A stretch of DNA of 64,000 nucleotides from Capnocytophaga sp. ARDL2 (GTDB taxonomy: Bacteria; Bacteroidota; Bacteroidia; Flavobacteriales; Flavobacteriaceae): contig NZ_CP168034.1 in the NCBI RefSeq assembly GCF_041530365.1, positions 372,001-436,000 of the forward strand, given 5' to 3'. Positions 1 to 64,000 of this stretch are shown in pieces. A model generated the notes under the pieces. It was not told the origin of the DNA, did no database searches, and saw only the letters and a program-made list of their open reading frames with translations. Both the position numbers and the translations under genes were made by a program. How positions within the stretch are numbered: the stretch's first letter is position 1; each line of letters starts with the position of its first letter.

Positions 1-125
1 TAGAAAATTCTTCAAATCAAAATACTCAAAAATGTATTGATCTATTGGAGTATATCAATAAAAATCACACCGTTTATTCTTTTGAAAGAGAAATGAAATT
101 GTCTAAATTGAAAAATTACATTTAA
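1..125 (+). CDS. C-terminal end of an unidentified protein (5' end outside window)
   Basis: A reading frame is open from the left edge and ends with TAA at 123-125. It encodes about 40 residues, ending SFEREMKLSKLKNYI. The start lies outside the window. The next gene begins 2 bp downstream, so the two are probably co-transcribed. By analogy with the downstream cassettes it may belong to the payload of a preceding bacteriocin cassette, but nothing in the residues identifies a family. Confidence 0.45.
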   Translation, partial: ENSSNQNTQKCIDLLEYINKNHTVYSFEREMKLSKLKNYI

Positions 126-127
126 AT

Positions 128-679
128 ATGAATAACAAAAATATAGCTATTTTATTAATAGCATCTAAAACGTTAGACTTAATCTCAACATACTTAGTTG
201 ACAAAACTCTTTCAACAGAAACGAGCATTTGGGTAAGTCGTTTTAATTTTGGTTGGAGTGGTTTTATATTAGTGAATATTATTTTTGTATTGTTTTTAGT
301 TTTTTTTCTACAAAAAGTAAACAAAAATACTAAAGTTGTTGAAGAACTAGAAAAAAATAAAACCTTTAATAGTTTTAAAGAATATTTTAATTATATTCTG
401 TTGGAAAGTAATACCAATAAAAGCTTTATTTATAAATTGTTATTTCAAAAAATTAGACTGTCTATTTTTACATATTTTTTTATTTATGCTCTTTCATATT
501 CCATAATAACAATGAGTTTTATTGTGTCCTTAAGTAATTTTATGATTTATTTTGATATTTACGATTTATCTCATCTTGAAGATGACTTCTTAGGTCTTTT
601 GTTGTTTATAATGAATATTTTTTGTCTTATTTATTTTTTTACAAAGCATATTTACAGACGGTATTTAAGATTTAATTAA
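128..679 (+). CDS. Multispanning membrane protein, candidate bacteriocin immunity protein
   Basis: The 183-residue protein has strongly hydrophobic segments at about residues 42-63, 110-142 and 153-171, and a weaker one at 5-24. A charged Lys/Glu-rich loop lies between segments. I recognise no family. It sits immediately upstream of a truncated hlyD copy, the same position held by the ABC-type module (1457-2993) and by the CPBP protein plus third precursor (3754-4530) in the next two cassettes. The inference is that it is the immunity or accessory gene of a cassette whose precursor lies left of the window. The function is not shown by the sequence. Confidence 0.6.
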   Translation: MNNKNIAILLIASKTLDLISTYLVDKTLSTETSIWVSRFNFGWSGFILVNIIFVLFLVFFLQKVNKNTKVVEELEKNKTFNSFKEYFNYILLESNTNKSFIYKLLFQKIRLSIFTYFFIYALSYSIITMSFIVSLSNFMIYFDIYDLSHLEDDFLGLLLFIMNIFCLIYFFTKHIYRRYLRFN

Positions 680-689
680 TGATTTTGAT

Positions 690-1094
690 TTGAAAAACAC
701 AGTATATAAAATCCTCCTCTTCTTTTTGTTCATAGCCATTGGAGTTTTATTCATCGTAGAGGTTCCTGTTTCCGTTTCTTCTCGTGGGGTGATAAGGTCT
801 CAATCCGAGAATACGCCAATCGTTTCGGCGGTGAGTGGTAGGGTGGTTTTCAACAAGTTGCAGAAAAACAACCAAGCCATACAGAAAGGAGATACTTTGC
901 TCATCGTTACTACCGAGCAATTGGACACTCAAAAAAGCCTTACCCATAGCCAAAGTGCAGATTTTCAAGCTCAATTATCAGACCTTTCAAAATTGGTCAA
1001 TGGCAATTACTCGGGTTTGCAAACGGGACTTCATCAACGAGAGGTTTCTGCGATGCGGGAGAGAATCGCACAGGTGCAGTCGCAGTTGGCATAG
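690..1094 (+). pseudogene. Truncated hlyD copy A (5' third of the adaptor gene)
   Basis: This frame encodes 134 residues nearly identical to the first 134 residues of the full adaptor at 4581-5672: membrane anchor, start of the lipoyl-like domain and first part of the coiled coil. It then ends in TAG just where the full gene continues. It begins with TTG, whereas the second copy has ATG. Past the stop the sequence is unrelated to hlyD and becomes a promoter region, so this is a recombination breakpoint rather than a point mutation. A working adaptor needs the missing beta-barrel half, so function is unlikely. The DNA probably serves as a homology block. Confidence 0.8.
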
Positions 1095-1183
1095 TTGTTT
1101 CATTCTCTACCAGTTTTTCACAAACTCACATAGTTAAAATTTAGTTAAATACATTTTTTTTTTTACATAAAAAAAAATTAATA

Positions 1184-1191
1184 TAGATTTG
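1184..1191 (+). promoter_or_regulatory. Bacteroidota -7 box (TAGATTTG) of cassette 1
   Basis: TAGATTTG matches the TAnnTTTG consensus. It lies 80 bp before the start codon of the precursor at 1272, and the same box is conserved in the second cassette. A poly-T tract occupies the expected -33 region, with no clear TTG element. Confidence 0.5.
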
Positions 1192-1271
1192 CACCCAAGA
1201 AAAACAAAAGTGCACAAAATATTTTTCTTATGAGTAGAAAAAATAAAAATTAATAATTAAATTTGTAAACA

Positions 1272-1400
1272 ATGAATTTAAACAAATTGAATGTTACTGA
1301 GTTGAATGCTCAGGAAATGAAAAACGTTGAAGGTGGTGCTATTCCTCTAATTGTTTGGGTAGCTGCTGCGTTTTTTGCTGGAACTTTTACAGCACGATAA
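1272..1400 (+). CDS. Double-glycine leader bacteriocin precursor 1 (42 aa)
   Basis: The peptide has a 22-residue leader ending NVEGG that shares its first 15 residues with precursor 2. The predicted 20-residue core, AIPLIVWVAAAFFAGTFTAR, is very hydrophobic and has no cysteine. The leader pattern (Leu/Asn-rich, then ELNAQE, then Gly-Gly) is the type cut by C39-peptidase ABC transporters such as the one at 6186-8333. A strong hairpin terminator follows at once. The adjacent ABC-type module is the likely immunity system. No modification enzyme is visible in the window, so an unmodified bacteriocin or a signalling peptide are both possible. Confidence 0.8.
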   Translation: MNLNKLNVTELNAQEMKNVEGGAIPLIVWVAAAFFAGTFTAR

Positions 1401-1407
1401 AAAACAA

Positions 1408-1438
1408 AAGTTCTTGGTTTAAAAACCAAGAACTTTTT
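1408..1438 (+). terminator. Hairpin terminator after precursor 1
   Basis: The inverted repeat AAGTTCTTGG / CCAAGAACTT with an 8-nt loop is followed by a T run. It probably attenuates transcription between the short precursor gene and the immunity genes, giving more peptide mRNA than immunity mRNA. Confidence 0.75.
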
Positions 1439-1456
1439 ACATATTATCATACACTA

Positions 1457-2347
1457 ATGAAGATATTATCAACTTTACTAACCGTAAGATTTCGCAAACT
1501 CTTGAATAAAAACGATAAAACAGCCGTAGTTTTATTGTTACTATTCTATTTTGCAATAGCATTTGGGGTTTTTCATCAATTTGAAGAATTAGGGAGTTGG
1601 TTTTATTTATTGTTTGTAGATGTTTTGGTGTATCATTTTAAAAGACAGGATGATAGATTATTGAAAATTCATAAAAATTATAAGAAAATTATTTTTATTG
1701 AATATCTTATTTACTCTTTTCCTTTTTTGTTGATTTTGCTTATAAAACAACATTTTTTGGCATTAGGAATATTGATGATTGCATTTTGGATTTTGCCTTA
1801 TTTACCTAAAATTCAAATGAAAACAATCAAATTGCCATTTGAAAGATTTGACCCTTTTTGGCATATTATTTTTAGAAAATATCATCTATTTTTTATTTAC
1901 ATCGCACTTTTGATTTTGAGCGGTATTGCTATTCATCTTTCAAATCAAAATTTACTGGTTGTTTTGTTTGGTAGTGTTGTGATTATTTGTTGTTTACCAG
2001 GGTTTGAAAGAGAAAATATTTTGGAAATAAAAATATCTCATTATTCAAGTTTTGAATTTCTAAACAAAAAAATGAAAACCACATTTGTAAATAGTTTGTA
2101 TTTACAATTTCCATTTCTTTTGTTATTGACAATCAATGATTTTTATTGGCTGAATCTGTTTTTATTTCTTCTTTTCATGAGTATTCCTTTATTGAATATC
2201 TTGTTGAAATACAGTAATTTTCAACATCCTATTAAACAACAATTGCTTTTTATATTTGGTATTTTCGGATTTGGGATTATTTATCTAATGATTCCATATT
2301 TATATAAATCATCAATTCGTCAAATTAATACAATCAAAAATGCTTGA
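1457..2347 (+). CDS. ABC transporter membrane subunit (putative immunity permease)
   Basis: The 296-residue protein begins MKILSTLLTVRF and has about seven to eight hydrophobic segments. An open frame extends 34 codons further upstream, but it runs through the precursor gene and the terminator, so the ATG at 1457 is chosen. The gene overlaps the ATPase start at 2340 by 8 bp, indicating translational coupling. Paired permease and ATPase genes beside a bacteriocin precursor commonly act as self-immunity exporters (LanFEG-like arrangement). The permease sequence has no diagnostic motif, so the assignment rests on context. Confidence 0.7.
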   Translation: MKILSTLLTVRFRKLLNKNDKTAVVLLLLFYFAIAFGVFHQFEELGSWFYLLFVDVLVYHFKRQDDRLLKIHKNYKKIIFIEYLIYSFPFLLILLIKQHFLALGILMIAFWILPYLPKIQMKTIKLPFERFDPFWHIIFRKYHLFFIYIALLILSGIAIHLSNQNLLVVLFGSVVIICCLPGFERENILEIKISHYSSFEFLNKKMKTTFVNSLYLQFPFLLLLTINDFYWLNLFLFLLFMSIPLLNILLKYSNFQHPIKQQLLFIFGIFGFGIIYLMIPYLYKSSIRQINTIKNA

Positions 2348-2993
2348 GGTTCAAATCACAGAAAAAAAATACGGCAACCAATTGGTTTTAGAAAATTTAA
2401 ACCTAACCATTACAACGAACGGAATTTATGGTATTGTAGGAAAAAATGGGGAGGGAAAAACTACCTTGTTTCATTCGATATTGGGGATTGAAAAACACAA
2501 AGGAAAAAGCACTTTAAAGCAACAGAATATCAATTTGCAAAAGGCTGCGTATTGTCCTGCTGAACCTTTTATTTATGAAGAACTTACAGCATCTGAATTT
2601 TATGATTTTTACGCAGAATTGTTAAATATCAGTTATTTAAATTCAAAAAATATATTGTTTGATATTCCGAAAAATCAGCAAATAAAATATTTTTCAACAG
2701 GAATGAAAAAAAAAGCTTATTTGAATGCTATTTTTCAAAAAGAATATTCGTTGTATGTTTTAGACGAACCTTTCAATGGATTAGACATTGAATCCAACTA
2801 TCAGTTAATGAATTATTTAAAAGAAATTTCAAAACAAACAATTATTCTCATTTCATCACATATTATTGATGTATTGTACAAGCATTGCGAAAAAATATAC
2901 TTGCTTCAAAACAAAACATTACAGGAATTTTCTTCTGAAAATTATGAGTTAATTGAAGCAAAATTAGTTAATAATGAAAAACACAGTATATAA
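2340..2993 (+). CDS. ABC transporter ATP-binding protein (putative immunity ATPase)
   Basis: The 217-residue protein has Walker A GKNGEGKTT at about 34-42, a variant signature FSTGM at 118-122 in place of LSGGQ, Walker B YVLDEP near 139-144 and the switch histidine near 174. This is the compact ATPase form that pairs with a separate permease. It follows the permease with an 8-bp overlap and probably powers extrusion of the cognate bacteriocin. Its last residues (after about 212) are read from the start of the hlyD repeat in another frame, so its native C-terminus was probably replaced when the repeat was joined. Confidence 0.85.
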   Translation: MLEVQITEKKYGNQLVLENLNLTITTNGIYGIVGKNGEGKTTLFHSILGIEKHKGKSTLKQQNINLQKAAYCPAEPFIYEELTASEFYDFYAELLNISYLNSKNILFDIPKNQQIKYFSTGMKKKAYLNAIFQKEYSLYVLDEPFNGLDIESNYQLMNYLKEISKQTIILISSHIIDVLYKHCEKIYLLQNKTLQEFSSENYELIEAKLVNNEKHSI

Positions 2994-3378
2994 AATCCTC
3001 CTCTTCTTTTTGTTCATAGCCATTGGAGTTTTATTCATCGTAGAGGTTCCTGTTTCCGTTTCTTCTCGTGGGGTGATAAGGTCTCAATCTGAGAATACAC
3101 CAATCGTTTCGGCGGTGAGTGGTAGGGTGGTTTTCAACAAGTTGCAAAAAAACAACCAAGCCATACAGAAAGGAGATACTTTGCTCATCGTTACTACCGA
3201 GCAATTGGACACTCAAAAAAGCCTTACCCATAGCCAAAGTGCAGATTTTCAAGCTCAATTATCAGACCTTTCTAAATTGGTCAATGGCAATTACTCGGGT
3301 TTACAAACGGATCTTTATCAACGAGAGGTTTCTGCGATGCGGGAGAGAATCGCACAGGTGCAGTCGCAGTTGGCATAG
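2974..3378 (+). pseudogene. Truncated hlyD copy B
   Basis: This is a second 134-codon copy of the adaptor's 5' end, differing from copy A by a few residues (for example Asp-Leu-Tyr instead of Gly-Leu-His near residue 113). It starts with ATG at 2974, inside the last codons of the ATPase gene, and ends in TAG at the same place as copy A. As in copy A, the distal half of the adaptor is absent, so it cannot replace the complete gene at 4581. Confidence 0.8.
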
Positions 3379-3469
3379 TTGTTTCATTCTCTACCAGTTT
3401 TTCACAAACTCACATAGTTAAAATTTAGTTAAATACATTTTTTTTTTTTTTACATAAAAAAAATTTAAT

Positions 3470-3477
3470 ATAGATTT
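3470..3477 (+). promoter_or_regulatory. Bacteroidota -7 box (TAGATTTG) of cassette 2
   Basis: This is the copy of the box at 1184-1191, located 81 bp before the start of precursor 2 and inside the duplicated block. It should drive both cassettes in the same way. Confidence 0.5.
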
Positions 3478-3558
3478 GCACCCAAGAAAAACAAAAGTGC
3501 ACAAAATATTTTTCTTATGAGTACAAAAAATAAAAATTAATAATTAAATTTGTAAACA

Positions 3559-3744
3559 ATGAATTTAAACAAATTGAATGTTACTGAGTTGAATGCTCAG
3601 GAGGTATTAGAGGTAGAAGGTGGTAATAAATACAAGAAAGCTTGGAAATTAATAGAAAAAGGCCTTACCCTTATAGGTGTTGCAGATGCTGTTGAAAGAT
3701 TTGTAGACGGCTGGAACTCGGAAAGTTGTGGTTGTAATAAATAA
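3559..3744 (+). CDS. Double-glycine leader bacteriocin precursor 2 (61 aa)
   Basis: The first 15 residues are the same as in precursor 1, and the leader ends LEVEGG at residue 22. The 39-residue core begins NKYKKAWKLIEKGLTLIG and ends SESCGCNK. It is mixed amphipathic, with two cysteines near the C-terminus that could form a disulfide or link to something else. The core is unrelated to core 1 although the leaders match, as expected for cassette exchange. The CPBP-family gene 10 bp downstream is the probable immunity gene. Confidence 0.85.
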   Translation: MNLNKLNVTELNAQEVLEVEGGNKYKKAWKLIEKGLTLIGVADAVERFVDGWNSESCGCNK

Positions 3745-3753
3745 TGTAAAGTT

Positions 3754-4338
3754 TTGAATAAAAAAAAGTATATACTATTATACATAATTTCGATAATCAC
3801 TGTATTTTTTTTTGAATTTATTGAAAGGTGTTATAATATAGAATATCCAAAAAATGAAATAGTAGAATATAAGGAATCTATCTTATTGTTAATATTAACT
3901 GGGGTAATTTTAGCTCCAATAGTAGAAGAAATAATGTTTAGGCATCCTTTTGTTAAGAGTAAATTTTCATACATTTCATTAATTATAGGTTCGCTTTTAA
4001 TTCTATTAATGAGTTCGCATTGGATGTTTTGGATATTGTATCTATTAACTAATATCACTACTTTTTATTTGTATTATTATAAAAAGTATAGTAAAATACC
4101 GTATTTTATACTTTTAATTTATTCAATTTTATTTATTTTTTTACATACAGAAAATTATAAAATGGATGAAATATTAAAAATGCCTTTCTATAATATATTG
4201 TTACTATTTTCTTCACAAATAACATTGACAATTATTTTAGGATACATTAGAATAAAATCCAAAAGACTTTATCCTACAATATTATTTCACTCAATTTATA
4301 ATTTAACTATCGTATTATTATCAATATTAGATTTGTAA
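3754..4338 (+). CDS. CPBP-family intramembrane protein (putative bacteriocin immunity)
   Basis: The 194-residue multispanning protein carries the family motifs: EEIMFR at about residues 58-63 and the distal HSIYN near 178-182. CPBP (Abi/CAAX-processing-like) proteins are often found beside bacteriocin genes and confer self-immunity. The start is TTG at 3754, 10 bp after precursor 2, with no better start nearby. It lies between precursors 2 and 3 and ends 6 bp before precursor 3, so all three probably share one transcript. Confidence 0.8.
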   Translation: MNKKKYILLYIISIITVFFFEFIERCYNIEYPKNEIVEYKESILLLILTGVILAPIVEEIMFRHPFVKSKFSYISLIIGSLLILLMSSHWMFWILYLLTNITTFYLYYYKKYSKIPYFILLIYSILFIFLHTENYKMDEILKMPFYNILLLFSSQITLTIILGYIRIKSKRLYPTILFHSIYNLTIVLLSILDL

Positions 4339-4344
4339 ATTATC

Positions 4345-4530
4345 ATGAAACAAAAAATAAATTTAAAGGAATTAAACTTAGAAGAATTAAAACTAATCGA
4401 AGGAGGTGATTGGATTTATGATTTAGGTGCTGCTACAAAAAGAGCTATTTGTAAAATTGGTGTAGCGATTGTTAAATCTACATATAATAAAGATTTAACT
4501 TTAGGGCATGTAGGAGGTGGAAGACCATAA
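4345..4530 (+). CDS. Double-glycine leader bacteriocin precursor 3 (61 aa)
   Basis: The leader MKQKINLKELNLEELKLIEG plus one further Gly is only distantly similar to leaders 1 and 2. The 40-residue core starts DWIYDLGAATKRAICKIG and ends GHVGGGRP, with one cysteine. There is no separate promoter. It follows the CPBP gene by 6 bp and is closed by a hairpin. It may be the partner of precursor 2 in a two-peptide bacteriocin, or an independent peptide. Confidence 0.8.
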   Translation: MKQKINLKELNLEELKLIEGGDWIYDLGAATKRAICKIGVAIVKSTYNKDLTLGHVGGGRP

Positions 4531-4535
4531 AAATA

Positions 4536-4568
4536 AAATGAGGTTGTCAAATGGCAACCTCATAATTT
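4536..4568 (+). terminator. Hairpin terminator after precursor 3
   Basis: The inverted repeat ATGAGGTTG / CAACCTCAT with an 8-nt loop precedes AATTTTAT. It separates the cassette from the full-length hlyD gene starting 13 bp later. Confidence 0.7.
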
Positions 4569-4580
4569 TATCATTAAACA

Positions 4581-5672
4581 ATGAAACTAAAAATTTACCA
4601 ACTTCTTCTCTTATTTTTGTTCATAGCCATTGGAGTTTTATTCATCGTAGAGGTTCCTGTTTCCGTTTCTTCTCGTGGGGTGATAAGGTCTCAATCCGAG
4701 AATACGCCAATCGTTTCGGCGGTGAGTGGTAGGGTGGTTTTCAACAAGTTGGAGAAAAACAACCAAGCCATACAGAAAGGAGATACTTTGCTCATCGTTA
4801 CTACCGAGCAATTGGACACTCAAAAAAGCCTTACCCATAGCCAAAGTGCAGATTTTCAAGCTCAATTATCAGACCTTTCTAAATTGGTCAATGGTAATTA
4901 CTCGGGTTTGCAAACGGGTCTTTATCAACGAGAGGTTTCTGCGATGCAGGAGAGAATCGCACAGGTGCAGTCGCAGTTGGCATTGGCAACCAAAGATTTG
5001 GAAAGAGCTACTACGCTTTACCATCAAGGGGTGATTGCTAAGGCAGAATACGATAAATATTTCCACGACCACCAAGGGCTGAGCCGGCAAGTGGCAAGCA
5101 TCCGCGAACAACAAGTAGCTCAGTGGCAAACGCAAAAAAGAGAAACAGAAAGACAACTCAGAGCTTTAGGCTCGGAAATTCAAAAAATCAATCAAGAACA
5201 AAAAAATTATGTGGTTACTGCTCATTCGTCTGGTCATTTGGTTGGCTTCACAGGTATAAAAGAGGGTAGTTTTGTAGCTCAAGGTCAAGCTGTTGGAGAG
5301 ATTTCTCCCAAAGAAAATCTATTGGCAGAATGTTTGGTTTTGCCCAAAGATATTGGTTTTGTAAAGTTAGGTCAAGAGGTTAAATTTCAGATAGATACCT
5401 ACAACTATAATCAATGGGGATTGCTGGACGGTAAAGTCTCTGAAATAGACCAAAATATTACCAGCAATCAGCAAACTGGTGAAGCGTATTTTCGGGTACT
5501 TTGCAAAATGAACAGCGATTTCCTCCAACTCAAAAATGGTTATAAAGGTCAGATTGGCAAAGGGATGACGCTCACCGCAAGATTTCACCTTACAGACCGT
5601 ACACTTTGGCAACTTCTTTTTGATAAAATCGATGATTGGATGAACCCTAATTTAATGAGTAATGAGCAATGA
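4581..5672 (+). CDS. HlyD-type membrane fusion protein (bacteriocin export adaptor)
   Basis: The 363-residue periplasmic adaptor links the inner membrane ABC transporter to the TolC channel. It has a membrane anchor at residues 5-24, a biotinyl/lipoyl-like half-motif with QSENTPIVSAVSGRVV near 38-53, a long coiled coil at about 90-210, a second lipoyl half near 215-240 and a C-terminal beta-barrel region. It is the only complete copy among three. Its first 11 or so codons differ from the truncated copies, while codons 12-134 are almost identical to them. The transporter gene follows after a 513-bp interruption carrying an unrelated minus-strand gene. Confidence 0.88.
   Translation: MKLKIYQLLLLFLFIAIGVLFIVEVPVSVSSRGVIRSQSENTPIVSAVSGRVVFNKLEKNNQAIQKGDTLLIVTTEQLDTQKSLTHSQSADFQAQLSDLSKLVNGNYSGLQTGLYQREVSAMQERIAQVQSQLALATKDLERATTLYHQGVIAKAEYDKYFHDHQGLSRQVASIREQQVAQWQTQKRETERQLRALGSEIQKINQEQKNYVVTAHSSGHLVGFTGIKEGSFVAQGQAVGEISPKENLLAECLVLPKDIGFVKLGQEVKFQIDTYNYNQWGLLDGKVSEIDQNITSNQQTGEAYFRVLCKMNSDFLQLKNGYKGQIGKGMTLTARFHLTDRTLWQLLFDKIDDWMNPNLMSNEQ
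4615..4983 (+). repeat. hlyD segment shared with truncated copies A and B
   Basis: This 369-bp internal segment is nearly identical to the corresponding parts of 690-1094 and 2974-3378. Homology begins just after the start of the membrane anchor and stops exactly where the truncated copies break off. It provides a third homology arm for recombination. Confidence 0.85.
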
Positions 5673-5683
5673 GTAATTTCTAA

Positions 5684-6040
5684 TTAATCAAGCTTGTTTT
5701 TCGTGGTTTTGGTAATTGATACCAAGAGTTTTATCAGTTCAATACAATCTGCGGATAAGGAATTGTACTCAGAGGTTTTTAGAAAATCGGTTTCGTGAAG
5801 AATTTCCAACCAATATTGTGTTTCATTGGTTTCTTTTAGAGCAATATACATTTTATTTAGAAAGTCTTTTTTGCTTTGTGCAAATTCACTTTCACGAACC
5901 AAAGCACCAATAGCTGTACCGCTACGCACCAATTGTTTTGATAAGATGAATTCTTTTTTATCAGAAGTTAAAAACTTGTAAGCATTCACAATTCTAATTG
6001 CAAACGATTTAGATTTCGTATGTACTACATCGTTTTTCAT
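5684..6040 (-). CDS. Four-helix bundle protein of the S23/23S rRNA intervening-sequence family
   Basis: The 118-residue helical protein has family features such as SKQLVRSGTAIGALVRESE (residues 34-52) and a C-terminal region with IYALKE-like and YWLEIL helices. This family includes proteins encoded in 23S rRNA intervening sequences and is related to the Avd accessory proteins of diversity-generating retroelements. No reverse transcriptase or template repeat is present here. It runs against the surrounding operon, ends 11 bp after hlyD, and is flanked by AATTAG-rich repeats, which suggests a small mobile insertion. Its cellular role is unknown. Confidence 0.8.
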   Translation of the reverse strand: MKNDVVHTKSKSFAIRIVNAYKFLTSDKKEFILSKQLVRSGTAIGALVRESEFAQSKKDFLNKMYIALKETNETQYWLEILHETDFLKTSEYNSLSADCIELIKLLVSITKTTKNKLD

Positions 6041-6185
6041 AATTAGAAATTAGTAGCTAGTAATTAGTAATTGATTTATACAAAAATAATGAATCTTCAT
6101 TAAAAAACACTTCTAATTACTCATTTCTAATTCCTCATTAAATAAAGTTTCTAATTCCTAATTTTTCATTTCTAATTAAATAAAA
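6041..6185. repeat. AT-rich short repeats flanking the four-helix bundle gene
   Basis: The spacer contains many copies of TTCTAATT / AATTAG-type words (for example TTTCTAATTCC and TAGTAATTAGTAATTG). A related piece, GTAATTTCTAATTAATC, lies on the other side of the gene at about 5672-5690. Such repeats probably mark the boundaries of the inserted gene. The transporter start codon follows directly. Confidence 0.5.
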
Positions 6186-8333
6186 ATGTTAGTAAAACAG
6201 CACGACATCAAAGACTGCGGAGCGGCGTGTTTGGCTTCCGTAGGGGCGTACTATGGACTGAAAATGCCGATTGCCAAAATCCGACAAATCTGCCATACCG
6301 ACACTCGTGGGACGAATGTCTTGGGGATGATACAAGGTTTGGAAGCTATGGGGTTCAATGCCAAAGGCGTAAAAGGTGGATTAGATGCCTTACCAGATAT
6401 TCCACTTCCTGCTATTGCTCATATTGTAGTCAATGGGCAATTACACCATTTTGTAGTCATTTATAAAGTGGGGAAAGGCAAAATCCAAGTGATGGATCCC
6501 GCTTATGGCAAAATGGAAGACTATACTCTTGAAAAATTTGCCGAAGTATGGACAGGTGTTTTGATTCTCTTAGAACCCAACGAATATTTTGAGCAAAAAG
6601 ACGACAAAACTTCCATTTATTCTCGTTTTTGGAATTTGGTTCAACCGCACAAAAGCATATTGTTTCAGGCACTTTTGGGGGCGGTGATTTATACCGTTTT
6701 GGGACTTTCCACCTCTATTTACATCGAAAAAATTACCGATTATGTCCTCATAGACGGCAACCGAAGATTGCTCAACTTGCTGAGTATCGGAATGATAGTA
6801 ATTTTGCTATTCCAAGTTTTTATCGGAGTGGTAAAATCTGTTTTGATGCTTCAAACAGGGCAGAAAATGGACAAACACTTGATTTTAGGCTATTACAAAC
6901 ATCTTTTGAAATTACCGCAACGATTTTTTGACACAATGAAAGTGGGAGAAATTATTTCTCGTGTCAATGATGCGGTAAAAATCCGTGCGTTTATCAATGA
7001 TGTGGCGATTCAGATATTTGTGAATGTGTTCATTGTGTTGTTTTCCTTTGCCTTGATGTTTACCTATTATTGGAAACTCGCCCTCATTGTGGCATTGGTG
7101 ATTCCGTTTTACTTTTTGGTGTATTGGCTTACGAACAAGCTCAACAAAAAGGTAGAAAGACAACTGATGGAAGAAAGTGCAGAGTTAGAATCTCATTTGG
7201 TAGAATCGCTCAATTCGGTACGAACGATAAAGCAATTTGGCGTAGAAACTTTTGCCAATAACAAGACGGATAATCAATTTACCCAACTTCTCAAAACCAT
7301 TTACAAATCGGTTCTGAACTCACTTTTTTCGGGCAACTCATCCGAATTTTTATCGAGGATTTTTACTATCGTCTTACTTTGGGCAGGTGCTGGTTATGTG
7401 ATAGATAGAGAAATTACCGCAGGAGAGTTATTGTCTTTTTACGCTTTGATTGGCTATTTCACAGGTCCCGTTTCGGAATTGATAGGAATGAACAAAACCG
7501 TTCAAAATGCCCTTATTGCCGCCGATAGGTTGTTTGAAATTATGGATTTGGAAAGAGAGGAAACCACTGATAAAATGGAACTTACCCCTGAAACCATAGG
7601 GAACATAGAGTTCAAAGATGTAGATTTTAGTTACGGTTCCAGAGTAGATGTTTTTCAAGGGTTTAATTGCTTGATAGAGAAAGGAAAAACCACCGCCATA
7701 GTAGGCGAAAGTGGTAGCGGAAAGACCACTTTGGCATCATTGATTCAGAATTTATATCCATTGAAAAAGGGTAAAATCACGATTGGAGATTACGACATCA
7801 ATTATATTTCCAATTATTCGCTTCGCACGATGGTTTCCGTAGTGCCACAGCAGATAGATTTGTTTTCTGGCAATGTGATAGAAAACATCGCTTTGGGCGA
7901 AGATGTTCCTGATATGCAACGCATTATAACTATTGTCAAAAACTTAGGAATTTTGGAATTTATAGAAAAATTACCCAATGGTTTTCAGACCTATTTAGGT
8001 GAAAATGGTTCGCAACTTTCGGGTGGACAAAAACAACGCATTGCCATTGCCCGTGCTTTGTACAAAAATCCCGAAATCTTGATTTTAGATGAGGCAACTT
8101 CTTCCTTAGACACCGAATCTGAACAGGTGATTCAAGCAACTTTAAACGAATTTAAAGCCCAAGGCAAAACGATGATTGTCATTGCCCACAGGCTCAGCAC
8201 CATTGCCCACGCCGATACCATTTTGGTAATGAAAAACGGCGAAGTGATAGAACGAGGCTCTCACTCCGAGTTGCTTTCTTTTGACTCTTCCTATAAAAAA
8301 ATGTGGGAGAAGCAGAGTGGTTCGTTATCTTAA
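6186..8333 (+). CDS. Peptidase C39 ABC transporter (leader-cleaving bacteriocin exporter)
   Basis: The 715-residue PCAT protein cuts precursors after Gly-Gly and exports the core. The N-terminal C39 domain has the oxyanion Gln5, catalytic Cys11 in KDCGAAC, His88 in HHFVVIY and Asp104 in MDPAYG. The membrane domain spans about 155-430. The ATPase domain has GESGSGKTT near 507-515, LSGGQ near 611, LILDEA near 631 and the switch His near 667. All key residues are present. It belongs with hlyD (4581) and tolC (8342, 8 bp downstream), and the double-glycine precursors at 1272, 3559 and 4345 are its evident substrates. Confidence 0.93.
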   Translation: MLVKQHDIKDCGAACLASVGAYYGLKMPIAKIRQICHTDTRGTNVLGMIQGLEAMGFNAKGVKGGLDALPDIPLPAIAHIVVNGQLHHFVVIYKVGKGKIQVMDPAYGKMEDYTLEKFAEVWTGVLILLEPNEYFEQKDDKTSIYSRFWNLVQPHKSILFQALLGAVIYTVLGLSTSIYIEKITDYVLIDGNRRLLNLLSIGMIVILLFQVFIGVVKSVLMLQTGQKMDKHLILGYYKHLLKLPQRFFDTMKVGEIISRVNDAVKIRAFINDVAIQIFVNVFIVLFSFALMFTYYWKLALIVALVIPFYFLVYWLTNKLNKKVERQLMEESAELESHLVESLNSVRTIKQFGVETFANNKTDNQFTQLLKTIYKSVLNSLFSGNSSEFLSRIFTIVLLWAGAGYVIDREITAGELLSFYALIGYFTGPVSELIGMNKTVQNALIAADRLFEIMDLEREETTDKMELTPETIGNIEFKDVDFSYGSRVDVFQGFNCLIEKGKTTAIVGESGSGKTTLASLIQNLYPLKKGKITIGDYDINYISNYSLRTMVSVVPQQIDLFSGNVIENIALGEDVPDMQRIITIVKNLGILEFIEKLPNGFQTYLGENGSQLSGGQKQRIAIARALYKNPEILILDEATSSLDTESEQVIQATLNEFKAQGKTMIVIAHRLSTIAHADTILVMKNGEVIERGSHSELLSFDSSYKKMWEKQSGSLS

Positions 8334-8341
8334 ACTAACTA

Positions 8342-9685
8342 ATGATGAGAAAAATTACATTCATTACTATTCTATTGACTAGTTTTTTATTAAATGCTCA
8401 AAAAAAGTGGACATTAGAAGAAGCGGTCGAATATGCTATGAAAAACAATTTGCAGATAGTTTATAATCAACAGTTATATGAATATGAATATAAAAACGTG
8501 CAGATTGCTAAAAACGATTATTTGCCTGTGGTTTCTTCAAACTTTAACAATGTGTTGAGGCTTGGACAGACGCAAGGTTTTCAAGGGGGAATCGGAAGAA
8601 ACGATAATTACAGTAACGAATTGAGTGTGTCGGCAAATTTGCTTATTTACAACGGTGGAAGACTGAAAAAGAATGTTGAAAAAAAACAATTGGATGTAGA
8701 AATTACTAAACAAACGATTGAAATTGTAAAAAATGATATACACCTACAAATTCTACAACAATTTCTTTCTATTAACCTCAATAAAGAATTGTTGAAAATC
8801 CGTCAAAGTGCGTTGGAAAATGCAGAAAAAATCTTGGAAAGAGCCAAAATTACCACAACTGTAGGGACAACATCACGAACGGTTTTAGCCGAAGCCGAAG
8901 CTACTGTTTCTTCCGAAAAACAAAAACTGAAACAAGCAGAAATTGACATAAAAAGAAGTCTTTTTAAATTAGCACAAATACTTCAATTGAAAGATTATCA
9001 GTATTTTGATATTGAAGAAGAAGTGTTAGAAGAAAAAATAATTCCTTATTCATTAAATCAAACCATAGAAATAGCTCTTGCCAATCATCCCACAATAAAG
9101 TCAGCGGAATTTAAGATAAAATCAGCGGGAAAACAAACCGAAATTGTAGAAACCGCCTATCTTCCAATGATAAATTTCAATGCAGGTGTAGGATCGTTTT
9201 ATTACAATTCATTGGTAACAAATATCACTGGGATTGATGCGATGGGAAATTACATCAAAGAAGCTACAATGTTTACTCAATTCAAAAATAACTTTTTTCA
9301 ACAAATGGGCGTATCAGTTAGCATTCCCATTTTCAACAAAGGAAACACAAAAGTTCAAGTGGCACAATCCAAAATAAACGAAGACATTGTCAAACAAAAT
9401 TTAGCCATAAAAAAACAAGAATTGATAGAAAATATTCAAAAGGTATATTTTGATATGGAGAGCCACTTTCAAACAATGATGAGTGCAATAGAAACAGAAA
9501 AAAGCACAGCATTAGCTTTGGACTTTGCAGAAAAAAGTTATGAAGCAGGAAAAAGCAGTATTTACGATTTGAATATCGCAAGAAACAATTTTATAACAGC
9601 GAAAAGTTCTGTGGTTCAAGCCCAACACAACTATATTTTCAATTTGAAAATTTTAGAGGTCTATATGAGAGGGGAAGATTTATAA
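8342..9685 (+). CDS. TolC-family outer membrane efflux protein
   Basis: The 447-residue protein begins with a signal peptide, MMRKITFITILLTSFLLNAQ. It has the two alpha-helical hairpin halves of the family; the first half has the typical WTLEEAVEYAMKNN start, and the second an IEIALANHPTIKSAE segment. It should form the outer membrane channel of the type I export system with the adaptor and the C39 transporter. It follows the transporter by 8 bp and is the last gene of the operon. Confidence 0.9.
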   Translation: MMRKITFITILLTSFLLNAQKKWTLEEAVEYAMKNNLQIVYNQQLYEYEYKNVQIAKNDYLPVVSSNFNNVLRLGQTQGFQGGIGRNDNYSNELSVSANLLIYNGGRLKKNVEKKQLDVEITKQTIEIVKNDIHLQILQQFLSINLNKELLKIRQSALENAEKILERAKITTTVGTTSRTVLAEAEATVSSEKQKLKQAEIDIKRSLFKLAQILQLKDYQYFDIEEEVLEEKIIPYSLNQTIEIALANHPTIKSAEFKIKSAGKQTEIVETAYLPMINFNAGVGSFYYNSLVTNITGIDAMGNYIKEATMFTQFKNNFFQQMGVSVSIPIFNKGNTKVQVAQSKINEDIVKQNLAIKKQELIENIQKVYFDMESHFQTMMSAIETEKSTALALDFAEKSYEAGKSSIYDLNIARNNFITAKSSVVQAQHNYIFNLKILEVYMRGEDL

Positions 9686-9815
9686 AGTAATCTTTCCTTG
9701 TTTTTTTAGTAAAAATCACTACTAATCAAAACAGCAACCAGAATAAAACATTTCAACTGGAAGATATTTTTTTGAGTTTTTATAAAATATCACTAAAAAT
9801 TCCACTAAAAAAATG

Positions 9816-9823
9816 TATTTTCG
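9816..9823 (+). promoter_or_regulatory. Possible -7 box upstream of ileS
   Basis: TATTTTCG, about 25 bp before the start codon, deviates from TAnnTTTG by one base. The remainder of the 9686-9846 gap is AT-rich with no other feature seen. Confidence 0.25.
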
Positions 9824-10496
9824 CAGGGCAATAAAACAAATACACAATGAGCAAGAAATTTACTGAATATAAAGGTCTTGACCTTACGGCTGTAGCCAGT
9901 GATATGCTACAGTTTTGGAAAGACAACGAAGTATTTGAAAAATCTGTACAAACTCGTGAAGGAAACACACCTTTTGTGTTTTTCGAAGGGACCCTCCTTC
10001 TGCCAACGGACAGCCTGGTATTCACCATGTTATGGCAAGAGCTATCAAAGATATTTTTTGTAGATACAAAACCCAAAAAGGTTTTCAGGTAAAGCGTAAA
10101 GCAGGTTGGGACACCCACGGTTTGCCTGTAGAATTGGGTACAGAAAAAGAATTGGGCATCACCAAAGAAGACATCGGAAATAAAATCTCTGTAGCAGAAT
10201 ACAACGAGGCGTGTAAACGCACCGTAATGAGATATACCGACCTTTGGAACGACCTTACCGAAAAAATGGGTTACTGGGTAGATATGGAAGATCCGTACAT
10301 CACTTACAAACCCAAATATATGGAAACCGTTTGGTGGCTTTTGAAACAAATCTACGACAAAGGTTTGTTGTACAAAGGATATACGATTCAACCGTATTCA
10401 CCAAAAGCAGGTACAGGATTGTCTTCGCATGAGGTAAATCAACCGGGGTCGTATCGTGATGTTACAGACACTACGATTGTGGCTCAGTTCAAATGC

Positions 10497-10526
10497 CTCC
10501 TCCCAACCTCCTCCCAAGGAGGAGGA
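10497..10526 (+). repeat. Palindromic GC-rich repeat read in frame within ileS (first)
   Basis: The inverted repeat CCTCCT / AGGAGG sits in a tract encoding LLPTSSQGGGAN, between the conserved blocks TTIVAQFK and HIMAWTTTPW. It resembles the short palindromic intergenic repeats of flavobacteria (compare 53651-53701). The inference is that a repeat element inserted in frame into a variable surface region of the synthetase. Confidence 0.55.
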
Positions 10527-10581
10527 GCAAATCCTCGTTACGATTACAAAGGAAAAGAACCTAAATTTTTCGAGTTATACA

Positions 10582-10614
10582 ACTCCCTCTCCTTTGGAGA
10601 GGGGTGGGGTGAGG
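10582..10614 (+). repeat. Palindromic GC-rich repeat read in frame within ileS (second)
   Basis: The inverted repeat CCCTCTCC / GGAGAGGG followed by GTGGGGTGAGG encodes NSLSFGEGWGE. The pattern CTCTCCTTTGGAGAGGG is a typical flavobacterial dispersed repeat. It lies about 55 bp after the first repeat, in the same variable loop. Confidence 0.6.
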
Positions 10615-13324
10615 ATATTCACATCATGGCTTGGACTACAACTCCTTGGACATTGCCAAGTAACACAGCCTTGACTGTTGGTCCAAAAATCGATTATGCA
10701 TTGGTAAAAACCTACAATCAATATACACATTTACCTATCAATGTAATCATTGGTAAGCCATTGGTAGGGAAACAATTTGCAGGAAAATTCTTTGAAGTTT
10801 CAACAGAGGAAGAATTGGCAAATTACACTCCTGGAGACAAAAAAATCCCTTACCAAATCGTTGCAGAATGCAAAGGAAGCGACTTGGTTGGAATCCGTTA
10901 CGAGCAGTTGTTGCCTTACGCCTTGCCATTTGAAAACGCTGAAAATGCCTTCCAAGTAATCCCTGGTGATTTCGTTACTACCGAAGATGGTACAGGTATC
11001 GTACACACTGCCCCTACTTTTGGTGCAGATGATGCTAAAGTAGCCAAAGACGCTGGTGTACCGCCAATGTTGGTATTGGACGATGCAGGAAATGCCGTTC
11101 CATTGGTAGATTTACAAGGAAGATTTGTAAAACAAATGGGCGACTTGGCTGGAAAATATGTAAAAAATGAATATTACAACGACGGTGAAGCTCCTGAAAA
11201 ATCGGTAGATGTGGAAATTGCCATCAAATTGAAAGAAGCCAATCAAGCCTTTAAAGTTGAAAAATATGCTCACAGTTACCCACATTGTTGGCGTACAGAC
11301 AAACCAATTTTGTACTATCCATTAGACTCTTGGTTTGTAAAAGTTACGGAAGTAAAAGACCAAATGTTTGACCTAAACGAAGAAATCAACTGGAAGCCAA
11401 AAGCTACAGGAGAAGGTCGTTTTGGAAACTGGTTGAAAAACGCCAACGATTGGAATTTATCTCGTTCTCGTTATTGGGGTATTCCATTGCCAATTTGGAG
11501 AACAGAAGACAAAACCGAAGAAATCATCATCGGTTCGGTAGAGCAATTGATTGAAGAAATCAACAAAACCGTAGCCGCTGGTATTCAGGCCGACAATCCT
11601 TTTGCAGGATTTGAAATCGGCAATATGAGCGAGGAAAACTACAACAAAATAGACCTACACAAAAATGTGGTGGACAATATCGTATTGGTTTCTCCTTCTG
11701 GAAAACCTATGAAGAGAGAAAGCGATTTGATTGATGTGTGGTTTGACTCTGGGGCAATGCCGTATGCACAATGGCACTATCCGTTTGAAAATAAAGAATA
11801 TATTGACAATCACACTTCGTATCCTGCGGATTTCATTGCCGAGGGAGTAGATCAAACGCGTGGTTGGTTCTATACTTTACACGCTATCGCTACATTGGTA
11901 TTTGGTCAAAAAGCCTATAAAAATGTGGTTTCAAATGGTTTGGTATTGGACAAAAACGGACAAAAAATGTCTAAGCGTTTAGGAAATGCTATCGACCCAT
12001 TCAAAACTTTGGAGGAACATGGACCTGATGCAACGCGTTGGTACATGATTTCCAATGCCAATCCTTGGGACAACCTCAAGTTTGATTTGGACGGAATTAC
12101 CGAAGTACGCCGTAAGTTTTTCGGAACTTTGTACAACACCTATTCGTTCTTTGCATTGTATGCCAATATAGACAATTTCACCTACAGCGAAAACGAAATT
12201 CCTGTAGAAAAACGCCCAGAAATCGACCGTTGGATTCTTTCTGAATTGAATACCTTGATTCAAAAAGTTGATGAGGCATATTCAGATTACGAACCAACCA
12301 AAGCAGCTCGTGAAATTTCGGATTTTGTACAAGAAAACTTGTCAAACTGGTATGTGCGTTTGTGCCGTCGTCGTTTCTGGAAAGGCGAATATGCAGAAGA
12401 CAAAATCGCTGCGTATCAAACGCTTTATACTTGTTTGGAAACCGTAGCCAAATTGTCAGCACCAATCGCTCCGTTCTACATGGATAGGCTGTACAAAGAT
12501 TTGACACAAGCTACTGAAAAAGAATCATTTGAATCTGTACATTTGGCAAATTTCCCTACGAGCAATGCTGCGTTAATCGACAAAGAATTGGAATCTCGTA
12601 TGCAAAAAGCACAGACGATATCTTCATTGGTGCTTTCGTTGCGTAAAAAAGAAATGATCAAGGTGCGTCAGCCATTGTCTAAAGTGATGATTCCTGTATT
12701 GGACGAGAAACAAAAAGCAGAAATCGAAGCTGTTTCAGATTTGATTAAAGCCGAAGTAAATGTAAAAGAAATTCAATTGTTGGACGATGCATCTGGAATT
12801 TTGGTAAAACAAATCAAACCAAATTTCAAAGCCTTAGGTCCACGATTTGGAAAAGATATGGGAGTGGTTTCAAAAGAAATTCAACAATTTACTCAAGAGC
12901 AAATCAATACTTTGGAGAAAAATGAAACTATTTCTTTAAACCTTGCCGACAAAACTGTAGATTTGACCATCAACGATGTAGAAATCACCTCACAAGACAT
13001 CGAAGGTTGGTTGGTAGCCAATTCAAACGGAATCACTGTAGCCTTGGATATCACCTTGACAGAGGAATTAATCAACGAGGGAATTGCCAGAGAATTGGTA
13101 AATCGCATCCAAAACATTCGTAAAGATTCAGGGTTTGAAGTAACAGATAAAATTTCTGTACAATTGTTGAAAAACGAGGTAATAGAGAAAGCCGTAACAG
13201 CCAACAAAGCGTATATTTCGACAGAAACTTTAGCTGAAAACATTGAATTTGTTGAAAATTTACAAAACGGTACAGAAGTTGAAATAAATGAAATTCAAAC
13301 CTCAATCGAAATAAAGAAATAGTT

Positions 13325-13714
13325 ATGGAACAAAAAGACATACAACTGCGTTACTCTGATGCAGACTTGGCAGAATTCAAAGAATTGATTTTAGCCAAAA
13401 TCGAAAAAGCACAAAACGATTTAGAATTAATCAAAAGTGCGTATATGAATGATTTAAACAACGGAACAGATGATACAGCTCCAATGTTTAAAGCCTTTGA
13501 AGAAGGAAGTGCTACATTGTCAAAAGAAGCAAATTCACAATTGGCAATCAGACAAGAACGATTCATTCGCGATTTGAAAAATGCTTTGATTCGTATCGAA
13601 AACAAAACTTACGGAGTTTGTAGAGTAACAGGAAAACTCATCGACAAAGAGCGTTTAAAAGCTCGTACCACATGCAACGATGAGTATGGAAGCAAAACTG
13701 AAACAATAATTTAG
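13325..13714 (+). CDS. TraR/DksA-family regulator with a reduced zinc motif
   Basis: The 129-residue protein has a coiled coil (about 10-90) followed by the C-terminal finger-like region TYGVCRVTGKLI...ARTTC. DksA-type proteins act in the RNA polymerase secondary channel or bind related targets. Of the four zinc cysteines expected, only Cys99 and Cys117 remain; the partner positions are Thr102 and Glu120. It follows ileS by 2 bp and is closed by a hairpin, so the two form an operon. Confidence 0.8.
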   Translation: MEQKDIQLRYSDADLAEFKELILAKIEKAQNDLELIKSAYMNDLNNGTDDTAPMFKAFEEGSATLSKEANSQLAIRQERFIRDLKNALIRIENKTYGVCRVTGKLIDKERLKARTTCNDEYGSKTETII

Positions 13715-13723
13715 TAATTAGTA

Positions 13724-13755
13724 AAAAATCAGTCGGAAATACGACTGATTTTTTG
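13724..13755 (+). terminator. Terminator of the ileS-dksA-like operon
   Basis: The inverted repeat AAAAATCAGTCG / CGACTGATTTTTT has a 6-nt loop and a strong T run. A TTG codon in this hairpin is in frame with pth but is not a plausible start. Confidence 0.8.
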
Positions 13756-13782
13756 AATTTACCACACTTAAAAGCAAACAAT

Positions 13783-14349
13783 ATGAACAAGTACCTCATT
13801 GTAGGTTTGGGAAACATTGGAGCAGAATATGTCAACACTCGTCATAATATTGGATTTAAAGCTGTTGATTATTTAGCCAACGAAGCCAATCAAAGTTTTC
13901 AAACAGCAAAATTGGGTGATATTGCAGAAATTAGAGTTAAAAACAAAATCCTTTTGTTGCTAAAACCCAATACATACATGAATCTTTCAGGAAAAGCGGT
14001 AAAATATTGGATGGAAAAAGAAAATATCACTCCAGATAGAATATTAGTCATCACTGACGATCTAAACCTCCCATTTGGCACAATTCGTATGAAAGGTAAA
14101 GGATCAGACGGCGGACACAATGGATTGAAAAATATTCAAGCTCTTTTGGAAACCACTCAATATCCACGATTGAGATTTGGTATTTCCGACGATTTTGCCA
14201 AAGGAAAACAAGTAGATTACGTATTAGGCGATTGGTCTTCAGAAGAAATCAATCAATTAAAAGAACGCTTGCAACTAACAGCTGAGGCTGTAAAAGAATT
14301 TGCTTTAGCAGGATTAAACAACGCAATGAACAAATACAACGGAAAATAA
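13783..14349 (+). CDS. pth: Peptidyl-tRNA hydrolase
   Basis: The 188-residue enzyme recycles peptidyl-tRNA by cleaving the ester bond. The start MNKYLIVGLGNIG is chosen because the in-frame upstream TTG lies in the terminator. Family motifs include NTRHNIGF with the catalytic His, KPNTYMNLSG, TDDLNLPFG with the catalytic Asp, and GSDGGHNGLK. The length is normal and all key residues are present. A lipoprotein gene follows after 2 bp. Confidence 0.95.
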   Translation: MNKYLIVGLGNIGAEYVNTRHNIGFKAVDYLANEANQSFQTAKLGDIAEIRVKNKILLLLKPNTYMNLSGKAVKYWMEKENITPDRILVITDDLNLPFGTIRMKGKGSDGGHNGLKNIQALLETTQYPRLRFGISDDFAKGKQVDYVLGDWSSEEINQLKERLQLTAEAVKEFALAGLNNAMNKYNGK

Positions 14350-14351
14350 AA

Positions 14352-14900
14352 ATGAAAACAATTTTTGGTATTTTATTAACAGCTACAACTTTGATGAGCT
14401 GCTCTATATTAAAAAAAGAAACTATCAAAGGTGACGTTTCTACAAATTGGGTAGGACAAACAGTTACCGTACAATCGCAATGTCCTGAAGAAGGCGTTTG
14501 CACTGCAGAAAGAAAAGACGCTTCAAAGCTCACTGTACACACAGTGCCGAGTATTTATACAATTATTGAAGACAGTGAAGACACTTTGGTGATTTTATAC
14601 GAATACAGTCGTAAAACGACCGCTGAAGAGCAAATAAGAGACAATTTTTACAGAGAAGAAATCCAATTTGAAATCCCTAAAAAAGATTTTAAGAAAACTT
14701 ATAAAGACGAACAATTGTCAGAAGTAAAATTGGTTTACGGAAAGCATTGTTACTGCAAAGGTGAAGCAGGAATGTACCTCATCAACAAAGGTACATTAGA
14801 AGTAAAAAACAACGGCAACAAAACCGAAGTAAAGCTCCAATTTACAGCACCTGTTTCAAGTAGTAAAATAGAAAATATTCGATTTGTAGTTGAAGGGTAA
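14352..14900 (+). CDS. Hypothetical lipoprotein
   Basis: The 182-residue protein starts MKTIFGILLTATTLMSCSIL, a lipoprotein signal peptide with a lipid-attachable cysteine near residue 17. The mature part includes two clustered cysteines in KHCYCKGEAG and others in SQCPEEGVC, suggesting disulfides. I recognise no family. It is probably co-transcribed with pth and is closed by a strong hairpin. Confidence 0.75.
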   Translation: MKTIFGILLTATTLMSCSILKKETIKGDVSTNWVGQTVTVQSQCPEEGVCTAERKDASKLTVHTVPSIYTIIEDSEDTLVILYEYSRKTTAEEQIRDNFYREEIQFEIPKKDFKKTYKDEQLSEVKLVYGKHCYCKGEAGMYLINKGTLEVKNNGNKTEVKLQFTAPVSSSKIENIRFVVEG

Positions 14901-14926
14901 ACTTCAAATTATAAATAACACCATTA

Positions 14927-14969
14927 AAAAACCTCGAGGTTCGATAATAATATGAACCTCGAGGTTTTT
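14927..14969. terminator. Bidirectional hairpin between lipoprotein gene and glycosyltransferase
   Basis: A stem of about 15 bp (AAAACCTCGAGGTTC / GAACCTCGAGGTTTT) with an 11-nt loop is followed by T residues. The genes on either side converge on it. Confidence 0.8.
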
Positions 14970-15007
14970 AATTAAAGTTTAATCGTTTTAGTATTAATAG
15001 CGTCCTT

Positions 15008-16204
15008 TCAACTCATCCCTCTTTCTTTCAACAATCTATGATATTCTTCCAGAATAGCATTCCAAACGACTTCTTGTTCAAATCGGTTTACAATCGGTTT
15101 ACGACAATTGGCTTTTAATCGATTGTAAAGCTCAGTGTTTTGAGCCAAATGACACATGCTTTCTTCTAATTTTTTTATATCTTTGGGTGGAATAATCAAA
15201 CCGTTGAAATTGTGTGTGATGATTTCATTACAACCTATAACATCAGATACAACCGAAGGCAATTCCATTGCTCCTGCTTGGATAACCGCATTGGGCATTC
15301 CTTCTCTATAACTTGGCAAAACCAACGCATTGGCAATCGCAAAAAACGGACGCACATCCTCCTGAAATCCTACTTCTTTTATATGCGGATTTTCGTTAAT
15401 CAACTTTATCGTATTTGGATGTAATGGGTCTAAATCTGATTCTTTTCCGCCGACAATCAGTAATTTGAGATTGTTGGTTGGTGTTCCGATAGCTACTATC
15501 GGAAGGTGATTGGTGAGATTTGTAAACGCTTGAACCAACTCGTTAATTCCTTTGTCCCCAACGACTCTCCCTACAAAAATAAAAATAAAATCACTTTCGG
15601 AAATTTCCCATTGACTTCTCAATTCATTTTTTTGTTTTTCGGTTATTTGAGTAGGGCAGAAATAACTCGTGTTTATTCCGTTTACATTGCCATTTGCCAA
15701 TACTTTTAGCGGTTTTGAAGTAATATTGTGAGTGATCATTTCTCTTTTGATTCCTTCGCCTTCGGGATAGACATTGGTAGCCGCCCAGCACAAGACTTTG
15801 TCCATCGTGATGATGATTTTTCTCTTCAAAGGTTTTTTGGCGTGAAACATCAATCCTGCAAAAGTATGCATACGAATAGGTACACCTGCCATTTTACCTG
15901 CCAACATAGAAAGTAAACCTGCTTTGGCAGTCATCGAATGTACGATGGTAGGTTTTTCTTTTCTGAAAACACAATACATTTTCCACAGTGAAATCAAATC
16001 CTTAAACGGACGAATATGTCGTTCCATATCCACAGCAATCGTGCGGATTCCCTCGGCATTTGCCACATCGATCAGGTCTTGATGATTGGAAGCAACACCA
16101 ACCACTTCAAAGCCTTTTTCTCTCATAAAACGATGCTGACCTCTAAGCAATATTTTCAATGCTTGAGGGATAGTAGTCGTGCGAATGAGTTTGATGGGTT
16201 TCAT
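15008..16204 (-). CDS. Glycosyltransferase family 4 (GT-B fold)
   Basis: The 398-residue protein starts MKPIKLIRTTTIP; the longer open frame extends past the promoter box and is not used. It has the N-terminal Rossmann half with VHSMTAKAGLL, and the C-terminal donor-binding half with FVGRVVGDKGI and the EGMPNAVIQAGAMELPSV motif typical of the family. It probably transfers a sugar from a nucleotide donor to a lipid-linked acceptor, similar to PglA-type enzymes. The exact substrate cannot be read. It is a single gene, convergent with the pth pair. Confidence 0.85.
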   Translation of the reverse strand: MKPIKLIRTTTIPQALKILLRGQHRFMREKGFEVVGVASNHQDLIDVANAEGIRTIAVDMERHIRPFKDLISLWKMYCVFRKEKPTIVHSMTAKAGLLSMLAGKMAGVPIRMHTFAGLMFHAKKPLKRKIIITMDKVLCWAATNVYPEGEGIKREMITHNITSKPLKVLANGNVNGINTSYFCPTQITEKQKNELRSQWEISESDFIFIFVGRVVGDKGINELVQAFTNLTNHLPIVAIGTPTNNLKLLIVGGKESDLDPLHPNTIKLINENPHIKEVGFQEDVRPFFAIANALVLPSYREGMPNAVIQAGAMELPSVVSDVIGCNEIITHNFNGLIIPPKDIKKLEESMCHLAQNTELYNRLKANCRKPIVNRFEQEVVWNAILEEYHRLLKERGMS

Positions 16205-16221
16205 GATATTTTTTTGATTTG

Positions 16222-16229
16222 CAAAGGTA
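16222..16229 (-). promoter_or_regulatory. -7 box (TACCTTTG, minus strand) of the glycosyltransferase
   Basis: The reverse complement of CAAAGGTA matches TAnnTTTG and lies 18 bp before the chosen start at 16204. This supports that start over the longer frame. Confidence 0.55.
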
Positions 16230-16343
16230 TGATTTTTTGCAATTAGCACCTATCGACTTTGGAATTAAACACAAAACCAAAGTAAATTATTTATTAAGAA
16301 TCATTGAGGAATTAAAATTTCCCTGTCAAATCGACAGATATTT

Positions 16344-16372
16344 TTGCATGGAATATATTTTGATTATCTTTG
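16344..16372 (+). promoter_or_regulatory. Promoter of the zinc peptidase gene
   Basis: TTG at 16344-16346 is followed after 18 bp by TATCTTTG at 16365-16372, matching the TTG/TAnnTTTG promoter of this phylum. The start codon is 29 bp further on. Confidence 0.65.
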
Positions 16373-16401
16373 GCAAAGTAAAACTAAAAAAATAAAAGAG
16401 T

Positions 16402-17076
16402 ATGGGATTTTTATTGATGGGTATTATGATGCTTGCCAGCTGGTATGTGGGTCATATGCTAAAAAAGAAATTTGAAAAGTATTCAAAAACATATTTGAGC
16501 AACGGAATGAGTGGGGCAGAGGTAGCTACCAAAATGCTTCACGACCACGGAATCTATGATGTAAAAGTAATTTCTACACCAGGTAGATTGACCGACCACT
16601 ACAACCCGATGGACAAAACGGTAAACCTGAGCGAAGCTGTTTACAACGAAAGAAATGCGGCGGCGGCGGCGGTTGCAGCTCATGAGGTAGGACACGCAGT
16701 ACAACATGCAACTGCCTACAAATGGTTGACGATGCGTTCAAAATTAGTACCTGTGGTAAGTATTGCATCCAATTTGGTTTCTTGGGTGTTGCTTGCAGGA
16801 ATTTTTATGTTGCAAACTTTTCCTCAATTATTGTTGATTGGTATTGGATTGTTTGCAATGACTACTTTGTTTTCAATCATCACTTTGCCAGTAGAATACG
16901 ATGCGAGTAACCGAGCATTGAAATGGTTACAAGCTAAAAACATAGTAAATCAGCAGGAATATGCTGGTGCAAAAGACGCCTTGACATGGGCTGCAAGAAC
17001 TTATTTGGTTGCTGCTCTATCTTCAATAGCCACTTTGCTTTATTATGTAATGATTTATATGGGTAGAAGAGATTAA
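16402..17076 (+). CDS. Membrane zinc metallopeptidase (Zn_peptidase_2 / YugP family)
   Basis: The 224-residue protein has an N-terminal membrane helix, the zinc-binding HEVGH motif near residues 94-98 with AVQH following, and two or three hydrophobic helices afterwards (about 118-160 and 195-215). The motif marks it as a zinc-dependent membrane protease of the YugP type, probably with its active site on the cytoplasmic face. Its targets are unknown. It is transcribed alone between its own promoter and terminator. Confidence 0.88.
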   Translation: MGFLLMGIMMLASWYVGHMLKKKFEKYSKTYLSNGMSGAEVATKMLHDHGIYDVKVISTPGRLTDHYNPMDKTVNLSEAVYNERNAAAAAVAAHEVGHAVQHATAYKWLTMRSKLVPVVSIASNLVSWVLLAGIFMLQTFPQLLLIGIGLFAMTTLFSIITLPVEYDASNRALKWLQAKNIVNQQEYAGAKDALTWAARTYLVAALSSIATLLYYVMIYMGRRD

Positions 17077-17086
17077 TTTATAAACC

Positions 17087-17113
17087 TAAACCGCTTTTAA
17101 CGAGCGGTTTTTT
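17087..17113 (+). terminator. Terminator after zinc peptidase gene
   Basis: The inverted repeat AAACCGC / GCGGTTT is followed by seven T residues. Confidence 0.7.
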
Positions 17114-17125
17114 TATTGATAAAAT

Positions 17126-17680
17126 ATGATACGATTTGCAAAACCAGAAGATGCTGAAGAAGTAGCTCCGTTGATGTTTCAAGCAATGGAAGACATTGTT
17201 TATAAAATCATTGGAAAAAACAATAAAAATGAGGGAATCTTGTTTTTGAAACAATTGTTTGAAAGCGAAAACAATCAATACTCCTATCAAAATGCTATAG
17301 TGTATGTTGAAAACGAAAAAATATTGGGTTCGATTGTATTTTATGACGGAGGAAAATTAATTTCATTGCGAAAACCTGTTTTAGATTTGGCTGAACAAAG
17401 ATTTGGGAATAAAGTACAAATGGAAGACGAAACTCAAACAGGCGAAACCTATATCGATACGCTAAGTGTTGCTCCTCAGACGCAAGGAAAAGGTATTGGC
17501 ACAAAACTTTTGCATTACCTCATCAATTATGTACAACAACATCAGTTACCTAAGCTGACATTACTCGTTGATACCACCAATCCCAATGCTAAGAAATTGT
17601 ATTCCCGTTTGGGTTTTGTTGAAGTAGGAGAGCAAACCTTAGCAGGTGGAACATACTTGCAAATGGTTTATAGGAAATAA
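17126..17680 (+). CDS. GNAT-family N-acetyltransferase
   Basis: The 184-residue protein has the acetyl-CoA binding motif VAPQTQGKGIGTKLL (about 117-131) and the C-terminal TNPNAKKLYSRLGFVEVG typical of GNAT enzymes. The substrate is unknown. It is preceded by the zinc peptidase terminator and followed by non-functional remnants. Confidence 0.85.
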   Translation: MIRFAKPEDAEEVAPLMFQAMEDIVYKIIGKNNKNEGILFLKQLFESENNQYSYQNAIVYVENEKILGSIVFYDGGKLISLRKPVLDLAEQRFGNKVQMEDETQTGETYIDTLSVAPQTQGKGIGTKLLHYLINYVQQHQLPKLTLLVDTTNPNAKKLYSRLGFVEVGEQTLAGGTYLQMVYRK

Positions 17681-17718
17681 TCAAAGGTTGTTTATTGGCA
17701 ATTGCTTGATAAAGAAAA

Positions 17719-17853
17719 TCAATAAGTTTCCAAACCTTTTAGTTGTTCGTTTTTATCCAGATGAATGATGGATTTTTGTTGCGTAGAATTAATAGAATCT
17801 TCTAGTTTTTGCAACACACCATTCATTTCTTTTAAAACAGAAAAATCCGTATC
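17719..17853 (-). pseudogene. 3' remnant of an unidentified minus-strand gene
   Basis: A minus-strand frame of 44 codons runs from just after a TGA to a TGA at 17719-17721, encoding DTDFSVLKEMNGVLQKLEDS and then a Gln/Lys-rich tail. It reads like the end of a real protein, but no upstream part or good start exists. It is regarded as gene debris. Confidence 0.3.
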
Positions 17854-17901
17854 TCAGCTAAAAATAACTCGTTTAACATGAAATAAATACTTTTTGCCTT
17901 A

Positions 17902-18580
17902 ATGATGGTGCAACCTTTTTTGTCTGTTGCTCAATCTGAAAAATATCATACAGATATATTAAAAGCATTTACAATTGACAAATTGGAAAACTTTACACAA
18001 TCTGTAAATATGATTTTTCCAATGTGTTTTTAGAAACTCGCAAAGACAAAACTTATAGAATTATTGGAGATGATTACCAACGATTGTTTATAGAATTTAC
18101 CGAAGTAAAAAAAGATGCTAAAGCAGCAAATGCATATCTTGTAACAGGAAAAACGACGGTAAAAAAGGTTGTGTGTGATTTTTCAGAAAAAATTACCATC
18201 AAAAAAGTGCAAACCATCGTAGGAAATAATTTCGGAATTGACGATGAGTGGAAAGACGAAGGTATCAAATCGCAAGGAATTATCGAGGCTGATTATGAGT
18301 TTTTTGAAGATAAAAACCAATTGCATTCAGGTGTTTTGACAGGGCAAATGCAGGCGATTTTTCTAATCAACGAATACAACAAAGCAGAGGTAAACGACAT
18401 CAATTATTTTGCTGATTCGTTTTTTAATAATGCGTATGTAGGAAAGTGGAAAAATATGATGCTACAGAAGAAAAAATCTGCAATTGGGGAAATTACCGAG
18501 TTCTAAGTGTTGAATGTACTTTTGATAGAGGAACTGCAGAGCTAAATGTGGCTCCTCAATATAAAGCTTTTGGTTGGTAG
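17902..18580 (+). pseudogene. Decayed hypothetical gene with at least two frameshifts
   Basis: Three frames join into one coherent protein. MMVQPFLSVAQSEKYHTDIL starts at 17902 and stops at 18031. The frame from about 18024 continues with ETRKDKTYRIIGDDYQRLF. After about 18450, at an A run, the frame shifts again to give KYDATEEKICNWGNYRVLSV and ends KAFGW at 18580. The N-terminus resembles the end of a signal peptide, so the ancestor was probably secreted. I do not recognise the family. Confidence 0.6.
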
Positions 18581-18587
18581 TTGAAAA

Positions 18588-18627
18588 ACAACTACGACTG
18601 TAAATGATTTACAGTCGTAGTTGTTTT
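18588..18627. terminator. Strong bidirectional hairpin downstream of mdh
   Basis: A stem of about 18 bp (AACAACTACGACTGTAAA / TTTACAGTCGTAGTTGTT) with T/A runs on both sides serves the convergent mdh gene and the decayed gene. Confidence 0.8.
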
Positions 18628-18629
18628 TA

Positions 18630-19556
18630 TTAAACTTTCAAATCCTTATAAATGTCTTTTACAGCCAATACGGCATTGTCAAAAGCTGTTTTTTCATCCT
18701 CTGTTAGAGGAATATCAACTATAGATTCAATACCGTTTTTTCCTATGATTACTGGCACACCTACACATACATTAAAGGTGTTGTATTCACCCTCAAGTAG
18801 TGTAGAGCATGGATAGATTTTCTTGAGGTCGCAAGCAATTGCGTGAACGATACTCGCAACTGCGGCTCCAGGTGCATACCATGCCGAAGTACCTAATAGC
18901 TTTGTCAGAGTGGCTCCACCTACTTTTGTTTCTTTAATCACATATTCTTGCTGCTCGTTGGTCAAAAAATGAGAAACAGGTACACCATTTCTTGTTGCTT
19001 TTGAAATCAAAGGTACCATCCCTGTATCAGAATGAGCACCAATTACCATTCCGTCGATATCAGAAATTGGAGCTTTTAGAGACTCTGCAAGGCGATACTT
19101 AAAACGAGCCGAATCCAATGCTCCTCCCATTCCTATAATGCGATTGTTTGGCAATCCAGACACTTTGTGAGCTAAAAAAGTCATAGTGTCCAAAGGATTT
19201 GATACAACTATCAATATAGGATTTTTTGAATATTGCAAGGCACTAGAGATTACATCTTTTACAATAGTTGCATTGATTCCTACCAGCTCTTCTCTTGTCA
19301 TTCCAGGTTTTCTTGGTACTCCAGACGCAATAATAATTACATCAGAATCTTTTGTCGGCTCGTAGCTGTTTGTACAACCTGAAATAATTGTATCAAAGTG
19401 ATTGAGTGAAGCTGTTTGCATCAAATCCATTGCTTTTCCCTCAGCCAATCCTTCTTGGATATCTACTAAAACAATCTCAGAACAAAAATTTTTCATTGCA
19501 ATGTACTCGGCACAACTCGCACCAACAGCACCTGCTCCAATTACAGTAACTTTCAT
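18630..19556 (-). CDS. mdh: Malate dehydrogenase (LDH-like class)
   Basis: The 308-residue NAD-dependent enzyme interconverts malate and oxaloacetate in the TCA cycle. Motifs are GAGAVGASCAEY (Rossmann loop, 7-18), the substrate-binding GVPRKPGMTREE loop, VVSNPLDTMT, and the catalytic histidine in VIGAHSDTGMVP. Length and residues are normal. It is a single gene with its own promoter box and terminator. Confidence 0.95.
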   Translation of the reverse strand: MKVTVIGAGAVGASCAEYIAMKNFCSEIVLVDIQEGLAEGKAMDLMQTASLNHFDTIISGCTNSYEPTKDSDVIIIASGVPRKPGMTREELVGINATIVKDVISSALQYSKNPILIVVSNPLDTMTFLAHKVSGLPNNRIIGMGGALDSARFKYRLAESLKAPISDIDGMVIGAHSDTGMVPLISKATRNGVPVSHFLTNEQQEYVIKETKVGGATLTKLLGTSAWYAPGAAVASIVHAIACDLKKIYPCSTLLEGEYNTFNVCVGVPVIIGKNGIESIVDIPLTEDEKTAFDNAVLAVKDIYKDLKV

Positions 19557-19581
19557 TTATATAAATGTTTATTTTTCCTAT

Positions 19582-19589
19582 CAAATTTA
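19582..19589 (-). promoter_or_regulatory. -7 box (TAAATTTG, minus strand) of mdh
   Basis: The reverse complement of CAAATTTA matches TAnnTTTG and lies 26 bp before the mdh start. Confidence 0.5.
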
Positions 19590-19664
19590 CGAAAATTTCT
19601 TAGATAAAATCGTTTAAAATTGGAAAAAAATGTACTCATTTTCCGTTACTTTCAAAAAAAGAAA

Positions 19665-19672
19665 TATCTTTG
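19665..19672 (+). promoter_or_regulatory. -7 box (TATCTTTG) upstream of 19716
   Basis: This is an exact TAnnTTTG match 44 bp before the ATG at 19716. It decides the start: in-frame codons upstream of the box cannot be translated from this transcript. Confidence 0.6.
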
Positions 19673-19715
19673 CACTAAAATTTTACTTTATAGAAACAAA
19701 ATAATAGATTATATT

Positions 19716-20006
19716 ATGAAAAACGGAAAAGATACAAGCGGTAATGCGTTTAAATTCAGTTTGATTCCTTTGTCTTTAGGGGTTTTGTTTATTTTCTTTT
19801 TGTATAAAGGATGTGGAAGCGACATTGTTCATACAAACCAACCAAAACCTTTGTCTTCGGAATATACTTTGACAGCTGAAGAAAAAGCTGCTGCTGAAAA
19901 AGCAGAGGCAGAAGCAAAAGTTGAAGAACAAGCAACTGCTGTTGAGGAAGCTCCTGTTACTGAAGAAGTAACAGCATCTACTGAAGAAACTCCTTCTGCT
20001 GAGTAA
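19716..20006 (+). CDS. Small single-pass membrane protein with Ala/Glu-rich tail
   Basis: The 96-residue protein has one transmembrane helix (about 14-31, FSLIPLSLGVLFIFFLYKG) and then a low-complexity Glu/Ala/Thr tail. The function is unknown. The start is set by the promoter box. A hairpin terminator follows. Confidence 0.7.
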   Translation: MKNGKDTSGNAFKFSLIPLSLGVLFIFFLYKGCGSDIVHTNQPKPLSSEYTLTAEEKAAAEKAEAEAKVEEQATAVEEAPVTEEVTASTEETPSAE

Positions 20007-20022
20007 AAATAGTATTTTATTT

Positions 20023-20055
20023 AAAAAGCCACTCAAAAAGAGTGGCTTTTTCTTT
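20023..20055 (+). terminator. Terminator after the 19716 gene
   Basis: The inverted repeat AAAAAGCCACTC / GAGTGGCTTTTT with a 5-nt loop is followed by further T residues. Confidence 0.8.
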
Positions 20056-20086
20056 TGTGCTTTTCTTTATTTTTCACGTATCTTTG
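20055..20086 (+). promoter_or_regulatory. Promoter of the polyprenol-phosphate glycosyltransferase operon
   Basis: TTG at 20055-20057 and TATCTTTG at 20079-20086 are separated by 21 bp. The start codon lies 22 bp downstream of the box. Confidence 0.6.
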
Positions 20087-20108
20087 TTAGTTCAAATAAC
20101 TTAGTTTC

Positions 20109-20828
20109 ATGCAAAAAATCGTCATTATTCCTACTTATAACGAAAGAGAAAATATTCAAGACATTATTCGAACAGTTTTTCAAATCGAACAAGGTTTTCA
20201 TATTTTGGTGGTTGATGACAATTCGCCCGATGGTACTGCCGATTTGGTAAAACAACTTCAAACCGAATTTCCTAACGAATTATTTCTTTTGCAAAGAGAG
20301 AAAAAAAATGGTTTAGGCAGGGCGTATATTGCTGGTTTTGAATGGTCTTTACAACATCAATACGACTATATTTTTGAAATGGATGCCGATTTTTCGCACA
20401 ATCCCAACGATTTGCAAAAATTATACGAAGCCTGTGTGCAAGGAGCCGATTTATCGGTAGGTTCGCGTTATATCACAGGGGTAAATGTGGTCAATTGGCC
20501 GTTGAGCAGGGTGTTGCTTTCATACATAGCCTCGATGTATGTGCGTTGGATTACGGGTATGGAAGTGATGGATACTACGGCAGGTTTTGTATGTTACAAA
20601 CGCTCGACTTTGGAAAAAATCAATTTGAAAAAAGTGCAATTTATTGGATATGCTTTTCAGATAGAAATGAAATACCGAACTTATGCCAAAGATTTGACAA
20701 TAAAAGAAATACCGATTATTTTTACCGACCGTACCAAAGGACAATCCAAAATGTCGGCAGGAATTATCAAAGAAGCTATTTTTGGCGTACTGAAATTACG
20801 AATTAAAAAATTATTTAACAGATTATAA
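20109..20828 (+). CDS. Polyprenol-phosphate sugar transferase (GT2, Dpm1-like)
   Basis: The 239-residue protein has IPTYNERENIQD, the nucleotide-binding VVDDNSPDGTAD, the metal-binding EMDADFSHNP and GSRYITG. These are the hallmarks of Dpm1-like enzymes that move mannose or glucose from a nucleotide donor to polyprenyl phosphate. The compact length without a C-terminal membrane domain fits the soluble Dpm1 type. It is followed by pyrC after 3 bp. Confidence 0.9.
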   Translation: MQKIVIIPTYNERENIQDIIRTVFQIEQGFHILVVDDNSPDGTADLVKQLQTEFPNELFLLQREKKNGLGRAYIAGFEWSLQHQYDYIFEMDADFSHNPNDLQKLYEACVQGADLSVGSRYITGVNVVNWPLSRVLLSYIASMYVRWITGMEVMDTTAGFVCYKRSTLEKINLKKVQFIGYAFQIEMKYRTYAKDLTIKEIPIIFTDRTKGQSKMSAGIIKEAIFGVLKLRIKKLFNRL

Positions 20829-20831
20829 ACG

Positions 20832-22170
20832 ATGTGTAGAATTTTAATAAAAAACGGAACCATTTTCAATGAAAATAAAAGATTTATCTCAGATATTTTG
20901 ATTGAAAATGACAAAATAGTTGAAATAAACGAATCTATTGAAAATCAATCAATAAACAAAGTAATCGATGCTACAGGAATGTGGATTTTGCCAGGTGTAA
21001 TCGACGATCAAGTGCATTTTAGAGAACCCGGACTTACGCACAAAGCAACAATTGCTTCTGAGTCAAAAGCTGCTATTGCAGGTGGAGTAACTTCTTTTAT
21101 TGAGCAGCCCAATACTGTTCCCAATGCGGTGACACAAGAATTGTTGGAGCAAAAATACCAAATTGCCAGCGAAACTTCTTTTGCCAACTATTCGTTTATG
21201 ATGGGCGGAACCAATGACAATTTGGACGAATTGTTAAAAACCAATCCACGAAATGTAGCAGGAATCAAATTGTTTTTGGGTTCATCTACAGGAAATATGT
21301 TGGTTGATAATGAGGAAGTTTTGGAGAAAATATTTTCGTCAACTCCCCTATTGATTGCGGTACACTGCGAAGACGAAACAACCATCAAAGCCAATCTTGA
21401 AAAAGCAAAAAAGCAATACGGAGAAGATATTCCAGTAGAAATGCATCCTATTATTCGCTCGGAAGAGGCATGCTATCTTTCATCGTCAAAAGCGGTAGAA
21501 TTAGCAAAAAAAACTGGAGCAAGATTGCATATTTTCCACATTAGTACGGGGAAAGAAACGGCATTGTTTAGCAACGATATTCCGTTGAAAGACAAAAAAA
21601 TTACTGCCGAAGTATGTGTGCATCATTTGTATTTTTCGGACGAAGATTACGCAACCAAAGGAAATTTCATCAAGTGGAATCCAGCGGTAAAAACAACTTC
21701 GGATAGAAAAAAAATATGGGAAGCTCTACTTGAGGATCGCATCGATGTGATTGCAACAGACCACGCACCACATACGATTGAAGAAAAATCTCAGAAATAT
21801 TTGTCTGCTCCGTCGGGACGAACCATTAGTACAGCATTCGTTGATTACGATGTTGGAATTTGCTTTGGAAGGAAAAATTTCGGTAGAAAAAGTGGTAGAA
21901 AAAATGTGTCATAATCCAGCGATTGTGTTCCAAATCGAAAACAGAGGATTTATCAAAGAAGGCTATTTTGCCGACCTTGCCATTGTAAATCCAAAAGCAG
22001 AGCAAACTGTAAGCAAAAACAATGTGTTGTATCAATGCAAATGGTCGCCTTTGGAAGGAAAAGTTTTTCACACAGAGGTGGTAACAACTATCGTAAACGG
22101 ACACATCGCAATGGAAAACAAAGTGATTTCTGATAAAAGAGCAGGACAGAGATTGTTGTTTGAGAGGTAA
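20832..22170 (+). pseudogene. pyrC: Dihydroorotase with a one-base frameshift (probable sequence error)
   Basis: With the frame restored the protein has 445 residues. It catalyses the third step of de novo pyrimidine synthesis. Motifs are DDQVHFREPG, IKLFLGSSTGNM, VHCEDE, HIFHIST and ATDHAPHT, covering the metal ligands. An extra A near 21821-21822 (in GGACGAACC) breaks the conserved PSGxPLVQHSL block; removing it rejoins the frames. The rest of the sequence is undamaged, so an error in the sequence is more likely than real inactivation. Confidence 0.85.
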
Positions 22171-22223
22171 AGGATACGATTTTACATTTTTATTTTATAA
22201 AATTAAATATTAATCCCTAAAAT

Positions 22224-22715
22224 ATGAAACTCTATATTTATAGAATACTAAGCCTTTTGGTGTTGAGTTGTTCAAAAATTACTCAACCCAGCAACCTTTT
22301 GCCAAAAGATAAAATGGCAGAATTGTTGGCAGAATTGGCAATTTACAACAGTATTACAAACTATTATTTTAGTACGGATACTATTTATGTAATTGGAAAT
22401 CAAAAGGATATTTTTGCAAAATACGGCATTGATAGTTTGTCATTTCAAGAGCAACATCACTACTACAAAACTCGAATGGAAGAATATTCAGAGATAATAG
22501 ACGAAACAAAGAAAATCATTTCCTCTCAATTGGAATTGGCTGAAAAAGAGGTTGAAAACACAAAAATGTTTGATATAGATGAGTTTTTAGAAATAAAAAC
22601 AGATCCTCTTCTAGAAGAAGAAATTGACGCTCTCAGCAATTCAATTACGAAAAAAAGAGAGTTGACCAAATTGTTTAATTCAGTCAAAGAAATAAAGGAA
22701 AATCCTAATCCATGA
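22224..22715 (+). CDS. DUF4296-type lipoprotein
   Basis: The 163-residue protein starts MKLYIYRILSLLVLSCSKIT, a lipoprotein signal peptide with cysteine near residue 16. The helical domain after it, with MAELLAELAIYNSI and FAKYGIDSLSFQEQHHYY, matches the DUF4296 pattern common in Bacteroidota. The function is unknown. Its end overlaps the next start by 4 bp (ATGA), so it is coupled to the carboxypeptidase gene. Confidence 0.75.
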   Translation: MKLYIYRILSLLVLSCSKITQPSNLLPKDKMAELLAELAIYNSITNYYFSTDTIYVIGNQKDIFAKYGIDSLSFQEQHHYYKTRMEEYSEIIDETKKIISSQLELAEKEVENTKMFDIDEFLEIKTDPLLEEEIDALSNSITKKRELTKLFNSVKEIKENPNP

Positions 22716-23605
22716 TACAACCAGCTTTTTTAAAAAAAGGCGATAAAGTCGCTATTGTATGCACTGCTCGTAGTTTTTCTGTAGAAGAAGCTCAGGCGGG
22801 AATCGAACTGTTTCAATCATGGGGATTGGAAGTGGTATTGGGTAAAACCGTTGGACAAAACAACTATCAATTGGCAGGAACCGATAAAGAGAGAGCCGAT
22901 GATTTTCAAGCCATGCTCAACGATCCGTCTATCAAGGCGATTTGGATGGCAAGAGGTGGTTATGGGAGTGTGCGTATTGTAGATCAGATAGATTTTTCAG
23001 TATTTGCACAATCACCCAAATGGATTATAGGATTTAGCGACATTACCGTTTGGCACAGTCATTTGCATACTTTGGGATTTCAGACTTTACACGCTATTAT
23101 GCCATATTCTGTCCCTAATGCTACCCCAGAAGCAAAAGAAACGCTTAGAAAAGCTCTTTTTGGCGAAAAAATGCAGATAGAAGCACCGTGTCATCCTTTG
23201 AATATTCAAGGAAAAGTAAAAGGTACACTCATCGGAGGAAATTTGTCGATTATTTACAGTTTATTGGCAACGCCATCGGAAATAAATTATCACGATAAAA
23301 TATTGTTTGTAGAAGATTTGTGCGAAGCCCTTTACCATGTAGATCGTATGTTTTATAGTTTGAAAAGAAGTGGTAAATTGCAACAAATCAAAGGTTTGAT
23401 TGTAGGAGGAATGACCGATATGAGTTATAATGAAATTCCTTTTAACAATACCGTTGAGGAAATCATTTACCACCATACCAAAGATATAGGGATTCCGCTT
23501 TGTTTTGATTTTCCAGCAGGACATATTCCCGACAATCGAGCGTTGGTATTTGGTAAAGAAGTAAAGCTATACGTTGATAAGCAGAATACACTATTGCTAC
23601 AATAG
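22712..23605 (+). CDS. LD-carboxypeptidase (peptidase S66)
   Basis: The 297-residue enzyme removes the terminal D-Ala from murein tetrapeptides during cell wall recycling. It has the nucleophilic Ser in ARGGYGSVRI (about 74-83), the Glu in VEDLCEALYHVDRM and the His in AGHIPDNRAL, which form the Ser-His-Glu triad. There is no signal peptide, consistent with a cytoplasmic enzyme. The length is normal. Confidence 0.9.
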   Translation: MIQPAFLKKGDKVAIVCTARSFSVEEAQAGIELFQSWGLEVVLGKTVGQNNYQLAGTDKERADDFQAMLNDPSIKAIWMARGGYGSVRIVDQIDFSVFAQSPKWIIGFSDITVWHSHLHTLGFQTLHAIMPYSVPNATPEAKETLRKALFGEKMQIEAPCHPLNIQGKVKGTLIGGNLSIIYSLLATPSEINYHDKILFVEDLCEALYHVDRMFYSLKRSGKLQQIKGLIVGGMTDMSYNEIPFNNTVEEIIYHHTKDIGIPLCFDFPAGHIPDNRALVFGKEVKLYVDKQNTLLLQ

Positions 23606-23624
23606 TAATTAAAATCAAATAATT

Positions 23625-23981
23625 ATGGCACGACACAATGAATTAGGAAGAGAAGGGGAAAAATTAGCTGTTGACTATCTCACTGAAAACGGCTATGAAA
23701 TATTAGAGCAAAATTATCGTGTCAATAAATCAGAAATAGATATTATTGTAAAAAAAGACGATATTGTCGCATTTGTTGAGGTAAAAACCCGTACGACAAA
23801 TGCTTTTGGAACCCCCGAAGAATTTGTTGATGATAAAAAGAAAAATCACATCATTAAAGTGGCAAATTTTTATGTTATAGCAAATGATATTGAAAGTAAA
23901 ATACGCTTTGATATCATTGCAATTGTAATGGGTAAAACACCCAAAATTCAACATTTTGAAGATGCGTATTATTATTTTTAG
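23625..23981 (+). CDS. YraN-family (UPF0102) nuclease-fold protein
   Basis: The 118-residue protein has GREGEKLAVDYL, the nuclease-like core EIDIIVKKDDIVAFVEVKTR and the C-terminal RFDIIAI. The restriction-endonuclease-like fold suggests a role in DNA metabolism, but none is proven. It is probably co-transcribed with the carboxypeptidase 19 bp upstream. Confidence 0.88.
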   Translation: MARHNELGREGEKLAVDYLTENGYEILEQNYRVNKSEIDIIVKKDDIVAFVEVKTRTTNAFGTPEEFVDDKKKNHIIKVANFYVIANDIESKIRFDIIAIVMGKTPKIQHFEDAYYYF

Positions 23982-24094
23982 TTAAAATATAACCATTTTA
24001 CATCATTTTTAAATATTATTGAAATTCAATTCAATAACATCAAATAAATTATCCCTTTTAGTATGGTTCACTTTACATATACGTTTAAGCAACT

Positions 24095-25372
24095 TTACTT
24101 GATACGGTATTGTAACCTCCCCACCGCAAACAAACTACAAAACAACGCACAAAACACAATGCCGTCGTAACGAATCAAAAAATCATCGGTAAGGTTGGAA
24201 ATAAAAAACAACAGCCCAAAACTCGTGGCTAAAATATTCTTTGAAATCCATCCAACAGCTATTGGATATACGCTAATAAACAGGAAAACAACGGCTCCTA
24301 ATACCCCAAATTTCAATAAATAATTGAGAAATTGATTGTGAACGGGAAATTCCCATTGAGCTAAAAACTTTTGATTGGTTTCTTTGTAATAGTCGTTCAA
24401 AGCTGGTTGTGCATCGGCTGCTCCGGTTCCGAATGGCAATTCTCTTACTGCCAATTCATAGGTCGATTTGTAGATAGACAACCTCGTTACAAACGAATTA
24501 AAAACCTGAATTTCAGGATTGGGTATTTCGTCCAATCGACCGATTTTGTCGATATGGTGAAAGGTTACTGTAGAATATTTCTCCTTCATATACGGATTGA
24601 TTTGCACAAAAGCATAAATCATCAACGAAGAAACCAATAAAACGCCTCCACTATACAAAACCACTTTTGGGGTTGAAAATCTTTTATTCAAGTGAGAAAT
24701 TGCAACAACCAAATACAACAATATCACACAAAATAGAGCGATTCGCGTATTGACAATCAACACGAAAACAAACCCCGAAAATGCAATAAAACTACTACTT
24801 ATCAATCGATTGTATTTTTTTTCAAAAAGGTATTTTAGCATAAAATAAAACCCAATCACAGACACAAAAACGATGTGCTTGTTGAGTGCTGGTGCATGCG
24901 TATTCATAGATTTTGCAAATTCATAACCTACTTCTATCAAGTCGATACCATTGATGTATTTTTCGATTTTTTCGGGAAAAGCTATGATAAACCGAAAGAG
25001 AAATATCCACAATATTCCAACCAACAACAAACTATGTTGCCAAGCGATTTTATAAAAATCATAGGACTTTTTATTGGATAAAATAAACAAGGGAAGTAAG
25101 AAAAAAGCGATATTTTTCTCCAATTGTTGCAAACTTGCAGAAAGTAAATCATCGTTCCACAAAAACAATACATGAATCAAAAAAGGAGATGCAATCCATA
25201 GAAAATGTTTTTTTTCAATGGATTTAAAATCAAGATATTTGAAATGAAAGGCATTCCATAGAAAAAACAACACCAAAATAGGCGTGGAAATTTCTCTAAA
25301 AACCATCAATGCGGCAATGATTACCACAAAAAAATGATTGACTATATTAAACTTTTCTCTTGAAATCATCAT
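24095..25372 (-). CDS. O-antigen ligase / polymerase family membrane protein (Wzy-like)
   Basis: The protein of about 425 residues has roughly ten to twelve membrane segments and a long periplasmic loop near the C-terminal half, with LPFGTGAADAQPALNDYY and an FPVHNQFLNYLLKFG segment typical of the O-antigen ligase superfamily (His in VHNQFL). It should polymerise surface polysaccharide units or transfer them to a lipid. The start near 25369-25372 overlaps the upstream gene by about 25 bp. It is the last gene of the minus-strand polysaccharide operon. Confidence 0.8.
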   Translation of the reverse strand: MMISREKFNIVNHFFVVIIAALMVFREISTPILVLFFLWNAFHFKYLDFKSIEKKHFLWIASPFLIHVLFLWNDDLLSASLQQLEKNIAFFLLPLFILSNKKSYDFYKIAWQHSLLLVGILWIFLFRFIIAFPEKIEKYINGIDLIEVGYEFAKSMNTHAPALNKHIVFVSVIGFYFMLKYLFEKKYNRLISSSFIAFSGFVFVLIVNTRIALFCVILLYLVVAISHLNKRFSTPKVVLYSGGVLLVSSLMIYAFVQINPYMKEKYSTVTFHHIDKIGRLDEIPNPEIQVFNSFVTRLSIYKSTYELAVRELPFGTGAADAQPALNDYYKETNQKFLAQWEFPVHNQFLNYLLKFGVLGAVVFLFISVYPIAVGWISKNILATSFGLLFFISNLTDDFLIRYDGIVFCALFCSLFAVGRLQYRIK

Positions 25373-26411
25373 AATAAAGCAAATAATACAACAATGGAAA
25401 CACTCCAATTTTATGTCGCACAGCCGAACCCAAATCTGGTTCAAACGCCGCTTGAATAACCAAATACGAAATCAATATCAAAAACAACCACAATTCCAAT
25501 CGGTAATTTTTTCTATCTTTCAGAACCCAAGAAAATCGCACAAGCAAAATCCAAATCAAAACGATTTGCCATACGATAAACATTAAAATCTGTGGCGAAA
25601 GAAAATGTTTTACCTCTGTAATGGGAAAATTTACCGGAAAAAACGCATAAAAATTATCAAGAATTTCCCCCCACCAACTACCATTTTCAAAGGGTGGGAC
25701 AATCATCGAATTGGCATCTTCATCTGCAGTTCGTTGGGAATTTACTAATATCCTTGCTTGTTCTGAAAAAAATTCTCCTTTTAGCAAATAATGTGTTATT
25801 GAAAATAAACTTATCATTAACAAACCATTGAAAATCAATCCCAAAATACGATTGGGATATTTTATTTTTGAAATGAAATACAAAATAGTCGTTAGCACTG
25901 GTACCAACGCAAAATACGGGCGAAAAAACACTCCAAATACCACAAATCCAGCCATTACATACAACCAACTCAACTGAAAATTGATTTGTCTATGCCTAAA
26001 AACATAGAGCAAATGAGCGATAAAAATATAGGTCAAAAACTCTTTTGAGGGCATCGCAATAAAAATAGCAATCATCAAAAAAGCGAGATATACGACGCTA
26101 TTTTTTAAGGTAGGTTTTTCAAAATCTTTGGGAACACCGATTTGATAAAGAATAAAGAAATACACAAGAAGTTGTAAAATTCCCACTACATTCAAAGGCA
26201 ATTTGCCCAACATCGTCAGTTTGTAAAACAACATAATCAAGGGATAACTTCCAATCCACCCCTCTTCGCCATGTGGATCTGTTACAATCAATTTTGCATC
26301 GTAAAAAAATCGTTCGGGCAAGACATACAGAGCCACTGATGTTATGAGCAACGAGGCTAAAAACAACAGAAAGAAAACGATTTTATTTTGATAAACAACT
26401 CTTTTCATCAA
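25347..26411 (-). CDS. EpsG/Wzy-like polysaccharide membrane protein
   Basis: The 354-residue protein has about nine hydrophobic segments; the internal AMPSKEFLTYIFIAHLL and FRPYFALVP recall EpsG-type proteins. It lacks the ligase signature of its neighbour. It probably takes part in polysaccharide polymerisation, and which of the two genes is the true polymerase is not settled. The start overlaps the end of the flippase gene by 4 bp. Confidence 0.65.
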   Translation of the reverse strand: MMKRVVYQNKIVFFLLFLASLLITSVALYVLPERFFYDAKLIVTDPHGEEGWIGSYPLIMLFYKLTMLGKLPLNVVGILQLLVYFFILYQIGVPKDFEKPTLKNSVVYLAFLMIAIFIAMPSKEFLTYIFIAHLLYVFRHRQINFQLSWLYVMAGFVVFGVFFRPYFALVPVLTTILYFISKIKYPNRILGLIFNGLLMISLFSITHYLLKGEFFSEQARILVNSQRTADEDANSMIVPPFENGSWWGEILDNFYAFFPVNFPITEVKHFLSPQILMFIVWQIVLIWILLVRFSWVLKDRKNYRLELWLFLILISYLVIQAAFEPDLGSAVRHKIGVFPLLYYLLYYDDFKRKV

Positions 26412-27679
26412 TGCACAAAGATTTTGATTTTATCTTTTTTGTAAGTATAAACAGCTGCCACTACATACCAAAAGAAATTGGCTAAGACAAAAGAAATTGC
26501 TGCTCCCATCATTCCAAAGTTGGGAATCAAAAGCACACTTGCTACCAAATTGATTATCAACGAACAAAACATTATTGTACGAAAAACCGCTGTTCGATTG
26601 GTCATGTTGAGATATACCGATACACATCCAAAAAGCGAACATATCAAATGTCCTGCAATCAAGATATAAAAAGTGTGTATTCCTTGTACATATTCACTAC
26701 CAAATATACTCAAAATCCAATCCGCCAAGGCAATGACTACACAACCGCAAAACCAATTGATTACAGCAATAATTCGTGCGTTTTTTTTCAGCAATTGTTG
26801 CATTTCTTCATTTTTATTGGAATAGAGTTCGGATATTTTAGGTGAAACATTGACATTGATACTCAAAGTAATCATATTGATAAACAAAATCAACTTTACA
26901 GGCAAGGAATACAACCCAACCATATCGCTTCCCCACCATTTTCTCAGTAAAACAACATCTATTGTCGCCAAAAGGTAAAATATGAGATTGCTAATGGCAA
27001 TAGGAGTAGATATTTTCAATATTTCCGAGGTTGAATAAACATTCGCCGTTGGTTGCATATTTTTGATATAATTCCAAATATATAGTGAAGTTACAATCCC
27101 CAACACCACAAAACCAATGATGTAGTAATCCAATACCACTTGCTGACTTTCAGCATTTGACAATAATAAAACTCCAAAAAATATTGGAAAAAACTTGAAC
27201 ACATTGCGAAACAATTCTGACCACACAATATGATGCATTGCTCGAATCATTTCGGTGTTGAAAATCGTCAATACATTAAAAGGCAAAAACAACAAACATT
27301 TGAAAATAATTTCGGGGGTGTGACTACCTCCAAATACATCGATGATCCATTGATTGGGAATGAAAAAATACAACAACAAAGGAAGTATTGAAACCGATAA
27401 AATCAAAGATAAAATCCTAAAATAAAGAGGTTTTATCGACTCCGATTGATTGGTTTTGGACAGCTGTCCTGCAAAATACAAAATAGAAACCTCTGTACCC
27501 ATCAAACACAAACCGCCAACCACGAGCAAAAACAAGCGTACAAACTCGTAATCGCCTACAATATGTGTAGGATAGTAATTGGTAAAATACATCGTAAAAC
27601 CCAATAAAGTAAACGCTCCTAAGATGCGTAATAGGAGCGTAAACAAGGTATCTTTATATTCTTTTATCTTTTGTAACAA
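26408..27679 (-). CDS. Wzx-type polysaccharide flippase
   Basis: The 423-residue protein has about twelve membrane helices and the general pattern of the polysaccharide transporter/MATE superfamily, starting MLQKIKEYKDTLFTLLLRIL. It should flip lipid-linked repeat units across the inner membrane. It lies between the Wzz-like gene (1 bp gap) and the EpsG-like gene (4-bp overlap), as expected for a Wzx/Wzy-dependent pathway. Confidence 0.85.
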   Translation of the reverse strand: MLQKIKEYKDTLFTLLLRILGAFTLLGFTMYFTNYYPTHIVGDYEFVRLFLLVVGGLCLMGTEVSILYFAGQLSKTNQSESIKPLYFRILSLILSVSILPLLLYFFIPNQWIIDVFGGSHTPEIIFKCLLFLPFNVLTIFNTEMIRAMHHIVWSELFRNVFKFFPIFFGVLLLSNAESQQVVLDYYIIGFVVLGIVTSLYIWNYIKNMQPTANVYSTSEILKISTPIAISNLIFYLLATIDVVLLRKWWGSDMVGLYSLPVKLILFINMITLSINVNVSPKISELYSNKNEEMQQLLKKNARIIAVINWFCGCVVIALADWILSIFGSEYVQGIHTFYILIAGHLICSLFGCVSVYLNMTNRTAVFRTIMFCSLIINLVASVLLIPNFGMMGAAISFVLANFFWYVVAAVYTYKKDKIKIFVH

Positions 27680-27680
27680 C

Positions 27681-28616
27681 TTATACTTCTTTTGCCAATT
27701 GAGCGTATTTTTTATAAAATTTTCGTGTTCTATATCCCAAATAGAGTATCATCAAACTCACAAATGGAAACAAAAACGAATATCTAAGTAATATAAATGG
27801 TTCGTGCGGTATTCCTACAGTTTTTGATACAGGAAATATCGTTTGTTCTCCTTCTATGATTTGCGTATCCAATCGCGTGATTTCGGCACCATATTTTTCC
27901 TTCAATTCGATGACTTCGTGCAATTGAGCATAAGTATTTACATTCAAATCCGAAGTCTTTGTAGTTTCTTCATTACCCAATTTTTTCAACAAATTATTGA
28001 TATACTCAATAGAAACCGCCAATTGTTGACGCTTTTCTTTCAAATTGTTCAATCCGGCAATGCGTTTTTGTTCCAAATATGGGTCGTTGTTCAAAAAAGC
28101 AATAAATTCATTGTACAACACATTGGCATCTACCTCATCCTTTGCAACAATTTTGATTTTGTGGTATCTAAAATCTTTTTCAAATTTACCGTCTTTCAAC
28201 ACATTGTTCAACTGATATCCGTTGTTTGTCAATGCCTTAAATGCTTCGATATCTTTATTTAGCAAATCGTAATAATTTTCAATTTGCTCGATTTTCATAC
28301 TTTTTATAGCAGAAAACGAAGGGTATTTATCTGTAAAAACATATTTATTGCCTTTCAACACTTCGATTCTTTCATACAAATAATCATTGCTTTGAAAATT
28401 TGGAGAAACAATCATTTCAGTTATTTGCAATTTTGGAGATTGTTTTTCTACAAAATATCCTATGGCAAAAGTACCCACTACAACTGCTGTAAGCCAAATC
28501 CAATTTTTACAAATCACTTGCATCAGTCTAAAAATAGACAGGTTGATTCTTGTGAAAAACTCTTTTATCTTTTGTACTAAATATAGTAAATCGATTTCTT
28601 GATTATTTCTTTCCAT
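27681..28616 (-). CDS. Wzz-type chain-length determinant
   Basis: The 311-residue protein has membrane helices near residues 38-56 and 283-302 enclosing a periplasmic domain with a coiled coil (about 190-260). This two-helix topology is that of polysaccharide co-polymerases that set chain length. The C-terminus is short, with no tyrosine-kinase domain. Confidence 0.8.
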   Translation of the reverse strand: MERNNQEIDLLYLVQKIKEFFTRINLSIFRLMQVICKNWIWLTAVVVGTFAIGYFVEKQSPKLQITEMIVSPNFQSNDYLYERIEVLKGNKYVFTDKYPSFSAIKSMKIEQIENYYDLLNKDIEAFKALTNNGYQLNNVLKDGKFEKDFRYHKIKIVAKDEVDANVLYNEFIAFLNNDPYLEQKRIAGLNNLKEKRQQLAVSIEYINNLLKKLGNEETTKTSDLNVNTYAQLHEVIELKEKYGAEITRLDTQIIEGEQTIFPVSKTVGIPHEPFILLRYSFLFPFVSLMILYLGYRTRKFYKKYAQLAKEV

Positions 28617-28621
28617 AGTTA

Positions 28622-29986
28622 TTATTTTATAATAAAACGTACGTTTATCTGAGTAGAATTGCCCAAAAATGTAGGATTTTTTTTGTATTTTACAATTCCA
28701 TCTGATGAAATAGACTGAATCGAAACCTCGTTTTTATTGAACCACGTAATTTGATATTCAATATCCTCTGGAGTTACATCTACTGTTTGATATGAAGATT
28801 CACTACTAATTACCGATTCCCCAAAGTATATTTTATAATAATTGAACAGGTTAAAACTCGAAACCTCTTCTGGATTTTCGTTCAAACTCAGTTGAATTTG
28901 TGGTACCATCAAAAAGTTTTGTTTTTTGAGGCGTTCTCTGCGTTTCAATTCATCATTTGAGGCGTTTAGTTTTTCTTCCAACCAATTTTTATAGGTTCCT
29001 TTATATCCTTTTTTTACCTCCTCATTATACACTTTTTCACCATCTGTACCTATTACAGATTCTACCCATTCGGTAAAACTTCCGTAAAAACCGTGTTTCA
29101 ATGCATGCTCATAAGGTGCTTCTCCGTCGGAGGTTTTTATTTTATTTATCCACTCAAGTACATATTTTGCTTCTTTTTGTTTAGCGGTTGTAAACTCATC
29201 AAAACCACTACCCCATAGAGACTGCAAAAATTCTTCTTCCGTTCCATCAAAACCTTCTTTTTGAGCTTGTTGAAAAGGAGATATTCCATTTTTAGCTGTT
29301 TCGCTTTCAAACCACTCTGTCACTGTTCCATCAAAACCTTTAGAAACTGCCAATTCGTAAGCATTTGGTTTGTCTTGGTTGGTTTCTATTTTTTTTGTTT
29401 CTTCTGTTGATACTTCGGCTTGTATTATTTCTTTGAGAGTTGTTGTTTGTTTGTTATCATTTTTGTTTTCTTGCTGCGGTTGATAAGGTACAATCGTTTT
29501 GATTTCCACTTCTTCTACTTTTATTACATCAAGTAAATTGGAATCTGAAGGAACGTCTAAGTTGCTTATTTTTTGAAAAGTTTCTTGTTTTTCTACTACC
29601 TCTTCTTGTGTTTTTCTAAATTCTTCGAACGATATTTTGTATTCTTCAAGTGCCTGTATAGGATAGCTAAAGACTGCTCCATTTAGATCCCTAATTTTTA
29701 AATCAGGTTTTTTAGAGAAATCTATTACAAAAGTCAATTTGTTGTTGTTTGTTTTAAATACGGAAGAGGCATTTAGTATATAATACCATTGGTTTTCTAT
29801 CCAGATATAATAGCCTTTTTCCATTTCGTATTTTTGGATAGGCATATATCCAAAATCGTGTCCTACGGATATTATATTTTGTTTGAAATCACTTATTTCT
29901 ATCAAAGGAGCTTGATAATGTTGTGTCTGAGAAAAATTGTATTGAATACAAAATAAGATTAGTAAAATGAATGTACTTTTCATCAT
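28622..29986 (-). CDS. Secreted protein with four GFxGTxxEW repeats
   Basis: The 454-residue protein has a signal peptide, MMKSTFILLILFCIQYNFSQ. A charged Glu/Lys-rich linker (about 120-205) leads to four diverged copies of a 22-residue motif at 209-230, 237-258, 291-312 and 319-340. The motif core is KGFDGT-x-x-EW-x-ES, seen as AVSKGFDGTVTEWFES and ALKHGFYGSFTEWVES. Similar motifs occur in tail-fibre and adhesin-like proteins. The first gene of the operon, 5 bp before wzz, it may organise or attach polysaccharide at the surface, but this is inferred from position only. Confidence 0.65.
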   Translation of the reverse strand: MMKSTFILLILFCIQYNFSQTQHYQAPLIEISDFKQNIISVGHDFGYMPIQKYEMEKGYYIWIENQWYYILNASSVFKTNNNKLTFVIDFSKKPDLKIRDLNGAVFSYPIQALEEYKISFEEFRKTQEEVVEKQETFQKISNLDVPSDSNLLDVIKVEEVEIKTIVPYQPQQENKNDNKQTTTLKEIIQAEVSTEETKKIETNQDKPNAYELAVSKGFDGTVTEWFESETAKNGISPFQQAQKEGFDGTEEEFLQSLWGSGFDEFTTAKQKEAKYVLEWINKIKTSDGEAPYEHALKHGFYGSFTEWVESVIGTDGEKVYNEEVKKGYKGTYKNWLEEKLNASNDELKRRERLKKQNFLMVPQIQLSLNENPEEVSSFNLFNYYKIYFGESVISSESSYQTVDVTPEDIEYQITWFNKNEVSIQSISSDGIVKYKKNPTFLGNSTQINVRFIIK

Positions 29987-30128
29987 TAATTGTGTTAGTA
30001 TTTTTATATTATCCCTTCTATATAACTACTGTTTTCAATTTAAATCTGTTTAAACTTTTAAAAGAGTAAAAGTTCCAAGAATTTTTAGCATTTTTGCTGT
30101 TGGATAACAACATGAAAATCAAGGAACT

Positions 30129-30839
30129 TTGAGCAAAGATACGATAAAAAAATGGATTATTTCCCATTTGAGTATCGGAAAAAGAGGTTTTAAAACAAAA
30201 TTTGATTCATTATTGATTTTTCTTTTGATAATCAAACGATTAAAAACAGGTTGTCAATGGAGAGAACTTCCAATAGAAGTGTATTTTAAAGACCAAAAAA
30301 TAAGCTATCAAACGGTTTATTATTATTTCAACAAATGGAGTAAAAATTTTGATTTCCAAAGAGTTTGGCTTAATTTATTGTTTCATAACAAAAGAAAATT
30401 AGATATGTCTTGCGTACAATTAGACGGAAGTCATACACGATGCAGATTGAGTGGTCAATTCGTTGGTTATCAATCAAGAAAGAAGTCAAAAACGACCAAT
30501 TCTATTTTTTTGTGTGATAATTTGAGACAAATTTTAGCAATGGGCAGTCCAAAATCGGGTAATCATCACGATTTAAACGATATAGAATCGGTTTTAAAAG
30601 AAATTTTGAGACTTTTGAAAAAAGTAAAAATAGAACATAAAGATCTGTTTCTCAATGCAGATTCAGGTTTTGATAGCCGAGATTTGAGGCAATTTTTAGA
30701 GAAAAAAGAAATTATAGCGAATATCAAACAGAATCCAAGAAATGGGAAGTATGAAGATGTTTATTTTGACCAAGAATTATATAAAAATCGTTTTAAAATA
30801 GAGCGGACTTTTGCGTGGTTAGATGGTTTTAAAGAATAG
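30129..30839 (+). CDS. IS5-family transposase, C-terminus cut by a stop
   Basis: The 236-residue protein has an N-terminal DUF4096-like part (KTGCQWRELP) and the DDE catalytic core: LDGSHTRCR, NADSGFDSRD and RFKIERTFAWLDGFK with the final Glu. The usual continuation RYETLNTTWISMLYLGFIM is present in frame after a TAG at 30837-30839. A few bases were therefore changed or shifted at the stop. The catalytic triad is intact, but activity is doubtful. Confidence 0.8.
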   Translation: MSKDTIKKWIISHLSIGKRGFKTKFDSLLIFLLIIKRLKTGCQWRELPIEVYFKDQKISYQTVYYYFNKWSKNFDFQRVWLNLLFHNKRKLDMSCVQLDGSHTRCRLSGQFVGYQSRKKSKTTNSIFLCDNLRQILAMGSPKSGNHHDLNDIESVLKEILRLLKKVKIEHKDLFLNADSGFDSRDLRQFLEKKEIIANIKQNPRNGKYEDVYFDQELYKNRFKIERTFAWLDGFKE

Positions 30840-30913
30840 GTAATGAGGTACGAAACCCTAAATACAACTTGGATTTCAATGTTGTATTTAGGGTTTATAA
30901 TGAGGTTTATTGG

Positions 30914-30928
30914 AATAGTTTAAACAAG
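30914..30928 (+). repeat. Left direct repeat / putative attL of the integrated element
   Basis: AATAGTTTAAACAAG is identical to 39350-39364. The integrase gene begins about 180 bp to the right. The repeat overlaps the right end of the IS, so it could be an IS end rather than an attachment core. Confidence 0.5.
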
Positions 30929-31077
30929 ACCTTTCGTTTTGCTACACCTTGATAAAAACATTTTTCAAAGTGTTATTTTATAGTTATTTAGTAGTTTTAT
31001 TGATAAATATTTGTATCAAAAAGTATCAATATTTTTGATACCGATTTGCTACCGAGTAAAAGCACGATTTTATAAAT

Positions 31078-31085
31078 TACTTTTG
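31078..31085 (+). promoter_or_regulatory. -7 box (TACTTTTG) upstream of the integrase
   Basis: The match to TAnnTTTG lies 21 bp before the integrase ATG. It is followed by CCAAGCAAAAAATAAAAATA, a leader shared with other genes of the element. Confidence 0.45.
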
Positions 31086-31106
31086 TCCAAGCAAAAAATA
31101 AAAATA

Positions 31107-32282
31107 ATGGACAAAGTAAAATTTTCAGTTGTTTTTAACCGCAAAAAACAACTAAACGCACACGGCAAAGCCCTTGTACAAATTGAATGTTATTTGAATG
31201 GCAAACGCAAATATTTTTCTACTGGGATATACATAAAGCCCACCGAATGGAACGACAAAACACGCACCATTAAAAACAACGCCCCTAACTACATAGGTTT
31301 GAACAAACAGATAAAGGACAAAATAACCGCCTTTGAGAGTTACGAACTCCAAAAGATAAACGCAGGAAAGCCCTTTGCGTTGGATATGCTCCACGAAGTA
31401 GAAAACCCACAAATAAAATCATTTTACGAGTTTATGAGGTTGGAAATAGACACCAACCCACGCACCACCAAAGGCACAAAAGCCGACCAACGCCAAACCC
31501 TTAACCTATTGCAGAAGTACTGCAAAGAATTACATTTTGACGAAATTACTTTTGAGTTTTTACACGACTTTGAAAAATGGATACGAAAACAAACATTTTC
31601 AAACGGCAAAAAATATTCTCAAAACTCTATATTTAAGCACTTTAAGAACTTGCGAACCTTTGTAAATTTAGCAATAAACAAAGAACATATACCATTAGAA
31701 AAATACCCATTTAGAAAGTTTAAAGTACAGCAAGAAAACAAAGAACGCACCTATCTAACCCCCTCCGAAATAGAGTTATTTGCGTCCGTTGAGGTAAAGG
31801 ACAAAGCCCAAGAAGTGGCAAAAGATTTGTATTTGTTTGCCATATATACAGGTTTGCGATACAGCGATATAATGAACTTGCAGACCTCCGAAATAATAAA
31901 AGAAAAAGGCGTTTTTTGGATAGTGAAACGCACCCAAAAAACCAACGAACCTATAAAAATACCATTAAGCGAATTATTTAACGGCAAAGCCTTTGAAATA
32001 GTAAAGAAATACAGAAAATTAGGGAATTTGTGCGTATTTCCAAAGGTAAGCAACGGCGAACTAAACGCCCAAATAAAAACCCTTTGCGAGGGTGCAGGAA
32101 TACAGAAAAACATAACTTTTCACACGGCACGACACACCAACGCAACATTTTTATTGAGTAAGGGAATGAGTATATTTTCCGTGCAAAAAATGTTAGGACA
32201 CCGAAAAATAAGCACCACGCAAATATATACGCACTTGATAGAGGAAACCCTACTAAACGAGCTAAAAGCAATTAATTTTTAA
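31107..32282 (+). CDS. Tyrosine recombinase (integrase)
   Basis: The 391-residue protein starts MDKVKFSVVFNRKKQLNAHG; the longer frame starts upstream of the promoter box. It has an arm-binding domain (about 1-90), a SAM-like core-binding domain (about 100-205) and the catalytic domain with Arg in TGLRYSDIMN near 250, HTARHTNA near 337 and LGHRKISTTQIYTHL with the nucleophilic Tyr near 372. All catalytic residues are present. It should integrate and excise the element. Confidence 0.92.
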   Translation: MDKVKFSVVFNRKKQLNAHGKALVQIECYLNGKRKYFSTGIYIKPTEWNDKTRTIKNNAPNYIGLNKQIKDKITAFESYELQKINAGKPFALDMLHEVENPQIKSFYEFMRLEIDTNPRTTKGTKADQRQTLNLLQKYCKELHFDEITFEFLHDFEKWIRKQTFSNGKKYSQNSIFKHFKNLRTFVNLAINKEHIPLEKYPFRKFKVQQENKERTYLTPSEIELFASVEVKDKAQEVAKDLYLFAIYTGLRYSDIMNLQTSEIIKEKGVFWIVKRTQKTNEPIKIPLSELFNGKAFEIVKKYRKLGNLCVFPKVSNGELNAQIKTLCEGAGIQKNITFHTARHTNATFLLSKGMSIFSVQKMLGHRKISTTQIYTHLIEETLLNELKAINF

Positions 32283-32316
32283 AGACGCCACGCCCTAAAT
32301 ACTCCCCAACTAATGA

Positions 32317-32352
32317 AAAGCCCTTGCAGGAACACACTGCAGGGGCTTTTTG
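32317..32352 (+). terminator. Terminator after the integrase
   Basis: The inverted repeat AAAAGCCCTTGCAG / CTGCAGGGGCTTTT (one mismatch) is followed by a T run. Confidence 0.75.
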
Positions 32353-32504
32353 TTTGTCCCTTATTTGGGTGCGTTTGCCCCTTATTTTTGAGTTTGTGCT
32401 GAAAAACAACGAGATACAAATAAAACCCCTTGACCCTTACCAAGTGGCAAAAAGCACCTAACAACCCAACCAACGCACCGCCTTATTTTACTTTTTGCCA
32501 CAAA

Positions 32505-32538
32505 TTGAAACATTTTGACGCTTATTTTTGTACCTTTG
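32505..32538 (+). promoter_or_regulatory. Promoter upstream of 32562
   Basis: TACCTTTG at 32531-32538 is preceded by TTG at 32505-32507. A second box, TATTTTTG, lies at 32523-32530. The following CCCCAAGCAAAAAATATAAA leader resembles the integrase leader. Confidence 0.5.
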
Positions 32539-32561
32539 CCCCAAGCAAAAAATATAAAATA

Positions 32562-33275
32562 ATGGGAAAGATAACAATAAAGCACTTTTTGAATACGAAC
32601 TTGAAGCCGTATATCATTAACAAACAGAATTATTTCAGTATTTATATTTTCATTACAGCTAAAAGAAAAACCACAAAAGTAAAATCTATAATGTTTGACG
32701 AATATTATAGCGAAAGTGATTTTGATAGTATATTTAATTCTGATGATGAAAATGATTTACAAATGATTAAAGATGAAATTTCAACCTTGACGACCATAAC
32801 AGAGCTAATTATGGAAGCCACAGGGGAATTTGACACTACATTTTTAGCGTCTTATTTTACATTTTCAAATACTATAAGCGTTTTTGGAGCAAATGCAGAA
32901 GTTTTTGAATATAAGGAAGACAAAATTAATACATATCGTCCGATTAATGAACAAAAGAAATGGAACTTGAATTTTGGTTTAGATGAGTTATTTTTAGAAG
33001 TAGGACACAACGAAAAAGAAACATTTTTATATGAGTTTTTTTCTGAAACCAAACAAACGGAAGCCTTAAATTTCATAAAAAAAGAGAACCCCAACAGAAA
33101 CGCAACGGAAATTTTAAAGGATATTAATAAAATGCTTTTTTATTCCTCAATAGAATATTTTAAATGGTACATTGAGGGAAATAAAAAAAATGCACCTTTA
33201 AAGGAAAAGTATTTTTTATTATTTGACAATGATAAGTATTTGATAGCCAATGAAGTAATAAAAAAATATAGTTAA
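32562..33275 (+). CDS. Hypothetical protein of the integrated element (237 aa)
   Basis: The protein starts MGKITIKHFLNTNLKPYIIN. Its first 50 residues resemble the beta-rich arm-binding end of phage-type integrases, with FSIYIFITAKRKTTK. The rest is acidic and helical, without a recognised domain. Low-GC codon use makes it different from its neighbours in the element, so it may be a cargo gene. Function unknown. Confidence 0.6.
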   Translation: MGKITIKHFLNTNLKPYIINKQNYFSIYIFITAKRKTTKVKSIMFDEYYSESDFDSIFNSDDENDLQMIKDEISTLTTITELIMEATGEFDTTFLASYFTFSNTISVFGANAEVFEYKEDKINTYRPINEQKKWNLNFGLDELFLEVGHNEKETFLYEFFSETKQTEALNFIKKENPNRNATEILKDINKMLFYSSIEYFKWYIEGNKKNAPLKEKYFLLFDNDKYLIANEVIKKYS

Positions 33276-33330
33276 ATCTATATTTTTTATTTAAAAATGT
33301 TTGACTAAAACAAGTAAAACAAAAACAGAT

Positions 33331-33546
33331 ATGCAAACCAATTTTAAGAACCTACCAAGAGGAGCAAAAAGCGAAATAGCTAAACGCACGGAGCTTTCCG
33401 TAATGACGATAATAGCGTATTTCAAAGGGAAAAAGATACACCCCAAGAACGAAAGCAAAATACTTGAAGCGTTGGAGCAAATTTTAACCGAGCAAAGAGA
33501 ACGCACCAACCAAGCCAAAGAACGCATACAAGCCCTATTACAATGA
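33331..33546 (+). CDS. Small helix-turn-helix protein
   Basis: The 71-residue protein starts MQTNFKNLPRGAKSEIAKRT; an upstream in-frame TTG is less likely. The sequence IAKRTELSVMTIIAYFKGKK fits a helix-turn-helix, followed by a charged helix. It is similar in layout to the protein at 35097. Its stop overlaps the next start (ATGA), indicating coupling. It may control genes of the element. Confidence 0.65.
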   Translation: MQTNFKNLPRGAKSEIAKRTELSVMTIIAYFKGKKIHPKNESKILEALEQILTEQRERTNQAKERIQALLQ

Positions 33547-33716
33547 CCGCCCAAGCCTTGCAGGATATAAAGGGCATAGCCACCAAACGCACCCACGCCC
33601 ACAAAGGCGACTGCCTCAAAGTAATAGCCACACACGGCAAAGTGTATATTTTGGAACACCCCAACGGCGACCGATTTAGCACCACCGCCGATAAAATACA
33701 ACTAATTGAAAATTAA
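33543..33716 (+). CDS. Small basic protein, paralogue of the next gene (57 aa)
   Basis: The peptide MTAQALQDIKGIATKRTHAH continues with GDCLKVIATHGKVYI and ends DKIQLIEN. It overlaps the HTH gene by 4 bp. The ending and the GD-LKVI segment match the following protein, so the two arose by duplication. A small SH3-like beta barrel is possible. Function unknown. Confidence 0.6.
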   Translation: MTAQALQDIKGIATKRTHAHKGDCLKVIATHGKVYILEHPNGDRFSTTADKIQLIEN

Positions 33717-33722
33717 AGTGAT

Positions 33723-33911
33723 ATGTTAGTAAAAGCAAGAAAAAAAATAAAAGGAATAGTAAAAAGTACAAAGTACGCAAGAAAAGGCGATATTTTAAAG
33801 GTAATAAGCAACCCACAGCCCGACCAATGGGGGGAATATGTAGTGGAAAATTTAAGAAACGGCAAAAGATTTTCAGTAAAAGCATACAAAGTACAACTAA
33901 TTGAAAATTAG
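33723..33911 (+). CDS. Small basic protein, paralogue of the preceding gene (62 aa)
   Basis: The protein starts MLVKARKKIKGIVKSTKYAR, contains GDILKVISNPQPDQWGEY and ends YKVQLIEN. It lies 6 bp after its paralogue. Length and pattern suggest a small beta-sheet fold. Function unknown. Confidence 0.6.
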   Translation: MLVKARKKIKGIVKSTKYARKGDILKVISNPQPDQWGEYVVENLRNGKRFSVKAYKVQLIEN

Positions 33912-33938
33912 AGTATAACAAGCAAAAAATATAAAAAT

Positions 33939-34061
33939 ATGAAAGTAATACAGACCAAAAAAGTCTATTATTTAGACCACGAGGGCAACACAACCCACAC
34001 CACAAAAGAATTTTATGTATTGAATTACAGAATATTAACCTTTAAAAGCAAAGCAAAATGA
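33939..34061 (+). CDS. Very small protein of the integrated element (40 aa)
   Basis: The frame from ATG 33939 encodes MKVIQTKKVYYLDHEGNTTH and ends ILTFKSKAK. It is preceded by the shared AGCAAAAAATATAAAAAT leader, which supports translation. Its last part lies in the first copy of a 56-bp repeat. Confidence 0.5.
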   Translation: MKVIQTKKVYYLDHEGNTTHTTKEFYVLNYRILTFKSKAK

Positions 34062-34181
34062 AGCAAGAATACTACCAAAAAAGTATTACCAACGAAATAG
34101 ACGAAATGCAACAGCACAAAAGCAATTTTATGTATTGAATTACAAAATATTAACCCTTAAAAGCAAAGCAAAATGAAGCAA
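34011..34181 (+). repeat. 56-bp direct repeat (34011-34066 and 34126-34181)
   Basis: Both copies run from TTTTATGTATTGAATTACA to AAAATGAAGCAA with two or three mismatches. The second copy ends at the start of the 34173 gene, so the duplication gives two genes the same translation start context. It left a 26-codon frame between them (34058-34138). Confidence 0.7.
34058..34138 (+). CDS. 26-residue frame left by the 56-bp duplication
   Basis: MKQEYYQKSITNEIDEMQQH and a few further residues are read from an ATGA overlap with the preceding stop. It may be the remains of a copy of the 34173 gene, which starts with the same MKQ. Whether it is expressed is unknown. Confidence 0.3.
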   Translation: MKQEYYQKSITNEIDEMQQHKSNFMY

Positions 34182-34487
34182 ACAGAAACCCCACAACCTT
34201 ACACCCCACAAATACAAGATTTTCCAAGTGTAGAAGTCTTAAAATTTAGCGACACCAACATACATAAATACGCAAAAATGCAAACAAATGGTTATGTAGA
34301 TTTATCGTATAAAATCAGAAATATTTTAGAGGTTTGCCGTGTGGCTTTGCTAAACGAAACGGACAAAATAGACGGCTTCCAAGTAGCCGAAGTATTGCAA
34401 GTAGCACGGGATATAATACCACACGAAGAATTTGAGTTGCTGGACAACCTACACGCCCAAGCAATCCAAAATTTAAAAGCAGTTTAA
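34173..34487 (+). CDS. Hypothetical protein of the integrated element (104 aa)
   Basis: The protein starts MKQTETPQPYTPQIQDFPSV and has helices in DLSYKIRNILEVCRVALLNE and FQVAEVLQVARDIIPHEEFE. No family is recognised. It is in line with its neighbours and has the same codon use. Confidence 0.6.
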   Translation: MKQTETPQPYTPQIQDFPSVEVLKFSDTNIHKYAKMQTNGYVDLSYKIRNILEVCRVALLNETDKIDGFQVAEVLQVARDIIPHEEFELLDNLHAQAIQNLKAV

Positions 34488-34511
34488 ACCACATTTAAAA
34501 AATACAGAAAG

Positions 34512-34742
34512 ATGAATACACACGCCGAAAATATCGCAACATTAGAAAAAATGATACATAAATTAACGGCACTTGTTCCGTTAAGTCAGAAGTTAGAACC
34601 CTACCAACAAAATGTAATAGCGTTGAAAATTTACGAGTTTGAGAACTATTTAAATTATTGTATCCAAATGGAGCAAATGGAACAAGAAGAAAACGAGCTA
34701 AACCAAGAGCAAATAATGATGAGTAAAACCGCCCAAGCCTAA
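34512..34742 (+). CDS. Hypothetical helical protein (76 aa)
   Basis: The protein starts MNTHAENIATLEKMIHKLTA and ends with a Glu/Gln-rich helix. It is predicted to be fully helical. Function unknown. Confidence 0.55.
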   Translation: MNTHAENIATLEKMIHKLTALVPLSQKLEPYQQNVIALKIYEFENYLNYCIQMEQMEQEENELNQEQIMMSKTAQA

Positions 34743-34753
34743 AATACAGAATT

Positions 34754-35050
34754 ATGAATACCGTAGCAAATGAAAATAATAGTATGGTAATTGTACCGAT
34801 TGAAACGCTTAACCAAATGACCGCCCAAATGCAGAAAATGAGTAAGCAACTGGAACGAATGCAAAGCAAAGACAATGACAAGTTTATAACCATTAAGGAA
34901 GTGGAACGCCTTACAGGTCTTTGCCGAAATACGATATTAAAGTATGTAGAATTAGGGATATTTAAAGCACAAGTAAGCCAACCGAACCGATATAAAAAAT
35001 ACTTGTTCAATCGTGGCGAAATACTCAATTATGCAGACCGCAAAGGATAA
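34754..35050 (+). CDS. Excisionase-like helix-turn-helix protein (HTH_17 type)
   Basis: The 98-residue protein has an N-terminal coiled region and a winged-helix part, FITIKEVERLTGLCRNTILK, followed by FKAQVSQPNRYKKYLFNRGE, the pattern of excisionase/MerR-like domains. It may help the integrase in excision or repress the element. A hairpin follows. Confidence 0.75.
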   Translation: MNTVANENNSMVIVPIETLNQMTAQMQKMSKQLERMQSKDNDKFITIKEVERLTGLCRNTILKYVELGIFKAQVSQPNRYKKYLFNRGEILNYADRKG

Positions 35051-35053
35051 CCC

Positions 35054-35079
35054 AAACGCCCCAAATCGTGGGCGTTTTT
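35054..35079 (+). terminator. Hairpin after the excisionase-like gene
   Basis: The inverted repeat AAACGCCC / GGGCGTTTTT has a loop of about 9 nt and a T run. Its stem resembles that at 35617-35648. Confidence 0.65.
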
Positions 35080-35096
35080 GTCTAAAATTTAGCTAT

Positions 35097-35321
35097 ATGG
35101 AACAAAAGATATTAGAAGAATTACCAAGCGACTTTACAAGAGAAATTTCAGATATTACAGGACTAAACAAAAGCACAATAATCAAATATCTACAAGGTAA
35201 AGAAATCAAAGAGGAGTATTACGATAAGATTTTAGAAGCGTTGGAAATTTATTTGATAGAACACGAAGAAAGAAGCAAACGCATAACCCAAATAGTAAAA
35301 CAACTAATTAAAGAAATATGA
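35097..35321 (+). CDS. Small helix-turn-helix protein, paralogue of 33331
   Basis: The 74-residue protein starts MEQKILEELPSDFTREISDI and continues TGLNKSTIIKYLQGKEIKEE, a helix-turn-helix like that of the 33331 protein, with a similar charged C-terminal helix. The longer frame would overlap the previous gene and hairpin. It overlaps the next gene by 4 bp. Confidence 0.65.
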   Translation: MEQKILEELPSDFTREISDITGLNKSTIIKYLQGKEIKEEYYDKILEALEIYLIEHEERSKRITQIVKQLIKEI

Positions 35322-35611
35322 AACATTGGATTGAATTTTTGCCCAAAAAGAGCTATAAAACCAAACGATTAGGCAAAATCATACAAACGTATGAATACGA
35401 AATATTAGAAGCACAAGCCAAAGTAAAGATGTACCAAGAAGCCAAAAGCCAAGCCGAAAAGCAAATTTTTGAAACTATAAGAGAACACTATACAACCCAC
35501 GAAGAAATGATATATAGCGTAACACAAGCCCAAGAACACGCCGAAAAGTGGAACTCCGAACCCATAAGCAACCACAAGCCCCACACCCTTAAAGAACAGC
35601 AAACCCAATAA
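35318..35611 (+). CDS. Hypothetical helical protein (97 aa)
   Basis: The protein starts MKHWIEFLPKKSYKTKRLGK and contains a long helix at about 25-65. It is translationally coupled to the HTH gene. Function unknown. Confidence 0.55.
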   Translation: MKHWIEFLPKKSYKTKRLGKIIQTYEYEILEAQAKVKMYQEAKSQAEKQIFETIREHYTTHEEMIYSVTQAQEHAEKWNSEPISNHKPHTLKEQQTQ

Positions 35612-35616
35612 AAAAA

Positions 35617-35648
35617 GAAACGCCCCAAGTCAGAGCGTAGGGCGTTTC
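35617..35648 (+). promoter_or_regulatory. Hairpin upstream of the Rep leader
   Basis: The inverted repeat GAAACGCCC / GGGCGTTTC encloses about 14 nt. No T run follows, so it may be a control structure in the leader of the Rep-like gene rather than a terminator. Confidence 0.45.
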
Positions 35649-35669
35649 GGTAGCAAAAATATAAAAATA

Positions 35670-35726
35670 ATGATTTGTAATGACCTACAAAGCAATATTT
35701 TCAGTAGCAAAAATATAAAAATATGA
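35670..35726 (+). CDS. 18-residue leader peptide coupled to the Rep-like gene
   Basis: ATG 35670 begins MICNDLQSNIFSSKNIKI and the TGA at 35724-35726 overlaps the ATG of the Rep-like gene (35723). Both starts are preceded by the same GTAGCAAAAATATAAAAAT sequence. This is the arrangement of a translationally coupled leader peptide. Expression is inferred. Confidence 0.5.
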   Translation: MICNDLQSNIFSSKNIKI

Positions 35727-36667
35727 TTGATAAACTACACTTGTACAAAGCGAACATTTCAGAAGTGGAAAAATTGCAAATTATTGATAAAAATAATTTG
35801 ACCGAATACACCGAAAAAGGCGTAAAATTTTACCGAAACTTTAAAGAAAGTAAATTTTTTGGCGGTTTAAATATTGAGATAACCACAAAAAACGAACTGA
35901 AAATATTTGTTTCAGTACATAAATATCACAACTATTTAACTACTGGAAAAAGTACAAATCATTTGCCCTTTTCAATGAAACAAGCAAGGGAAACGATTTT
36001 AAAAATCATTGACCAAGTAGGCACGGACACCGCAGGAATGTTTGTAAAAATGTACGAGGTGGGTTTAAATATTGTTGTTCCTATTGATGTAAAACAGCTT
36101 TTGGCACGAGTTACAAGCATACAAGCCCACGAACGGAAAAAAGCGTATATAAACCCCAAATATAAGGGCGAAAGAGCCGTATATACCGAGTTTCACAAGG
36201 AAATAAGAGTACATTTTAAACTATATGACAAAGTGCAGGAAATGAAAGACAAGAGGGCAACCGAAATACCCAAAGAAAATATTTTGCGTATTGAGACCTC
36301 CAAGAACCGCCAAGAAAGATTATATTTGCAAAAGTTTTTAGACCGATTGGAAAGGGAGCAGATAACGTTTTTTAAAGACTGGAACGGCTTACAATTTGAA
36401 AGAGAAATCAAAGCCCCAAAAGGCACAACCCACCAACGCAAAGAGTTAGTAAAAAATATTTTTTCCGTTGGCGTGGAGCAAGTGAAAAACGATATAGAAA
36501 ACGACTACAAAAACGGCGTTTTGACCCCCAAGCAAAGACGAGTAAAACAGGACTTTTTAAAGTATTGGGACACCGAAAAAAAGCAATATACAGAGGTTGC
36601 CACAAAGGAAGAAAAGGTATTTTTTACCGCAATGAAAAAGGCAAAAAAGCAACTCACCAAATTATAA
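35723..36667 (+). CDS. Rep-like protein (putative rolling-circle replication initiator)
   Basis: The 314-residue protein starts MIDKLHLYKANISEVEKLQI. A beta-rich N-terminal half contains FFGGLNIEIT and LKIFVSVHKYHNYLT. Then come YEVGLNIVVP, an HKEIRVHFKLYDK segment and ILRIETSKN, followed by a basic helical C-terminus. The layout recalls gpII/RstA-type initiators of small single-stranded phages and plasmids, but no unambiguous HUH or catalytic Tyr motif was identified. Hairpin-rich DNA downstream could be its origin. A role in mobilization is the main alternative. Confidence 0.5.
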   Translation: MIDKLHLYKANISEVEKLQIIDKNNLTEYTEKGVKFYRNFKESKFFGGLNIEITTKNELKIFVSVHKYHNYLTTGKSTNHLPFSMKQARETILKIIDQVGTDTAGMFVKMYEVGLNIVVPIDVKQLLARVTSIQAHERKKAYINPKYKGERAVYTEFHKEIRVHFKLYDKVQEMKDKRATEIPKENILRIETSKNRQERLYLQKFLDRLEREQITFFKDWNGLQFEREIKAPKGTTHQRKELVKNIFSVGVEQVKNDIENDYKNGVLTPKQRRVKQDFLKYWDTEKKQYTEVATKEEKVFFTAMKKAKKQLTKL

Positions 36668-36837
36668 AATATCCTTAAAATATTATAACTTACTGAATAC
36701 TAAATGATTAAGGTTGCCCAAAGGGTAAAAATATAAAACATTGAAAATCAACAAACTAATTTTTTTTAGTGATACAATTTGACAAATTTTGACAAAAATA
36801 TTTTCGTGGTTGGTAGTACATATAGAGAAAAAACAAC

Positions 36838-36872
36838 TTAAAAAAGGTCTGCAATATGCAAACCTTTTTTTT
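36838..36872 (+). terminator. Terminator downstream of the Rep-like gene
   Basis: The inverted repeat AAAAAGGTCTGCA / TGCAAACCTTTTT (one mismatch) is followed by T residues. Confidence 0.7.
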
Positions 36873-36901
36873 GTGTCTTGTGTGTTTGGTTGGTAACTGG
36901 T

Positions 36902-37115
36902 AGTACTACTTCCGTAAGGAAGCAAGAGGGAGCGTTTTTTTTAGTATAGAAATTTAGAATAACAGAAAAATATCATTTTCGTAAGTGTGGGAATTTGATA
37001 AAGAAATACAGAAAATAAAAACCCTCAAAAAAGATAAATACAAATATGCAGGAACTGAAAGCAATTCAGAAAATAGGAAACAGAAAAAAAATACCATTTT
37101 CGTAAGTATAGGAAA
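36902..37115. other. Origin-like cluster of three hairpins with GTAAG loops
   Basis: Three stem-loops follow each other: CTTCC GTAA GGAAG near 36908-36921, TATCATTTTC GTAAG... GAATTTGATA near 36971-37001, and TACCATTTTC GTAAG... GAAAATGGTA near 37091-37122. The stems differ while the loop start CGTAAG is constant, as for a set of protein-binding or nicking sites. They lie 240-450 bp after the Rep-like gene. Confidence 0.45.
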
Positions 37116-37122
37116 ATGGTAA

Positions 37123-38170
37123 GGAAACCCAAAAATATTTACATAAGTTCAAGCAGGAGGGCAAAAAAACGATATAGGGGGTATGGTAATTATTGAAGTA
37201 ATATAAAAGCAAAAAAAATGATATAAATATTTGTAATACAAAGAAATAACAAACAAAAAGCCTCCGACCTCAACACAAAAATAATTACTATTTATTACCT
37301 TTTAATTTCCATTTTTTAGATAAATAATTACTTGTAATTTTCTGAAAAAGTCTATTTTTCAAAGAATTAAGTAAAAAAAATGCCGTTTTTCAGAGAAAAA
37401 ACAATGTAAGGGGGTGCAGTTGTCTTTTTGTTACAAATAGAATGTAATACATTGAAATATAAATGTTTATAAATAAAATTACATCTATAAAAATGTCGAA
37501 AAATGTACAATTCTATACAAAAAATGCCGTTTTTCTGTACAGAATGAAAATAAAGAGCCTCAAAAACACGCTCCAAACAAACAGAAAGGGGCAAAATACC
37601 GACTTTTGAACCAAAAACAACCAAATACACGACAAGCCAAAAAAAATGCCTCAAATCAAAGAAAAACCACAAAGCGTTGAACCTTGAACCAAACCCACCG
37701 CAGGGCAAAAAATCAGAGGGGGGCGGGTCTTTCGTATCGATATGAGTAAAAAGTACCTTTTTTGAGTGTAAAACATTGAAAAAAAACAAAATAAATACTT
37801 TTAGCACCTTAAAAAATGAGTATTGATATAGGTAAGTATCCGTAATTATCCGAATTTTTAACGTAATTCTTTGCGTTGGAAACAGCCCCCAAGCGAGGGC
37901 AAAGCGTAATTTTTTAAATGGAATTGCGATATTTTGAAAAAAACACGCTTTTTTAATTTTTGATACCGACTGCAAAAAATAGAGAATAGTTTATATAAGA
38001 CTTTTTTAATGAGTTGTAAAATATTCTTTTACAATTGAATAAGATAAAAAATAGTATTTCGGTAGCAAAGAAGTAACAAAAACCCAAAAAAACGAGACAA
38101 AAACCGACAATTTGACACGCTCCAAAAAAATACAAAGTCAGTATTTAAGTAATATTTAAAAACTGAATTT
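37123..38170. other. Long non-coding stretch of the integrated element
   Basis: About 1.05 kb without a convincing gene. It is A-rich with short G-rich patches (for example GAGGGGGGCGGGTC near 37720). It includes one copy of TTGATACCGA at 37960-37969, which also occurs near both ends of the element (31035 and 39285). The minus-strand frame at 37367-37975 has no gene-like composition. Confidence 0.45.
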
Positions 38171-38217
38171 TTGAACCGAAGTAAACAGACCGCACGAAGT
38201 AAGAACAGCACACCTCC
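38171..38217 (+). repeat. Isolated partial unit of the mosaic repeat array
   Basis: The segment CCGAAGTAAACAGACCGCAC followed by GAAGTAAGAACAGCACACCTCC matches the joining parts of the array at 38494-39167. It lies upstream of the 63-residue gene at 38288, so repeat sequence flanks that gene on both sides. Confidence 0.65.
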
Positions 38218-38222
38218 TAAAG

Positions 38223-38254
38223 TTGTTTATAAGTGGGCGTTTTTTTTATTTTTG
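38223..38254 (+). promoter_or_regulatory. Promoter of the 38288 gene
   Basis: TTG at 38223-38225 and TATTTTTG at 38247-38254 are separated by 21 bp. The start codon follows 33 bp after the box. Confidence 0.55.
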
Positions 38255-38287
38255 CCTAAAAAAATTGAATAAATTGATATAACAGAT

Positions 38288-38479
38288 ATGATTAAAAAAC
38301 CTAAACGAGACAGAACCCAACAATTTTATGAGACGGTAAGGAATGAATACCGCCGTTTATCAGAAGTTACAGAGTATGGAAAGCGAAAATACAGCACAGA
38401 GCGTATTTTAGCAGAGTTATCTTGTCGTTTTTTTAAATCTGAAAAAACGATTGAAAATATTGTATTTAATAGGGTTTAA
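38288..38479 (+). CDS. Small basic protein next to the repeat array (63 aa)
   Basis: The protein starts MIKKPKRDRTQQFYETVRNE and has helical segments with YRRLSEVTEYGKRKYSTERI and LAELSCRFFKSEKTIENIVF, possibly a DNA-binding helix-turn-helix. It has its own promoter. Repeat-related sequence lies just before and after it, so it may act on that array. No family recognised. Confidence 0.6.
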   Translation: MIKKPKRDRTQQFYETVRNEYRRLSEVTEYGKRKYSTERILAELSCRFFKSEKTIENIVFNRV

Positions 38480-38493
38480 AGTATTCCAACCCA

Positions 38494-39167
38494 CGAATGA
38501 GACCGCACCAAGTAGGAACGCACGACCTCCGAACCTTGAAGCACTGGATAACCTTGACCGCTGGAAGCTTCCGAAGCAAACAGACCCCACGAATGAGACC
38601 GCACAAAGTAGGAACGGCAAACGCTCCGAAGTAAACAGACCGCACCGAATGAGACCGCACCAAGTAGGAACGCACGACCTCCGAACCTTGAGGCACTGGA
38701 TAACCTCAACCGCTGGAAGCTCCGAAGCAAACAGACCCAAGCAAACAGACCCTACCGAATGAACCCTACCAAGTAAGAACGCACGACCTCCGAACCTTGA
38801 CCGCTGGAAGCTTCCGAAGTAAACAGACCCCCACGAATGAACCCCACCAAGTAGGAACGCACGACCTCCGAACCTTGAAGCACTGGATAACCTCAACCGC
38901 TGGAAGCTTCCGAAGTAAACAGACCCCACGAATGAACCCCACCAAGTAAGAACGGCACACGCTTCGAAGTAGATCCGAAGCAAACAGACCGCACCGAATG
39001 AACCCTACCAAGTAAGAACGGCACACGCTCCGAAGTAAAACCAAGCAAACAGACCCTACCGAATGAGACCGCACAAAGTAGGAACGCACGACCTCCGAAC
39101 CTTGAAGCACTGGATAACCTTGACCGCTGGAAGCTCCGAAGCAAACAGACCCCACGAATAAGACCGC
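38494..39167. repeat. GC-rich mosaic tandem array of eight units
   Basis: Eight units each start with CGAATGA and AAGTA(G/A)GAACG. They begin near 38494, 38590, 38646, 38757, 38834, 38929, 38995 and 39060, and a partial ninth starts at 39156. Long units (about 77-110 bp) carry CGACCTCCGAACCTTG plus a CTGGATAACC and GGAAGCTTCC block. Short units (about 56-66 bp) carry GGCACACGCTCCGAAG instead. All end with variants of AAGCAAACAGACCC. Base composition is far richer in G and C than the surroundings. Units are not regularly spaced and lack unique spacers, so this is not CRISPR. Confidence 0.8.
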
Positions 39168-39303
39168 AAAATGAAATGTACCAAAATTCAAAATGAAATG
39201 TACAATTTTTGAGGATTATAGCTACTAAGTAGTAATATTTGACACAAAAAAATATACTTTTTTTTCAATTTGTTTGATACTTATTTGATACCGAATAAAA
39301 TTA

Positions 39304-39346
39304 AAACCTACTTAATAAAAAGAAAATCAATTTATTAAGTAGGTTT
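39304..39346. terminator. Hairpin terminator between the array and the glycosyltransferase
   Basis: A perfect stem AAACCTACTTAATAAA / TTTATTAAGTAGGTTT with an 11-nt loop lies downstream of the minus-strand glycosyltransferase gene. Confidence 0.65.
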
Positions 39347-39349
39347 GTT

Positions 39350-39364
39350 AATAGTTTAAACAAG
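39350..39364 (+). repeat. Right direct repeat / putative attR
   Basis: AATAGTTTAAACAAG is identical to 30914-30928. It lies 4 bp beyond the stop codon of the glycosyltransferase (39369). Confidence 0.5.
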
Positions 39365-39368
39365 TTTA

Positions 39369-40238
39369 TTATTTATTCAATAATTTTACCAAAAACTGTT
39401 CAAAATATGATTCAGTTAAAATATTTTCCCACTTATATCTATTCATACTAGGTATCTGTTGATAATGTTTCAATGATAAAAAATCTAAATCATCAAACCA
39501 AATAGGTTCATAATTTATTGTTTTACAAAAATTTTCCATCCAACTATAACGATTAGATATGACCTGTAATCCAGAAGCTAAATATTCTAATACCTTTGTG
39601 CTTGTTTGCATATTAAAAGGTCTTAGATTGGGAATAAAATTCAATCCATATCGAGCTTCCCTATAAAGTTCAGGTAAAAATTTTCTTTCTACCCTTCCTG
39701 TCAAATATATATTTTCATGATTTAAAAACTGACGATGATAATTTGTTACTTGACCGATTACAAGTATTTTATAGAATTTAGCCAACTTTTGAATCACTTT
39801 TATCAATCCTTCCCTTCCTAAAATACTTCCTGAATAAACAATATCATAAAGAGGATTTTTACTGGGACTTTGAAACAAATTTTCATCTACGCCCATATCT
39901 CTTTTTATAAAAGGAATATTATCTTTGAATTGCATTTGATTATAAACAAAATTGTTCAAAAATATTCTTCCGTTTGGTTTTTTGTTAAAAATTTTCTTTA
40001 CAGAATCTTTCAACAAACAATAAGGAGGCGTTGAAAGACTTTGATATTCATGTATTTCTAAAGCTTTTTTCTTTTTTTGATAAAAAGGTCTCAACCCCAT
40101 AAAATATATATTTATATCGTTATTTGGATCTAATTTGTAATCCAATTGAACTATATGACCTTTTTTTTCTAAAAATAATTGATAAGCGAATGCTTCTGGA
40201 GTATAATCTTGCTTTATTAATGTAATTCCAATGTTCAT
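39369..40238 (-). CDS. GT-B glycosyltransferase
   Basis: The 289-residue protein starts MNIGITLIKQDYTPEAFAYQ. It has a shortened N-terminal half, and a donor-binding half with IVYSGSILGREGLIKVI, NIYLTGRVERKFLPELY and FNMQTSTKVLEYLASGLQVI, typical of family 4-like enzymes. Substrate unknown. It is 6 bp downstream of hflX and may have belonged to the polysaccharide locus now separated by the integrated element. Confidence 0.8.
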   Translation of the reverse strand: MNIGITLIKQDYTPEAFAYQLFLEKKGHIVQLDYKLDPNNDINIYFMGLRPFYQKKKKALEIHEYQSLSTPPYCLLKDSVKKIFNKKPNGRIFLNNFVYNQMQFKDNIPFIKRDMGVDENLFQSPSKNPLYDIVYSGSILGREGLIKVIQKLAKFYKILVIGQVTNYHRQFLNHENIYLTGRVERKFLPELYREARYGLNFIPNLRPFNMQTSTKVLEYLASGLQVISNRYSWMENFCKTINYEPIWFDDLDFLSLKHYQQIPSMNRYKWENILTESYFEQFLVKLLNK

Positions 40239-40244
40239 TTATTA

Positions 40245-41462
40245 TTATTCTTTATTTTCGTTGTATTCCGGATACAAAAAGTTGTTGTAAGGAAATCGCG
40301 TAATGTGAATGGTACGCACAGCTTCGTATACTTTTTGTCGGAACTCTTCGAAATTTTCTTTTTCGGTTGCCGAGATAAATATTGCGTTGTTTTCCCCTAC
40401 TTTACCCATCCAAGTATTTTTCCATTCCTCGATAGAAAAATGTTTAGACGATCGTTCAATCATCAAATCTTCATTGTCAAAATATTCAGGAGTATAAGCA
40501 TCAATTTTATTGAAAATCATTATTGTAGGTTTGTCATCACTTTTGATTTCTTTCAAAATTTGATTAACCGACTCAATATGACTCTCAAATTCGGGATGCG
40601 AAATATCTACCACATGCAACAACAAATCGGCTTCGCGTACCTCATCCAATGTAGATTTGAACGACTCTACCAATTGAGTAGGCAATTTTCGGATAAATCC
40701 TACAGTGTCTGCCAACAAAAATGGCAAGTTTTTGATTACCACTTTTCTCACGGTAGTATCCAAGGTAGCAAACAATTTGTTTTCAACAAACACCTCGCTT
40801 TTCCCGATGGCGTTCATCAAAGTAGATTTTCCTACATTGGTATAACCAACCAAAGCTACACGCACCATGGCTCCACGATTGCTGCGTTGCACAGCCATTT
40901 GCTTGTCGATCACTTTTAGTTTGTCTTTGAGCAAAGCGATGCGGTCGCGTACGATACGGCGGTCGGTTTCGATTTCGGTTTCACCAGGTCCACGCATACC
41001 GATTCCTCCTCGTTGACGTTCCAAGTGCGTCCACATACCAGTCAATCGTGGCAAAAGGTATTGAAACTGTGCCAATTCTACCTGCGTACGAGCATAACTG
41101 GTCTGAGCTCGTTGAGCAAATATGTCTAAAATCAAATTGGTTCTGTCTATCACCTTTACTCTCAACATTTTCGAAAGGTTGTTTTGTTGAGCAGGTGTCA
41201 ATTCGTCGTCAAATATTACGGTATCTATGAAATTTTCTTTTACATACAAGTCGATTTCTTCCAATTTTCCTGTCCCTACAAAGGTTTTAGGATTGGGCTT
41301 TTCCATCTTTTGCGTAAAACGTTTACACACCTCACCACCAGCTGTTTGTGTAAGAAATTCCAACTCATCGAGGTATTCTTGGAGTTTTTCTTCTGTTTGG
41401 TTTTGCGTAATAATACCAACTAAAACAGCTTTTTCATAATTGATTTTTTCAATTTCTAACAT
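40245..41462 (-). CDS. hflX: GTPase HflX
   Basis: The 405-residue ribosome-associated GTPase splits stalled ribosomes. It has the N-terminal HflX domain, the glycine-rich RGGIGMRGPGETEIETDRR linker and the GTPase motifs GYTNVGKST, DTVGFIRKLP and NKID. Length is normal. A promoter with TTG, 17 bp and TATCTTTG lies directly upstream. Confidence 0.95.
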   Translation of the reverse strand: MLEIEKINYEKAVLVGIITQNQTEEKLQEYLDELEFLTQTAGGEVCKRFTQKMEKPNPKTFVGTGKLEEIDLYVKENFIDTVIFDDELTPAQQNNLSKMLRVKVIDRTNLILDIFAQRAQTSYARTQVELAQFQYLLPRLTGMWTHLERQRGGIGMRGPGETEIETDRRIVRDRIALLKDKLKVIDKQMAVQRSNRGAMVRVALVGYTNVGKSTLMNAIGKSEVFVENKLFATLDTTVRKVVIKNLPFLLADTVGFIRKLPTQLVESFKSTLDEVREADLLLHVVDISHPEFESHIESVNQILKEIKSDDKPTIMIFNKIDAYTPEYFDNEDLMIERSSKHFSIEEWKNTWMGKVGENNAIFISATEKENFEEFRQKVYEAVRTIHITRFPYNNFLYPEYNENKE

Positions 41463-41497
41463 GTGTAATCTTATTGTTTTTGAATAAATTAAATTTA

Positions 41498-41525
41498 CAA
41501 AGATAATATAAAAAAATTAACCCAA
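41498..41525 (-). promoter_or_regulatory. Promoter of hflX
   Basis: On the minus strand TTG (41523-41525) is followed after 17 bp by TATCTTTG (41498-41505), an exact match to the phylum promoter. The -33 part lies in the dnaE terminator stem. Confidence 0.65.
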
Positions 41526-41550
41526 ATTCCACTTTTGAAATTTGGGTTAA
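41517..41550 (-). terminator. Terminator of dnaE
   Basis: The inverted repeat TTAACCCAAATT / AATTTGGGTTAA has a 9-nt loop, with a T run on the minus strand after the stem. Confidence 0.75.
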
Positions 41551-41555
41551 AGTTA

Positions 41556-44500
41556 TTAGGATTTTATAGAAAAATCTACGTATAATCGTTCCAAATCATC
41601 GAGCAATTCATTACAGATTTTTACTTTGGTATTTCTACTGTGTAGTTCCACCATATTTTTCTTTATTTTTCTGACCATTTCTTCGAGTTTTATATCCATT
41701 TCTTGGTCTAATTTTTCCTCAAAATCTCCCTCTTCCGATTCTACATTCTCAACCATTGGTTTGTAAGATTCCAATCGTATTTCCTCAGACTCAAACACTT
41801 CAAATTCGATAGGAATATCCCCTGGATATTTGGCAAAAACAGTAGAAAGTTCGTGTATTTGTATAGCCGAAATGGTACGCAAATCCATGCTTATCAACAG
41901 TTTTTTGGTGTTTTTCTCTAAAATTTCATTGAGCAATTTTATCTCTAAAAACTGTATTTTCGGGTCGCTTTTTTGTCCTGTATTTTTAATGATAAAACCA
42001 TCGAGTATTTTTACCCTGAAAAACAAAAATTGATTATCTACCAAATACATCCTTACTTTGAGATATTCTTCACCAAAAATAGACATTTTTTGTGCATCTT
42101 CATATCCTTCAAGGTTGAATGTTGCCCAATCTTTTCCTCTTGCAGAGGTTCTGTGTTGCACATTACTTACAATTCCTCCCATCGTCAATGTTTTTCCAAC
42201 CAATGGGGCTAAATCATTGAGTATTGTAGGTTTTGCATTACAAAACGCCTTTAACTCGTGCTTGAAATCGTCGAGTGGATGCCCAGAAATATAGATTCCA
42301 ACCACTTCTCTTTCCTTCTGTAAGCGTTCCATGGTATTCCACTCTTCACATTGCGGAATAACTGGTTCTGGAAATTGCACCTCCTCGCTGTCGCCAAACA
42401 AACTCACCTGTGCAGAATTGGCAGATTCTTGTGATTTTGCTCCGTATTTCATCGCTTTTTCAAAAAACATTAATCCGTCTGCTTCAGTGTGAAAATACTG
42501 AGCTCGATGTGTATTGGCAAAACAATCAAATCCTCCTGCCAATGCCAAGTTTTCAAAAGCTTTTTTGTTGGCAGCTCTCAAATCGATGCGTTTTGCCATG
42601 TCGAAAATCGAACTATATTTTCCTTCTTTTCTATTTTCGATAATGGTATTTACAGCTCCCTCTCCCACTCCTTTGATAGCTCCCATTCCAAAGCGAATTT
42701 CGTAATTGTCATTTACCGTAAATTTGTACAACGACTCGTTTACATCAGGTCCCAAAACTTTCAATCCCATGCGTTTGCACTCTTCCATAAAGAAAGTTAC
42801 CTGCTTGATGTCGTTCATATTGTTGGAAAGTACCGCTGCCATAAATTCCGCTGGATAATGAGCTTTGAGAAATGCCGTCTGATACGCCACCCAAGCATAA
42901 CAAGTAGAGTGCGATTTGTTGAAGGCATAAGATGCAAACGCCTCCCAGTCTTTCCATATTTTTTCCAAAATAGTAGCGTCATGACCTTTTTTCGAAGCCT
43001 GTTCTACAAACTTTGGCTTCATTTTGTCCAAGACATCTTTTTGTTTTTTACCCATTGCCTTACGCAATACATCGGCTTCACCTTTGGTAAAATCTGCCAA
43101 TTTTTGCGACAAAAGCATTACCTGCTCTTGGTAAACGGTAATTCCGTAAGTTTCCTTTAAATATTCCTCACAAGCATCTAAATCGTAAGTAATAGGCTCT
43201 TCGCCGTTTTTTCTACGGATAAATGACGGAATATACTCCAAAGGTCCCGGACGATAAAGGGCGTTCATGGCAATCAAATCGGCAAAAACCGTTGGCTTCA
43301 ATTCACGCATGTATTTTTGCATTCCGGGCGACTCGTATTGGAATACCCCTACGGTTTCGCCTCGTTGGAACAATTGATAAGTCTTTTCATCGTTGATAGG
43401 AATTTCCTCTGGGTCGATTTCAATCCCCGTACGTTGTTTGATAATTGCAATTGTGTCTTTGATTAGAGTCAAAGTTTTCAATCCCAAAAAGTCCATTTTT
43501 AGCAGACCAGCCGATTCTGCCACCGAGTTATCGAACTGGGTGACATACAAATCCGAATCTTTTGCCGTTTGTACAGGTACGAAATTGGTAATATCATCTG
43601 GAGTAATAATCACCCCACAAGCGTGAATACCAGTGTTTCGCATAGACCCTTCGATGATTTTTGCCTGTTGCAAAGTTTCCGCTGCCAAATCGTTTCCGTT
43701 GGCAACCTCAATCAACTGTTTTACAAGTTCAAATTCATCAGATTTCACGGCTTTTTTCACTTCCTCTTCTTTTTCAGAAAAGAATCGAGACAAATTCCAT
43801 TTTCCTGGCATCATGGCAGGAACCAACTTGGTCAATCGGTCGGATTCTTGCAAAGGCAAATCCAACACACGAGCCGCATCTTTTATCGAAGATTTGGTAG
43901 CCATTTTACCATAAGTAATGATTTGGGCTACCTGATTGGCACCGTATTTATTGATTACATACTCCATTACACGACCACGCCCTTCGTCGTCAAAGTCGAT
44001 GTCTATATCGGGCATGGATACACGATCAGGATTCAAGAAACGCTCAAAAAGCAAATCGTATTTTATTGGGTCGAGATTGGTAATTCCCAAGCAATACGCC
44101 ACCGCCGAACCAGCCGCCGACCCCCTTCCTGGTCCAACAGATACGCCCATTTGTCGAGCTGCTGCAATAAAATCTTGTACAATGAGGAAATACCCTGGGT
44201 ATCCAGAATTTTGAACGGTTTTCAACTCAAAATCCAATCGTTCGGTAATTTCTGGCGTGATTTCTCCATAGCGACGTTTTGCCCCTTCGTAAGTCAAATA
44301 TCTCAAATAGGCATTTTCACCATGTTTTGGATGTTTTTCTCCTACTGGAACTTCCTCCAAATCTCGAGGGTCTTGAAATTCTTCTGGAATATCGAATTTT
44401 GGCAAGAGAATATCACGATACAGCGAATATTCCTCTACCTTGTCTATGACTTCTTGTATGTTGATAATCGCATCAGGCAAATCGGCAAACAATGCCTTCA

Positions 44501-46080
44501 TTTCCTCCTGAGACTTGTAATAATATTCTTGATTGGGCAATCCGTAGCGATAGCCACGACCTCTACCTATTGGGGTCGTTTGCTTTTCGCCATCGCGTAC
44601 ACACAACAAAATGTCGTGAGCATTTGCCTCGTTTTTTTCTAAATAATACGAATTGTTGGTCGCAATGAGCTTTTACATTGTGTTTTCGAGCCAACTTTAC
44701 CATTTCTTGATTCACACGGTTTTCGTCTTCCTGACCGTGACGCATCACCTCGATATAAAAATCCTCTCCAAAGTGTTCTTTCCACCACAACAACGCCTCT
44801 TCGGCTTGTTTTTCACCCATGTTGAGCAATTTATTAGGGATTTCCCCCATCATATTCCCCGACAACACGATGATATCTTCTTTGTATTGCAACAACACTT
44901 CTCTATCTATACGAGGTACATAATAAAATCCATCGATAAAGGCAATCGAGGACAATTTCGCCAAATTGTGATACCCCTTTTTATTTTTTGCCAAAAGCAC
45001 GATTTGATAGCCGTTGTCTTTTTTACTTTTGTCTGTATGATTATCGCATACATGAAATTCGCACCCAACGATAGGTTTGATAACCGTTTCCGTAGGCGAT
45101 TCGCCATTGTCTATCAGTTTTTGGTTGGTAGCCTTTGCCGCTTTGTTGTGGTCGAGTACCGCACTTACAAATTTAAAAGCCCCCATGAGGTTTCCGTGAT
45201 CGGTCATGGCTACGGCAGGCATTTTGTCTTTGGCAGTTTTCTTTACCAAAGCTTTAATGTCAATAGTAGATTGCAGTACCGAAAACTGCGTATGATTGTG
45301 CAAATGAGCAAAAGAAACATCGGTCAAATCTACCACTTCTTGATGAGCAGTTTCTTTGGCTTGAAGTTTTTCGATTTGCTTTCTGATTTTTTCTGACGCC
45401 TCTTTTAGGTTGATATGTTTCAGACCAATTAGTTGAAAAGGAGCGGGATTTTTCACAACAAACTCTTGCAAATAATTGCTTTCTGCTTGTAATTCGTCTT
45501 TGGTAAACACTCCTTTACGCACCAATTCCAAAAAGCATCGCGTAGTAGCCTCCACATCGGCAGTCGCATTGTGAGCCTCGGCAAAGGCTTCTCCAAACAA
45601 ATATTCGTGCAATTCGGTAAGTGTAGGTAGCTTAAAACGACCTCCACGCCCACCTGGTAGTTGCAACAAATTGGCAGTAACTTCTGTACAAGTATCAAGA
45701 ATTGAAAAATTTACCAAAGGAGAATCCAACCCTGCACGGACATACTCCGCCCCCATGATATTGACATCAAAGCCCACATTTTGCCCTACAACAAACTTTG
45801 CCTTTTGCAAGGCCACAGAAAATTTCTCGAGCACCTCACTCATTTCAACACCGTCTTGCATAGCCAATTCGGTAGAAATACCGTGAATACGCTCGGCATC
45901 GAAAGGGATATTAAAACCATTAGGTTTAATCAGATAATCTTGATGCTCTATGAGTTGCCCCATGTCATCGTGCAGTTGCCATGCGATTTGTATGGCTCTT
46001 GGCCAGTTGTCTGTATCGGTAATCGGAGCGTTGTAATTCTTAGGAAGCCCCGTGGTTTCGGTATCGAAAATGATGTACAT
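41556..46080 (-). pseudogene. dnaE: DNA polymerase III alpha with fused exonuclease, one-base frameshift (probable sequence error)
   Basis: With one base removed the protein has 1507 residues. It is the replicative polymerase with a DnaQ-like proofreading domain at the N-terminus. Exonuclease motifs are FDTETTGLP, QNVGFDVN and HNATADVEAT. The PHP domain has FAHLHNHTQFSV and AMTDHGNLMG. The polymerase has GRGSAAGSAVAYCLG and the catalytic MPDIDIDFDDEGRG. The frame breaks at TTTT 44671-44674 (AAAA on the coding strand), where AAA would give HNVKLIATNNSYYLEKNEAN. The gene is essential, so an error is likely. Start MYIIFDTETTG is supported by the promoter box at 46123. Confidence 0.88.
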
Positions 46081-46122
46081 AATATCAATTGGTTTTATAT
46101 GCCGTTGTGCGTTTAGAGAGGT

Positions 46123-46130
46123 CAAAGTTA
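46123..46130 (-). promoter_or_regulatory. -7 box (TAACTTTG, minus strand) of dnaE
   Basis: The reverse complement of CAAAGTTA matches TAnnTTTG and lies 42 bp upstream of the chosen start at 46080. A TTG equivalent occurs 23 bp further. Confidence 0.5.
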
Positions 46131-46236
46131 CGGAAAAAAGAAGGGATAAAAAACAACACTTAATCTAAGAAGTAATATAAATTTTTACTTTTTTACTAAA
46201 CAAATTCAATCAACGAAAAAAATAAAAATGGTTTTT

Positions 46237-46289
46237 TACCAATGGTAGGTTTCAGTTTACGAATGGTAAGATTTTACCTACAAATGGTA
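46237..46289 (+). promoter_or_regulatory. Three TACNAATGGTA repeats at 21-bp period (LytTR-type operator)
   Basis: TACCAATGGTA (46237-46247), TACGAATGGTA (46258-46268) and TACAAATGGTA (46279-46289) are spaced exactly 21 bp apart, two helical turns. LytTR regulators bind short direct repeats with this spacing. The sites lie 136 bp upstream of a decayed LytS-like sensor kinase gene, whose usual partner is a LytTR regulator. The rest of the 46131-46424 gap shows nothing clear. Confidence 0.6.
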
Positions 46290-46424
46290 ATTTTAGAGTA
46301 ATTTTTTGCTTGAAATAAAAATAATCAATTTTGAAACTTCATTTTTTTATATAATCTTGTATCGATTTTTACTTTTTATCGTCTTATATACAGAACATCA
46401 TCAACTGTAGGAAAATCATTAACA

Positions 46425-48410
46425 AATGAACAAGCATTTTTTAGCATATATTTTGGATGTGTATAGAGTCTTTTTGCACAGATGCACATTACCAAAGTGT
46501 TTAATTATTTTGATGGAATGCCGTCAGAAGAGCTTTCGTTTGTTTTCAAATCTCCCGAAGGTACTGTAAAAATGTGCTCAAAAAGGGGATTTATCTCAAT
46601 CAATTTCCAGATTTTTTGTCAAAGACTAACAATTTTGTTTTGGATATGGTGGAAATAAACAACGGTCATTACCAGTTGTGTACTACTCAAAATCAAATCA
46701 TTGAATTTAAAAACGGAAAATGGTCATTGGTGCAAGAGTTTTCGTCAACTATCAAAGTAAAATGATTTACATTGGATAAACGTCTGTTACTCACTACCTC
46801 AACAGGAATATTTGAATAAAAAAACGAACAGTTTGAAAAGATAAATTTGCGAAATTTCAAATCCAGTCCATTGATTGTAAAATCTATGATTACACCTAAC
46901 AATCAACTATGGATTTTGCATCAAGATAGCCCTATTGAACGATATGAATGGCCGAACTTGAAAAAGATTTCAACAAACTTTGACAATCCGTCTATTTTTT
47001 GGAAAGACAACAAATGGAACAACTTTAAAATAGACAAAAACGGTACGATTTAGTTGGTAGGATGGATGTTCAAAAGTTTTGGAATTACGCGTTACAATGG
47101 CTCTACCGACCGATTTGACGATATCGCTTTAGATGCTTTTGGCAATGACAAAGGTGTGTTTGTTGGTGATTATTTCAATCGTATATATATGGGCAACGAC
47201 CAACTGCTATTTGCAGCTTATGGAGGATTTAACGGTAGTGATTTCAATGGAAAAATCAATCAACGTATTTGCATACCCGATTATTCTTCTCAAGATACCT
47301 ATCTCACAGGCATTACGCAAAACAAAAATCAAAATACCTTCATCGCTACCAACGGCGGATTGCATATCTATCTGCCTAAAAAAGACAAAATTGTCGTTCT
47401 CAATACTACAAATGGTTTTCCCAGAAATGAAATACGCCTTTGTACCCTTGAGCAACAATCGTTTAGCAATAGGAACACTCAATGGTTTTTCTATTGTAGA
47501 TTTGAATGAAATATTGTAATCTTCGCTGAAAAATGATTTAAAAATCACCAAAATTCTCATTAATAGAAGTGAAGTGAATATCGAAGACAATCAACTGAAA
47601 TTACCCTACAAACAAAACAATATTTCACTGTATTTTTCTGCTTTTTCCTATTTAGAAAATAGTAAAATCAGTTATGAATATTCGATAAATAGTGATGAGT
47701 AGATTTCACTGGAACATCATCCCAAGTTGATTTTCAATCACCTTTCGCCTAGTGAATATCATATCAAAATCAGAGCAAAAGTCCATTTGGACAATCTACA
47801 AGAAAAGGAATTGGAATTTTATATAAAAATCACTCATCCATTTACACAATCAACTACTTTTTATGTATTTATTTCGTTGATTGTCATTGAAATTATCTAT
47901 CTACGATACGCTATTCTGCAATAAAAAATTGAGAGAAAAACAATTTCAGATCAGAATAAAAGATGCCGAAATGCGTGTGTTACGCGCTCAGATGAACCCC
48001 CATTTTATCTTCAATAGTCTCAATTCTATAAACAGCTATATCATCCAACACAAAACGGATGATGCAAGCAAATATTTGGGAGTTTTCTTTCGACTGATAC
48101 GAAATATTTTAGAAGGAAGTAAGCAAAAAATGATTCCTCTAACGCAAGAATTACAAACGATAAAAATGTATTTGCAATTGGAAGCTATGTGTTTGGAATA
48201 TGCTTTTGACTTTGAATTAATTGTTGACGAAGCTATAGATACCGATGAGGTACAAATTCCACGATTGCTCATACAACCATTTGCTAAAAACTCTATCTGA
48301 CACGTATTGAGATACTTGAAAGACAGAAAAGGGCATTTGTACGTACGATTTCCAAATTTATATACTAAAACAATACGGACTATCCGAATCACTCAGGACA
48401 ACCCGTAATG
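46425..48410 (+). pseudogene. Decayed propeller-type sensor histidine kinase (LytS-like)
   Basis: Fragments in all three frames build one protein: FNYFDGMPSEELSFVF and later beta-propeller pieces (46520-47510), a Y_Y_Y-type segment around 47560-47830, one membrane helix near 47850-47920 (FYVFISLIVIEIIYL), and the kinase part with the phosphoacceptor region RAQMNPHFIFNSLNSINSYI and LEAMCLEYAFDFEL (47930-48300). Stops or frameshifts occur near 46570, 46764, 46818, 47052, 47460, 47517, 47700, 47922 and 48298. The damage is spread along the gene, so it is real decay. No LytTR response regulator is present nearby. Confidence 0.85.
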
Positions 48411-48413
48411 TTA

Positions 48414-49109
48414 TTAATTTTGCTCTCTCAACCATTGAATGTCTTCGAGCAATTGTTTTACATTTTTTACATCTTTTTGTTCTTCATTGAGCAAGGTACC
48501 GTCATAAAAACCGCGAACTCTCCCTTTTTTGTCCACCAAAACGAAGTTTTCCGTGTGTACCATGTCATACATTTCATCGGGACTTCCTGTTTTAACTGCC
48601 AAAAACGACTGACGAGCGAGGTAGTAAATATCTTTTTTATCACCCGTAAGTAAATTCCATTTTTTGGAATTTACGCCCTTTTCTTTAGCGTATTGTGCCA
48701 ACACCTCCTGAGTGTCTATTTCGGGCGTTACAGAAAACGACAATAGCTTTACATCGGGATAATCTTTGATTTGCTCCTGCAACCAAACCATGTTGTCTGT
48801 CATAATCGGACAAATCGTAGGACAGGTTGTAAAAAAGAAATCGGCTACATAGATGAAATTTTCGTAATCTTTTTGAGTGATGGTTTCTCCATTTTGATTG
48901 GTCAGTGCAAAATCGGCTATTTTGTGCTTTTGTTTGTTGTCTTGATGTTGTACCAAAGTGTCAACCATTTCAGGATTTACCATAGCGGGTGTATAAATAG
49001 GCAATGTTTTTTCAGGTTTCAAAGCTCTGTAAAACAAACTCAAAAATACGATTGACAACACAATCATTACTCCAAAAAACAAACGATATTTCTTTAAAAT
49101 TTCTTTCAT
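48414..49109 (-). CDS. SCO1/SenC-family protein
   Basis: The 231-residue protein has an N-terminal membrane anchor (about 9-27) and a thioredoxin-like domain with the copper-binding cysteines in FFTTCPTICPIMTD, and a distal histidine in MVHTENFVLVD. SCO proteins deliver copper to cytochrome c oxidase or act as thiol reductases at the outer face of the membrane. Length is normal. Confidence 0.9.
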   Translation of the reverse strand: MKEILKKYRLFFGVMIVLSIVFLSLFYRALKPEKTLPIYTPAMVNPEMVDTLVQHQDNKQKHKIADFALTNQNGETITQKDYENFIYVADFFFTTCPTICPIMTDNMVWLQEQIKDYPDVKLLSFSVTPEIDTQEVLAQYAKEKGVNSKKWNLLTGDKKDIYYLARQSFLAVKTGSPDEMYDMVHTENFVLVDKKGRVRGFYDGTLLNEEQKDVKNVKQLLEDIQWLREQN

Positions 49110-49128
49110 TTTTTACACTATTTTTTTA

Positions 49129-49136
49129 CAAATTTA
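49129..49136 (-). promoter_or_regulatory. -7 box (TAAATTTG, minus strand) of the SCO gene
   Basis: The reverse complement of CAAATTTA lies 19 bp before the SCO start codon and matches TAnnTTTG. Confidence 0.4.
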
Positions 49137-49168
49137 GGCTGACCAAAAGGGACAGCCTATATAATTTT

Positions 49169-49702
49169 CTATTGTTCACACAAATTTTTCAATTTTTCCA
49201 ATCCTTTTCCGTAAGAATCGTCCATACTTTTGTCCATTGAGGATTTCATCAAATTCAATGGGTAAGGCAATTCGGTATCCATGTCCCAAGTTAATTTGGT
49301 TCCTTCGGTAGTTTCTTCCAACTTGATAGACGAATACGAAGTATTTTCAAAGGGTTTTTTAAAATCCATTTGCGTTTTTACACCTTGATTGGGAAATAAT
49401 TCTACGATTTTATGACATCCAGTTCCTACATTTTCGTCTTGGCTTTCCCAACAATAAGTATCTCCTATTTCTCCTTGAGTACCCAAATATTCCAATGTGA
49501 AATTGGAGTCTAATTCCAACCAAGGGTTCCATTGATTGAAGGCTTTGCTCGAACGGATGTTTTCATATACTTTTTCTATCGGAGCTTTGATAACGATTGA
49601 TTTTTCGTAGTGATAATTTTTATCCACAGCAATTGCTGCAATTCCTAATCCTACTATGATTACCAAAATAGCGATTCCTAATCCTAAAAATATTTTTTTC
49701 AT
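49169..49702 (-). CDS. SRPBCC-family (polyketide cyclase-like) protein
   Basis: The 177-residue protein has one N-terminal membrane helix (about 4-25) and an SRPBCC domain beginning EKSIVIKAPIEKVYENI, with FNQWNPWLELD typical of the family. These domains bind hydrophobic ligands. The actual ligand is unknown. Confidence 0.8.
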   Translation of the reverse strand: MKKIFLGLGIAILVIIVGLGIAAIAVDKNYHYEKSIVIKAPIEKVYENIRSSKAFNQWNPWLELDSNFTLEYLGTQGEIGDTYCWESQDENVGTGCHKIVELFPNQGVKTQMDFKKPFENTSYSSIKLEETTEGTKLTWDMDTELPYPLNLMKSSMDKSMDDSYGKGLEKLKNLCEQ

Positions 49703-49747
49703 TTTTTATTTATGGTTATACTAAAATCTTTGTACAATAATTTTTTT

Positions 49748-49913
49748 CACGCAGATGAGAACAGATTTTTTGATTTTTTTTGTCCTAATTTGATTGTCGC
49801 GGATATTTTTTTGATAAATCAAAAAAATAATCAATGCAATCCATATATCTGCGTTATCTGCTAAAATCAAAGTAAGCGTAAAGAGGATAAAAACAAAAAA
49901 ATCTACGTGATAC
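49748..49913 (+). repeat. Dispersed intergenic element, copy 1 (about 165 bp)
   Basis: The element starts CACGCAGATGAGAACAG and ends ATCTACGTGATAC, with a central palindrome TTTTTTTGATAAATCAAAAA. It matches 60957-61121 in inverted orientation along its full length at roughly 75-80 percent by eye. Such ATCTGCG-ended elements are widespread between genes in flavobacteria. Confidence 0.65.
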
Positions 49914-49922
49914 TATTTATTT

Positions 49923-50534
49923 CTATTTATTTATACTATCGTGTACTTGAGTTTCGTTTCCGTCGTTCCATTTTACCAAAATATCCGTAGCTACAGCGGC
50001 TCCACTACCTACGGCGATAGCCAATTGCGAACGGTGTCCTGCCAATGTTCCTGCAACATACAAACCTTCCAATACTTTGTGGTCGTCGTTTCTGATTTGG
50101 ATTCTGTTTTTTTCTGGGATAGATTTTCCGTGTGGTTCTACCAGCGACTCCAATACCCCCAAAATAGTAAATGGCGAACTGTGATTGGTGGCTACTACCA
50201 CATTTTTAGCAAAATATTCACCTTGATTGGTAATGATTTTATAGCTTTCGCCTTCTTGATGGATTTCTGTAACTTTTTCGTCGGCTATTTGCTCTATATG
50301 AAGACAACTTTCTGATAGTTTTTGCAGTGAAGTTTGCAATAATTCTTCCCCTGTTGTTCCTAATTCGATACCGTAGTAGTTATTGAATTTCGCTTTTTGA
50401 AGCATACTGCCTTTTTGATGTGTAAACAAGGCTATTTTTTTATCCGTTACAAAAGGCTTTTTGTGTGCAGAACCCAACATCAATGCACAAGATGTTCCTG
50501 CAGCACCTGCTCCTATTATGATACAATCGTACAT
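49923..50534 (-). CDS. Small FAD-dependent oxidoreductase (thioredoxin reductase-like fold)
   Basis: The 203-residue protein has the FAD-binding GAGAAGTSCALMLG at its N-terminus and the second FAD motif LYVAGTLAGHRSQLAIAVGS near the C-terminus. It lacks the separate NAD(P)H-binding domain and the CxxC of thioredoxin reductases, so it is a short flavoprotein of unknown substrate. Confidence 0.8.
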   Translation of the reverse strand: MYDCIIIGAGAAGTSCALMLGSAHKKPFVTDKKIALFTHQKGSMLQKAKFNNYYGIELGTTGEELLQTSLQKLSESCLHIEQIADEKVTEIHQEGESYKIITNQGEYFAKNVVVATNHSSPFTILGVLESLVEPHGKSIPEKNRIQIRNDDHKVLEGLYVAGTLAGHRSQLAIAVGSGAAVATDILVKWNDGNETQVHDSINK

Positions 50535-50578
50535 TTTTTTAGTTTTATTTGACTATGATTGTTTAAAAACTTTTCTTT

Positions 50579-50615
50579 TTTCTCTCACTTTCCCCTCTAA
50601 AAAGAGAGAGAGATT
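50579..50615. repeat. Degenerate short palindromic repeat
   Basis: TCTCTCACTTTCCCCTCTAA followed by AAAGAGAGAGAGATT forms an imperfect hairpin similar to the repeats in ileS and at 53651. The rest of 50616-50729 shows nothing clear. Confidence 0.4.
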
Positions 50616-50729
50616 CCTGAATGGAAGGGTGTGTATAACACAGAGTTTTTTTAGAAATCAATATGCTACGCTTTAAGAGTAAATATAGGTTGTTGTGGGT
50701 GAAAAATATTATTTTCTGAAAAAAATACA

Positions 50730-50957
50730 TTAATCCTCTAAAAAAGTTTTTCTTTCATTTTTATTCCTTGTAGTTGTTGGAGAATTTAATGCCTTATTTA
50801 TCTTATTATTCAACTCTTCCTCAGTCATTTCGGCATCATCAATTTCGTCTTCTTCTTGAAAATTATCCACGACTTCGATACCAATAGATTTCAAAAGTTC
50901 AACTATTTTTTAAAATTGCTCTTTTGTAATATCTTCTTCTAAATAAATTTTGTACAT
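50730..50957 (-). pseudogene. Small acidic protein gene with one in-frame stop
   Basis: The 76-codon minus-strand frame starts MYKIYLEEDITKEQF, has a TAA at codon 16, and continues KIVELLKSIGIEVVDNF with a very acidic middle and ends ERKTFLED. The peptide reads like an antitoxin-sized protein, but no toxin gene is beside it. One substitution (GAA to TAA) would explain the stop. It could be a sequence error. Confidence 0.45.
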
Positions 50958-50989
50958 AGTATTTTGTTTTTTTACAAAATTTAAAAAAA

Positions 50990-51184
50990 CTATTTATTCT
51001 TTTCGTTGATAGATTTAGCTACATTGAAAATAAACAATATGCAAACTCCACATAAAATGGCAACGATACTAATCAACGCCATAATGCTATCTCCTTGAAA
51101 CAAATTACTGAAATCCAAAAAGGTAGCGTTCCAAACGATTAATATCAATGCTATTACCAAAAGTACATAAGTGATGTATTTCAT
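50990..51184 (-). CDS. Small two-helix membrane protein (64 aa)
   Basis: Hydrophobic helices lie at about residues 3-22 and 34-54, with a charged C-terminus (KSINEKNK). Function unknown. It lies 45 bp downstream of marC on the same strand. Confidence 0.6.
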   Translation of the reverse strand: MKYITYVLLVIALILIVWNATFLDFSNLFQGDSIMALISIVAILCGVCILFIFNVAKSINEKNK

Positions 51185-51229
51185 CTCGACTAATTTTTAG
51201 AAATTATCAGTAAAGGTAGGTTTTATTTA

Positions 51230-51805
51230 TTAAACAAATAATCCTTTAACATTACTTGCGAATAATTTAACAGCAATCGCAAGTAGTACTACTCCAAACA
51301 CTTTGCGGATGACTCCCAAACCTCCTTGTCCTAATACTTTTTCGATTTTGTCAGAGGATTTCAACACGATATATACAAACAAAATGTTGATTAAAATTCC
51401 AATTACAATGTTTATGGTATCGTATTCTGCTTTTAACGACAATATTGAAGTCATAATTCCAGGTCCCGCAATCAATGGAAATGCAAGAGGAACAATGGAT
51501 GCTGTTTTGGGTTCTTCGTCTTTGTAAATGCTGATGCCCAGAATCATTTCCAACGCCAAAAACAACAATACAAAGGCACCCGCTACGGCAAACGAATTGA
51601 CATCTATACCTATGAGCTGCAAAATAAACTCTCCGACAAATAGAAATGAAATCATAATCGCGGCAGCTACCAACGAAGCCTTTTCAGATTGTATATGCCC
51701 TACTTTTGAGCGTAAACCTACTATAATCGGCACTGAGCCTAAAATGTCTATCACGGCAAACAATATCATTGTTACCGTCATGATTTGTTCAAAATTTATG
51801 TTCAT
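51230..51805 (-). CDS. MarC-family (UPF0056) membrane protein
   Basis: The 191-residue protein has six membrane helices and the family pattern FAVIDILGSVPII at about 17-29, PLAFPLIAGPGIMTS in the middle and a C-terminal helix pair. The MarC family has no confirmed substrate; the old link to antibiotic resistance is not supported. Length is normal. Confidence 0.88.
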   Translation of the reverse strand: MNINFEQIMTVTMILFAVIDILGSVPIIVGLRSKVGHIQSEKASLVAAAIMISFLFVGEFILQLIGIDVNSFAVAGAFVLLFLALEMILGISIYKDEEPKTASIVPLAFPLIAGPGIMTSILSLKAEYDTINIVIGILINILFVYIVLKSSDKIEKVLGQGGLGVIRKVFGVVLLAIAVKLFASNVKGLFV

Positions 51806-51921
51806 GGTTAAAGATTTATACTTTGTTTTTAGGGATTTAAAAATTGTATAATGTATTATTATAAATTGTATAATGTATATTATCAGACAGTTTCATATTC
51901 TTACATTTTTATTGAATAAAT

Positions 51922-52517
51922 CCGTTGTGCATTATGAAATAAATAAAAAAAGCTGTTCATTTAACTGAAAATCAGTATATTTTGTTCGATAAAACAAATC
52001 AAAAATGAACAACTTAAGACAAATATACGAAAGAATTTTAGAAGTTTTAAAAAAGTTTTTCCCTCATCAGCTTTTACCTTATCAAAGGAGAAAGCCAAAA
52101 ATGAGTGATTTAGAACTTGTGAGTTTGAATTTAACTGCTGAATATTTAAGTATTGATAATGAAATGCAACTGTTTAGAAAACTACCTAATTCTTTGAGAA
52201 ACAAAATAGAAAGGAGTGTTTACAACAAAAGAAAATAGAATTTTTTTATCATATAAATCAGATTAGGGAAAAAATTTACTTATTCAAGAAAAAGAGGAAA
52301 AGAATCGAAACATAATTTTGACTTCGTCGAATCTTCGATTTCGCAGTTATGTGATCAATTTATGATTAAAAGGAATTATACAAAATCATTCAACGGTTTT
52401 AAAACACGAATTATCAGTAAAATAACTACTTTAACCTTAATTCAATACATTAACAAATTTGTATTAAAAAAGGAAATAAATAAAATTAAAGCAAGTATAA
52501 TTTAAAATGCACAACGG
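51922..52517 (+). mobile_element. Internally deleted IS982-type element
   Basis: Perfect 12-bp terminal inverted repeats CCGTTGTGCATT (51922-51933) and AATGCACAACGG (52506-52517) bound 596 bp. The left part encodes a transposase N-terminus (52005-52238, MNNLRQIYERILEVLKKFFP, ending ERSVYNKRK). The right part encodes a transposase C-terminus (about 52320-52504, FVESSISQLCDQFMIKRNY and YINKFVLKKEINKIKASII). The middle with the catalytic core is missing, so it cannot move by itself. Confidence 0.75.
52005..52238 (+). pseudogene. Transposase N-terminal fragment
   Basis: The 77-residue fragment has the N-terminal pattern of flavobacterial IS982-family transposases (PYQRRKPKMSDLELVSLNLT and AEYLSIDNEMQLFRKLP). 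It ends at a stop where a deletion removed the catalytic part. Confidence 0.7.
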
Positions 52518-52591
52518 GTTGAATAACTATTCAATTGTAAAGAAATAAACAATCTACAATTGCTACAATCTACATTATACAATCTACAATA

Positions 52592-52867
52592 CTACACCAC
52601 CTGCGAAATCACCACCAAAACAATCAATCCAGCAATAACTCCTCTGGCGATGTCCCATTTTTCTTTTTGGAGAAATAGATACACTAATGGAATGTTGAGC
52701 AAACTACCGATGGCTATGATTTTTCCGCCCAAATCACCTGTTAGAAGTTCGCTGAATCCCATTCCAAGGTGTCCGAGTACAAATTGTGTATATAAAAATG
52801 CTCCCAATGAGGTAGCGAAGAATGCACATAGCAATCCTATGGTTATCATTAGTATTCTGTTTGTCAT
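52592..52867 (-). CDS. Small three-helix membrane protein (91 aa)
   Basis: Hydrophobic helices lie at about residues 5-25, 46-65 and 73-90, with a Gly-rich loop between the first two (LGHLGMGFSELLTGDLGG). No family recognised. Its ATG overlaps the surE stop by 4 bp, so it is translationally coupled to surE. Confidence 0.65.
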   Translation of the reverse strand: MTNRILMITIGLLCAFFATSLGAFLYTQFVLGHLGMGFSELLTGDLGGKIIAIGSLLNIPLVYLFLQKEKWDIARGVIAGLIVLVVISQVV

Positions 52868-53634
52868 AAATTCCAGTTGTTTACGATGTTGATGGCGTTG
52901 TATGCGGTGAGGTCAAATTGTGTTGGAACGATGGAAACATAGCCTTTTTCCAATGCCCAAAGGTCGGTATCGGTACCTGTGTCGTGATTGTGAAATGTAC
53001 CTGTGAGCCAATAATAACGCTTGCCATGTGGATTGACGCGTTCGTCAAATTTTTCTACCCAAGTGGCATTTGCCTGACGGCAGATTTTTACTCCTTTGAT
53101 GATACCATCTGCTGGTTTAGGAAAATTTACATTGAGTGCCACTCCTTTGGGAAATTCGTTGTGCAAACTCTTTTCGATGATGTCTTTTACAAAGGGTTCG
53201 ATTACAGAAAAATTGGCATTCCAACTAAAATCGTCCAAGGAAAAACCAATGGCAGGTACGCCACTCATAGCGGCTTCGACTGCTGCGGACATCGTTCCTG
53301 AGTACAACACACTGGTTGCAGAATTGATACCGTGATTGATACCCGAAATACACAAATCAGGCACACGAGACAATACCTGATCCATTGCGATTTTTACACA
53401 ATCTACTGGCGTACCCGAGCAAGAATATTCGTGTTTGAGTTCTTTGTCGATGGTTACTTTTTCCAAAAACAAAGTACTGTTTACTGTGATGGCGTGTCCC
53501 ATACCACTTTGTGGACTATTGGGAGCAACCACCACCACATCGCCGATGGTTTTAGCGATATTGATGAGCGTACGGATACCAGGTGCGGTAATGCCGTCGT
53601 CGTTAGTTACTAAAATTAATGGTTTTTCAGGCAT
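52864..53634 (-). CDS. surE: 5'-nucleotidase SurE
   Basis: The 256-residue enzyme removes phosphate from nucleoside monophosphates. Metal-binding residues are in VTNDDGITAPG, VVAPNSPQSGMGHAIT and SGINHGINSATSVLYSGTM, all intact. Length is normal. Confidence 0.93.
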   Translation of the reverse strand: MPEKPLILVTNDDGITAPGIRTLINIAKTIGDVVVVAPNSPQSGMGHAITVNSTLFLEKVTIDKELKHEYSCSGTPVDCVKIAMDQVLSRVPDLCISGINHGINSATSVLYSGTMSAAVEAAMSGVPAIGFSLDDFSWNANFSVIEPFVKDIIEKSLHNEFPKGVALNVNFPKPADGIIKGVKICRQANATWVEKFDERVNPHGKRYYWLTGTFHNHDTGTDTDLWALEKGYVSIVPTQFDLTAYNAINIVNNWNL

Positions 53635-53650
53635 TTTTTTCTATTTTACC

Positions 53651-53701
53651 TACCCCCTTTATCTTCCCCTTCCTTTTAGGAAGGGGAAGATAAAGGGGGT
53701 A
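53651..53701. repeat. Perfect 23-bp palindrome (REP-like)
   Basis: TACCCCCTTTATCTTCCCC plus TTCC pairs perfectly with its complement across a 5-nt loop. A T run follows only on the plus strand, where no gene ends, so it is probably a dispersed palindromic repeat rather than a terminator for the minus-strand genes. A weaker relative (TTCTCTTCTTAAAAAGAAGG) is at about 53840-53865. Confidence 0.65.
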
Positions 53702-53889
53702 TTTTTCTGTTATATAAAACATTTTTTCAATAAATAAAATCAACATTTTCTTCATTAAAGAAACTATCATTTTTTGAAAAATTGTATTCAGTTTTCAACT
53801 ACCTCGCCTTTGTCACATACTCGTCTGTAAGTTTTCGGCGATTTCTCTTCTTAAAAAGAAGGGGAATATAAACACAAAGTTACACCCAA

Positions 53890-55842
53890 TTATTTTTTCT
53901 CCAAAATGATAGAGATTTTATTGAAATCGGCTGCGGCATTGATGGTTTTTTGAAATTGCGGATACATTGATGCTGGTATTTCTACAAAATCATACCACTC
54001 TTTGTTTTCTACAATTAGCTGATTACCTTTTAGTTGATAGTCCGAAGTAAAACCTCCGATGAGTTTTCCATCTTGCTTGATTTCAAAATTCATTTTGAAG
54101 GCTTCAGGATTTTTTACTGTATATTCCTCTGGCAATTTTATTGTAATCGTACGGTCGTATGCATGCGGATTTTCAAGTTCTACTGGCAATACGCGTTCTT
54201 TGTCTTCGTACAATTCGGCTTGGCGACCGATGACTTCACCTACTTTAAATACATAATTATTACCTGCTTTACTTACCAAATCTCCAACATTTGCTGTGAT
54301 ATTCAATGCAAATTGTTTTTTACCTACTGCTTCCAATCCTTCGTTTTCTGCCTCAAAATGTTCAACAGTGCTGTTGTGCGTATAATTTTTAGCAATCATT
54401 TCCAACCACTCGTTATAATCCGATGGGTCTAATAAATCTTTGTATGGCTGAAAATTGATGGCTTCGTGTCCGTTAAATTTTATTTTAGAAACCATTTTTG
54501 GTTGTGTAATATCTTCTGTAAAATCTACATCGATCGTCATAGTTTGCAACTGTTGATTTTTAGGAAATTCGATGGTTTTTACTTTCGCAATAGATGCCTT
54601 AATTCCTCCAAATTCTTTTGAAGAAATAAACAAACCGTGATTTCCTGCAAATTGATCATCAAACAACGGTGCTCTGTAAATAAAAGCTGCTGGTTCTATA
54701 TAAAAATCTTCGCTTGGGAAATAAAACAACAAATCTTGAAAATTCATTTCCGATTCAAAACTTGGGTCGAAAACTTTTTTAAATCGTTCGGTAGTCAATA
54801 CAATTTCGTGGTTGATATTGAAATGATTGAATATTTGTACATACAATTTTGCCAAGTGAAATAAATTGGCCTGTTTATTTTTCAATGCATCTTTTAGGTT
54901 TTCGTTGGCTCCAAAATATTTGTTGTATTGAATATTTTTTTTGATATAATTTTCAATAGCAAAAATGAGTTCTCTTTGATTGGTAGGCTGTTGCATTCCT
55001 TTCAAAAAGCGTTCTAATTCTTTTTTCTCATCTTTTGTCAAGGCTTTGTTATAACTATCAAATAGATTTTTACTAAAATCTTGATGATTGAAAAGATTTC
55101 TCACACCTGTTACTTTGTTTTCATTAAGCTTGTAGGCAAATCGTTGAATATGCTTTACAGGATTGCTGTATTTTTCATTGGTTGGAAAAGCTGGAATATG
55201 CCTACCTTCTACATACAGCGAATTTTTCTCAGGGTAACTATTTTCTTTGAATTCTGCCTCAGGAAATCCGTTGTACGAAGCCGAAGAAAATACCAAAATC
55301 GAAGGGAAAATTACCTCAACAGATGTTTTTAGTATAGGGAAATAAGATTGCATAGTGTAATCATTTCCCGTAACATCTGGAAAGCGTTTTATTTGATAAA
55401 TTCGCTCAATAATTGCCCCTTTTTCCAAACCATTTACAGCAAAATAATGATATTTTTGTTTGGTTTGTTCGTCTATTTCTTCTTTAATATCACTTTCTTT
55501 CAATTCGATAATTTTTCCGTTTTTTAGCAAAACTCTCATTTTGTTTACCAACAAATCATCGTCTAATTGAAAGGGTAGATAAACTTTATTGTTTCGTTCG
55601 ATAGCAACATCAGAGTTGATTAATTTTTTTTCGTGTACCAATAAGATTTCATAAAAATTGTTGGGTTCTGCCACAAATTCGTTTTTAATGTGTTTTTCCA
55701 ACATAATTTCTTCTTCATTGGCATATTTTTTATCTATTGCAACTACTTCATTTGAATAACTGTACGAAGCAAATTCCGTTTTTTGTGCTTGAACAAAAAG
55801 GGAAGAAATGAGTAAAAATAAACTGATTATTTGTTTTTTCAT
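53890..55842 (-). CDS. DUF3857 protein with a degenerate transglutaminase-like domain
   Basis: The 650-residue protein starts MKKQIISLFLLISSLFVQAQ, a signal peptide; the longer frame overlaps the upstream gene. The N-terminal DUF3857 part (about 40-260) leads to a transglutaminase-like segment. There the usual GDCKD with the catalytic Cys is replaced by KQANLFHLAKLY, so it should be catalytically dead. A C-terminal DUF2569-like beta region follows. It starts 5 bp after its paralogue at 55848 and presumably acts in the periplasm or at the surface. Exact role unknown. Confidence 0.8.
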   Translation of the reverse strand: MKKQIISLFLLISSLFVQAQKTEFASYSYSNEVVAIDKKYANEEEIMLEKHIKNEFVAEPNNFYEILLVHEKKLINSDVAIERNNKVYLPFQLDDDLLVNKMRVLLKNGKIIELKESDIKEEIDEQTKQKYHYFAVNGLEKGAIIERIYQIKRFPDVTGNDYTMQSYFPILKTSVEVIFPSILVFSSASYNGFPEAEFKENSYPEKNSLYVEGRHIPAFPTNEKYSNPVKHIQRFAYKLNENKVTGVRNLFNHQDFSKNLFDSYNKALTKDEKKELERFLKGMQQPTNQRELIFAIENYIKKNIQYNKYFGANENLKDALKNKQANLFHLAKLYVQIFNHFNINHEIVLTTERFKKVFDPSFESEMNFQDLLFYFPSEDFYIEPAAFIYRAPLFDDQFAGNHGLFISSKEFGGIKASIAKVKTIEFPKNQQLQTMTIDVDFTEDITQPKMVSKIKFNGHEAINFQPYKDLLDPSDYNEWLEMIAKNYTHNSTVEHFEAENEGLEAVGKKQFALNITANVGDLVSKAGNNYVFKVGEVIGRQAELYEDKERVLPVELENPHAYDRTITIKLPEEYTVKNPEAFKMNFEIKQDGKLIGGFTSDYQLKGNQLIVENKEWYDFVEIPASMYPQFQKTINAAADFNKISIILEKK

Positions 55843-55847
55843 GAGGA

Positions 55848-57791
55848 TTATTTTTTTGTAAATATAATGTTTTCCATATAACTTTCTTTTAATTGTTTGA
55901 TAGATTCGTTCCACAATTTGAATTGATGCGGATAAATCATCAATTGGCGTGTTTCTACGGTATATTGTAATTGCACTTTGTTGTCTATCACTTTGTAATC
56001 AAAGAAAAAGCGTATCAACTCGTTTTCTACCTGTTTTCTCTCTGGCAAATAACTCACTTTGTAACCTTTGGGTAGTTCTACATTTACTTCATACGAAAAG
56101 TTATGCAAATATTCGCTGTCGTATATTTGTTTACGTTTGGCTTCGATGAGGTCGTTTTGCAAAGGTTTGTCCAAAGTCATATTTAGGTAATATTCATCAC
56201 CTGATGCTACGATATAATTGTCTATTTCAAATTTGAAATCAATACTAAAAGGCTTGGTTGTATCGTCAAAATTTGATTCTTGAGCCTCGAGCAATTTAAA
56301 CTTGTTATTTCCCATTTCCAGCAAAGCAGATAGATAATCTCTTCGTCTTTTTTGTTTATCACTTAAGAGATTTCTCGTCAATGCTCCCATATATCCAAAA
56401 TATGAAATTTTGCTCTGTCCTTCGATTTTTTCTTGTTTTAATTCAAGGTTTGTAGTGCTGATTTGTCTATTGAAATACGGTTCTACCACAGACACAGTAC
56501 GCAACACAAAGTCTTTGCCCTGAGCAATCAAAGCCTCTTTTCCTTGAATAAATGACGAAGGCATACCAAAAGGTACGGTTTCGTCTGTGGCGTCTAAAAA
56601 CACCAAGTGTTTTTCTCCCAAATAGGTAGCAATCATGTGATTGTCCACAGCTGGTATAGATAATTCTCTATACGAATAAGGCAATTCTCGTGTGCCTATC
56701 CAAGTGAAATTTACATTGGGGATTTGTGCATATTTTGCCATTTCTACGATAAGCGAAGACATATCTTTACAATCTCCGTATTTTCGCTCAAAGACCAAGC
56801 CTGCCTCGCGAGGTATAAAACCTTCATAACCGCTTTCAAAAGCTACATATTTGATATTTTTCTGTACCCAGTGAAAGATGGCTTCCAACTTTTCTAACTC
56901 AGTTTGTTTGCCCTCAATTAGCGAAAGCGTTAAATCTTTGAGTTTACTGTGTTCTTTTTTGTTGATTTGCTCGATAAAGTTGAGGTAATAATTGTACAAT
57001 CTATCCACCGTACCCAATACCATCACATGTTCTTTTCCGTCTGTAAACTCCGAAATCCAAAAGTGAATGTGAGGCAAATCATACAGCCACCCCGGAGCAT
57101 TGGCTTCTTTTTTCACAGGCATACTTTCCTTGGCTTGAAATGTGAGCGTGTGTATGCCTTTTTTGGTTTCTTTGGTAGTTTCTATTTGAAAATTGTCGGT
57201 ATTAAACAGCTTATAATCAACTTTTATATCTTCTGGAAAGCTGATTTTTAGCGTACGACGATAATTGGCACTGTTGTTTGCAAACATAAATCGATGCAAC
57301 AAAAATGGGTCTTGATATTCCAACGAATATTTCAAATACTTTACACTTCCAGCTTTGAGATTGGCATAGTTAAACACTTTCAACTTTACATCGTTGTCAA
57401 AAATGTTTTCCATACTTGCTTTTTTGTCCGTAATTTGTGCAATGGCTGTTTTTTCAACTTTTTTGCCGTTTTTGTTGAGCGTATAAGCCTCGTAGTTTTT
57501 AATATTTACCAAATCGGAATGCACGATGCTTTCTACCGCTGTAAATCCACTGCCCTTGTCAGACAAAATCATAGTTTGTTCAACATTATCGGAAGTAACT
57601 TTTAGGCGTTTGTCTTTGGTCAGGCTGATGTGATAGTGGTCTTCGTACTGAGTAATCACCTCGGACTGACCTGGAAATTTTTCTTTGAAATATTCCAAAT
57701 CCTGAGCTTGAGCAGTGGAAATGATTGCCCAACTACTCAACCAAAAAGTTAGAATCGTAACGATGTTTTTTCTTGATTGTATTGTTTTCAT
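55848..57791 (-). CDS. DUF3857/transglutaminase-like secreted protein
   Basis: The 647-residue protein starts MKTIQSRKNIVTILTFWLSS and has a signal peptide cleaved near AQAQ. DUF3857 covers about 40-230. The transglutaminase core has FERKYGDCKDMSSLIVEM with the catalytic Cys, then NHMIATYLGEKHLVFLDATD with His and Asp. All three catalytic residues are present, unlike its neighbour. It overlaps the MORN-repeat gene by 59 bp. Confidence 0.85.
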   Translation of the reverse strand: MKTIQSRKNIVTILTFWLSSWAIISTAQAQDLEYFKEKFPGQSEVITQYEDHYHISLTKDKRLKVTSDNVEQTMILSDKGSGFTAVESIVHSDLVNIKNYEAYTLNKNGKKVEKTAIAQITDKKASMENIFDNDVKLKVFNYANLKAGSVKYLKYSLEYQDPFLLHRFMFANNSANYRRTLKISFPEDIKVDYKLFNTDNFQIETTKETKKGIHTLTFQAKESMPVKKEANAPGWLYDLPHIHFWISEFTDGKEHVMVLGTVDRLYNYYLNFIEQINKKEHSKLKDLTLSLIEGKQTELEKLEAIFHWVQKNIKYVAFESGYEGFIPREAGLVFERKYGDCKDMSSLIVEMAKYAQIPNVNFTWIGTRELPYSYRELSIPAVDNHMIATYLGEKHLVFLDATDETVPFGMPSSFIQGKEALIAQGKDFVLRTVSVVEPYFNRQISTTNLELKQEKIEGQSKISYFGYMGALTRNLLSDKQKRRRDYLSALLEMGNNKFKLLEAQESNFDDTTKPFSIDFKFEIDNYIVASGDEYYLNMTLDKPLQNDLIEAKRKQIYDSEYLHNFSYEVNVELPKGYKVSYLPERKQVENELIRFFFDYKVIDNKVQLQYTVETRQLMIYPHQFKLWNESIKQLKESYMENIIFTKK

Positions 57792-60700
57792 AAATGATAT
57801 AATCTCCATGTAGATAATTTTCTTTAGTATTGATTTCTAATATTTTATCACCATTTTCGGCTAAAAAAATTTCTTTACCTTCGGCATAGTTTTGCTTGTC
57901 GATTTCTCGCAATCTATATACCTTTCCATTAGGATAAAAATCCTCCGAAATACCAACCAATTTTCCTTTGTTGTATTGCTTTTTGATAGCGATTTTTGCA
58001 TTTTCATAATAAACTTCATATCGTCCATCTCTCAATCGATCGTTGAAATCTATGGTCAAGGCCGTACTACCATTGGCATATTTAGAAACCATTGACAGTT
58101 TTCCATCGGTAAAAGGTATTTTTTCTGTGAGTTGCTCGTCTTTATTCAAAATTTGATAAGCCACAGGCACATCATTTACATATTCGATAGTTGCAATGAC
58201 TTTTTCTTCTGGGTTGAAATACTGCTCAATCCCTGTTTTTTTCTCTTTGATTCTTTCTGTAACTCTTTGCAATTTACCATTGAAAAAATACAACTTTTCA
58301 GCACCTGTAAATTCGCCCCAAGTATAATTTTCGGTATAAAACAAATTGCCCATTTCGTCATAAATGCTATCTGTACCGTGCTTTTTGTCCAAATAATAAT
58401 CTGTTGAACGGGTCAATTTTCCATTGATAGAATATTGATTGTGTGTGCCATGAGTTTTTCCATTGTTGTAGGATAAATCGTGTATCAATTGTCCTTTGTT
58501 CCACCCTTTGTATGTACCGTGATATACACCATTTTTCAATTCAAATTCGGTACGAATCAAAGGTGAATAATCAAAGGTGAAAGTTCCTGTTTTGTTTGCA
58601 TAGACAAACGACGATGGTTTACTGTCTAAAAAATAAGTAGTTTCATGCAAATTGTTTTTTACATATACTTCTTTTTCGAGCAATTTTCCGTTGAAAGAAT
58701 AAGTGTTGAAAATTCCATCTGTTTGTCCATTTTGATAAAAACTTTCCATTTGCACATTTCCATCTTCCGTATATTGAATTTTTGGACCATGTTGATTATT
58801 TTCAGTAAAATAAGTAATAAATTTTAATTTATTGTTGTAAAAATCTTCGTATTTTCCGTGATAATTACCGTCTTTTATTTCTACTACATAATCCTTATCA
58901 CCATTATTTAAAAAACTTTCTTCTTTGATTTTGTTTCCCTCATTGTCAAAAGTAGATTGAGATTCTAATAAACCAAAATCATTGAAATATTGCCAAACGC
59001 CCACTGGATTTCCTTTGCGAGACTGACCTTTTACCACCACTTTTCCAAATTGATTATAACTTGTGAAAGTAGAGCTATCGGTATTTTTGGTTTTGTTGAA
59101 AATATATTCCGACTGATGATATTTTCCTTTTTTGAAATGATGCACCTGATACAATTCGCCTTTGTAATTGTAATATTCCGACTTCTCGAGTTCCTCTTTC
59201 GTGTTGAAATAATCTTTCTTAGTGAGCGTTCCGTTAAAATCAAAACTATCAATCGTGGTAATTTTTCCCTTTGAATAATAAGAGAATGTTTCCTTGTTTT
59301 TATTGGGATAATACGAAATGTGTTCAAGCATATTGCCTTTGTCATACAATCCCTTTTCCTTCAAAGTTCCATCGGGATAATAAGTCAAATAATCTCCATG
59401 AAGTTCTCCATCGAGATAATTTTTATCCTCAATCAATTGTTTCAATTCGTTATATTTCTTGTAGTTACCTGTATAATATCCCTTTGAATACTTACCCTTT
59501 ACCTCTACAGTACCATCGTGATGGTAGCAGGTAAACTCTCCCTCGTACTCATTGTTTTGAAACATTCCCTCACATTCCAATCCGCCCAAGGGATAATATC
59601 TTTTGTAATTGCCCGAAATCACATTGTTGGAAAAAGTGTATTGTACAAATAGGTTGTTGTTGCTAAAATTTTCGGTAGCCTCGCCTTCCAAAATACCGTT
59701 TTTCAATGTAACTGTAGATAAAACATTTCCTGCATTGCCAAAAAATGTCTTTTTACCGTTGATAGCATCGTCTTTGTAGTTTTGTTCAAACTTTTTAATG
59801 CCATTGCTGTCAATGAAAAATCCTATTCCATTGGCATTGCCGTCCTTATCAACAGGCACATAATATTTGTCATTATCTTCTTTAAAAACTCTATACTTTT
59901 CATTGTTGATTGTTACTTCTCGATACGAAGGTATTAATTCTCCTACCAAATAATTTTCGATGTAATTATTGATAACTTTTGCATTTTTAGACAATTCTTT
60001 TTCAAAAGCATCTCCAACGGGAATCAGCGAGGCATACAAGAAGTTTTGGGTTTGATTTTCTTGAGCAATTTTTTTGAAAAGCGATACAAATTTGTTTTCA
60101 AAATAACCGTTTTTGATATCGTGATTTGATAAATATTCGATGACAAATTGTATATTCCTCACAGCGAGGTCATCTACATTTATTTTTAGTTTGTAGTCTT
60201 TGTGATATTGAATTTGAGAAAGCAACAACTGCTCTAATTCCGAAAAATCATCTCCAGAAGCAGAATAGTTTAGTTTGCTTTTTCCACTGTAATTTTGATG
60301 ATATTTTTTGTTGAGCAACAACACTGCGTTTCTCGAAGCGTAATGAAAAGGAGCAATCATAATTTGCATCATCAATGCCAATGTACCCTCTACGATTTTT
60401 CCGTCGTTGAGTGCAATAACTCCCACATTGTGAAGAGCGGAAATATAAAAAGGGTCTGTATCCAACACCTTTTTATAATAGTCCAATGCTTTTTGTTTTT
60501 CTTCTTGTTTTGAATACACCACCGCCTTGTTGTAAAGCAATTCAGAGTTGTATGGATATTTTTTCAATCCTTCATCAAAGATTTTATGAGCCTCTGCCAG
60601 CTGGTCGTTGTAGCTCAACGAAATACCGTAAAGCCAATATACCGATGGTTCGGTGTCTTTGTATTTTTCAAAAAGTTGAGCTGCGAGTTGTACCCCTTCT

Positions 60701-60918
60701 TGGTATTTTTCGTTGTATAACAATGCATTGACCACCTGAGTCTGAGCTGAAAAATAGTGAGGGTCTAATGAATGTATTTTGTTGAAAACCGAGATAGATT
60801 CTTCGTATTTTTCATTGCTAATCAATTCTTTACCCTGTGATAACCATTGGTCTGAAGTATAATTTTGGGCAAATAATACCTGACTGAGTAGTAATAAAGA
60901 ATAAGTGTATTTTTTCAT
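57733..60918 (-). CDS. Giant TPR and MORN-repeat (YwqK-like) secreted protein
   Basis: The 1061-residue protein starts MKKYTYSLLLLSQVLFAQNY with a signal peptide. TPR repeats lie at about 25-210 (for example ALDYYKKVLDTDPFYISALH). From about residue 380 to the end there are more than 25 MORN_2/YwqK-type repeats of about 20-23 residues with a GxYxxYYxNGxL pattern, such as LHGDYLTYYPDGTLKEKG. The family label 'YwqK antitoxin' is only a domain name; no toxin is linked here. It probably forms an extended surface or periplasmic beta structure. It is the first gene of an operon with two DUF3857 proteins. Confidence 0.85.
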   Translation of the reverse strand: MKKYTYSLLLLSQVLFAQNYTSDQWLSQGKELISNEKYEESISVFNKIHSLDPHYFSAQTQVVNALLYNEKYQEGVQLAAQLFEKYKDTEPSVYWLYGISLSYNDQLAEAHKIFDEGLKKYPYNSELLYNKAVVYSKQEEKQKALDYYKKVLDTDPFYISALHNVGVIALNDGKIVEGTLALMMQIMIAPFHYASRNAVLLLNKKYHQNYSGKSKLNYSASGDDFSELEQLLLSQIQYHKDYKLKINVDDLAVRNIQFVIEYLSNHDIKNGYFENKFVSLFKKIAQENQTQNFLYASLIPVGDAFEKELSKNAKVINNYIENYLVGELIPSYREVTINNEKYRVFKEDNDKYYVPVDKDGNANGIGFFIDSNGIKKFEQNYKDDAINGKKTFFGNAGNVLSTVTLKNGILEGEATENFSNNNLFVQYTFSNNVISGNYKRYYPLGGLECEGMFQNNEYEGEFTCYHHDGTVEVKGKYSKGYYTGNYKKYNELKQLIEDKNYLDGELHGDYLTYYPDGTLKEKGLYDKGNMLEHISYYPNKNKETFSYYSKGKITTIDSFDFNGTLTKKDYFNTKEELEKSEYYNYKGELYQVHHFKKGKYHQSEYIFNKTKNTDSSTFTSYNQFGKVVVKGQSRKGNPVGVWQYFNDFGLLESQSTFDNEGNKIKEESFLNNGDKDYVVEIKDGNYHGKYEDFYNNKLKFITYFTENNQHGPKIQYTEDGNVQMESFYQNGQTDGIFNTYSFNGKLLEKEVYVKNNLHETTYFLDSKPSSFVYANKTGTFTFDYSPLIRTEFELKNGVYHGTYKGWNKGQLIHDLSYNNGKTHGTHNQYSINGKLTRSTDYYLDKKHGTDSIYDEMGNLFYTENYTWGEFTGAEKLYFFNGKLQRVTERIKEKKTGIEQYFNPEEKVIATIEYVNDVPVAYQILNKDEQLTEKIPFTDGKLSMVSKYANGSTALTIDFNDRLRDGRYEVYYENAKIAIKKQYNKGKLVGISEDFYPNGKVYRLREIDKQNYAEGKEIFLAENGDKILEINTKENYLHGDYIIYENNTIKKKHRYDSNFLVE

Positions 60919-60956
60919 ATTGCTGAATGTTTTTGGCATTATTATTTTTTTATTTA

Positions 60957-61121
60957 GTTTCTCGCAGATTTTTATATAATCCTCTTTTACGCTTATTTTC
61001 ATTTTAGCAGATGACGCAGATAATATTCGTTGCGTTGGTTATTTTTTTGATAAATCAAAAAAATATCTGCGATAATCAAATCATAACAAAGAAAATTAAA
61101 AAATCTATTTTCATCTGCGTA
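60957..61121 (-). repeat. Dispersed intergenic element, copy 2 (about 165 bp, inverted)
   Basis: This is the inverted counterpart of 49748-49913, with the same ends (GTTTCTCGCAGATTTT... and ...TCATCTGCGT) and the central TTTTTTTGATAAATCAAAAA. It lies in the 5' region of the MORN-repeat gene and could affect its transcription. Confidence 0.65.
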
Positions 61122-61301
61122 AAAAAAAAGAATGAATTGTTTCACAAATATAAACAGAATAGAAGCTAAGATAAAACGTTTTTTTTATTTTTTTTAACAA
61201 CGATTTGTGAGGAGTATGAATCTTTCAAATAAACCAAATTACAAATGTTATTTTCGCGGTGAAAAAGTTGTATTCTACCGCAGAATTTGCGGTGTATGTA
61301 A

Positions 61302-62425
61302 ATTCACAAACACTATAATTGGACAAATTTTGTTTGGAACAACGATAAAATTACTCCCATTTTAGCCAATGTACGCTTTTTGCAAGGGCGTTTACTTGGG
61401 AAATTGGAGCAGTTGGGATTTGACTTGATTGAAAAAGCCTCATTGGAATCACTGATTTTAGATGTGGTAGATACCTCAAGATAGAAGGGGAACTACTTAA
61501 TACTGAATTGGTTCGCTCCTATATTGCCAATAAAATGGGAATTGAAAATGCCGATTTTATAAAAGTTCCACGAAATATCGAAGGAATAGTAGATGTGATT
61601 CTTGATGCTACACAGAATTTTAACCAACCACTCACAGAAACTCGCCTTTTTGGTTGGCATCATTCCCTTTTTTAAAGTAAATTTAGCGGTTATACCCCAA
61701 TAAATGTTGCCCAATATCGTTTGGGAGGAATGAAAGTGGTTTCGGGAAATTTTGGTAGAGAAAAAGTGTATTTTGAAGCACCCAGAGCCGAAAGAGTTCC
61801 TGATGAAATGCAACATTTTTTGAATTGGCTCAATGAAAATCAACCTGTGGATTTGATAATCAAAGCGATGATTGCTCATCTTTGGTTCGTAACTATCCAC
61901 CCTTTTAACGATGGCAATGGACGAATAGCTCGTGCGATTTTGGATATGATTTTGGCTCAAAGCGACCAAAGTAAAATCCGTTTTTACAGTCTTTCTAATC
62001 AGATTTTCAAAGAACATAAATATTACAACAACATTATTGAAAAAACGCAAAAAGGCAATTCAGAAATTACGGCTTATTTAGAATGGTTTTTGGGCTGTTT
62101 TGAAATAGCTTTAATTTCCAGTGAGCAATTTTTGAAAGGTTCACTGGACAAATCTTTGTTTTGGAATACGAATCATCAGTCGCTCAACAAAAGGCAGATT
62201 TTTGTAATCAATTATTTATACGATAATTACGACAAAGAAGTGGGCTATTTACGTACCTCTTCGTATGCCAAATTGGCAAAAACTTCCACCGATACCGCCT
62301 TGAGAGATTTACAAGATTTGGTAGCCAAAGGCATCGCTAAAGAGGAGGATTCTGGCAAGAAAACCAATTATTTGTTGATAAGTCCAAAGGGATTGAGAAT
62401 TCCGAAAATAAATACTAACCAATAA
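61302..62425 (+). pseudogene. Broken Fic-family protein (DUF4172 type)
   Basis: The reading starts IHKHYNWTNFVWNNDKITPI and continues to VVDTSR with TAG at 61482. The same sequence then continues in another frame as EGELLNTELVRSYIANKMGI up to GWHHSLF and TAA near 61673. A third stretch, from 61721, gives AQYRLGGMKVVSGNFGREKV with the Fic motif HPFNDGNGRIARAI and a C-terminal winged-helix part to 62425. Fic proteins attach AMP to target proteins. The first lesion is a one-base deletion inside the expected TSEIEGE inhibitory motif. The catalytic part is intact. Confidence 0.8.
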
Positions 62426-62442
62426 ATTAACTTTACCGTAAT

Positions 62443-62472
62443 TTGTAAAAGCGTTAAATAATTTTATATTTG
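62443..62472 (+). promoter_or_regulatory. Promoter of the 62478 gene
   Basis: TTG (62443-62445), 19 bp, then TATATTTG (62465-62472), an exact phylum-type promoter. The ATG at 62478 is only 5 bp after the box, so the transcript may be leaderless or a later start may be used. Confidence 0.6.
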
Positions 62473-62477
62473 TAACC

Positions 62478-62852
62478 ATGACTTGCAGTACAAAACATAT
62501 CAGATGGGTAAAACACATTTTTTTGATGTGTTTTGTGTTGTTTGCATTGAGTCCGTGTGTGGTAAAAAGTGCTTTGTTTGGTGTGGTCAATGTAGAATAT
62601 ATAAAACCTACCAACAAAGCCAAAACCTCTACACAAACGAGTATTTGTCAATATTCTTCTGCTGAAAATATAGAAAGTTCAACAGAAAAAGCAACTAACT
62701 TCTTTTTATCGGTAAAACCTACTGATAGTACTAATAATCATCTTTTTGTAGTTAGAAAAATTGATATTTTCGACAATTTTTTTGCCTGTTTTTTAGGTAA
62801 TAGTCCTTCTAAGTACATTTTATTTAAACGATTGAAATTGGATATTGTATAA
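62478..62852 (+). CDS. Hypothetical secreted or membrane protein (124 aa)
   Basis: The protein starts MTCSTKHIRWVKHIFLMCFV, with a hydrophobic stretch at about 12-35 that could be a signal peptide (cut near VVKSA). The rest is Ser/Thr/Asn-rich with no recognised domain. An alternative start is Met17 at 62526. The DoxD-like gene lies 86 bp downstream, so co-transcription is possible. Confidence 0.55.
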   Translation: MTCSTKHIRWVKHIFLMCFVLFALSPCVVKSALFGVVNVEYIKPTNKAKTSTQTSICQYSSAENIESSTEKATNFFLSVKPTDSTNNHLFVVRKIDIFDNFFACFLGNSPSKYILFKRLKLDIV

Positions 62853-62938
62853 TTTGTTTTGAATAGTTTTTTCAACGTAAAATTATTCAATTTTTTATAT
62901 TCACTTTGGTAGAAAAATTTTCAAAACCAAAGACATAA

Positions 62939-63994
62939 ATGAGAGAGAATACAAATAAACTACAACAAAAAATCAATAAAATTATGAAATATACAATCGA
63001 ACATTCAGCCCACAATGCAGCTGGACTTTTTACTTTATCTCTTCGCTGGGTTATAGGTTGGACTTATTTTTCTGCTTTTTGGCGAAGGTTGATTTTAGAC
63101 AATAAATTAATTCCTGATGAAGCTGGATATATAGGTGAAAAATTTAACCATTTTCTGCCCAATGCTCTGGGAATAAAACCTATTATCGAATACTTGGTTT
63201 CCAATCCTGAAGTATTGCAGATTTCTATGGTGGCTTTTACAATTGTCGAAGCCATTGTAGGCTTGTTGATTATTTTAGGCTTGTTTACTCGACTGATGAG
63301 CATTGGAGTGTTTTCACTGGCAATGGGAATTTTGTTGGGGTCTGGATGGATAGGTACTACCTGCTTGGACGAATGGCAAATAGGTGTTTTGGGCGTTGCA
63401 GGTGGTTTTACGCTGTTTCTTTCAGGTAGTGGAGTTTATTCTTTAGACAATTATTTGATTGCTAAAAACTATGCATTTACCCACAAAAAATGGTTTGCAT
63501 TTTTGGGGTCTGGCAATTTGTCTATTTATCGTCTAAAACCTATTGTTTTAGGAATTTCGGTACTTATTTTTGGATTGACTTTGTTTACCAATCAATATTT
63601 TCACGGAGGTGTATTTGGAAAATTGCACAACAAATCTGTAAAACCAAAAATAGAAATCTCTAATGTTGAATATACAGATACACAGTTGAAATTTCAGATG
63701 TTTAGAGTAGAAGGTGCTGATGTTTACGGTTCGTTTTTAATTTACATAGAAATTTTGAACGAAAAAAATGAAGTTGTAAAAACTATCAATCAAAATGAAT
63801 TGGCACAATATCCTGTGGAAAAAATTCACAATCATTATGTAGCTAAAGTAAAATCGGGAGTTCATAGTTTGATTGTTCCTTTGGGAGCAAAAGCCGATTT
63901 TGTCATTGATTTGGATACCATCAAAATCAATAAAAATTACAAACTAAAACTCATTGATATAAGTGGAATTGAATGGGAGAAGAGTATAGAATAA
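62939..63994 (+). CDS. DoxD/DoxX-family membrane protein (thiosulfate:quinone oxidoreductase-like)
   Basis: The protein of up to 351 residues may start at 62939 or at 62984 (MKYTIEHSAHNAAGLFTLSL), the latter fitting the family better. The N-terminal part has four membrane helices (RWVIGWTYFSAFWRRLI, SMVAFTIVEAIVGLLIILGL, LMSIGVFSLAMGILLGSGWI, LGVAGGFTLFLSGSGVYSLD) of the DoxD type. A further helix near 205-225 precedes a C-terminal beta-rich DoxA-like domain. In archaea the DoxDA pair oxidises thiosulfate and reduces quinone; the substrate here is unproven. Both parts are fused in one chain. Confidence 0.82.
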   Translation: MRENTNKLQQKINKIMKYTIEHSAHNAAGLFTLSLRWVIGWTYFSAFWRRLILDNKLIPDEAGYIGEKFNHFLPNALGIKPIIEYLVSNPEVLQISMVAFTIVEAIVGLLIILGLFTRLMSIGVFSLAMGILLGSGWIGTTCLDEWQIGVLGVAGGFTLFLSGSGVYSLDNYLIAKNYAFTHKKWFAFLGSGNLSIYRLKPIVLGISVLIFGLTLFTNQYFHGGVFGKLHNKSVKPKIEISNVEYTDTQLKFQMFRVEGADVYGSFLIYIEILNEKNEVVKTINQNELAQYPVEKIHNHYVAKVKSGVHSLIVPLGAKADFVIDLDTIKINKNYKLKLIDISGIEWEKSIE

Positions 63995-64000
63995 AGCGTA

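Follow-up and report, generated by a model that had tools for sequence, protein, structure and literature searches.

A probable array of exchangeable double-glycine bacteriocin cassettes before one hlyD–C39 ABC–TolC operon in Capnocytophaga sp. ARDL2

On the chromosome of Capnocytophaga sp. ARDL2 we predict an array of class II-type (double-glycine) bacteriocin cassettes that lies before one hlyD–C39 ABC–TolC operon and that was, with good probability, built by a joint and by homologous exchange. Related bacteria have arrays of the same kind, which suggests that they and the host accumulate and trade peptide weapons that depend on a single export machine. Positions refer to the window, the whole 64-kb stretch of DNA analyzed, unless contig coordinates are given.

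Organization of the array

The array consists of four predicted bacteriocin-immunity modules (M1 to M4) in tandem, with M1 and M2 beginning left of the window. It contains three hlyD 5′ scars of 134 codons each and one full hlyD before the C39-ABC and TolC genes (Table 1). An earlier note on this DNA had recognized the full hlyD, the 20-aa core with an ABC immunity module, and the 39-aa core with a CPBP protein and another precursor; all of these are confirmed. The ABC module is made up of a 296-aa membrane protein and an ABC ATPase. The further payload that it placed before the first block (positions 1-679) is part of M2, and with four modules the array is larger than first described. A third scar block lies outside the window at G000:C1:370990-371596 (98% identical), and there is an additional leader left of the window at 370208 in the same contig coordinates.

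An IS remnant is found at the left end of the array. In M1, the leftmost module, the promoter region is gone, lost to this remnant, and the module may be silent. The genes that flank the array match PF21948 and PF00133, and we take them to be lipB-like and ileS-like, respectively. An empty site was sought through these flanks in 21 relatives and none was readable, as the flanks are more than 500 kb apart in G010 and G007, the genomes compared, each with both flanks on one contig.

Table 1. Predicted features of the array and its export operon, in window positions
Position	Strand	Feature	Basis
1..125	+	3′ part of 113-aa M2 protein, likely immunity	starts left of window, L009:9784
128..679	+	183-aa predicted membrane protein of M2, likely immunity	ORF
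690..1094	+	hlyD′ scar B2, 134 codons, start TTG	repeat match
1095..1271	+	promoter region of repeat block, carries AAGAAAAACAAAAGTGCACAAA element	block comparison
1272..1400	+	double-glycine (GG) precursor M3: 22-aa leader, 20-aa hydrophobic core	TIGR03949 30.7 bits, cutoff 21.5
1457..2347	+	M3 296-aa membrane protein, predicted ABC immunity permease	homologues adjoin ABC ATPases
2340..2993	+	M3 ABC ATPase, 3′ end overlaps start of scar B3	PF00005 E 1.9e-15
2974..3378	+	hlyD′ scar B3, 134 codons	repeat match
3379..3558	+	promoter region of second repeat block	block comparison
3559..3744	+	GG precursor M4a: leader and 39-aa core	ORF
3754..4338	+	CPBP-type membrane protein (M4), likely immunity	PF02517 E 9.6e-11
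4345..4530	+	GG precursor M4b	ORF; sub-cutoff Bacteriocin_IIc match (E 0.0023)
4581..5672	+	full hlyD, membrane fusion protein	PF13437 E 1.8e-15
6186..8333	+	C39 peptidase-containing ABC exporter	PF03412 E 1.6e-33, PF00664, PF00005; TIGR01193 529.4 bits, cutoff 523.85
8342..9685	+	TolC-like outer membrane factor	PF02321 E 4.3e-50

Precursors and putative immunity genes

There are five precursor ORFs with a double-glycine leader in the array. Two of them, M2 (29.4 bits) and M3, pass TIGR03949; no curated bacteriocin model is passed by M1, M4a, or M4b in Pfam and NCBIfam profile searches. The M3 precursor matches Bacteriocin_IIc below cutoff (E 0.0025) and narrowly passes the lanthipeptide leader domain model NF038153 (22.9 versus 22 bits). 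A protein-collection search with the M2 precursor returned three proteins, all of them the genome's own (M2, M3, and M4a), too few to reveal payload variation behind a common leader. The M3 and M4a precursors also occur on a second contig in the protein collection.

The putative immunity genes encode CPBP proteins (PF02517) in M1 and M4 and the ABC pair in M3. In 11 further fetched loci a homologue of the M3 296-aa protein adjoins an ABC ATPase, and in 9 of the 11 a double-glycine precursor is located just upstream. The 113-aa and 183-aa proteins of M2 match no family above cutoff in Pfam or NCBIfam. By blastp, the 113-aa protein resembles a 127-aa protein of another bacteriocin locus, L105 (27% over 124 aa, E 7e-6).

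Joint blocks and the hlyD mosaic

The near-identical blocks of about 630 bp reported earlier (690-1317 and 2974-3603) are real and match at 98%, and each holds the 134-codon hlyD 5′ part, a promoter region, and the start of a leader, as had been described. The joint block comprises hlyD′(1-134), the promoter, and about 15 leader codons, with about 98% identity between copies. Matches between the three copies have E values of 7e-305 or lower, far beyond chance. The same ...GTTGGCAT|AG junction ends every 134-codon hlyD 5′ part, and the promoter-leader part (225 columns) differs by 2-3 substitutions between blocks. The payloads between the blocks are essentially unrelated: at E 0.01, the DNA that any of the four have in common is limited to 19 nt of leader and, between M1 and M4, one 31-nt stretch. 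The whole 630-bp block is absent elsewhere among 398 same-genus genomes (source included), with the first 2 candidates per genome scored; the largest short match among the matches listed is 84 nt.

Within hlyD, nucleotides 1-36 (the tip) travel with the cassette and nucleotides 37-402 (the body) do not. Scar B2 and the full hlyD differ at 13 of 36 positions in the tip versus 6 of 366 in the body (Fisher 5e-11). Body copies differ by 5-11 nt. Over the tip, 5-13 nt differences are seen in five of the six copy pairs (Fisher p 8e-4 to 5e-11), and the sixth pair, B2-B3, has the same tip in both copies (p 0.57). The identity edges lie near hlyD codon 12 and not at the hlyD start codon, a position raised earlier; the initial ~12 codons of hlyD and the leader end come with each cassette.

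A database protein of 134 aa, P0001, is encoded on a 2512-bp contig and joins the tip of the full hlyD (0 differences) to the body of B3 (0 differences), a combination absent from all four hlyD copies of the source genome. The contig is short and spans near-identical repeats, so an assembly chimera is conceivable. Four groups of database scar proteins have a common end and a differing tip. Between P0013 and P0015, the tip differs at 15 of 26 positions and the body at 1 of 100, and given these values divergence of the tip by selection on a membrane anchor is unlikely.

Scars and arrays in other genomes

We found hlyD 5′ scars in at least five other genomes. Of the 71 loci whose upstream sequence extends to 2.5 kb or more, hlyD coding scars occur in 5 (6 if L180, with a 67-nt, 76% match, is counted) and repeated promoter-leader blocks in 14; an automated test detected no such repeat in 56. 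Scars are a minority feature among bacteriocin loci. All 10 hlyD fragment matches in 101 loci correspond to the 5′ part and are upstream on the same strand. Scar joints are lineage-specific, at about hlyD codons 17, 49, 61, 103, 130, 134, and 270 (numbered in the gene of each lineage), so that codon 134 is not the invariable junction that had been considered earlier. Another three-module array, L102, has two scars of ~17 codons.

Two Flavobacterium species, G200 and G294, have a common left flank (93% over 1.9 kb) and a common leader start. Their scars are joined at the same place and are 85% alike over 864 nt, and the promoter region that follows the scar is also common to both. Their payloads between flank and scar have no blastn or tblastx match to each other at E 1e-3. 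The order in F. glaciei is [A]-hlyD′-[B]-hlyD-C39, and in G200 it is [C]-hlyD′-[A]-broken hlyD. The two genomes have cassette A at different array positions, with 92% identity over 1199 nt.

Origin of the array

The tip and body mosaic, the G200 and G294 payloads, the positions of cassette A, and P0001 all fit exchange through hlyD 5′ and leader arms. The proposal that payloads enter by homologous recombination is supported in that payloads behave as exchangeable cassettes, with the hlyD 5′ part and the promoter-leader as arms, before one C39 exporter; its further element, a new scar at every insertion, is not supported. Because joint codons differ by lineage, one illegitimate joint per lineage may have been copied later. 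The scar looks like such a rare joint that was subsequently copied and used as homology.

We propose a basic unit of promoter, leader, core peptide(s), and immunity gene(s), followed by the hlyD start. One illegitimate event, as in tandem duplication or homology-facilitated insertion, would connect codon 134 of hlyD with the 5′ side of a promoter. The resulting block would provide homology arms on both sides of cassettes. Ordinary homologous recombination, with other strains as DNA donors, could then add, move, or replace them. Each module with an intact block would be expressed from its own promoter, the one C39 exporter would process and secrete its precursor, and the cell would be protected by the immunity gene of the module.

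An improbable alternative is that the modules are old and independent, that gene conversion keeps the blocks uniform, and that the array of the species is fixed. Gene conversion is expected between repeats of ~590 bp and would also leave abrupt boundaries close to codon 12 of hlyD and codon 15 of the leader, but without exchange it fails to account for P0001, for the two places of cassette A, or for the different payloads that the same flank and scar enclose in G200 and G294.

Slightly less probable still is plain tandem duplication of one bacteriocin operon with divergence of the payloads and no import of cassettes. Duplication would indeed produce tandem units that have one joint in common, and L157 looks like a simple case, with an 83% repeat that runs through the leader into the core in both copies. 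The two cassettes of G112 also keep weak protein similarity (34% over 65 aa). In the array described here, the blocks are about 98% identical, yet the payloads have essentially no common DNA and the two CPBP proteins (M1 and M4) have no significant similarity (E 3.6). The M3-type pairs in the 11 other fetched loci likewise speak against duplication; for M3 they show in part that payload relatives lie in other genomes and not in the sister modules.

Misassembly is a familiar hazard of 600-bp repeats, but an artefact is very unlikely because the 2.51-Mb genome assembles into one contig, point differences tell the blocks apart, unique payloads lie between them, and assemblies of other species have the same kind of architecture. 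A dedicated site-specific system, integron-like or transposon-borne with hlyD as its attachment site, is the least likely: it would suit the unrelated contents between constant joints, the cassette-like order, and the IS remnant at the left end, but the joint codons differ between lineages and visual inspection of the array-region ORFs revealed no recombinase gene.

Beyond joint formation and homologous exchange in this array, we tentatively suggest that Flavobacteriales possess open-ended arrays in which modules stay active and 5′ fragments of an exporter gene serve as portable arms. Newcomers might enter beside the exporter, since P0001 has the tip now before the full hlyD on an interior-type scar, and older modules might be pushed upstream. 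Such arrays would be an integrase-free analogue of the integron for peptide weapons.

If true, this would show how Gram-negative Bacteroidota diversify small peptide weapons, with machine and arms constant and content exchangeable. The arms are recognizable by sequence, so hlyD 5′ scars may be used to mine metagenomes for new bacteriocin and immunity pairs. The scars could also track cassette traffic in nature.

Comparison with known systems

The array resembles class II bacteriocin loci with C39 (PCAT) export in having an ABC exporter with an N-terminal C39 domain and precursors with double-glycine leaders. The pneumococcal blp region has variable double-glycine bacteriocin and immunity genes that differ between strains and a C39-type ABC exporter; its payloads are not known to be separated by repeats of an adaptor-gene fragment, a promoter, and a leader. 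Unlike integron cassette arrays, the joints have no common recombination site, and their codons vary by lineage.

Joints of hlyD fragments, or arrays of this kind, are not named in the titles and abstract openings of the open literature surveyed (subscription papers and preprints aside), and the available part of one possible parallel, PMC11798529, contains no such joints. Bacteroidetocins are bacteriocin-like peptides of Bacteroidota that are described, in the part of the source at hand, as related to class IIa bacteriocins (PMC6671954); cassette arrays are not mentioned there.

The closest precedents are the CDI/Rhs orphan arrays and the Vibrio T6SS immunity arrays. The accessible portion of PMC3150448 describes CDI/Rhs orphan arrays as unrelated toxin/immunity modules in tandem, many after a fragment of a conserved system gene, and reports modules at different positions in related strains, for which recombination in the conserved part was proposed. 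In the bacteriocin array, too, a piece of a conserved system gene recurs next to modules with unrelated contents. The repeated piece of CDI/Rhs arrays is part of the toxin gene, and the orphan fragments generally are without translation start signals (PMC3150448, same portion); here it is the 5′ end of the exporter adaptor gene hlyD, followed by a promoter region and a separate precursor gene, and wherever the block is full the module includes an entire precursor ORF, a leader, and a promoter region.

For the immunity arrays of the Vibrio cholerae T6SS, what is accessible of PMC5361080 describes stepwise growth by incoming modules. In the scheme proposed there, a module enters by one homologous and one illegitimate end and later spreads through homologous recombination; old effectors are displaced and their immunity genes remain. 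The bacteriocin array differs in that both precursor and putative immunity genes are kept, with a precursor ORF in all four modules. Secreted bacteriocins would follow the same logic as orphan toxin arrays (CDI, Rhs, and T6SS), but their stored modules appear ready to be expressed.

Organization of the array

The host genome is 2.51 Mb in one contig, and the window covers its positions 372001-436000 (G000:C1). The earlier note claimed two near-identical blocks, each an hlyD 5′ scar, promoter region and leader start, and these are borne out at 98% identity. A third copy lies outside the window on its left side, the full hlyD contains the hlyD part of the block as well (97%), and there is a further leader start. 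In the 20 kb read around it (locus L009), the array comprises four bacteriocin modules, M1 to M4, and three scars of 134 codons, B1 to B3. Among the five precursors, those of M2 and M3 pass the class IIb bacteriocin model TIGR03949, and the M3 precursor is also just above the cutoff of a lanthipeptide leader domain model. Profile searches gave no bacteriocin model above cutoff for the M1, M4a and M4b precursors.

Features of the array and its surroundings (plain numbers are window positions)
Feature	Position	Remarks
Degraded IS copy	L009:7590-8225	about 1775-2410 bp left of window start
M1 precursor	L009:8231	
M1 CPBP	L009:8469	putative immunity protein
Further leader start	G000:C1:370208	
Scar B1	L009:8968-9372	closes M1
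Third block copy	G000:C1:370990-371596	left of window
M2 precursor	L009:9553	
M2 113-aa and 183-aa proteins		between M2 precursor and B2
Scar B2	690	closes M2; block 690-1317
22-nt element	1197-1218, 3484-3505	also L112:2792-2813
M3 precursor	1272	
M3 296-aa membrane protein, then ABC ATPase		between M3 precursor and B3
Scar B3	2974	closes M3; block 2974-3603
M4a, first M4 precursor	3559	followed by CPBP
M4b, second M4 precursor	4345	
Full hlyD	4581	followed by C39 exporter and TolC
PF05635 gene	5684-6040 (-)	between hlyD and C39
Match to IS copy	51918-52518	

The left border of the array is a degraded IS copy, presumably of the IS982 type, that replaces the M1 promoter region; this stretch has 59 matches in the genome, itself included. 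The PF05635 gene encodes a 23S rRNA-intervening-sequence-type protein, and relatives lie between hlyD and C39, on either strand, in L093, L102, L116, L154, L160, L169, L170 and L181.

Cassette boundaries

The break point in hlyD is the identical base in B1, B2 and B3, and all three continue into the same promoter region. Among the four hlyD copies, nucleotides 37-402 (the body) have 5-11 differences, and nucleotides 1-36 (the tip) have 5-13 differences in five of six pairs and 1 in the pair B2-B3. Fisher tests of tip against body differences gave 1.3e-8 (B1-B2), 1.7e-6 (B1-B3), 8e-4 (B1-full), 0.57 (B2-B3), 5e-11 (B2-full) and 3e-9 (B3-full). On the right-hand side, identity spans the promoter to about leader codon 15, with 2-3 substitutions and at most 3 gap columns, and then stops. 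The divergent tip on the left and the end of identity on the right thus define a cassette that begins in the last third of one leader and extends to roughly codon 12 of hlyD.

The four cassettes have only 19 nt of leader DNA in common, apart from a 31-nt stretch present in M1 and M4 alone, which lies at the C-terminal LGH[AV]GGGRP of the M1 precursor and M4b. The CPBP proteins of M1 and M4 have no significant similarity to each other (E 3.6).

A promoter motif of Bacteroidota is TAnnTTTG. A sigma-70-like match, TTTACA-16-TAGATT, is at the same position in B2 and B3, and the number of such matches in that region is near chance (37 vs a mean of 30.9, sd 5.3). Ahead of the leader is a conserved 22-nt element, AAGAAAAACAAA.GTGCACAAA, perhaps a regulator site or a 5′ UTR signal. 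It is also found in the Cloacibacterium MAG locus L112. A 31-nt element is common to the window blocks and L112 at 28/31 positions; among loci L009-L188, an exact pattern of this element occurs ahead of a leader only in these two arrays.

Arrays in other genomes

In L112 the scar ends near codon 61-63, where it meets the 3′ end of a helix-turn-helix gene (PF01381) in antisense orientation; a promoter region and a leader come next. L102 (genome G062) has three modules, two scars of ~17 codons and promoter-leader repeats at 88-94%. The two modules of L104 (G112) come with one scar of ~49 codons (79%) and promoter-leader repeats at 95%.

Arrays occupy the same chromosomal place in F. glaciei (G029; L090, the same record as L167), G200 (L089) and G294 (L092), and the genes flanking the G112 array are similar. 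In F. glaciei, cassette A with a CPBP gene comes first; then come a scar that breaks off at about codon 130 of that genome's hlyD, the promoter repeat, cassette B, full hlyD and C39. In G200, cassette C is followed by a ~270-codon scar, the promoter repeat, then cassette A and last a broken hlyD. Between the two genomes, cassette A has 92% identity over 1199 nt and occupies a different position in the array. The left flank of G294 matches that of G200 (93% over 1.9 kb), with a leader next in G294. The scars of the two genomes are 85% alike over 864 nt and have the same end (each reads ...SVLPNHFKSYF), and in G294 the promoter region follows. Neither blastn nor tblastx matches the G294 payload to that of G200 at E 1e-3; it is similar to the first G112 cassette instead (60% over 67 aa). 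The G294 contig stops 1.5 kb past the scar, and the full hlyD and C39 are on another contig (L093).

In G200 a deletion that reaches the 3′ end of the C39 gene fuses hlyD to what is left of it, and there is no intact exporter in the 19 kb examined. A similar deletion in G279 (L094) directly joins hlyD codon ~241 to C39 residue 521 onward.

Frequency of hlyD fragments

For 101 loci, we compared full hlyD with the remaining sequence of its own locus; a long hlyD ORF is present in 95, and some of the loci share a genome. All ten hlyD-derived matches are 5′ parts, upstream and on the same strand. There are three C39-derived matches, one on the reverse strand (L113) and two short 3′-end pieces near the contig start of a Cruoricaptor MAG (L109:93-154), upstream of a full operon and perhaps the remains of a lost second one. 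One Flavobacterium locus has, directly upstream of hlyD, a separate segment (L103:8714-9094) that is 31% identical to the C39 peptidase domain.

At least 2.5 kb of upstream sequence is available for 71 of the 89 distinct loci with hlyD. An automated test, which misses some repeats, detected array repeats in 15 of these 71, a rate biased upward by inclusion of the window's own locus and loci chosen for a seen fragment. Fourteen have promoter-leader repeats and six have hlyD 5′ or pre-hlyD repeats, five of them hlyD coding scars.

The hlyD N-terminal model matched in 41 of 299 Flavobacterium genomes. Extra 5′ fragments are present in G000 (the window genome), G029, G200, G112 and G235; the G294 copy is truncated, and G157 and G269 have copies that are decayed or frameshifted. 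The model matched in 32 of 320 Weeksellaceae genomes, with fragments in G398, and those in G411 and G566 are short or decayed.

Scar proteins in the protein database

With the 134-aa scar product as query, a database of about 5.8 billion clustered proteins yielded 20 proteins, and a second search with P0013 returned 71, 55 of them new; we examined all 20 and 47 of the 55. P0001 (134 aa) combines residues 2-12 of the full hlyD tip with residues 13-134 of the B3 body, each with 0 differences, a combination absent from all four hlyD copies of the window genome. It is encoded on a 2512-bp contig whose source is given as "-", and may be an assembly chimera.

In each of four protein groups the scar end is common and the tips differ. 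The FCNSS-ending group includes 8 clusters and 6 tips, with 0-19/26 differences in the tip and 1-7/46 in the body. The SLESA-ending group has 6 clusters and 4 tips; in it, P0013 and P0015 differ at 15/26 positions of the tip and 1/100 of the body. The FNSFI-ending (tip 15/26, body 1/86) and HKGETLLIVT-ending (tip 15/26, body 1/48) groups have 2 clusters each. The HKGETLLIVT end falls within hlyD sequence, so it may be a contig end, and many of the remaining truncated proteins of both searches may be contig-end pieces. From similarity to L112, we infer that the scar proteins are of Cloacibacterium-like origin.

Origin of the exporter and payloads

Weeksellaceae proteins are 80-85% identical to the window exporter and that of one Tenacibaculum MAG is 83% identical; for other Flavobacterium proteins the figure is 64-68%. 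These identities point to a probable horizontal acquisition of the export operon. Eleven other loci among those retrieved carry M3-type ABC pairs, downstream of the C39 gene in six and with a double-glycine precursor directly upstream in nine. The cores of these nine precursors start, like M3, with two hydrophobic residues, P, then L or I, and their leaders are different, which fits movement of payloads between leaders.

Proposed mechanism and comparison with known systems

Our best reading of the sequences is an illegitimate joint followed by block-mediated cassette exchange. A rare joint of hlyD to the upstream side of the promoter would have created a tandem unit, and the hlyD scar-promoter-leader blocks would later serve as homology arms by which cassettes are added, moved or replaced.

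Homology-facilitated illegitimate recombination and homologous recombination are proposed for Vibrio T6SS arrays (PMC5361080), and rearrangement for CDI orphan modules (PMC3150448). The window array, read as an illegitimate joint plus homologous recombination, resembles the former, and its cassettes, read as rearranged, resemble the latter. Unlike either system, the window array has its joint in the exporter adaptor gene, and the modules it stores retain a promoter region as well as a complete precursor.
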